Positions 1 to 28,343 of a stretch of 28,343 nt of DNA are shown here, one piece after another. Origin of the DNA: a virus; the IMG/VR virus record IMGVR_UViG_3300009481_000071, positions 1 through 28,343 of that record; one strand, 5' to 3'. The translations under genes were made by a program, and so were the position numbers. Positions within the stretch are counted from its first letter, which is position 1. Each line of letters opens with the position of its first letter. The notes under the pieces are model-generated. The model did not search any database and was not told where the DNA came from. It saw only the letters and a list, made by a program, of their open reading frames with translations.

Positions 1-10
1 ATTTGAGCAT
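1..10 (-). CDS. Start of a further gene, cut by the left edge
   Basis: An ATG at 10-8 overlaps the stop of the cysteine protein (TAATG), the junction type used throughout the window. Only the first three codons (Met-Leu-Lys) are inside. There is no clear ribosome binding site, so translational coupling would be needed. The product cannot be judged. Confidence 0.35.
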
Positions 11-567
11 TAGAGGAAAAGCAAAAACAAAAGAACGCTAAAAATACCCAAAGCACCTTCATCACTTACTATCTCCTCTTCTTTAACATTTTCTTTTACC
101 CACTTATCATAGTCAGGTCTTTTCTCTGGGTTCTCAGCCCAACCTTGAGCAGCCTCTAGCCCAATTTTTCCATAAAACGGACACGGTGTGCCACTCATTT
201 CCATCGCCGAAAACACCCTTTCGTCCTGACACAACATGGCTACAGCACCAACTTTCATACCCATAGCAAACAGTGCTCTCGATAATTTAAGTCTTTCACA
301 ATTTAAATCTCTTATAGAACCACCACCGGCTAAACCTAAGATTTGTGTTTGTAACGCAGCACTAGCAGCAAAACTACAAACATCTTGATTGTTAATAACT
401 ACACTAGGCGCAGAAGCGGTACCAGGAGTACGATCTACGGTCGTAGTTCCACTGACCGTGGATGATGTAGAAGACACCGTGTTTGTCTGTGCATATCCGG
501 TGCTACATAACGTAAGTAAAGCTAAAAAAATAGCTACGATTAATACTGCTATTAATTTGTTCATCAT
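10..567 (-). CDS. Secreted, C-terminally anchored cysteine protein, possible lysis accessory (185 aa)
   Basis: An N-terminal hydrophobic segment (LIAVLIVAIFLALLTLC) ends in GYA-Q, a good signal peptidase I site at about residue 27. Cys21 has Leu at -1, so a true lipoprotein box is unlikely. After a Ser/Thr-rich linker, residues 60-145 hold a compact domain with Cys64, Cys90, Cys113 and Cys129 (NNQDVCSFAASAALQTQILGL, NCERLKLSRALFAMGMKVGAVAMLCQDERVF, GTPCPFYGKIG). This domain is familiar from marine phage genomes but has no known function to me. The last 14 residues are hydrophobic and end at the C-terminus (GIFSVLLFLLFL). Directly downstream of the endolysin, this topology suggests an envelope role. 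Confidence 0.7.
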   Translation of the reverse strand: MMNKLIAVLIVAIFLALLTLCSTGYAQTNTVSSTSSTVSGTTTVDRTPGTASAPSVVINNQDVCSFAASAALQTQILGLAGGGSIRDLNCERLKLSRALFAMGMKVGAVAMLCQDERVFSAMEMSGTPCPFYGKIGLEAAQGWAENPEKRPDYDKWVKENVKEEEIVSDEGALGIFSVLLFLLFL

Positions 568-1037
568 TATTCAACCCAAACTCCATATTCCATCAACTTA
601 GCCAAACGTTCGCTTCGTGACTTTACTTGCGTTGCCCAAGCACTTGACCGCATTTGATTGGAGGCTTCTGCCCAGTTTTCTTCTTGTAAAGCTTGAAACA
701 TTTTAGGCCATTTGTCAGGGTTAAATCGTGTTAATCCCATATTAAATAGCATATCTAATAAAACTGCCTGGCGTGTACTATCGAGTTCATTATAAATATC
801 CCAGGATTTAGCTTCTTGTTCTACACGATCTATATCAACGTGTAACATGAACCGTGCTTCTTCTTCCGATATTCCTAAACCATCGCCTGCAACGTTTCGA
901 CCAACGCCAATGGTCGGGTGTCCCTGGGCCACGTCCCCTTTACTAAGGTCTTTTCCTGTAGCGTCGTCGTACACTTTTAACTTCATACCTTCATGAAGGA
1001 TTAACATATTAGCAAGTTTGGTACGATCTATTGGCAT
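567..1037 (-). CDS. Endolysin, T4-like lysozyme (GH24)
   Basis: A 156-residue muramidase of the T4 lysozyme family that cleaves the MurNAc-GlcNAc bond in peptidoglycan. The catalytic triad can be placed as Glu16 (LHEGMKLKVYDD), Asp25 nine residues later as in T4 (Glu11/Asp20), and Thr42 in PTIGVGRN. Between Asp25 and Thr42 there are 11 more residues than in T4. The middle helix block RQAVLLDMLFNMGLTRFNPDKWPKMFQAL and the terminal RSSAWATQVKSRSERLAKLM are standard for the family. No signal peptide is present, so a holin or other export route is needed. It is followed by a secreted cysteine protein, consistent with a lysis cassette. Confidence 0.92.
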   Translation of the reverse strand: MPIDRTKLANMLILHEGMKLKVYDDATGKDLSKGDVAQGHPTIGVGRNVAGDGLGISEEEARFMLHVDIDRVEQEAKSWDIYNELDSTRQAVLLDMLFNMGLTRFNPDKWPKMFQALQEENWAEASNQMRSSAWATQVKSRSERLAKLMEYGVWVE

Positions 1038-4000
1038 TAGTTACGTAATCCTACAAGTTTTTCTTCTTCAATTTGACGTAAGTACTCTTGTCCAGGTCTT
1101 CTTATTATAACATCATCAGATGGTGCGCGTTCAACAAAAGCCGTTTCTGTTTCTGTTATTGTTTCATTAGGTAACCTTCTTCGATTTGGTTCAGATAAAT
1201 TAGTAGGCATTTGGTTTATTGCTTGGCGTACTCTAGGCTCTGTATTTCCAAAATCTTCAGCTCCAGCTTGCACAGCAAACTCTCTTACTAAAGTATTAAT
1301 AGTTTGTCGTACTTCTAAAGGAAGAGTTTCTTGTGCAAGTCCTGCCCATAAAGGAGTTGACAAAGCTCGTTTATCACCTACATCTATACCTAATTCTTTA
1401 GCTTTATTATAAATATTAGCGTTAGTACGAGGATTAGTTAAAAATCTTAACATAGCTTTGCTACGCATTAATCTTGGCATAACATATATAAACGCAGCCC
1501 CTGCAGCAAATGCAACAGGTCCCGCAGCAAATGCAGCATAAGCACCCGCAATATAAGTAGCCGCAGCTAATCCGGCTTTACCTTTGTATGATTTAGTAGT
1601 AGCAACCATTGCTTGTTTTCCAAAATTTTCTAAATCTTTTACAAATCCTTTTCCTAAAGCTTCATTACCATCTCCAAAAATAGTAATAAAAGCTTCTCTA
1701 TTATTTTTAATTGACTTTGTTATATTATTGCCAAATTTAGCCATATCTAAAGTAGCTATATTAACTCCATCAGGAAAAGCATCGCGCATTATACTTTCTA
1801 TAACATTAGCTTTTACACCTTGAGGACCATTCATAACTTGATCAAAAGTTGGTCGAACTACAGTTTCTCCGGATTGAGATTGAAAAGTTTTAGGCAAGTT
1901 ATTCCAACTTGTTTTAAACTGTTGAAAACGAGAAGGATTTTTTATTAAACCTTTTGTCAAATCATTAATACTTGTAATTTCACCTTGAGCTATAGCTTTA
2001 GTTAATGCATTTGCTCCTATTTGTTCAGAAGTAGCTACATCTCTTTGTAATGTTTCTACTAACTCTCTAGCTGTTAGTTGATTAATATTACTAGCGTTTA
2101 ATTCTCTTAACGCTTGCTTATCAGATAATAAAAAAGCATCATCTTGTAAACTTTTTAAAGCTTTAATAGTGTTAGGTTTAAATAAAGTGTTTTGTAATTC
2201 AGGACCAAGTTTACTAAATGCATCAAAAAATCCTACAGCATTAAAAGCATTTTTACTACTTGTTTGAACTAAAGTGTTTTGCACCCATTGGTTAGCAAGA
2301 TTTTCTACAAAACCTTCTTTAACAGGAGCAGGTTTTACATTTATATCTATCATTTCTTTTATCATCTGTGCTTTATTACTTGTTATGTTTACAAAAGCAC
2401 TATCATCTGTTCTTCCTTGTTTAACCGCTTGAATTGCATAGTCTTCAAATGGACGAATAAGTTTTTTATCAATACCAGATGCTTTTAATAAACTATTAAA
2501 TCCAACTGTATCGCCTACTTCAGCTAAAGATTTTAAATCTTCTAAAACTCTTTTACTTAAATTACGAATTTCGCTTGTTCCAACATCATCAGCAAAAGTA
2601 AGAGCTTTTAAAAATTGTTTTAAATATAAAGGTTCTCCAGGTTTTACAAGAACTTCGGCTACTCTTTTCATATCTACTATTGCGCCCGCATTAATATCAG
2701 CTTTTAAAGCTTCAATTTCAGGTTTAAGAAATATTTTAGCTCCATCAGCATAATATTTATTTGCGTCACGCAACATTTGAAAACCAGCTTGTTCCGCGTC
2801 AATAGCTTGATTAGTTACTCCAGCAGCACGTCTTGCGCCGCCTTTAGAAGTTAATGTTTTTAATCCTTCTGTTTCCGCACGCGTAAGAATATTAGTTATT
2901 TCATCCGTAAATTCTTTAAGAAGAGGACCTGTGTTTGAAGAAATTTCTCTTACAGCTTCTGTGCTCTTTAAAGATTGTAAATTAGAGCGAAGTTGATTTA
3001 ATTCATCATACGATAATGTTTTTTTATCACCAAGAGTTTTTAGTTGTGCCTCTATAGATTTTATCTGGGCAGCTTTTTCTGCTGAAGGTCTTCCTACAGT
3101 TTTTAATCCTGATAATTTAATAGTTAAATCATCTATTTGTTGATTTTTTTCTAAAATTCCTCTTAATTTTTGCATAGTATCTGAACCCATTACAGGTTTT
3201 TGAGATTCTTTAAATACTTGAGAGTCTAATTTTCTAAATATATTATTAAAAGAATCAAGAGGAAACGTTACATTATCTAATCTTTTAGCAGCATTTTTGT
3301 ACAAATCTCCCCCTCTTGATCTCCATAATCTTTCTACTTGAGAAAGTTGATTTAACAATATTTCAGCTTCGCCTACTGAAAATTTAGAATTTGTTTCAGC
3401 ATATTTTTTAATAACATCACTTACTAAATCTACTTCTTTTGCTATTACTTTTTGTAATTCTTTATTAGCTTGATTAACGGCTTTAGTGGGATCTTTCATT
3501 AAAGTTTCAAGTTCTTTAGCTACTTCACCCATTCTATTATCAATGCCTTCTTTTAATTGTGTTTCAGAAATTTTTCCTTTTTTAAATTGTTCTACTAAAT
3601 TTCTTACATACGTAGTGTTTTGTCGCACAGCAGCTGTGTTGGGAAAAATAGCTTCCATAATAGCTAATCCTCTATCAGCTAAAAATTTCCCTGTTGCATC
3701 GCCTATTGTAGGACGTGCTCCATCGTCTATAGCTCTATTCATAATAGCACGACTTTCTTCTCTAGCTATTTTTATTGCGTCTCTTTCTGTAAACTTTTTA
3801 ATTCCTTTTTTTTCAGCTTCTGCCATAATTTGTACAACACGGTCAGGTTCGTACCCTGGTCCTGGACCTTTAATTAACCGTCCAGCAAAACTAAACACAG
3901 GACGTAAAATAAACTCCCCTGCTGCCATTATAGCACCTTCTTTTAACATATCTTTAACTACACTATCTTCTCTAAAAAAACCTCCTTCACCAGGAAGCCA

Positions 4001-4570
4001 TTGTTGATCTTGTACGCCTTGAAGATCTTCTTGTAACTCGTCAACACCTTTGCCTATAAGAGCTGCTCCACCAATTGTAGCTGCCGCTACTGGCAAACTC
4101 ATTCCAGCTGTAAAAGGAGCAGCTACCATAGCAGCTACCAATGGTCCACGAACCTCTGCCCCAAAATTAACTAAATCAAAATGTGTATATCCCGGTTTAT
4201 TTACGCGTATAGTACCAGAGTTAGGTAAGTTATATTGCGTTTTAATATCTTCTGTAATTTTATCTAAATCTATTCCATAATCTTCAGGACCAAATTGAAT
4301 AGCAGAACCTTCACCAAATGTTTCTTCTATAACGCGTGTTTTTCCTACAACATTATCCGCTTTACCAAAACGCCAACGAAAACCTATAGACTTTACTTCT
4401 CCAGGATTTGTAGGACCTCTAGGAACTTCTACTTCTTCTGTTGCTTCTGTAACCGTTGACTCTGGAAAAAATTGTTGACGTGCGGCTTCAAGTTCTTGAG
4501 GCGTTGGCTCCTCTCCTGCTATATTAAGAATTTGGGGCCCTTCGGGAGTATTAATTTGAATTTGACCCAT
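1037..4570 (-). CDS. Largest internal virion / ejection protein with two hydrophobic hairpins (1177 aa)
   Basis: The protein opens QIQINTPEGPQILNIAGEEPTPQELEAARQQFF, a short strand-plus-helix block that recurs at the start of many large marine phage ejection proteins. Residues 143-173 (GPLVAAMVAAPFTAGMSLPVAAATIGGAAL) and 999-1033 (AGLAAATYIAGAYAAFAAGPVAFAAGAAFIYV) are long Ala/Gly-rich hydrophobic hairpins. The roughly 800 residues between them are almost entirely charged helices (residues about 270-620 look coiled). No peptidoglycan hydrolase signature is visible, so it differs from T7 gp16 in that respect. Overlaps at both ends (TAATG at 4570 and 1037) place it in an ejection-then-lysis order. 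It is likely to cross or line the inner membrane during DNA entry (inference). Confidence 0.7.
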   Translation of the reverse strand: MGQIQINTPEGPQILNIAGEEPTPQELEAARQQFFPESTVTEATEEVEVPRGPTNPGEVKSIGFRWRFGKADNVVGKTRVIEETFGEGSAIQFGPEDYGIDLDKITEDIKTQYNLPNSGTIRVNKPGYTHFDLVNFGAEVRGPLVAAMVAAPFTAGMSLPVAAATIGGAALIGKGVDELQEDLQGVQDQQWLPGEGGFFREDSVVKDMLKEGAIMAAGEFILRPVFSFAGRLIKGPGPGYEPDRVVQIMAEAEKKGIKKFTERDAIKIAREESRAIMNRAIDDGARPTIGDATGKFLADRGLAIMEAIFPNTAAVRQNTTYVRNLVEQFKKGKISETQLKEGIDNRMGEVAKELETLMKDPTKAVNQANKELQKVIAKEVDLVSDVIKKYAETNSKFSVGEAEILLNQLSQVERLWRSRGGDLYKNAAKRLDNVTFPLDSFNNIFRKLDSQVFKESQKPVMGSDTMQKLRGILEKNQQIDDLTIKLSGLKTVGRPSAEKAAQIKSIEAQLKTLGDKKTLSYDELNQLRSNLQSLKSTEAVREISSNTGPLLKEFTDEITNILTRAETEGLKTLTSKGGARRAAGVTNQAIDAEQAGFQMLRDANKYYADGAKIFLKPEIEALKADINAGAIVDMKRVAEVLVKPGEPLYLKQFLKALTFADDVGTSEIRNLSKRVLEDLKSLAEVGDTVGFNSLLKASGIDKKLIRPFEDYAIQAVKQGRTDDSAFVNITSNKAQMIKEMIDINVKPAPVKEGFVENLANQWVQNTLVQTSSKNAFNAVGFFDAFSKLGPELQNTLFKPNTIKALKSLQDDAFLLSDKQALRELNASNINQLTARELVETLQRDVATSEQIGANALTKAIAQGEITSINDLTKGLIKNPSRFQQFKTSWNNLPKTFQSQSGETVVRPTFDQVMNGPQGVKANVIESIMRDAFPDGVNIATLDMAKFGNNITKSIKNNREAFITIFGDGNEALGKGFVKDLENFGKQAMVATTKSYKGKAGLAAATYIAGAYAAFAAGPVAFAAGAAFIYVMPRLMRSKAMLRFLTNPRTNANIYNKAKELGIDVGDKRALSTPLWAGLAQETLPLEVRQTINTLVREFAVQAGAEDFGNTEPRVRQAINQMPTNLSEPNRRRLPNETITETETAFVERAPSDDVIIRRPGQEYLRQIEEEKLVGLRN

Positions 4571-7470
4571 TATTTAACGTTCCAATCCCATATTTTAATA
4601 CCGTCAGAGTTTACTCCTGTTACGCTCCATCCTAATTTTGTTTTTTCTTCATCTGTTTTTGCTTCTGCAAACTTATCTATGCTGGCTCTGTAAGAACCTA
4701 TATAATTAGGGTTACGTATTTTTTCGCCAGTTTCATCACGTAATACTTCACCAGTTTGGGGACTATATAAAAATTCTACATTTTCAGAAACTAAATTACT
4801 TGCTCTTTGAGAAGCTATCTGACCTGTTTCATCTATTGCTGGTCTATATCTATCTTGTAAACGGGTAAATTGTTTGTCCATATCCTTTAAAAACCCTTGT
4901 TCATTTGTTAAGAAAAGATTATTAGTAGCCTCTAATTGTTTTCTAATAGTCTCTGAATTTCTCCACCAATTATCTGATATTAAATTATTTTCATTTAGAG
5001 CTCCTGCGTTTATAAACGCATCAGCTAAGAATTGAACATCCCTATTAGAAATAGAATTAGCGGATTGAACACCAGCCAAAGCAACAGGAATTAAATTTTG
5101 AAAAGCAATTCTAACGTTCATATTAAATTCTTGACGAGTAGCGTTTAAATAATTTCCGTCTGCATCTGTATCGCCCCATTTGTTACCGTTAGCGTCTGTT
5201 TCTCTATTTCTTAATTTTTCTTTAAACGCATCATTAAAATTAAAAACGTTTTTAAATCTTGTCCAAGCTTCTTTTAAAACTGAACTACCACCAGCTATAG
5301 CGTCGGGTTTCATCTTTAAAATCTCCATAGCACGATTTAAATAAAGCCTACCTGTTACAGAAGATTTATAACTTTTTGAAAGTTTAGATTGAAGTTCCAA
5401 AATGTTTGTTTCTTCTGTTTCCGAAATAGTAGCGTTTTTTACGGCAGCACTTGTTATTTTAGCTATATTACTGTTAACCGTATTTATTGTAGCTATGTTT
5501 GCACTATAAACACTTCCTTCAATTAAACCATCTGGAACACCGTTCTCCAAAATATCAAACATATTTACAGGAATAGCCGTACCTTTTGTGTATGATTTTC
5601 CCTTATAAGTTAAATCTTTGTCAGCATACATCCATTCTATTTGTTCTTCTCTTCGCGCGTCTCTAGCTTCTTGCGTAGCTAATTTTTGTAATGCATATTT
5701 TGCAGCACCCATTTGTATAGAATTGTCGTAAGCTCTTTTTGCTTTGTCATCTTCTGTAAAACGGTCTGCAGTAGCTAAAAATCCATTAGCTATATTAGTT
5801 AAAGAATTTGAACTTGTTCCGCCCATAATAGCCGAACCTAATGCTATAAGATCCCAACCTTTTTCGCTTTCTGTTTTACCTTTAAACTCTGGCATTCTGT
5901 CCATAAATTCTTTAGCAAACCTATCTAATGTTTCATTTATAGTTTCTTGTTCGTCACCGCGAGCTTGTTGTATAAATATTTCCTCTCCAGCATTAGACGC
6001 GGCTTCAACAACATTTGCTTCGGTCGCTGGTTTATTAGCTATTGCCTTGTTTCTTTTGTTTAGGTCATCTATATCATCTGCGCTCGAACCCGGAATATTA
6101 ATACCCTCTCTACTACCATCTGTTTCATCTACTTTTTCTTCTTTTGGTATTGGTATATCAATGTCTACTTTTAATCCTTCTTCTTCTCCTGAAGTAATAT
6201 CTCCATAAGACGTAATATTACGTGGACTATCTGCAGGAACTATTTCTTCTTCTTCTCCGTAAAACTTAGTCCCTAATTCAGGACTTGCATAATCTAATTC
6301 TCTTCTTGCTACAACTTCAGAAAGAAACGCGTCATCTTTTCCTTCACCACGTAAAGTTTCAATAAAGTTATTATCATAACCTGTTGCTTTCCAACGTGAC
6401 ACAGCAAGATCTACATCGGTTTCAATTTCGTTTTCTCCTACTATAGAATCATCAATGGTCCGTGTTTCATAGTCACTTACATCTTGCATTTGTTCCATTA
6501 CTTCATCAACAGGAGTTTTATTAGCCTCTATATATTCTGCTGAAGTTACATCAACAGGCGTTTGCCCTTGTGTATCTTGATAAAGATTAGCGGCCCCTTC
6601 TTGTTTAATTCTTTGTATACTTGCATTATTTCCTTCTGTAATTGTTTTAAGAGCAACGGACACTTGTTGACGTAAATCGTCTTTTTCTATGTTAGGGTCT
6701 CTTGCTATAATTTCTTGAGAAATGCTTACAATTTCATTTTCTAAATTAGGTAATGAATCTACCATGTTTTTAATTACGCCGTCTAAACCAACTTCAGGTC
6801 CTCTTATACTAAAAAAACGATCAGCTGTTACAAAAGAAGGTTCATTAAACCAGTTTCGTGCTGTAATATCATTTCCTTTAATATCTGTAAAAGTAAAATC
6901 TTTTACCATTGTAGTATTATTTACAGGATTAACTGTTTGCCATTCAAAATCTTTTGTTACACCAAAAGGTGTACCATAAGTAGTAGCATCTATAGTTGAT
7001 TCTACAGGTATAGGATCTGGTTCAGTGTAAGCTTTTCCACCTAATACAGGAGGAATAAAAGATCGTCCTATATCAAAAGTAGTGCCAAAACGTTTAGCTA
7101 CGTTTCCTCCTCTAACACCTATCTCTCCTAACAGTTTATTTAATCCTTCCATAGTATAATCTTGAAGTTGTTGCCCTGGAAAACTAGTAGTTCCGCCGTT
7201 AGCAAAACTAGCGATGCCACCGGATTTCATTCCTACGGCTGGAGCAAAACTTTGTGCTAACGCTTGATCGCCCACAGCATTAGACAATTCTGTTGAAGAC
7301 GCAAGAATACCACTAGGTGCCATAATATTATTAGCCTGTGGTAACGTACCACCCATGTTTACATTTAAAGGATTAGGCATCTGCGCTTGTGCTCCCATAG
7401 TAGGAAAGCCGCCATTATTAAAAAGTTTTCTATTACTTACTTTTTTCTGTGATCGTACAGGTCTACGCAT
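4570..7470 (-). CDS. Large internal virion / ejection protein (966 aa)
   Basis: The N-terminus is basic and Gly/Pro/Asn-rich, with GGIASFANGG at residues 84-93, a motif I associate with internal proteins of marine podoviruses. Residues about 270-480 are acidic and probably flexible. A helical domain in the second half includes GWDLIALGSAIMGGTSSNSLTNIANGFLATADRF, a block common in these large internal proteins, and long helices to the C-terminus (VSENVEFLYSPQTGEVL, ending KIWDWNVK). There is no strong transmembrane segment. The start is supported by AAGGAATAG. It would be packaged in the head and expelled ahead of the genome; this rests on size, order and these motifs. Confidence 0.68.
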   Translation of the reverse strand: MRRPVRSQKKVSNRKLFNNGGFPTMGAQAQMPNPLNVNMGGTLPQANNIMAPSGILASSTELSNAVGDQALAQSFAPAVGMKSGGIASFANGGTTSFPGQQLQDYTMEGLNKLLGEIGVRGGNVAKRFGTTFDIGRSFIPPVLGGKAYTEPDPIPVESTIDATTYGTPFGVTKDFEWQTVNPVNNTTMVKDFTFTDIKGNDITARNWFNEPSFVTADRFFSIRGPEVGLDGVIKNMVDSLPNLENEIVSISQEIIARDPNIEKDDLRQQVSVALKTITEGNNASIQRIKQEGAANLYQDTQGQTPVDVTSAEYIEANKTPVDEVMEQMQDVSDYETRTIDDSIVGENEIETDVDLAVSRWKATGYDNNFIETLRGEGKDDAFLSEVVARRELDYASPELGTKFYGEEEEIVPADSPRNITSYGDITSGEEEGLKVDIDIPIPKEEKVDETDGSREGINIPGSSADDIDDLNKRNKAIANKPATEANVVEAASNAGEEIFIQQARGDEQETINETLDRFAKEFMDRMPEFKGKTESEKGWDLIALGSAIMGGTSSNSLTNIANGFLATADRFTEDDKAKRAYDNSIQMGAAKYALQKLATQEARDARREEQIEWMYADKDLTYKGKSYTKGTAIPVNMFDILENGVPDGLIEGSVYSANIATINTVNSNIAKITSAAVKNATISETEETNILELQSKLSKSYKSSVTGRLYLNRAMEILKMKPDAIAGGSSVLKEAWTRFKNVFNFNDAFKEKLRNRETDANGNKWGDTDADGNYLNATRQEFNMNVRIAFQNLIPVALAGVQSANSISNRDVQFLADAFINAGALNENNLISDNWWRNSETIRKQLEATNNLFLTNEQGFLKDMDKQFTRLQDRYRPAIDETGQIASQRASNLVSENVEFLYSPQTGEVLRDETGEKIRNPNYIGSYRASIDKFAEAKTDEEKTKLGWSVTGVNSDGIKIWDWNVK

Positions 7471-7479
7471 TTCTATTCC

Positions 7480-8511
7480 TTATGACGGTGCTGGTGGCAA
7501 AATGCCAAACGGATCATTTAAAGCTTTATTAATTCCTAATCCTGCAATTCCTGCTCCCAAGAATTGAGAGAATGGACTTGGTGATGGAGCAACATTCATA
7601 CCAATAGTAGAAGAAGCCGATCCTATATTAGGTTTAAAGATATCACTTGTATAAGAGATACGTTGGAAAGGCTCATACGCTTGTTGTAAAGCGGTTTGAC
7701 GTGCCGCATCTAATTCTCTTTGTGCTTGTTGTTGGTTTTGCGTACCAAATTGACTCAACAATTGTGTTTGATTAGATAGTAATCCTTGCGCTGTCTGACC
7801 TAAATTAGTTTGTGCAGAACCAAATTGTCCTATGCCTTGCGCTAAATTACTTGCTGTTTGTCCTTGTTGTGCTCCTATATTACCCATCAATTGAGCAGCG
7901 TTTTGTTGTCTTGCCTGTTGATTAGCAAACGCATTTTGTGCTTGTGTAAAGTTTCGAGACATATCTTCGTAATAACGACGGCCTTGCTGTTCGGTTAGAT
8001 TTCTTTGCAATTCCGCTAATTCTAACTCACCTCTTGCACCACCAAACGCTCCTTGACCTACTTGGTTTGCACGAATTTGATTAGCAGCTAATTGTCCCTG
8101 ACGATTCATTTCTGCTAATGCATCTTGACTTACAAGTTGAGCATACGGATCCATGTATCCTTCTAATTGAGCCGTGGTCGGTGCAGCAAAAGACGTGCTT
8201 GCTGCTGTACTTGCATCGGCAAATTGTTGTGGTATGCCTGTGTATTGGTCTTGTAGTGTTGCCAATCCTAAATCTGTAGTGCCAGCACCTTTAGTTAAAT
8301 AAGGTAAATAATCGCCAATACCACCCGGAGCTATTCGTCCTGCTGCTTCGTACGCTTGCGTTGCATAAGGATCTTGTCCTGCAACTTGAATAGCAGGAAT
8401 ATCAACAGGTGTTTCACCTCTTGCCATTGCCTGTTCAAGTATTCGTTTCTGAACATCTTCAAGATAGGGGGCCTGCCGTATCGTACTGGTGCTGATTGTT
8501 TCTTCAGCCAT
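7480..8511 (-). CDS. Internal virion protein, Gln/Ala-rich helical (343 aa)
   Basis: Residues about 110-285 are a long Gln/Ala-rich helical region (AQLEGYMDPYAQLVSQDALAEMNRQGQLAANQIRANQ, then the conserved-looking GAFGGAR at 154-160, then LAELQRNLTEQQ and many AQ/QQ repeats). The GAFGGAR signature after a YMDPY block is typical of ejection proteins in marine podoviruses. The last 50 residues carry a hydrophobic Gly-rich segment (FSQFLGAGIAGLGINKAL). It overlaps the 737-aa gene by one base (TAATG). It probably forms part of the internal core or trans-envelope channel together with the two larger proteins downstream. Confidence 0.7.
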   Translation of the reverse strand: MAEETISTSTIRQAPYLEDVQKRILEQAMARGETPVDIPAIQVAGQDPYATQAYEAAGRIAPGGIGDYLPYLTKGAGTTDLGLATLQDQYTGIPQQFADASTAASTSFAAPTTAQLEGYMDPYAQLVSQDALAEMNRQGQLAANQIRANQVGQGAFGGARGELELAELQRNLTEQQGRRYYEDMSRNFTQAQNAFANQQARQQNAAQLMGNIGAQQGQTASNLAQGIGQFGSAQTNLGQTAQGLLSNQTQLLSQFGTQNQQQAQRELDAARQTALQQAYEPFQRISYTSDIFKPNIGSASSTIGMNVAPSPSPFSQFLGAGIAGLGINKALNDPFGILPPAPS

Positions 8512-10724
8512 TATGCCATTCCCCTTTCAAATCTATTCATCAAATCGTACATTCTTGCTGCTCCAAGATTACGATTTCCGCCGCCTGCATTTCTTACGGC
8601 TTCGGCTGTCATTACGAATTCTCCGTCAGAAAGGTTAGCTGGAATACTGTCCGAGGTTCCTGTACCAGGGCCTTCTACTTCTCCGCCACCAGCCATCATA
8701 GCTGGATCTGCTTTTTGATAAAAAGAAGATAATCCTTGATCAGCCTTACCTAATTGTTTTAAAACTTGTAAACCTCCTGTTATATTATTTGGAGCCACAC
8801 GTTTAGTAACAAGAGCCACGTTATCTTCGTTAGGAGCCATTACAGAAGATCTTAGTACACTCTCGTTTAATTGTTGAGGTGGATTTTTATCAGCTTCTCG
8901 CGCCATTTGTTCCATCATACGTGCTAATAATGGGTTTCCACCGCCCGTCATAATTCCTTCATTATTAGGAACCGCTACTCCTTTGCCACCTGTTAATCGT
9001 TTCATCATTCCTATTGGACCACCAGATACGGTAGCTAAACCTGTTTGTACAGGAGTTGGAGGAGTTGGTGTGCCTAATTCACTCGTTGCAGGCGACATAG
9101 TTGCTATACCTTGAGCTTCCATTTGCGCTCCTTGCATTTGTGCGCCACTTGAACTTGCTCTATACGCTTGATTGTTATGAACAAAAGGAGATCCTTCCCC
9201 ACCTGTTTGTAAAGCTCTTTGGTTTGCTTCCTCTAATGTTCCGCTTTGGCTTAGTGTTCCTATACCACCTGTTGCAAAACTAGTACTAAAATTTCTGTTG
9301 TAGTAATCTTGCGCATCTTCAAGACCTATTCCTGTAATGTTAGCTATTTGTTCAGGAGTGTACCGTGGTGAAATACCAGACTGTCTTAATAACTCATGAC
9401 CGCGTTGTCCGCGTTTTTCTTCATCGCTTAATTGTGTAAATTGCTCATAAGCTAATCTTTCTGGATCTGTCATTCTTAACAGTTCCTCTCTATCTGGCAT
9501 TGGATCTTCTTCCTCTTGCGATAGATAATAAAGACCCGCGCCACCCGCTGCCGCTGCACCTACTAAATATTTGTTACGTTTAATCCAATCGTAAGCGTTG
9601 CCTAAAGTTGATCCTGTGTCGGCTGCACTTGCAACCGTCTCACCAGCAACATTTACATTGCCTCCTGCAACATCGGAATAACCACTGCCAGGTCTAAACA
9701 CTCCTTTTTGTGCTTGCTCACCTAGTTGCATGGTCTGCCCAGGTTGATAACCTCCACCAGTGTCCGTATTAATATTGGCACCAGTTCCGGTTCCAGTTCC
9801 AGTTCCTCTGCCCACATTACTAAATCTGTTTGCTTGATTTACATCTGTACCACCACCTGTAGTAACAGGTTGATTTAATGGTTGATTAATAGGTGATTGT
9901 TCAGTTCCGGCACCTGAAAGTTGTGTTGCTTTTTGTTCAGTTGCTGTTACAGGTTGGTTACCTTGGAAAGTTTGTCCACCGCCAAATGTTTGATAACTTG
10001 GGAACACTGTACCAGCAATTTTTTCAAATGTGTTTCCTCCTGGTGCAAAACTTGATCCTAAGGTTTGTCCTGTGCTTTTAAAAGCTAAATCCATACCTCT
10101 TGGACCAAATATACCTTGTGCTAATGGATTGTTTGCTCCACTAGAAAATAAATTACTTGCTGCGTCAAAAGGAGCTAATGCGCCTTGTTTTACTCCAGAG
10201 AAAAACCCACTTAAACCAGAACCAGCAGGAGCATTTATAAGACTTTTTACACCACTACCTAATGCTGACGCGCCATACGATAAAGCCGCGCTTTTTAGAG
10301 CATCACCCCACGATCCACCTGTAGCTTTAGAATATAAAGCGGAAGCAACGGGGCCACCAATTCCTGGTGCTATCATGTTACCTATTATAGGAACAACAAT
10401 AGGAGCTATCTTTTTTACAACTCTTTTAATAGCTTTAAATATTTTTTTAAAGAAAAACTCTGGTTGCCCTGTTAAAGGGTTAATAGAGTTTAAAGAATTT
10501 CCTACAACATAACGATTAGGGTTTTTAATACCCATTAAACGCATTTGTTGGAATAATTGATTTTTTAATTCAGGATTAGCTTCTAATATTTCAGCAGGAA
10601 CTACGGTTTCTCCGTGAGCAGCGTGAACCATATATTCATCGCCGTACCGTCCTAAAGTTCCTAACCCACTGGCAAGAGCTTGAATAGATGGCTCTCCTTG
10701 GTATTTAGGTGTTTGAGTCTGCAT
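8511..10724 (-). CDS. Internal virion / DNA ejection-type protein (737 aa)
   Basis: The N-terminal block GRYGDEYMVHAAHGETVVPAEILEANPELKNQLFQQMRLMGI (25-66) and the C-terminal block SIPANLSDGEFVMTAEAVRNAGGG, NLGAARMYDLMNRFERGMA (693-737) are typical of marine podovirus internal proteins. A basic, hydrophobic stretch (FFKKIFKAIKRVVKKIAPIVVPIIGNMIAPGIGGPVASAL, 91-130) and a second segment (YLVGAAAAGGAGLYYLS, 386-402) could insert into membranes. The region between is Gly/Gln/Thr-rich and probably disordered, including GTGTGTGTG at 307-315. The ribosome site GGAGG lies at the end of the previous gene. By context it enters the cell with the DNA or lines the channel (inference). Confidence 0.7.
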   Translation of the reverse strand: MQTQTPKYQGEPSIQALASGLGTLGRYGDEYMVHAAHGETVVPAEILEANPELKNQLFQQMRLMGIKNPNRYVVGNSLNSINPLTGQPEFFFKKIFKAIKRVVKKIAPIVVPIIGNMIAPGIGGPVASALYSKATGGSWGDALKSAALSYGASALGSGVKSLINAPAGSGLSGFFSGVKQGALAPFDAASNLFSSGANNPLAQGIFGPRGMDLAFKSTGQTLGSSFAPGGNTFEKIAGTVFPSYQTFGGGQTFQGNQPVTATEQKATQLSGAGTEQSPINQPLNQPVTTGGGTDVNQANRFSNVGRGTGTGTGTGANINTDTGGGYQPGQTMQLGEQAQKGVFRPGSGYSDVAGGNVNVAGETVASAADTGSTLGNAYDWIKRNKYLVGAAAAGGAGLYYLSQEEEDPMPDREELLRMTDPERLAYEQFTQLSDEEKRGQRGHELLRQSGISPRYTPEQIANITGIGLEDAQDYYNRNFSTSFATGGIGTLSQSGTLEEANQRALQTGGEGSPFVHNNQAYRASSSGAQMQGAQMEAQGIATMSPATSELGTPTPPTPVQTGLATVSGGPIGMMKRLTGGKGVAVPNNEGIMTGGGNPLLARMMEQMAREADKNPPQQLNESVLRSSVMAPNEDNVALVTKRVAPNNITGGLQVLKQLGKADQGLSSFYQKADPAMMAGGGEVEGPGTGTSDSIPANLSDGEFVMTAEAVRNAGGGNRNLGAARMYDLMNRFERGMA
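9780..9806. repeat. Short GGAACT hexamer repeat
   Basis: About four tandem copies of a GGAACT-type hexamer, with minor variants, encode alternating Gly-Thr at residues 307-315 of the 737-aa protein. A short in-frame microsatellite within a disordered linker. Confidence 0.6.
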
Positions 10725-11045
10725 TTATGATACCTCCAAAACACTTGCGAAAACATTTATAACGTTTCCGGTTGCACAATTTACTAGAAGCGTATCACTT
10801 TCCTCTAACACAAAAGGACCTGTGAGGGACGAGGTTGCCGAAGCAGCTATTGTTTGTGTATCAATGATAGCTGTCTTCGAAGCCGAAGCATCTGTTATTT
10901 TTCTCAAAACAACAACACTCCCACTATGACTATTATACACATTTATAACTTTTACAATAGCCTGAGTTGCTGTTGGACATGTATATATTATGGTATCTGA
11001 CGTGCCAGAAGGTATTGTAACGATATTTTTAAACGCATTTGCCAT
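10725..11045 (-). CDS. Small virion-associated beta protein (106 aa)
   Basis: An all-beta-looking, low-charge protein: IVTIPSGTSDTIIYTCPTATQAIVKVINVYNSHSGSVVVLRKITD, then LTGPFVLEESDTLLVNCATGNVINVFASVLEVS. This pattern (a CPxxTxAIVK-type strand pair and a closing LEESDTLxV strand) is common in small structural proteins of marine phages. It precedes the internal virion proteins. A role in the tail or particle surface is inferred. Confidence 0.65.
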   Translation of the reverse strand: MANAFKNIVTIPSGTSDTIIYTCPTATQAIVKVINVYNSHSGSVVVLRKITDASASKTAIIDTQTIAASATSSLTGPFVLEESDTLLVNCATGNVINVFASVLEVS

Positions 11046-11046
11046 T

Positions 11047-11214
11047 TTATTCCATAAACCAAATCACTGAACGGGAATCATCTTGTCCTTCTATAACTTC
11101 AGGCATTTCCTTAGAAGTTAAGGCCATTTCAATATCTCTTAGTATTCTCTGCCACGCAATAGAGTCATAAGGTTCAGGTGCATCTGCAAAACTACTGTTT
11201 AATAATCGCGCCAT
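11047..11214 (-). CDS. Small acidic phage protein (55 aa)
   Basis: A 55-codon frame beginning at the TAATG overlap with the previous small gene and ending one base before the next ATG. The sequence is MARLLNSSFADAPEPYDSIA, then WQRILRDIEMALTSKEMPEVIEG, and ends SRSVIWFME. It looks like one amphipathic helix plus a short strand. Small proteins of this style lie next to nozzle genes in marine podoviruses, as far as I recall. The function is unknown. Confidence 0.65.
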   Translation of the reverse strand: MARLLNSSFADAPEPYDSIAWQRILRDIEMALTSKEMPEVIEGQDDSRSVIWFME

Positions 11215-11372
11215 TATATACCCTTTATTCTAATTTTTGTTTTTCCACGAATAGCTTCACCGTCTACTGGGCAATTCATTCCGCCATGTTTATAATTTTT
11301 TTTCCATTTCTTATAAACTTTAGGCTCATTAATTTTTAAATACGTTTCTTGTTTCTTTGATTTAAAAGGCAT
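11214..11372 (-). CDS. Small basic phage protein (52 aa)
   Basis: A 52-codon frame that starts at the ATG overlapping the nozzle gene stop (TAATG at 11372) and ends in a TAATG overlap with the next gene at 11214. The protein is strongly basic (MPFKSKKQETYLKINEPKVYKKWKKNYKHGG, then IRGKTKIRIKGI). It contains a single cysteine in MNCPVDGEA. No domain is recognised. The linked overlaps at both ends support it as a real gene. Confidence 0.65.
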   Translation of the reverse strand: MPFKSKKQETYLKINEPKVYKKWKKNYKHGGMNCPVDGEAIRGKTKIRIKGI

Positions 11373-13645
11373 TAGCGTCTCCCATCTGGTCGTATGTCTA
11401 ATCGTAAGTCACCTAGTGTCCATGCTACATCGGTTGTTGTGCTTTGTATACGAATAACTGCTTGACGTGAACGCGCTCGTAAAAAATTCTGATCTGTTGA
11501 AGATGTAACAGCACTTGTAGAGTTTGTATCTAAAGCACTTCCTGGAAAATTACGTGTTTTAACAACATAATCAACTGTAGCTCCTGTGCCTGTTAAATCT
11601 ACATCAGGAATAAGTCTATTAATAAACATAAACTCATTACCATCGCCTAAATCAAAATCAGCAGACTGAATATAGGAATTCATCGCTTCTCCATCAGCAT
11701 CGGTTCCGGTTTCTTGTATATAGATGTATTCATTACCATTTGCTGTGCCTGCCGCTCTTGGATTATCATGAATACTGTAATCTACCCAAGCTGTACGCAC
11801 CATAGTTCCTATGTCCCAGGTGCCTTCTGTATAATTGTATTTAGCGTAACGATCTATTTCTGTAGATCCTGAAGATACATAAAACCAAAACACTTCGTCA
11901 AACATACGGTTAGAAGCTGCAAAAAATTTAAAACTTTGATTAAGATTAATATCATCAAACACATAACGTAATACTGTGCATGGTATTATTTCTATTCGAC
12001 CTGTATAAGCATAGAAGTTTTCTCTGTCCATCCAGAACACACGATCGCCTACAGTAGTAACCGCATTAGGACCTACTATAGATACGTTACTTGCTAGTAA
12101 TGTAAAACCAAATGTTAAAGGCGGTCCTACAAATCGCATAGCGTGTAAGTTTGCATCTGTCCAAATTAATATTTCTTGTCTAGTTTTTTGTGCCGATATA
12201 ATTTCAGAACCAGAAGATATACGTTGCGCGCCAGCTGTATTAGTGGCTGTAGGTGTCCAATCAAACGGTGCTTCTTGAGAAGACCATCGCACTAATAATA
12301 AATCTTGTTCAGTTTCGCCTTGAGCATTACAAGCAAAAGCTATTAAATGTCTGTCCGCACCTGATACCATTATACGTCGTGTTATAGTAGGACAATCTGA
12401 TGCACCAGATTGTGATGCTAAATCGGTAGCACGAGCAGTTAACCCTAATGTTTTATCCCAATAATAAGGTGTACCATCGTACACACTAAAAGCTAAATCT
12501 TCGCCCCAATTGTCTTGTGACCACAATCTAATGTTTTGACCTGTAGAAGCTGTAGTAGTTGCAGGACTTCCCCATCCTACAAAATCATTAGCTTCTTTTA
12601 CAACTACACCACCGCTATGAGAAACATTACTTGTTCCTCTTGCACTTCTTACAACTCCTGCATCTAGTGTGTTTCCTGTTTTTCCAGTATATAAAATTAA
12701 TTCATCTTCTATATTAATAAGACCTACAAAAGTAACCGTATCTCCACTTGTATGCCCTGCTATACTAGAACCATCAGAGTTTCTTGTTAAATCAGATAAA
12801 GTGTTAGAATTTTTTGTACCATAACGAATATACTCACTGTTTATTTTTATAGTGCCTTTATCAGGAAAAGCTGTGGCACTTGTTAAAACAATTGAAGAAC
12901 TAAAAACTGTAATATCGCCATTAAGTGTAGTAGAAGCTTGTTCAAAATATGTAGCACTTGTTAAAGGAATAGAAGTAGCAGAATCCGAAATACCAGAAGC
13001 TAAAGTTGTAGCTGAATAACTTGAAACAACTCCGCCCCAAAACCCTGCTCCAAACCCTGTTCCTGACACCACAGTGTTTAATCCTGTGTTTATTTGATAT
13101 TCAGCAGAAATAGAAGAACCACCGCCATTTGCAGAACCACTACTTGCTGTTCCGCCTGTGTTTACCTTATAAGTGTTTGCATCTATAACCTGGGTAATTT
13201 GTTGTTCTTTATTTAAATCTGAGGTTGTTAAACCATCAAAAGCAGTTGCTCCGCTATACGTTACAAAATCATTAACTACAGCACCATGTGCAATATCTGT
13301 AACTGTAATAATACCATTTCCTGATGTACTTAAAAAAGGATTTGTTCCTAATGTAACTGTTTTACGAACAGGTGTAATATCATTATAACCACCACCTTGT
13401 TCTATATAAAATTTAAACTCAGTACCTAAACCCATAAATTGCGAGTTATCTAACGCTGCCCATACATGCAAAGAACGGCCTGTCCCTTGAAAAGAGGTAC
13501 TACTTAAACGTGACCATCCGCCCATTTTCTCTGGGCGACCTTTACGAAATCGAATAAGATCAGAATCATACCAACCGTTTTCACTACCATACGAAGTAGT
13601 TTCTCGATTAACGCCTGGCTTAAATACTATACGCGCTAAAGGCAC
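11372..13645 (-). CDS. P22 gp10-like tail nozzle / DNA stabilisation protein (757 aa)
   Basis: The start is GTG with AGGGAG before it. Residues 1-95 open the family pattern (VFKPGVNRETTSYGSENGWYDSDLIRFRKGRPEKMGGW). Residues 365-640 contain beta-propeller-like strands (LWSQDNWGEDLAFSVYDGTPYYW, DRHLIAFACN, VRWSSQEAPFDWTP, EILIWTDANLHAMRFVG, RVFWMDRENFYAYTG). The C-terminal beta domain ends AWTLGDLRLDIRPDGRR. Inserted beta modules lie at about 109-180 (FCCH-like) and 222-350 (two related INSEYIRY/EDELILY units). In P22-like tails this protein forms the nozzle or hub under gp4. The next gene begins at its stop (TAATG). Confidence 0.7.
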   Translation of the reverse strand: MPLARIVFKPGVNRETTSYGSENGWYDSDLIRFRKGRPEKMGGWSRLSSTSFQGTGRSLHVWAALDNSQFMGLGTEFKFYIEQGGGYNDITPVRKTVTLGTNPFLSTSGNGIITVTDIAHGAVVNDFVTYSGATAFDGLTTSDLNKEQQITQVIDANTYKVNTGGTASSGSANGGGSSISAEYQINTGLNTVVSGTGFGAGFWGGVVSSYSATTLASGISDSATSIPLTSATYFEQASTTLNGDITVFSSSIVLTSATAFPDKGTIKINSEYIRYGTKNSNTLSDLTRNSDGSSIAGHTSGDTVTFVGLINIEDELILYTGKTGNTLDAGVVRSARGTSNVSHSGGVVVKEANDFVGWGSPATTTASTGQNIRLWSQDNWGEDLAFSVYDGTPYYWDKTLGLTARATDLASQSGASDCPTITRRIMVSGADRHLIAFACNAQGETEQDLLLVRWSSQEAPFDWTPTATNTAGAQRISSGSEIISAQKTRQEILIWTDANLHAMRFVGPPLTFGFTLLASNVSIVGPNAVTTVGDRVFWMDRENFYAYTGRIEIIPCTVLRYVFDDINLNQSFKFFAASNRMFDEVFWFYVSSGSTEIDRYAKYNYTEGTWDIGTMVRTAWVDYSIHDNPRAAGTANGNEYIYIQETGTDADGEAMNSYIQSADFDLGDGNEFMFINRLIPDVDLTGTGATVDYVVKTRNFPGSALDTNSTSAVTSSTDQNFLRARSRQAVIRIQSTTTDVAWTLGDLRLDIRPDGRR

Positions 13646-13647
13646 TG

Positions 13648-13764
13648 TTAACTCCCTACATTAATTTTTCTAGGGCGACCTCTTTTGCGTTTAGGAGCCA
13701 CCGTAGGAGCACACTGACATCGCGCTCCAAATACTTTTTCAAATAGCTTTTTAAACCAAGCCAT
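13648..13764 (-). CDS. 38-residue AT-hook-like peptide
   Basis: A short open frame in what would otherwise be a 120-base gap. It has AGGAGATAAGTA before its ATG and ends 3 bases before the next gene's GTG start. The peptide has an amphipathic basic N-terminus (MAWFKKLFEKVFGARCQC) and a C-terminal half with KRKRGRPRK. The GRP core flanked by Lys/Arg is the AT-hook pattern that binds the minor groove of A+T-rich DNA. Two cysteines (16 and 18) form a CxC. It is too small for family assignment, but the strong ribosome site and snug packing argue that it is real. Confidence 0.65.
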   Translation of the reverse strand: MAWFKKLFEKVFGARCQCAPTVAPKRKRGRPRKINVGS

Positions 13765-13767
13765 TAC

Positions 13768-14406
13768 TTATCTCCTATAACTTTTTACATTTGCATCTGT
13801 AGTCCAACGATTAACTCTCGCCACAACATCTACTGTACCATCACCTTTAAAGGTATCTGTATGCAATGCAATAAATGCTGTCATATCTGATGCTCCATCT
13901 ATTGCTGTACAGATATTGCCATGATCCGTTCTAATTGCTGCCATATATGTTACTACTGCTGAAGGAATAGCTGTTTCTGCTGTAACTTTGCGTTGTATTA
14001 ACCAATCAAACCCTTGTAACAATCCATTAGCATCAGTTGTTGCTTTATTTTTAGCAGTAGTTTTTAATCCATAATTAATTATTTTTGTTGTACCATCTAA
14101 TTCAAACAATTGATTGCCTTCTTCATCTTTAGCATCTTCGTCAGCTAGTTTCTTATCGGCAGATTTAGTTATTGTTTGAACTACTTTATTTCCTGAAACT
14201 GCATAAGTTGGATCATTAGAAATATAATAGTTATTATCTAATTGTGCTGCTGCTGTTACAGGATATATTTTTAATGCTAATTTATCAGAATCAGACATCG
14301 CATTTAATTCTGCTTTATCGTAATTCCTATTGTTTATGGTGATTCTCGAAGGAAATTCTCCATAAACATTTGTTACATTATTTGAGTCGTTTACTAAAGC
14401 CCACAT
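13768..14406 (-). CDS. Probable fibre-associated or tail fibre assembly protein (212 aa)
   Basis: The frame is open from 14454, but the better start is the ATG at 14406. It has AGGAG at the right distance and comes just after the upstream stop, whereas the longer form would overlap the fibre gene. The protein begins MWALVNDSNNVTNVYGEFPS, a start I recall from marine phage proteins encoded after fibres. A central Lys/Asp/Glu-rich stretch (KSADKKLADEDAKDEEGNQ) is followed by a helical C-terminus (FDWLIQRKVTAETAIPSAVVTYMAAIRTDHGNICTAIDG) ending in WTTDANVKSYRR. By position and layout it may be a fibre chaperone or a fibre cap; this is inference. Confidence 0.65.
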   Translation of the reverse strand: MWALVNDSNNVTNVYGEFPSRITINNRNYDKAELNAMSDSDKLALKIYPVTAAAQLDNNYYISNDPTYAVSGNKVVQTITKSADKKLADEDAKDEEGNQLFELDGTTKIINYGLKTTAKNKATTDANGLLQGFDWLIQRKVTAETAIPSAVVTYMAAIRTDHGNICTAIDGASDMTAFIALHTDTFKGDGTVDVVARVNRWTTDANVKSYRR

Positions 14407-14416
14407 TGTTTTTCTC

Positions 14417-17029
14417 CTATCTTGCTGTTGCGTATTTAAATGGGTTTTCTGCAAATGCTAAGTATACAATATTATATCCACTTCCATTATAACCTTCCCA
14501 AGTTGTTCGTGCCTTAAATCCATTACTTAAATAATCAATTTCAAATGTAGAACTATCGGATTCTGCATTACTACTATTCATTCTAATATTTCTTTCTACA
14601 GGATTAAATGGACTTCTAAGATTATTTGACACAACCCATGATTCTCCACTTCCTACATAACGCACCATAAGCCATGCAGGTTTAAATCCAGTATAGACAA
14701 ATGTGCCATCGGTATTTGCATTTCCAACATAGACACCTGTTTTAATATAACCTTCTATATCTGTAAAACAATAATAAATATAATTATCTGTACCTGCCCA
14801 AGTGTAATTATCTTTACAAGTCATTATAGAAGAATTAACTGTACCCCATCTTCCAGATAATTGAGCATCACCAGTATTTAATCGTAATCCATAAGTAGAT
14901 GCTGTTAGTCCTTCTGCCCAGTAAGTATCCCAGTTAAAGGTAGAATCTAAATTTTTTGATATAATACAAGTAGGTGCTGTTGATAATCCATGTGATACAG
15001 TTTTATCTCCAGAACCTCCATCACCTACAGCTGTTACAATACTAAAACCTCCGCTTGGATCTACTTGATGTTGTGATGTTAAATCTCCAGAGCCAGCACT
15101 TGTAGTTCCACCATTAGCTCGCCAGCCAAAGTTTAACACAGGAGTTGATCCAGAATTAAACCATGTGCCATTAGTTAAAACATAATCAGCACCACTTTGT
15201 GATTTAAAATTGTATTGAGGTAGTTGAGCTTGTACTGCATTACTATTTGATTTTGTATAATAATTATTAGAACTAGCACCAAATAATCCTTTAGATGTAT
15301 TTAACCAATAAGGATCTTGTGAATAAGTATCTGATCGAGGTAATAATAAATCAAACTGTACATCAAAACCATTACCAAGAGCAGAAGTATCTATAGTTCT
15401 TTCGCTACCATTACCAGTATATCTCCATGTATTATGTAATTTCATTGGAAAATTGTCATCAGTCTGTGCAGGGTCTATTGCATTTGCTATTGTCAATGCT
15501 CCACTACAAATTGCTGAATAACCAGACGGTACAGAACTAAAGAAATTACCATAACCATTAGTATCACTATATCCACCTGCTGTTTCTGTGCCACCAAATG
15601 TACCTTCTTGTCCAAAATTCGCTACTGTTATTGGTTGATTTCCACCTCCAGCACAAGCTAAAGGAACTGCACCTGCTGTATATTCACTTGCTGGTGTCCA
15701 TGTTGCACCTGCATTAGTTCTACTAGCACCCGATGTTGGATCGCCAGAATCATACCATGTGCCATTTTTACTAACATAAAAAGCTCCATTATCCATATCT
15801 ATAGCAATACCCATAACATCATTATCAGAACCTCTTGAGCCACCATAAGCTGTTACTTCTGATCTTGCTTTAAAAACTTTGTTAACACTATTGTCGTAAA
15901 CAATAGAATTTACAAATCCTTTATTACCACCATCTCCAGATGCGTACAATTCCTTATTAGGATCAGCTATTCCGTAACCAGGATTATAACCTGAATTACC
16001 TCCACCTCCAATAATAGCATACTCCCAATACCATTTTCCAGATGCAGGTACTTTATGTGTGCAAGCACAATAACCATCAGTATTAGTACTACTTGTATTA
16101 TATTGAAATTTTAAATTACCTTCACTTATACTTCCATAAGATGCAGTAGTAGTATTTGTTCCTCTAAATATTGGATTTACAGTACAAAAATTACCACCAT
16201 TAGAACTGCCAAAAGTTGGAGTATCTAGCATTTGATCGTGTGTTGCTAAATTATTTGCTGTCCAATCATTATTGTTACCTGAAAAATCTTCTCCAAAGTC
16301 ACTTGAATTAGTAAATTTTAACCAACAACCATTATTACCAAATGTAAGTCCACTAGGATCCTTAGGCACCCAGACGCCATTTTTGGTCTCGCCGAAATCT
16401 GAAATAGAAGGTACTGTTCCTCCATCAATCATTATAAAATCAGCTAAGTAACCATTAAAATATCCTGATCCATTATATTGATATCTTCCTATATTGTTTT
16501 CATTACTTTGCATTCCAAATCCAATTTGCGTACCTGAATCTGGATAACCATTATTATCAATATTCCAAAAAGTAGTATCAGCAGTTGTATAGTGAACTCC
16601 ATTAATATAAACTTTTACTCTATCTACACCTGTTGACAATGTTGCATCATAAAGAAATACTAAATGATACCATGCACTAAAATCTCGTTGTAAAAATTTA
16701 CTTTTACCATTTTGTCCACCATTATCAGTATAATAACCAAAATTATCTGCTGTAGAACCATCATTTACAAAAAGTGCAGCTAATTTATTTTGTTGACAAG
16801 ACATTATATATGTTGCACCTGTATTACCAGTTGTTCCTGCTCTTTTATACCATACAGATATAGCTTTTTTATCACTATTTGTAGAAGCACCACTTGCTGT
16901 TCTAGTTAAATAAGTAGAACTCCCATCGAATCTTGCACTATTAGCTATTTGGTAATCATAAAAATCCTCAGCTGCACCACCTGAACCAGCAGCACCCATT
17001 AACGCTTGTTTGTTAGCTCCTAAACTCAT
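14417..17029 (-). CDS. LamG + SPRY tail fibre / receptor-binding protein (870 aa)
   Basis: Three parts can be seen. Residues about 30-205 are a LamG/concanavalin-like lectin domain (NSARFDGSSTYLTRT, AISVWYKR, WYHLVFLYD, VKVYINGV, GYLADFIMIDG). Residues about 320-475 are a SPRY-like domain (GKWYWEYAIIGGG, GYGIADPN, MGIAIDMDNGAFYVSKNGTW, then PITVANFGQ). Residues about 520-865 begin TDDNFPMKLHNTWRYTG and include PSGGFSIVTAVGDGGSG and VSHGLSTAPTCIISK, matching a C-terminal domain I associate with marine phage fibres (DUF7483-type). Such proteins bind surface sugars or proteins. Its start overlaps the upstream fibre stop, and no strong ribosome site is seen, so translation is probably coupled. 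Confidence 0.78.
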   Translation of the reverse strand: MSLGANKQALMGAAGSGGAAEDFYDYQIANSARFDGSSTYLTRTASGASTNSDKKAISVWYKRAGTTGNTGATYIMSCQQNKLAALFVNDGSTADNFGYYTDNGGQNGKSKFLQRDFSAWYHLVFLYDATLSTGVDRVKVYINGVHYTTADTTFWNIDNNGYPDSGTQIGFGMQSNENNIGRYQYNGSGYFNGYLADFIMIDGGTVPSISDFGETKNGVWVPKDPSGLTFGNNGCWLKFTNSSDFGEDFSGNNNDWTANNLATHDQMLDTPTFGSSNGGNFCTVNPIFRGTNTTTASYGSISEGNLKFQYNTSSTNTDGYCACTHKVPASGKWYWEYAIIGGGGNSGYNPGYGIADPNKELYASGDGGNKGFVNSIVYDNSVNKVFKARSEVTAYGGSRGSDNDVMGIAIDMDNGAFYVSKNGTWYDSGDPTSGASRTNAGATWTPASEYTAGAVPLACAGGGNQPITVANFGQEGTFGGTETAGGYSDTNGYGNFFSSVPSGYSAICSGALTIANAIDPAQTDDNFPMKLHNTWRYTGNGSERTIDTSALGNGFDVQFDLLLPRSDTYSQDPYWLNTSKGLFGASSNNYYTKSNSNAVQAQLPQYNFKSQSGADYVLTNGTWFNSGSTPVLNFGWRANGGTTSAGSGDLTSQHQVDPSGGFSIVTAVGDGGSGDKTVSHGLSTAPTCIISKNLDSTFNWDTYWAEGLTASTYGLRLNTGDAQLSGRWGTVNSSIMTCKDNYTWAGTDNYIYYCFTDIEGYIKTGVYVGNANTDGTFVYTGFKPAWLMVRYVGSGESWVVSNNLRSPFNPVERNIRMNSSNAESDSSTFEIDYLSNGFKARTTWEGYNGSGYNIVYLAFAENPFKYATAR

Positions 17030-18423
17030 TATGCCATCGCCAATCCAGCAGCAAATCCATAAAAATTAGTGCCACCATCAAAAGTTGTAAAAGTTAATAC
17101 ATCGACCCCAGAAGTAGTTAACGTAGGTGCAGTGCCTCCTGCCCATTTAGCAGAGTTTCCTCCACCTCCATGAGCACCTGCTTTAAATGTAACTGTACCA
17201 GCACCACCATTTGTAATAATAAGAGTTAAAGAATTGGATTGACTTGCTAATGAATTTGTAATTCCTACATTAAATGTTCCGCTACCTACAGTAAAAGATT
17301 GAACATTACCATTTGTTAAATCTAAATCAAAAGCTCCTGTTTTAGAACCATTAGCATAAACTGTTTCCGCATAATCTTTCATTTGTGCTTGTTTTACTAC
17401 ATCATCAGAAAGGTCAACAGCACCTGTTCCATTAGTTGCTATAGTAATATCGCCATTAGCTCCATCTGTAATTACAATGGAACCTGAATTCGTGCCACCA
17501 TTTGTATCTAATTCAAGATCAAATGCGCCACTAGAAGATATTTTGCCTGAAGCAGCTCCACTTCCTACAACAACTTCTCCTGTTCCGTTAGGAGTTAGTT
17601 CAATATTTCCGTTTGCAGCGTCTACTATTTTAATTACACCTGAGTTTGTACCTCCATTTGTGTCTAATTCTAAATCATAGGCACCATTAGAGGATATTTT
17701 ACCAGAAGCACTTCCGCTTCCTACTGCTATTTCTCCTGTTCCATTTGGAGTTAAAGAAATATTTCCATCAGCCCCATCTGTAATACTGATTGATCCTGAA
17801 CTTGTGCCTCCATTAGTGTCTAAAATTAAATCATAGGCACCACTTGTTGATACTTTACCAGTAGCAGAACCATTTCCAACAACAACTTCTCCTGTTCCAT
17901 TTGGAGACAACCCAATATTACCATTAGTGTTTGTACTAGAAATAGTGTTTCCAGAAATAGAAATATTATCAAAGGTTTCTAAATCTAATTTATCTGAAAT
18001 AGAGATTACTTCATCACTACCATCACAATAAACAATATTAGCTTTTGCGCTCGGTATTGTTACTTTTGCTGCTCCACTTCCTTGAGACATAAGAATATTA
18101 TAACCGCCAGAAGTACCGTTTTGAATCATAAAAAACGCAGTAGTAGTAGCCGGAGCTATTGTAATCGTACAATGTTGACTTAATGTTCCGGTAAATTTAA
18201 TAACTCTATACATACCATTTTGAACATTATTAGCTCCATCAGTAGGAGAGCCTGCTCTTACAGTTAAAGTAGCTGTAGAAGCATCTGATAATGCTACTGA
18301 AACATAAGACGCTATTCTATCTAATATATCTACGTTATAATTTGTTGTTGTTCCCCAGGTACCTGACTGTTCTCCTGTGGTAATTTTTTCAATACCATAA
18401 TTTGTTGAAAATGTTGAAGCCAT
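17029..18423 (-). CDS. Tail fibre protein with three 52-residue repeats
   Basis: The N-terminus (FSTNYGIEKITTGEQSGTWGTTTNYN, about residues 1-140) is the virion-attachment type found in marine phage fibres, with a SGTWG motif and IASYVSVALSD. Residues 168-323 are three exact 52-residue repeats (each GNI-x-L-x-PNGTGE, then GKISSxGAYDLELDTNGGT), with a partial fourth at 324-338. The C-terminus (YAETVYANGSKTGAFDLDL to DGGTNFYGFAAGLAMA) is a compact tip type I also associate with marine fibres. The fibre probably trimerises and binds the host surface. The ribosome binding site is AGGAG. The stop overlaps the next gene's start (TAATG at 17029), suggesting coordinated production of two fibre proteins. 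Confidence 0.8.
   Translation of the reverse strand: MASTFSTNYGIEKITTGEQSGTWGTTTNYNVDILDRIASYVSVALSDASTATLTVRAGSPTDGANNVQNGMYRVIKFTGTLSQHCTITIAPATTTAFFMIQNGTSGGYNILMSQGSGAAKVTIPSAKANIVYCDGSDEVISISDKLDLETFDNISISGNTISSTNTNGNIGLSPNGTGEVVVGNGSATGKVSTSGAYDLILDTNGGTSSGSISITDGADGNISLTPNGTGEIAVGSGSASGKISSNGAYDLELDTNGGTNSGVIKIVDAANGNIELTPNGTGEVVVGSGAASGKISSSGAFDLELDTNGGTNSGSIVITDGANGDITIATNGTGAVDLSDDVVKQAQMKDYAETVYANGSKTGAFDLDLTNGNVQSFTVGSGTFNVGITNSLASQSNSLTLIITNGGAGTVTFKAGAHGGGGNSAKWAGGTAPTLTTSGVDVLTFTTFDGGTNFYGFAAGLAMA
17455..17922. repeat. Three tandem 156-bp repeats
   Basis: The 468 bases encode three in-frame copies of a 52-residue unit. The landmark CTCCTGTTCC recurs at 156-base spacing in the given strand (about 17577, 17733 and 17889), and a shorter match lies 156 bases further on, near 17424. 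Copy number is therefore free to change without breaking the frame. Confidence 0.85.
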
Positions 18424-18432
18424 TTTATTCTC

Positions 18433-19248
18433 CTATGCTGCTATTTCTGTCCAACCTGGAGATTGCGTATCTGTTATTTCTGTCCAACCTGCATTTTGAC
18501 CTGGAATAATTTCGGACCAAACTGTTGGTGTACTTACTAAACCTTGCGCACTTACTCCTGTAGCTACTATTATTACATCAGGAACGTTAACAGTACCAAT
18601 ATGGGATGTTGTAAGAACGCTAGATACCGTAGTTGTTATTCCGCTACCTTCTACTACAGATACACTATTTATTGTAGATGCAGCACTTACAGAGGTAGCA
18701 GTAACCGTAACACCTGTTCCTTCACTAACAGTTACACTACTTAAAGCGGAAGCTGCTTGAACTCCTGTTACTCCAAATCCTAAAGCTACGTCTACATCTT
18801 CAAGAGTAAAACTTGCTTGAACAGAAGTTACTTCAACTACTACTTGAGCAATAGTAACATCAGCAATAGTTCCAACAGCTTGAACTCCAGAACTAATTCC
18901 TACACTAATTCCGCCACCTTCAATAGTTGTAACATTAGCTATACTGCTTGCTGCTGCTACACCTGTTACACTTACGGTTACACCTGTTCCTTCGTTAACA
19001 GTTACACCTACAGGAATACCCCATCCTGAAGATCCCCAGGTAGAACGTCCAAATCCCCCTGTAGGAAACACGTCAGCACTTACACCTGTTACACTTACGG
19101 TAATGGTTTGAACCCCTGTAACAGTTACACTATTAACTGCGCTACTTGCTGAAACTCCTGTGGCCGAAACAGTCTCTGTGGTTAGTTGTTGCCCCCATAG
19201 GCCACTACTCCACTTATATCTACCCCAACCTGTATAGGTTGTGGACAT
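18433..19248 (-). CDS. Repetitive tail fibre-like protein (271 aa)
   Basis: The protein is built from about eight degenerate repeats of 21-24 residues with the consensus V-x-V-T-x-V-x-A-x-S-x-I-x-x-V-x-V-x-E-G-x-G. This suggests a beta-solenoid or stacked beta-hairpin fibre. It starts with a Trp/Gly motif (YTGWGRYKWSSGLWGQ), echoed within the second repeat (GGFGRSTWGSSGWGIP). It ends with three copies of a W-[ST]-E-I motif (WSEIIPG, GWTEITD, GWTEIAA). The ribosome binding site is weak, and the start lies 3 bases after the upstream stop, so coupling is likely. Proteins with similar VTGV repeats occur in marine phages next to fibre genes. The role as a fibre or structural spacer is inferred. 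Confidence 0.65.
   Translation of the reverse strand: MSTTYTGWGRYKWSSGLWGQQLTTETVSATGVSASSAVNSVTVTGVQTITVSVTGVSADVFPTGGFGRSTWGSSGWGIPVGVTVNEGTGVTVSVTGVAAASSIANVTTIEGGGISVGISSGVQAVGTIADVTIAQVVVEVTSVQASFTLEDVDVALGFGVTGVQAASALSSVTVSEGTGVTVTATSVSAASTINSVSVVEGSGITTTVSSVLTTSHIGTVNVPDVIIVATGVSAQGLVSTPTVWSEIIPGQNAGWTEITDTQSPGWTEIAA
18710..19101. repeat. DNA-level repeat copies inside the repetitive fibre gene
   Basis: Near-identical 28-base segments at 18710-18737 and 18980-19007 differ at two positions. A different 21-base segment is identical at 18958-18978 and 19081-19101. Identity at DNA level beyond what the protein repeat needs points to recent duplication or recombination between units. Confidence 0.7.
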
Positions 19249-19251
19249 ATG

Positions 19252-19761
19252 CTATGCAATTCTTATAACGGCGTTATTCGCATCATTAGCTGGATACTGA
19301 ATAGTAAAATCTCCAGAACTTGAAGATTTATTTCCTCCAAAATCCAATACAGCAACTGTTGGATATGCTGAATGACCAACAGTTCCGCCTGTTCCTGCGG
19401 TGCTTAATGTAGAATTATAAATTACTGCAACTCTTGCATTACTAATAGTAGATGAAGACCAAGTAGTGTCTGCAAAATCCAAAAACGCTGTGGGAGTAGA
19501 TCCTGAATTATCAGCTAATCCTAATGTTACACTTCCTAAAGTTTCTCCACCTGCTGAATATCCTGTTCCACTTACTTCATTTGCCGTTGTATATCCTGTT
19601 AAATCTTCATTAGCATCCGTTCTACTTGATGTAAACATTGCTATTTTAAAAGTATCAGCCGCTATTGAAGAAGAACCTGTTCGAGAATGGCTCATCCAAA
19701 AATGAATACCCACCGTAATTTCTTTTTTATAGCTGCCGCACATTGCTTGATTAATTGCCAT
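19252..19761 (-). CDS. Tail/virion structural protein (169 aa)
   Basis: Mostly beta, Ser/Thr/Gly/Ala-rich, with recognisable blocks FKIAMFTSSRTDANEDLTGYTTANEVSGTGYSAGGETL, FLDFADTTWSSSTISNARVAVIYNS and VAVLDFGGNKSSSSGDFTIQYP. This arrangement is widespread in phage structural proteins of about 140-170 residues, but the exact location in the particle is not known to me. The ribosome binding site AAGGAG precedes the ATG. It begins the tail and fibre block after the connector genes. Confidence 0.7.
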   Translation of the reverse strand: MAINQAMCGSYKKEITVGIHFWMSHSRTGSSSIAADTFKIAMFTSSRTDANEDLTGYTTANEVSGTGYSAGGETLGSVTLGLADNSGSTPTAFLDFADTTWSSSTISNARVAVIYNSTLSTAGTGGTVGHSAYPTVAVLDFGGNKSSSSGDFTIQYPANDANNAVIRIA

Positions 19762-19762
19762 T

Positions 19763-20053
19763 TCACAATCTCCTTATAATTTCGGCCATATCACCATGAC
19801 CTTGTTTATTAAACAATGCCCAAAGTGTTGTTCTTTCACTTTGCGCCATCTTATTCATATAATAAATAAGAATTTCTCTCAACTTTTCTCTGTGCGCTAT
19901 CGCTTGATCCCGTATGACAGGCGGAGCGTTTTCACTTACCATCATAATTTTATTTAAAGCTAAATCAGCTATTTGTTCTGGACTATGACCTCCATTTTCT
20001 GAAGTCATCACTGTTACACCACCAACATCACCAGTACCATCTGCTTTAAACAT
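19763..20053 (-). CDS. Small conserved phage protein (96 aa)
   Basis: After a glycine-rich start (DGTGDVGGVTVMTSENGGHS), the rest is helical: EQIADLALNKIMMVSENAPPVIRDQA, HREKLREILIYYMNKMAQSERTTLWALFNKQGHGDMAEIIRRL. I recognise this arrangement, helices around a PxIRDQA block ending in an IRRL-type terminus, as common next to adaptor genes in marine and other tailed phages. Its function is not established. Start and stop are supported by the TAATG overlap at 20053 and by an AAGGAG site for the following gene. Confidence 0.75.
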   Translation of the reverse strand: MFKADGTGDVGGVTVMTSENGGHSPEQIADLALNKIMMVSENAPPVIRDQAIAHREKLREILIYYMNKMAQSERTTLWALFNKQGHGDMAEIIRRL

Positions 20054-20697
20054 TACTGAACATCCCTTCGTAAGTCATCATAACGATAAGAATCTCTAGT
20101 GTTTTCTCCTTCACCAAGATTTTTAAGCCAATTAAGCGATTCCATATAACGATCATTATAAAGTTTCAACAAATTGTCTTCACCTTTCATAAAAGTATAC
20201 GCTTCAACTAAAGAACCATATAATAAAGCTAAAGAAGCGTTTGTGCCTAGCCATGTTTCTCCACTAGCAACTGTAGTTATAGAGTCAGGACGATAAAAAT
20301 AATGCAATTGCATATCATAAGCTCCTGTAGGAGGAGGTGACAATAAAAATGTTGTGTCGTTCCAATCAGCATAATACCCAGGCATACCTGTAGAGGTACT
20401 ATCTGGGTTATAATCTTGTAAAAAAGTAACTTGTTTATACAACAAAAACTCTACGTTAGAACCGTTTTTCACACTTAAAGAATACGGAGCTAAAAAATCA
20501 GTGGGTTTTGATAAAAATTGATTACCTGCACTTGTAGATCCTTCGGAATTTTTTCTAAACACAGATAACTGTACTTCTTTTAAAATACGTTCTTCTGCAT
20601 TTACTATAAAAGTATTTAACTGATTAACAAAAGTTGTTTCTGAATTTTGTGTATAATCTTGAATTGCTGTTTTTAATGTTGTGTATGTATATGCCAT
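20053..20697 (-). CDS. Phage adaptor protein (SU10-like)
   Basis: At 214 residues this matches proteins annotated as phage adaptors related to the phage SU10 adaptor. Visible family features are the start YTTLKTAIQDYTQNSETTFVNQLNTFIVNAEERILKEVQL, then FLSKPTDFLAPYSLSVKNG, LYKQVTFLQDYNPDS, PGYYADWNDTTFLLSPPPTGAYDMQLHYFYRPDSI, and the helical end LALLYGSLVEAYTFMKGEDNLLKLYNDRY. Adaptors form the ring joining the portal to the tail nozzle. It lies between the gp4-like and nozzle genes, as expected, and overlaps both neighbours by one base. Confidence 0.75.
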   Translation of the reverse strand: MAYTYTTLKTAIQDYTQNSETTFVNQLNTFIVNAEERILKEVQLSVFRKNSEGSTSAGNQFLSKPTDFLAPYSLSVKNGSNVEFLLYKQVTFLQDYNPDSTSTGMPGYYADWNDTTFLLSPPPTGAYDMQLHYFYRPDSITTVASGETWLGTNASLALLYGSLVEAYTFMKGEDNLLKLYNDRYMESLNWLKNLGEGENTRDSYRYDDLRRDVQ

Positions 20698-21203
20698 TAT
20701 GCCTCCAATGTAACAGGGCCAGACGAAACGTCACCGCCTCCGCCTAACGTATCTCCAGAAGTTGCTGTTTCCCCTCCTGTTGCTGTAATTGTATACGTGC
20801 TACTTGTTAATACCGTAACCGCAAAACCACTCGATGTCTCAATCATGCTAATAGAAAAACCATCAAAAGGTGCTGAATTACGAAACCGTGTTATATCGCC
20901 CGTAGAAAAGCCATGTCCTGGTTGCGTAATAGTAATCGTAGTAGAACCAGCTGTACCAGAACGAAAAGGATTAAATCCTAATAATACTTCTACAGGCGGT
21001 TCTGTTCGTGCCGGACGACTAATACGTAAAGCTTGCGGGTCAGGTTGAATACGTGGAGGACTAAGTTGAGGTTGTTTAGCCTCAAACTCATCTGGTCCTA
21101 CAAGTAATCCATTCCACTCTAAAATCATAGTTTTAAGAGGATATTCTCTTCCAGACCTATCTGAAATTCCTTTAGCGTATTTATTACTAGCAAAACGAGG
21201 CAT
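20697..21203 (-). CDS. Virion protein with FCCH-like beta module (168 aa)
   Basis: The N-terminus (FASNKYAKGISDRSGREYPLKTMILEWNGLLVGPDEFEAKQP, residues 4-46) is a compact block seen in many marine podoviruses, usually near connector genes. A proline-rich linker (48-75) follows. Residues 86-158 form a beta module (TTITITQPGHGFSTGDITRFRNSAPFDGFS, then TYTITATGGETATSGDTLGGGG) that resembles the first catalytic cysteine half-domain (FCCH)-like fold reported in phage tail proteins. A related module appears in the gp10-like protein at 11372-13645. The start of the next gene overlaps the stop (TAATG at 20697). A neck or tail-attachment role is inferred. Confidence 0.7.
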   Translation of the reverse strand: MPRFASNKYAKGISDRSGREYPLKTMILEWNGLLVGPDEFEAKQPQLSPPRIQPDPQALRISRPARTEPPVEVLLGFNPFRSGTAGSTTITITQPGHGFSTGDITRFRNSAPFDGFSISMIETSSGFAVTVLTSSTYTITATGGETATSGDTLGGGGDVSSGPVTLEA

Positions 21204-21204
21204 T

Positions 21205-22104
21205 TTAAATCCTTAATGACTGTTGTGTTGGTACTAAACGTAAAGCAACTCTTTCGCTATCCTCTGCTGCGGCACGTTGCCACTCTTCATCGTACATTTG
21301 TTTTAAAAGTCCTATTCTTTGAGGAGCACGTTTAACAGCTAAATAATAAGAAAGTCCTGCAACTAAACACGGTAAAAAACGAAAAGGAACATCGGGAGTG
21401 TTTTGTGAAGTTCCTACGTCTTCAATGCGTTTTACACGATAGTATACTAATTGATCTGTAGAGTTAATTGGAGCAGGCCATACAGTAATAATAGGTGTTA
21501 TTTGTCTATCTACGTAATATTGAGTAGGTCTTCCTTGGGATGTTTTATCAGGAATAGCAAGATAATCTCCTCGACTTATTCTTCCTATCGATATATCAGA
21601 ACCATCTCTACGTATAACCGCCTCTAAGATATCTACCGTAGCTTGTGTATCTGTTAAACTAGGAACAGTAGTTACTGCTGTTACTGTTCCGCTAGTGCTT
21701 CCTGTAACATCATCTGTTGCTACAAAAGTTCCTACGGGCACCGTTATAGTAATGGTAGTAGCTGTAGGTTTAGTAATAACCTTAGCAGTGGCTCCGCTTA
21801 CAGAACCTGTAATTGTTTCGCCAATAGTCAAATTAGCAGAAGCAGCTACTGTTAAAGTAATTGTTCCTAAAGGATATTCTGTAATAGCAGATGTTGTAGA
21901 AAGTTGTGCCATAGTTTGTGTCACTTCTTCTACCACCCAAAGATTTAAACCACGATTAGCCCAATCTGAGAACAAAAGATTTAAAGAACGACGTGCTGTT
22001 TTAGCGTCATAACCTGTACGTAATTCTAAACCGCAACGTTCATAAGCTTCTTCAATAATTTCTGCTATACTTAAATTAAAATCTACAGTTCCTGAAGTAG
22101 CCAT
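21205..22104 (-). CDS. P22 gp4-like tail accessory / head-tail connector protein with inserted beta module
   Basis: Residues 10-65 (LSIAEIIEEAYERCGLELRTGYD, ARRSLNLLFSDWANRGLNLW) and 155-299 (DILEAVIRRDGSDISIGRISRGDYLAIPDKTSQGRPTQYYVDRQ, TVWPAP, VPFRFLPCLVAGLSYYLAVKRAP, YDEEWQRAA) match the P22 gp4-like family, which binds below the portal and closes the DNA exit. Members I recall run straight from the helical part into the second half. Here about 70 residues (roughly 80-150) are inserted, very rich in Thr, Val, Ile and Gly with GETITGSVSGATAKV and DDVTGSTSGTVTAV. The stop is one base from the next start. The family call is firm; the insertion is discussed in findings. Confidence 0.8.
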   Translation of the reverse strand: MATSGTVDFNLSIAEIIEEAYERCGLELRTGYDAKTARRSLNLLFSDWANRGLNLWVVEEVTQTMAQLSTTSAITEYPLGTITLTVAASANLTIGETITGSVSGATAKVITKPTATTITITVPVGTFVATDDVTGSTSGTVTAVTTVPSLTDTQATVDILEAVIRRDGSDISIGRISRGDYLAIPDKTSQGRPTQYYVDRQITPIITVWPAPINSTDQLVYYRVKRIEDVGTSQNTPDVPFRFLPCLVAGLSYYLAVKRAPQRIGLLKQMYDEEWQRAAAEDSERVALRLVPTQQSLRI

Positions 22105-22108
22105 ATGT

Positions 22109-22381
22109 TTATCCTCTCGCTATTTTTTCAAAAATACCTTTTTCAGGAGCTCCTTTATCTCCTGGTTTACGCATTTTTTCTCCTGAACCATCAGCAATTC
22201 TTTGTCTTTTAGCATGAATATTGGCATAAAGTCCGGCACCGCCTTTCTTATACCTTTTTTTAGGACGTGCGTCAGGAGAATGAACTCCGCCATGCATATA
22301 CACATAAGCATGATCGCCAAAAGATATTTTGTTTTTATTTGCATTTCTTGCTGAAATGTTAACTACTGAATTGTATCTCAT
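22109..22381 (-). CDS. Small basic conserved phage protein (90 aa)
   Basis: This strongly basic protein contains KKRYKKGGAGLYANIHAKRQRI, followed by GSGEKMRKPGDKGAPEKGIF. I recognise this signature as widely conserved in phages between the head and connector genes, with no established function. The ribosome binding site AGGAGG is nearly perfect. An overlapping 74-codon frame (22120-22344) is a shadow and has no good site. The basic, glycine-rich sequence suggests binding to DNA or to an acidic virion protein (inference). Confidence 0.75.
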   Translation of the reverse strand: MRYNSVVNISARNANKNKISFGDHAYVYMHGGVHSPDARPKKRYKKGGAGLYANIHAKRQRIADGSGEKMRKPGDKGAPEKGIFEKIARG

Positions 22382-22390
22382 AAAAACCTC

Positions 22391-22816
22391 CTATGTATTA
22401 CCGTAAATCTTAATACATTCTAATATAATAGTATAGGAATCATTAGCGGCTTCATTTTTTGTTCCAAAATATACATCGCCATTAGCTCCGCCTGTACCAA
22501 AAGTAGTAGGATTAGGAAGTCCGCTAAAACTAGAAAATTCTAAGTTATCACTGTAATTTTCTGGAAGTTGTATCGCCATAACTTGTGTGCTTGCGTACCA
22601 ATTAATAATAACGTTTAAACCTATATTAGAATACCAAATTTTATTTATTCTTACTCCTATACAATCATTTCCATTGACAGGGTTTTTAGATAACTCAGAA
22701 ACATCTATCTTTTTAACAGGTGTACTTTCACCGGTATCGACATATGTGTGAACAAAAGAAGCAACATACTTCTGAGGGCCATCCATAATAACAGTATTGG
22801 TGTTTGTATCAGCCAT
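22391..22816 (-). CDS. Small virion structural protein (141 aa)
   Basis: The protein starts MADTNTNTVIMDGPQKYVASFVHTYVDTGE and is predicted to be mostly beta structure, with aromatic strands (INKIWYSNIGLNVIINWYAS, YTIILECIKIYGNT). There is no signal peptide or membrane segment. The ATG is preceded by AGGAG placed directly after the terminator T tract. It sits at the head-to-connector transition. Similar small proteins occur at this place in marine phages, but I know no function. A head-tail interface or minor capsid role is the best guess. Confidence 0.65.
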   Translation of the reverse strand: MADTNTNTVIMDGPQKYVASFVHTYVDTGESTPVKKIDVSELSKNPVNGNDCIGVRINKIWYSNIGLNVIINWYASTQVMAIQLPENYSDNLEFSSFSGLPNPTTFGTGGANGDVYFGTKNEAANDSYTIILECIKIYGNT

Positions 22817-22828
22817 AATTTTTCTCCT

Positions 22829-22854
22829 AAAAAAGGAGCTTCCGAAGAAGCTCC
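22829..22854 (-). terminator. Rho-independent terminator with UUCG tetraloop
   Basis: The transcript has stem GGAGCTTC, loop UUCG, stem GAAGCTCC, then six T residues. This is a textbook intrinsic terminator with an unusually stable tetraloop. It lies between the 166-aa and 141-aa genes, and its T tract runs directly into AGGAG, the ribosome binding site of the 141-aa gene. It should reduce transcription of downstream tail genes relative to head genes, unless antiterminated. Confidence 0.88.
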
Positions 22855-22863
22855 ATTAATTAA

Positions 22864-23364
22864 TTAAGTAGACTCTTTACCGTCGTCTTTTACATAATAG
22901 TAAATAACGCCTGTGATTGTTCCTCCAGTAGGAGCAGAACCACCGTGTCCACCTACAACTTTAATTCTTTCTGTAGCTGGTACACCTACATCTCCTAAGT
23001 CAACACCAGCAGTGCTATCACCGCCCCAGATAGTTAGTACTGCTCCTGAATCTGCGTCTGCCGCATCTAAATATCCATCTGTGTTAACAAAAGTTGTGCC
23101 ACCATCATAGTCAGTATAACCCATATCTAATGTAGGGTTAGTTCCGCCAGTTGCGTCACCATTAAAACTAATACCTAATACTACTGCATTTTTAGGAAGA
23201 ACTACTTTTCTTGTATCGGTTGCTGATACTTGAACATCAGTTCCTGCTGCTACAGTTGGTACTAAATAAAATTGAGCCATCATCATCATGCCGCCACAAT
23301 AAGTTTCTCTTTTATTGTCACCGCCATTTGAACGAACATTACTTGCAAAAGTTGTGTTAGCCAT
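22864..23364 (-). CDS. Small virion structural protein (166 aa)
   Basis: The protein follows the capsid gene and has a near-ideal ribosome binding site (GAGGAGG). A polar start (ANTTFASNVRSNGGDNKRETYCGGMMMMAQFYLVPTVAAG) with four Met in a row leads into a Gly/Asp/Thr-rich, probably all-beta remainder (TRKVVLPKNAVVLGISFNG, GTITGVIYYYVKDDG). The low charge, small size and position suggest a head decoration or head-tail interface protein. I do not recognise a defined family, so the role is inferred. A strong terminator follows its stop within 10 bases. Confidence 0.65.
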   Translation of the reverse strand: MANTTFASNVRSNGGDNKRETYCGGMMMMAQFYLVPTVAAGTDVQVSATDTRKVVLPKNAVVLGISFNGDATGGTNPTLDMGYTDYDGGTTFVNTDGYLDAADADSGAVLTIWGGDSTAGVDLGDVGVPATERIKVVGGHGGSAPTGGTITGVIYYYVKDDGKEST

Positions 23365-23389
23365 ATTTACCTCCTCATAAAGGGTTTGC

Positions 23390-23430
23390 TTTTAGCGTCT
23401 TATGAGTATCTGCTAGGACAGTCGCTAAAA
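23390..23430 (-). promoter_or_regulatory. Inverted repeat upstream of the 166-aa gene
   Basis: Arms of 8 bases, TTTTAGCG and CGCTAAAA, are perfectly complementary and separated by 25 bases. They span 23390-23397 and 23423-23430. The structure lies between the possible TATAAT box and the ribosome binding site (AGGAGG) of the next gene. It could be an operator-like dyad or an mRNA hairpin; nothing in the sequence decides between these. Confidence 0.35.
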
Positions 23431-23436
23431 ATTATA
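23431..23436 (-). promoter_or_regulatory. Possible -10 box (TATAAT) in the capsid-downstream gap
   Basis: A perfect TATAAT lies in the 117-base gap after the capsid gene, just downstream of the GC-rich hairpin and 67 bases upstream of the next start codon. No convincing TTGACA-like -35 hexamer lies 16-18 bases upstream. In A+T-rich DNA such a match can occur by chance. The position after a terminator-like hairpin is what makes it worth listing. Confidence 0.2.
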
Positions 23437-23448
23437 TATTACCTAGAA

Positions 23449-23472
23449 AGCGGGGGGAATGTTCCCCCCACT
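23449..23472 (-). terminator. GC-rich hairpin after the capsid gene
   Basis: On the transcript, GGGGGGAA and TTCCCCCC are perfectly complementary around a central CA, and A-U, G-C and G-U pairs extend the stem to about 11. It starts about 10 bases after the capsid stop. Only a short T run follows (TTTCT), so it may be a leaky intrinsic terminator or a hairpin that protects the capsid mRNA 3' end from decay. Confidence 0.6.
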
Positions 23473-23481
23473 CAATTCGTC

Positions 23482-24393
23482 TTATGATGTTCCTGGAGAT
23501 CCATAAACACAACGTGGATCTGAGTAACCGTAGCTGTAACGCTCACGGGCTTTAAATCTTACGTTGCCTGTATCGAAATCGCCTTCCATCTTAGTAGACA
23601 TGCTTAAACGTTCAAAGTGAATAAATCCACGTGGAGCGTCTGTTTTCACAAACCATGCGTTAGCATCGTTTAAGAAGTGATTAACTGTGTAACCCTGTGG
23701 AAGCATTCCCATGTTTCTCATAGCGTTAACATCGTTATCAGCAGTCCCAGGACGTAATGTAGACTCAAGAAGTCTATCAGCTACGAACTGTAAGTTGGAT
23801 GGAACTATCAATTTAGTACCTTGTACGGACACTTTTAAACCGCGTTCGTCAACGTAACCGCCTATGTCTATTAAAGCATTTTCAAGACTAGTTTCGTTAA
23901 GGTCAGCAGCTGTTGTAGGTCTATTAGCAAATGTACTACCAGTTACCAATGGGTGAGATGTATTAACTAAACTTACACCATCACCACCTGTTATACTAGC
24001 TGTGAAAGCATCGTTTAATATAGTTGCACCTTTAACCTGTTTAGTGTGTGCCATACTTCTTGCTAAAGCTTTTGTATAACGAGAAGCTAGACGATCATAA
24101 AGATTATCTTCGATCGCTTCTTCTGTTATTGAGAAAGCTAATGCAATTGTTTCGTTATTATACCTTGCGGTATAAGCTTCTTGTGCATCGTCAAATGATA
24201 CTGCACCACCCTCGCTTTTAACGGGTGCTGCGCCAAAACCAGATAGCATTACTTCTTCTTCGAATGCTCTTTCTGATGATTCTGTATCAAAGATTTCTGC
24301 CGCTTCGTTTTCATACCTGTTATACTCAAGACCAAAAAGGGCGTTGAGTCCAGGTTCTAGCTCTTTGGCGAGCTGTGCTCTAGATATTGCCAT
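23482..24393 (-). CDS. Major capsid protein (Mu gpT-like, HK97 fold)
   Basis: At 303 residues it has the usual length for a gpT-like major head subunit. Characteristic parts are an N-terminal helix (SRAQLAKELEPGLNALFGLEYNRY), an acidic segment ending in FEEEVMLSGFGAAPVKSEGG, YNNETIALAFSITEEAIEDNLYDRL, then helix RYTKALARSMAHTKQVKGATILNDAF followed by LVNTSHPL. The latter half has IVPSNLQFVADRLL and a terminal block with ARERYSYGYSDPRCVYGS. The ribosome binding site AGGAAGGA is strong. It follows scaffold in the standard order and is followed by a GC-rich hairpin. It is the subunit of the icosahedral shell. No separate N-terminal delta domain or protease is evident. Confidence 0.88.
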   Translation of the reverse strand: MAISRAQLAKELEPGLNALFGLEYNRYENEAAEIFDTESSERAFEEEVMLSGFGAAPVKSEGGAVSFDDAQEAYTARYNNETIALAFSITEEAIEDNLYDRLASRYTKALARSMAHTKQVKGATILNDAFTASITGGDGVSLVNTSHPLVTGSTFANRPTTAADLNETSLENALIDIGGYVDERGLKVSVQGTKLIVPSNLQFVADRLLESTLRPGTADNDVNAMRNMGMLPQGYTVNHFLNDANAWFVKTDAPRGFIHFERLSMSTKMEGDFDTGNVRFKARERYSYGYSDPRCVYGSPGTS

Positions 24394-24407
24394 ATTTCAA
24401 GTCCTTC

Positions 24408-25049
24408 CTATACGCCGGTTGTTGAAACGGTACCTTGGACGATAGATCCAGTAGGTGCGTTAAAATGGTTATTAATACGAACGATTAAGCCAATTCCTAC
24501 AGCAGTAAAATCTGCATTTGCAGGATCGTCTTCAATGCCTACAATACGTAAAGGAAAAGTGTTAGTTGCTGCTGCTGTGCTTAAATCAACACTAGCTGAA
24601 GAAATACCAGTAGTTGTAGAACCACTGTTACCACTTGCCATTTGAACATTAGAAAAAACATCAGCTCTTACTAAAGCTTCTGTTGCTGCACCAGTGTTAA
24701 CACTAGTTGCTATTACAAACAGTTGATTAGGATCGTCGTACACGAAAGCCTTTACTGGGTGGTTACTATCCGCTCCAGATCCAGGCCAATAATTACTCCA
24801 GGTTGTTTTACCTGTTGTGCTAGAAACATATTCACACCCCCAAAACACACCTACTATAGAGACTGTTCCCCCTGCAGCAGCTTGTAAGTCATCAATAACT
24901 CCAGCAGCTGTAGGAATAACGGCTTGTCCTCTGTATAGTACGTTTGAATTGTCATAGGCGATTCTATATTCTGTGGCACCTGTAGTATTTGCACCTTGAC
25001 CAAGCATTTTTAAAGGTCTAAGTCCAAAAGCTCCATTAATATTTGCCAT
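24408..25049 (-). CDS. Probable capsid decoration or head structural protein (213 aa)
   Basis: The protein opens MANINGAFGLRPLKMLGQG, a beginning I associate with virion proteins encoded just before the capsid gene in many marine phages. The rest is Ser/Thr/Gly/Ala-rich, low in charge and probably beta-structured (for example YRGQAVIPTAAGVIDDL, VSIVGVFWGCEYVSS, FPLRIVGIEDDP, VGIGLIVRINNHFN). There is no signal peptide or membrane segment. The size and the place 14 bases upstream of the capsid gene fit a decoration protein or minor head protein. The start is supported by an AGAGG site inside a small hairpin. The exact role is inferred from context. Confidence 0.65.
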   Translation of the reverse strand: MANINGAFGLRPLKMLGQGANTTGATEYRIAYDNSNVLYRGQAVIPTAAGVIDDLQAAAGGTVSIVGVFWGCEYVSSTTGKTTWSNYWPGSGADSNHPVKAFVYDDPNQLFVIATSVNTGAATEALVRADVFSNVQMASGNSGSTTTGISSASVDLSTAAATNTFPLRIVGIEDDPANADFTAVGIGLIVRINNHFNAPTGSIVQGTVSTTGV

Positions 25050-25072
25050 TATAGTATATCCTCTTCTATAAT
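25048..25072 (-). promoter_or_regulatory. Hairpin presenting the ribosome binding site in its loop
   Basis: On the transcript, ATTATAG (25072-25066) pairs perfectly with CTATAAT (25054-25048). The 11-base loop AAGAGGATATA contains the ribosome binding site AGAGG for the 213-aa gene. The last two bases of the 3' arm belong to its ATG start codon. The stem is all A/U except one G-C pair, so it is weak. It could tune translation of an abundant virion protein. Confidence 0.35.
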
Positions 25073-25085
25073 ACGGTTAAAAAAA

Positions 25086-25583
25086 TTAGTCCTCACTCTT
25101 GCGAGAACCTCCAAATGTTACACGAGTTTCTCTTTCTGGCTTATGAATAGCCATTGCAGGATGCTGAGAACGAGCTAACTCATTATCAACAGCTGACATT
25201 TGATCGCGGGTTCGTGCCCGATAATAGTCATCTCGCTGTTTTGCGATTTCAATGGGTAACCTGCCAAGTAACAATCCACCTACTCCAATAACTCCGGCAT
25301 GTTTGCCATCGTCTATTGTTGGAGCATCAAAATCTGGGTATTCGTCTCCTCGTACTAATTCCCAACCTTCTCGTGACATGGCTGAAACATTTTTACGATC
25401 GTCAAAACCCATAACTTCTGCACGAATCCACCTATGAACATAACCTTCTGGTGGTTCCGGTGCTTCTAAAGCTGATGGTGGCTTCCAGGGCCCTCTGCGT
25501 GCATTTTTTTCGCGAGTGTCTTGAGCACGTGATATTCTCGTATTACTTTGGGGAGTTGTGTTCTCCGTTTTTTCGTTTGTCAT
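25086..25583 (-). CDS. Conserved head-module protein of unknown function (165 aa)
   Basis: This gene lies between scaffold and the probable decoration protein, with a clear AAGGAG site before its ATG. The N-terminus is polar and basic (residues 1-35, with RGPWKPPSALEAPEPPEGY). A compact central region, RWIRAEVMGFDDRKNVS then SREGWELVRGDEYPDF, is followed by IGVGGLLLGRLPIEIAKQRDDYY, a glycine-leucine turn leading into a helix. The tail is charged (FGGSRKSED). I recall similar proteins in this position in marine podoviruses but know of no assigned function. It may take part in prohead assembly or maturation (inference from position). Confidence 0.75.
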   Translation of the reverse strand: MTNEKTENTTPQSNTRISRAQDTREKNARRGPWKPPSALEAPEPPEGYVHRWIRAEVMGFDDRKNVSAMSREGWELVRGDEYPDFDAPTIDDGKHAGVIGVGGLLLGRLPIEIAKQRDDYYRARTRDQMSAVDNELARSQHPAMAIHKPERETRVTFGGSRKSED

Positions 25584-25587
25584 ATTT

Positions 25588-26484
25588 TTACTCCTTCACA
25601 TATTTTGCGTATTCTTCTAACGGTACGCCTAGTTTCTTTGCTATTGCTACTTGTGAGGGCGACAACCGCACACTTTTTCGTCCACCTTTGTTGCGGGATT
25701 TAGAAGTCTCAGCAGACGCAACTTTACGACTTCCTCCGTTAGTAGTCTGTGTTCCCAGCTTATGAGGAAACTCAGACGCTAATCTTTTATCGAGTTCAGC
25801 ATAATATGCTTCACTTGATGGGTCAAACCCTTCATCCTCAATTAAACGCCTGTGGATGCCAAATGAGGCATATGTCATAACTTCATCTTGACCAAACCAC
25901 TCATTTTTGTTAGCCCACGCTTCCGCTTTTGGATCTGGCGGCTGCTGCGTTTGTTGTGGCTGCTGCATTTGTTGAGGTACAGGTTGTTGAGTTTGAGGCG
26001 CAGGATCAATCTCTCCTATGGGTTTCTTTAACTTTGTTTTTTCAACTGTTAAAGTAGCCAAAGCTTCTTGCGCTTCTATAAGTCTGTCACTATCTCCAGA
26101 CTCATGTGCATCTTTCATTGCACGTTTTGCGCTATTAAGCTGAGATTCTATCCGTCCTCCAAATTCTTCTTGATATCCTTTATCTAAATTTTGTAAACGA
26201 TTTTTTAAAGACTCATTTTCTTTCTTAACGTTTTCTGCAAATTCAACCGCCGATTGTTTTTGGCGTTCTTCTTCGCGCATACGTTTAGTAAGTTTATCAA
26301 TACGGGTTTTAACACCTGCACTGTAATCTTCTAACTCATCTTTTTTTTCTTCATCTTTTTCTTCGATTATTTCAGTTTCTTTAGGTGGTTCCGTTTCGCT
26401 TTTAATTTGTTTAGCGTCAGGATTTACATCTACTTCTACGGCTTCTTCTTCCGCTTCGCCAACGTCTAGTTTTTCGTCTGCCAT
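25588..26484 (-). CDS. Capsid scaffolding protein
   Basis: The protein has the composition and layout of a phage scaffold. Residues 1-50 are very acidic. Residues 55-155 are charged and likely coiled coil. Residues 159-184 form a Pro/Gln-rich linker (repeated QQP). A conserved-looking globular block follows with NEWFGQDEVMTYASFGIHRRL and YYAELDKRLASEFP. The basic C-terminus ends RLSPSQVAIAKKLGVPLEEYAKYVKE, split by a likely turn at GVP. In known scaffolds such as P22 gp8, a basic C-terminal helical element binds the coat protein. It sits two genes before the capsid gene, as expected. The ribosome binding site is AAGGAG. No protease domain is seen, so it is not a scaffold-protease fusion. Confidence 0.8.
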   Translation of the reverse strand: MADEKLDVGEAEEEAVEVDVNPDAKQIKSETEPPKETEIIEEKDEEKKDELEDYSAGVKTRIDKLTKRMREEERQKQSAVEFAENVKKENESLKNRLQNLDKGYQEEFGGRIESQLNSAKRAMKDAHESGDSDRLIEAQEALATLTVEKTKLKKPIGEIDPAPQTQQPVPQQMQQPQQTQQPPDPKAEAWANKNEWFGQDEVMTYASFGIHRRLIEDEGFDPSSEAYYAELDKRLASEFPHKLGTQTTNGGSRKVASAETSKSRNKGGRKSVRLSPSQVAIAKKLGVPLEEYAKYVKE

Positions 26485-26514
26485 TTTATTACTCCTTTAA
26501 TAGCTTTCTACTTT

Positions 26515-26985
26515 CTATATATGTTTAACATCATCAGGTTCTAAAATTGTAGCAATCACTTCGTCATCATTAATGATACGAACTTCTCCGCCATCTATTT
26601 TAAAACGCGCTCCAGCGTATCGGCCAATACAAACCCATTGACCTTCGTTGCACCAAACAGGTTCGCCTGATCCAAACTTTGCAGGATCTTTATAAGCTAA
26701 AGGTCCTATTTTTAGTACATAAGCAACGACGGTTGCCAATTGCTCACGTTCTCGCACAGCATCGGGAATATAAATTCCTGAGTCTGTTGTAGCTTTCCCC
26801 ATATAAGGCATGACTAAAATACGCCATCCTGTTGGTTGAGGAAGTCTTTCCTTGAGGTTTTTCTCTATTAAACTCGGATCAAGAACTTTCGTGTCTTGCG
26901 GTTTATAAAGTGGTTCGACATTAATCTTCTTAGTTTTCTTCTTTGCTTTCGCAACGTGATCGGGCACATAAAGTGTTTTCGACAT
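26515..26985 (-). CDS. GroES-like co-chaperonin
   Basis: The protein matches the chaperonin-10 (GroES) fold from about residue 50 to 149. It begins with PTGWRILVMPYMG, where GroES proteins have their first strands. The segment TTDSGIYIPD (67-75) sits where the GroEL-binding mobile loop with its hydrophobic tripeptide is expected. The family's closing strands follow as VVAYVLKIGPLAY, WCNEGQWVCIGRYAG and a C-terminal RIINDDEVIATI. About 49 lysine-rich extra residues precede the domain, so the protein is longer (156 aa) than a typical GroES (about 97). By analogy with T4 gp31 it would cap the host GroEL and help fold a virion protein. Its position directly before scaffold and capsid makes the capsid protein the likely client (inference). 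The ribosome binding site is AAAGG. Confidence 0.85.
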   Translation of the reverse strand: MSKTLYVPDHVAKAKKKTKKINVEPLYKPQDTKVLDPSLIEKNLKERLPQPTGWRILVMPYMGKATTDSGIYIPDAVREREQLATVVAYVLKIGPLAYKDPAKFGSGEPVWCNEGQWVCIGRYAGARFKIDGGEVRIINDDEVIATILEPDDVKHI

Positions 26986-27000
26986 AAGTTTTACCTTTCA

Positions 27001-27198
27001 TTAGCTTTCTTCTTTCTCGTTTTTATCCAGAGCATCTTTAACTTCTTGCTCTGCAAATTGCAAACCTTTTAACTCGCCTGCCAGTTGGCGGTAGTCCTCC
27101 ATAGTTTTAGGACTACCAGCGAGTATGGCCTGTTCTGTTAATGCTATTCTTTCTTGTAACGCTTTAAGAATAGCATATGCAAAATTCAATGGATCCAC
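27001..27198 (-). CDS. Small helical phage protein (65 aa), GTG start
   Basis: The start is GTG, overlapping the stop of the upstream gene as TAGTG at 27198, with AGAGGATC as a plausible ribosome binding site. The protein is almost entirely predicted helix: a hydrophobic first helix (FAYAILKALQERIALTEQAIL), a short turn at SPKTMEDY, then a second helix (LAGELKGLQFAEQEVKDALDK) and an acidic tail. Similar small two-helix proteins occur near the head genes of marine phages. The function is unknown. The stop lies 16 bases before the GroES-like start. Confidence 0.75.
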   Translation of the reverse strand: MDPLNFAYAILKALQERIALTEQAILAGSPKTMEDYRQLAGELKGLQFAEQEVKDALDKNEKEES

Positions 27199-27911
27199 TA
27201 AAAAGATCCTCTAAACTTCGTTCCTTTTACCATCGCTCCTGTGCCACGAACACCTTCCGTTTCACCTAATGAAGCGCGTGAGTTATAACCTTGTATGATT
27301 TTAACGTCTGCTCCTACTTCCATAATACCTTCTTCTGCTAATGAATGTTGTTTATCAAAGTCGGCTTCGGATGGAGAATAGCCTGCGTCTTCTTGTCTTT
27401 CCATAGAAATACTTAAACGACTACCTTCTTCATCTCTAAACTCAATGTCAACACCGCCATGTGCATAGTTTTTAGCAACGCCACCATCTTTACGATTAAT
27501 TTTTTGATTTGGTCTTTTCCCAAAAGCACCGTAAGACTCAACACGACGATCTCTCATGCTTTGGCTTTTTGTTCTTTCAGCCCCAGTACGCATTCCTAAA
27601 GATTCGTCTTCCCTAGCAGCATAACCTTGGCCTCCTTTATTATAAGACATACGCTCACGTTGAATATCGGTCATCCGCTTTCTATTTTCTTTTCTAGTTG
27701 ATCTTCTTCTTTTTGCTCTTTCTATAGCCTCTTCTTTTTTAACATTGTTTTTAGCTCTTTTTATGTCTTCTACATCAGACTTTAAATCTATTTCATACTC
27801 AGTATCCGCTATAGATAAAATCTTTTTTCGTGCTTCTTTTATTTTCTTTTCTTCTTTTTTTATATCTTTTCTTGCTTCTAGACTCTTAATGTTAGGATTA
27901 TATTTGCCCAT
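27198..27911 (-). CDS. Charged helical phage protein (237 aa) with shared C-terminal motif
   Basis: Residues 1-90 are extremely rich in Lys, Arg and Glu and look like one long charged helix (KKEEKKIKEARKK, then KRRRSTRKENRKR). A middle block, DESLGMRTG followed by RDRRVESYGAFGKR, resembles a block I recall from marine phage proteins of unknown function. The C-terminal part is acidic, and the last residues are GAMVKGTKFRGSF, matching the ending of the two genes upstream. The start at 27911 has a good ribosome binding site (AAGGAG). The basic N-terminal region could bind nucleic acid or the acidic scaffold; this is inference. Confidence 0.8.
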   Translation of the reverse strand: MGKYNPNIKSLEARKDIKKEEKKIKEARKKILSIADTEYEIDLKSDVEDIKRAKNNVKKEEAIERAKRRRSTRKENRKRMTDIQRERMSYNKGGQGYAAREDESLGMRTGAERTKSQSMRDRRVESYGAFGKRPNQKINRKDGGVAKNYAHGGVDIEFRDEEGSRLSISMERQEDAGYSPSEADFDKQHSLAEEGIMEVGADVKIIQGYNSRASLGETEGVRGTGAMVKGTKFRGSF

Positions 27912-27926
27912 TATTCTTCTCCTTGG

Positions 27927-28154
27927 TTAATAGTTTCCACTAAAATTACGTCCTCGTATAGCTGCTCCACCTGTAAACATACTATCTCTTACGTTTGCTT
28001 CTTCAAAATCTAATGTGACTCCGCCTTCTGCTTTATTCATATTAGGCCATACTGTTTTAAAAAACTGCTCAAAAGACATGGTAGCAGAATAATCTGTGCC
28101 GTTGCCATCGTAAAAAGCAGCACGTGCTGCTTGTTTATCTTTGCTTTTTGCCAT
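27927..28154 (-). CDS. Small conserved phage protein (75 aa) with shared C-terminal motif
   Basis: A 75-residue protein starting at the ATG that overlaps the upstream stop (TAATG). The N-terminus is charged (MAKSKDKQAARAAF). The middle has aromatic residues (FEQFFKTVWPNM), and the end is GAAIRGRNFSGNY. Its last 13 residues fit the pattern G-x-[AM]-[IV]-[KR]-G-x-x-F-x-G-x-[FY]-stop, which the genes on both sides also carry. No signal peptide or membrane segment is seen. The function is unknown. Its place before scaffold and capsid suggests a head-assembly or internal virion role, which is inference only. Confidence 0.8.
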   Translation of the reverse strand: MAKSKDKQAARAAFYDGNGTDYSATMSFEQFFKTVWPNMNKAEGGVTLDFEEANVRDSMFTGGAAIRGRNFSGNY

Positions 28155-28343
28155 TAGAATATCCCCTTAAATGTAAAACCTTTAATAGCTACGCCTGCAC
28201 GACGGGCCATTCCGCCTCCAGCCATATTCATTTTAGATTGTTGTAAACGTCGTACTCCGCTGCTATGCGCTGCACCACCGCCCATAAAACCATCGCGATC
28301 GTTCATTTTCTTAGCTTTTGCTAACATTCCTTTAGCAGCGTTC
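28154..28343 (-). CDS. Small conserved phage protein, 5' end cut by window edge
   Basis: Only the last 62 codons are inside the window; the gene begins beyond the right edge. The visible part is basic and glycine-rich, with GGGAAHSSG, then RRLQQSKMNMAGGGMARR, and ends GVAIKGFTFKGIF. That ending follows the same pattern as the C-termini of the next two genes (see findings). The stop codon overlaps the start of the next gene in a TAATG junction at 28154, so the reading frame is well supported by context. It lies upstream of the GroES-like, scaffold and capsid genes. I do not recognise a function. Small proteins of this kind are common before the head genes of marine podoviruses (recollection, not a search). 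Confidence 0.75.
   Translation of the reverse strand, partial: NAAKGMLAKAKKMNDRDGFMGGGAAHSSGVRRLQQSKMNMAGGGMARRAGVAIKGFTFKGIF

Follow-up and report, generated by a model that had tools for sequence, protein, structure and literature searches.

A shared C-terminal tail on many unrelated small head-adjacent proteins of HTVC023P-type pelagiphages probably serves as an address label by which a varying set of proteins reaches the particle during assembly

The window analysed here is the whole stretch of 28,343 nucleotides of the viral record IMGVR_UViG_3300009481_000071 (positions 1 to 28,343); related contigs are referred to as L002 and so on. The original prediction was that three adjacent small proteins in this window end in the same motif, and this was borne out for the three genes listed below, all of them on the minus strand together with the neighbouring head genes.

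28154..28342, minus strand: 3' part (62 codons) of an 81-aa tagged protein, its start lying beyond the window edge (full gene, L002:7513-7758)
28157..28195, minus strand: tag 1, GVAIKGFTFKGIF, a pattern match with a tag-profile score of 42 (stop codon at 28154-28156)
27927..28154, minus strand: ORF of the 75-aa tagged protein, whose C-terminal ~32 residues are shared with relatives while the N-termini differ
27930..27968, minus strand: tag 2, GAAIRGRNFSGNY, tag-profile score 21.5, retained in relatives
27198..27911, minus strand: 237-aa tagged protein, aligned as a variable N-terminal module and a conserved C-terminal part of ~95 residues
27201..27485, minus strand: the conserved C-terminal part of the 237-aa protein by alignment (residues ~143-237), with the tag at its end
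27201..27239, minus strand: tag 3, GAMVKGTKFRGSF, tag-profile score 35
27001..27198, minus strand: ORF65, a conserved gene downstream of the tagged cluster (phrog_32603, E 2e-4; family in 69 loci)
26515..26985, minus strand: phage GroES/Cpn10 co-chaperonin (PF00166, E 1.7e-9)
25588..26484, minus strand: putative scaffold of 298 aa, from position and composition (phrog_28737, E 2e-77, no assigned function)
23482..24393, minus strand: major capsid protein, MCP (PF25209, E 3e-11; phrog_371, E 7.5e-24)
21205..22104, minus strand: adaptor-like protein, so named because it is syntenic with the gene annotated as adaptor in phage DSL-LC04

The gene content past the window edge is given by the near-identical contig L002, in which the order is TerL, portal, several small genes, the tagged proteins of 81, 75 and 237 aa, ORF65, GroES, a scaffold-like gene, two unknowns and MCP. 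The window's own GroES gene (26515-26985, minus strand) adjoins ORF65 and the scaffold, and it does so in relatives as well. In relatives, the adaptor-like gene is the downstream boundary of a third tagged slot.

The remainder of the three proteins had been described as unrelated, and we confirmed this by BLASTP. Outside the last 16 residues, the bodies give only chance matches (E ≥ 0.26), so the three are not full-length paralogues, an explanation that the original prediction had itself raised. The tag is kept in 17/17 relatives of the 237-aa gene, departing from the motif only in L016 and L017, where the last residue is L, and the neighbours' tags are kept too wherever those genes are on the contig.

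The core of the tag is [KR]-G-x-x-F-x-G-x-[FY]-stop, and its length is 13 to 16 aa. A position profile of 104 distinct tails gives the extended consensus R-G-x-G-A-A-[IV]-[KR]-G-T-K-F-K-G-V-F-stop, in which R at -16, G at -15, T at -7, K at -4 and V at -2 are conserved although the search pattern left these positions free. That the ends are not shared by chance, the other doubt raised at the outset, came from a count of six-frame ORFs (31,956 distinct ORFs and 1.7 million 13-mers, from loci many of which were chosen for the motif): the exact pattern first proposed, G-x-[AM]-[IV]-[KR]-G-x-x-F-x-G-x-[FY]-stop, was found 163 times at a C-terminus and 2 times elsewhere, both in chance non-coding frames. 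Similarly, the core in the form [KR]GxxFxGx[FYKR] occurs 186 times at the exact C-terminus and once internally in 956,000 residues from head-gene strands. In all of the tagged ORFs among the loci collected at that stage (216/216), the tag is flush with the stop (offset 0).

To follow the tag beyond the window, 2.9 million viral contigs were scanned with a degenerate 42-base DNA pattern of the motif and stop, using no other gene information, and scanned again with a pattern containing CGN arginine codons. The first scan returned at least 120 contigs, and every match listed is an ORF end, with tails like RGTGAAIKGTKFKGVF before the stop. The second also returned at least 120 contigs; 124 of the 127 matches listed score as tagged ORF ends, and the remaining 3 also lie at stops, in ORFs that run off the contig edge. 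The true number of tagged viral contigs is higher than these counts. Among the matches listed, HMMs built from the window's head genes recognised the head genes of the same lineage on 119/120 contigs of the first scan and 117/120 of the second; the four listed contigs without recognised head genes (L099, L296, L382 and L389) are all short loci. The tag is thus confined to one lineage, the HTVC023P-type pelagiphages and their kin. The carrier's portal is 52% identical to that of HTVC023P, and TerL, portal, GroES, scaffold and MCP are homologous to, and ordered as in, this cultured phage.

HTVC023P itself bears the tag on gp32, behind the portal, and on gp51, before the adaptor, both of which are annotated only as hypothetical proteins. 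A tblastn search of cultured phages with a consensus 22-mer returned HTVC023P only (E = 5). This tag, hereafter class A or tag A, is absent from the regions read of HTVC027P, 023Pt_psg01 and DSL-LC04, whose portals are about 50% identical, and is present in 7/29 (strict) to 15/29 (loose) of the portal-selected contigs that span portal to GroES. The tag is therefore not essential to assembly in the lineage.

The tagged genes are confined to a small part of the genome. The head-gene strand encodes 237 of 238 tagged ORFs. The slots they occupy are those between TerL and portal, between portal and ORF65-GroES, between MCP and adaptor, and between adaptor and p168; a rearranged contig, G007, departs from this slot rule. 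In scans of eight long contigs (30-59 kb) and most of HTVC023P, replication and tail-fibre regions held no tags. The search for C-terminal matches suggested with the original prediction thus led to head-neck slots of one phage lineage. Although a position adjoining head genes does not prove that a protein is located in the virion, a peptide that is constant, always terminal, moved between bodies and borne by late head-neck genes of a single lineage argues for a binding tag addressed to a conserved head or neck partner. We consider it very probable that the tail is a functional C-terminal binding tag, and rather likely that it brings its carriers to the assembling head or portal.

The partner might instead be an assembly factor outside the virion, namely the phage GroES with host GroEL, or the terminase, to which the tag would recruit the bodies so that they are folded or take part in packaging. 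Throughout the lineage the portal slot is followed immediately by ORF65-GroES, and the tagged genes also adjoin TerL, but untagged relatives equally have GroES and TerL, and the other tagged slots are far from GroES. We therefore regard such a partner as unlikely, though conceivable, and prefer a component of the head or neck.

The bodies that carry the tag are diverse. Clustering of 245 tagged ORFs (E < 1e-3, 50% coverage) gave 59 body clusters, a number that ranges from 37 to 70 under looser or stricter settings. The median length is 126 aa and 84% of the bodies are net positive. Searches with Pfam and PHROGs found EF-hand/dockerin-like loops in about 5/61 bodies, the others being of unknown type, and hardly any body can be given a function. 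Single calcium loops of this kind (DxNxDGKISGED) were seen in several proteins with tag A or with the tail C described below (L081, L130 and L146:5144-5509). A fold search with one tagged body found no solved homologue, and returned only uncharacterised or DUF5872/DUF6321 phage proteins, one match being labelled 'virion protein' (E 0.55). A domain with the signature WVDIGxPKK...YPKCVP, found in L113:6109-6420 and about 80 other ORFs, resembles DUF5872/DUF6321; a domain of this kind is also present in proteins of T4-like cyanophages, one of which is labelled a virion protein.

Bodies and tails have been exchanged. In the 237-aa family, the N-terminal part is swapped among relatives and the last ~95 residues are almost invariant. 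A domain of ~75 residues with a weak match to DUF5872 carries tag A, a YYGGM[IL] tail, a GCG..RRK tail or a bare end. In a tree of this domain alone, tag A must have been gained or lost at least three times, and the most parsimonious history has 15 tail changes overall, the exact number being soft because the tree rests on only 76 columns. The peptide has thus been transplanted between unrelated bodies.

That the peptide itself is under selection is indicated by its codons. Among 165 distinct DNA versions of the tag, identity is 0.41 at third codon positions and 0.75 at positions 1 and 2, and all four Gly codons are used at tag positions -8 and -3; since the codons vary synonymously, it is the peptide that has been maintained. 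The tag may be closed by any of the three stop codons, and the sequence past the stop is not conserved. These results bear on the possibility that the shared end is left over from common ancestry, or marks a recombination hinge, with fragments swapped upstream of it and no function of its own any longer. The fast turnover of bodies, and orthologous C-terminal halves bearing different N-termini, would be expected of such a hinge. However, the peptide is held despite its diverse DNA, nothing is conserved past the stop, and a neutral remnant would not remain exactly C-terminal in all cases. We judge a remnant or hinge to be improbable, and a selected binding tag remains the preferred reading.

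Applied to bacterial and archaeal genomes (257 Gb; 84,980 species genomes), the first scan pattern gave 11 matches, of which 3 are real tagged genes (L187, L190 and L195) on contigs with head genes of the HTVC023P-type lineage. No host protein ending in the tag was found in this search. Mimicry of a host protein was considered and rejected, the genome matches being lineage contigs binned with marine MAGs and chance frames. The tag has the aromatic, basic and terminal character of many short targeting signals. Rather than in virion assembly, it could in principle act in the host, once ejection has taken place or while the cell is lysed, either by directing proteins to a membrane or the envelope or as a stabilising C-terminus. 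We think this quite improbable: tagged genes are found only in head-neck slots, the long contigs showed no tag among their early and replication genes, and host genomes hold no such tag. Finally, a DNA-level element (a regulatory or recombination site) translated by accident is extremely improbable, for although the genes are tightly packed and 113/183 tag stops overlap the next start codon, it is contradicted by the synonymous diversity of the tag DNA, by the codon analysis and by the absent downstream conservation.

In assembly, the tag could be a transplantable docking peptide displayed on a flexible C-terminal tail. In the AlphaFold model (AF2) of the 237-aa protein, pLDDT is below 50 for residues 116-237, and the tail is predicted to be unstructured (pLDDT < 50) in models of two tagged proteins, this one, with a helical body, and another with a small mixed fold; low confidence at the tails is compatible with disorder but is no proof of it. 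We propose that the tag would bind to a conserved part of the head or neck during assembly, which may be the portal, scaffold, capsid, adaptor or ORF65. Through docking, a rapidly changing assortment of small late proteins, most of them basic, would gather at the prohead; they could then become part of the virion and perhaps leave it along with the DNA. Portal, adaptor and capsid had no usable match among solved structures, so no receptor is proposed from structure. Co-evolution of tags with a genome-specific receptor was also considered; the tags of a single genome resemble each other only as much as their families would predict, and hence give no sign of it. Of the shared sorting or docking tag originally predicted, the genuine C-terminal tag, its selection as a peptide and its place beside head genes have stood, and docking would be its most plausible role.

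In phage T4, a short N-terminal peptide, the capsid-targeting sequence (CTS), is common to the small basic internal proteins IPI, IPII and IPIII, which are otherwise diverse and have bodies that change from one relative to another. The CTS sends these proteins to the prohead core and is removed by the gp21 protease (PMC3012670, PMC9026906). In both systems, one short peptide is placed on otherwise unrelated phage proteins (59 body clusters here), and the carriers are small, basic and hypervariable. In contrast to the N-terminal CTS, the pelagiphage tag is C-terminal in every case, and no sequence likeness between the two was noted. Pfam and PHROGs recognised no prohead protease in the window's portal-capsid interval, which includes two conserved genes (165 and 213 aa) without an assigned function. 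Since the T4 peptide is N-terminal and proteolysed, the pelagiphage tag falls outside the CTS family as defined; by analogy, the best reading is nevertheless that it would work like the CTS.

Cargo-loading peptides of encapsulins are C-terminal, lie on flexible tails and are common to different cargo proteins, and the pelagiphage tag resembles them in its position, its apparently flexible tail and its various carriers. However, its neighbours are the terminase, portal, capsid and adaptor of a tailed phage, with no encapsulin shell, and this parallel, drawn in the original prediction, is weaker than that with T4. The ejection proteins of podophages (P22 gp7, gp16 and gp20; the T7 core proteins) are internal to the virion and leave it with the DNA (PMC8402733). 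Unlike these, the tagged proteins are small, basic and hypervariable.

Class A is one of several interchangeable tail types, which the original prediction overlooked. Untagged and partly tagged members led to three further classes on unrelated small proteins in the same slots as tag A: class B, GCGxV..RRKxTK (in fuller form GCGxVxxxRRKxTK), found 19 times near the end and 0 times internally; class C, YY[KG][DG][LMI], 74 near the end and 5 internal; and class D, TKMKYV, 6 and 0. The statistics of B to D are weaker than those of class A because these tails were spotted by eye and counted afterwards. The consecutive proteins gp51, gp52 and gp53 of HTVC023P bear tails A, C and C. Examples of tail C are YYGGMIEI, YYKDIM and YIKDLL, each ending at the stop (L146:4864-5509, which is HTVC023P gp52 and gp53; L174, L171, L223 and L253). 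Class B, as [AK][KR]GCGxVxxxRRKxTKxx-stop, nearly always lies two residues before the stop (L144:12451-12648, L231, L020, L066 and others). Ends of the form TK[MY]K[YI][VL]-stop are common to adjacent unrelated proteins in L081:3605-4232 and L127:3269-3887. The N-terminus of HTVC023P gp43 (L140:17636-17953), MLNSYYDDILGF, resembles a YY-type tail, as if the motif could also start proteins. In the window, a basic 52-aa protein at 11214-11372 (minus strand) ends in GEAIRGKTKIRIKGI before its stop, which is reminiscent of the tag but does not match the pattern. It is a tentative and rather doubtful possibility that the tails form a combinatorial C-terminal address code, in which interchangeable bodies are joined to alternative tails A-D and each tail would lead to a different head or neck site.

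A text search found no paper with the motif strings and no description of such a tag, and literature searches on the motif strings and on pelagiphage virion proteomics turned up neither proteomic nor binding data for a tagged protein. As most subscription journals and preprints fell outside the scope of these searches, novelty is not proven.

If the shared address tag is real, dozens of orphan families would acquire a testable function in one stroke, metagenomes could be searched with the motif for proteins that are part of the virion or are ejected, and foreign proteins could be loaded into phage heads by means of a short C-terminal handle. Such a tag would also mean that the strategy of T4, in which a constant targeting peptide serves variable internal proteins, arose again at the opposite protein end in unrelated phages. 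Should the tails form a combinatorial code, a phage group that ranks among the most abundant in the ocean could rapidly re-mix its cargo.
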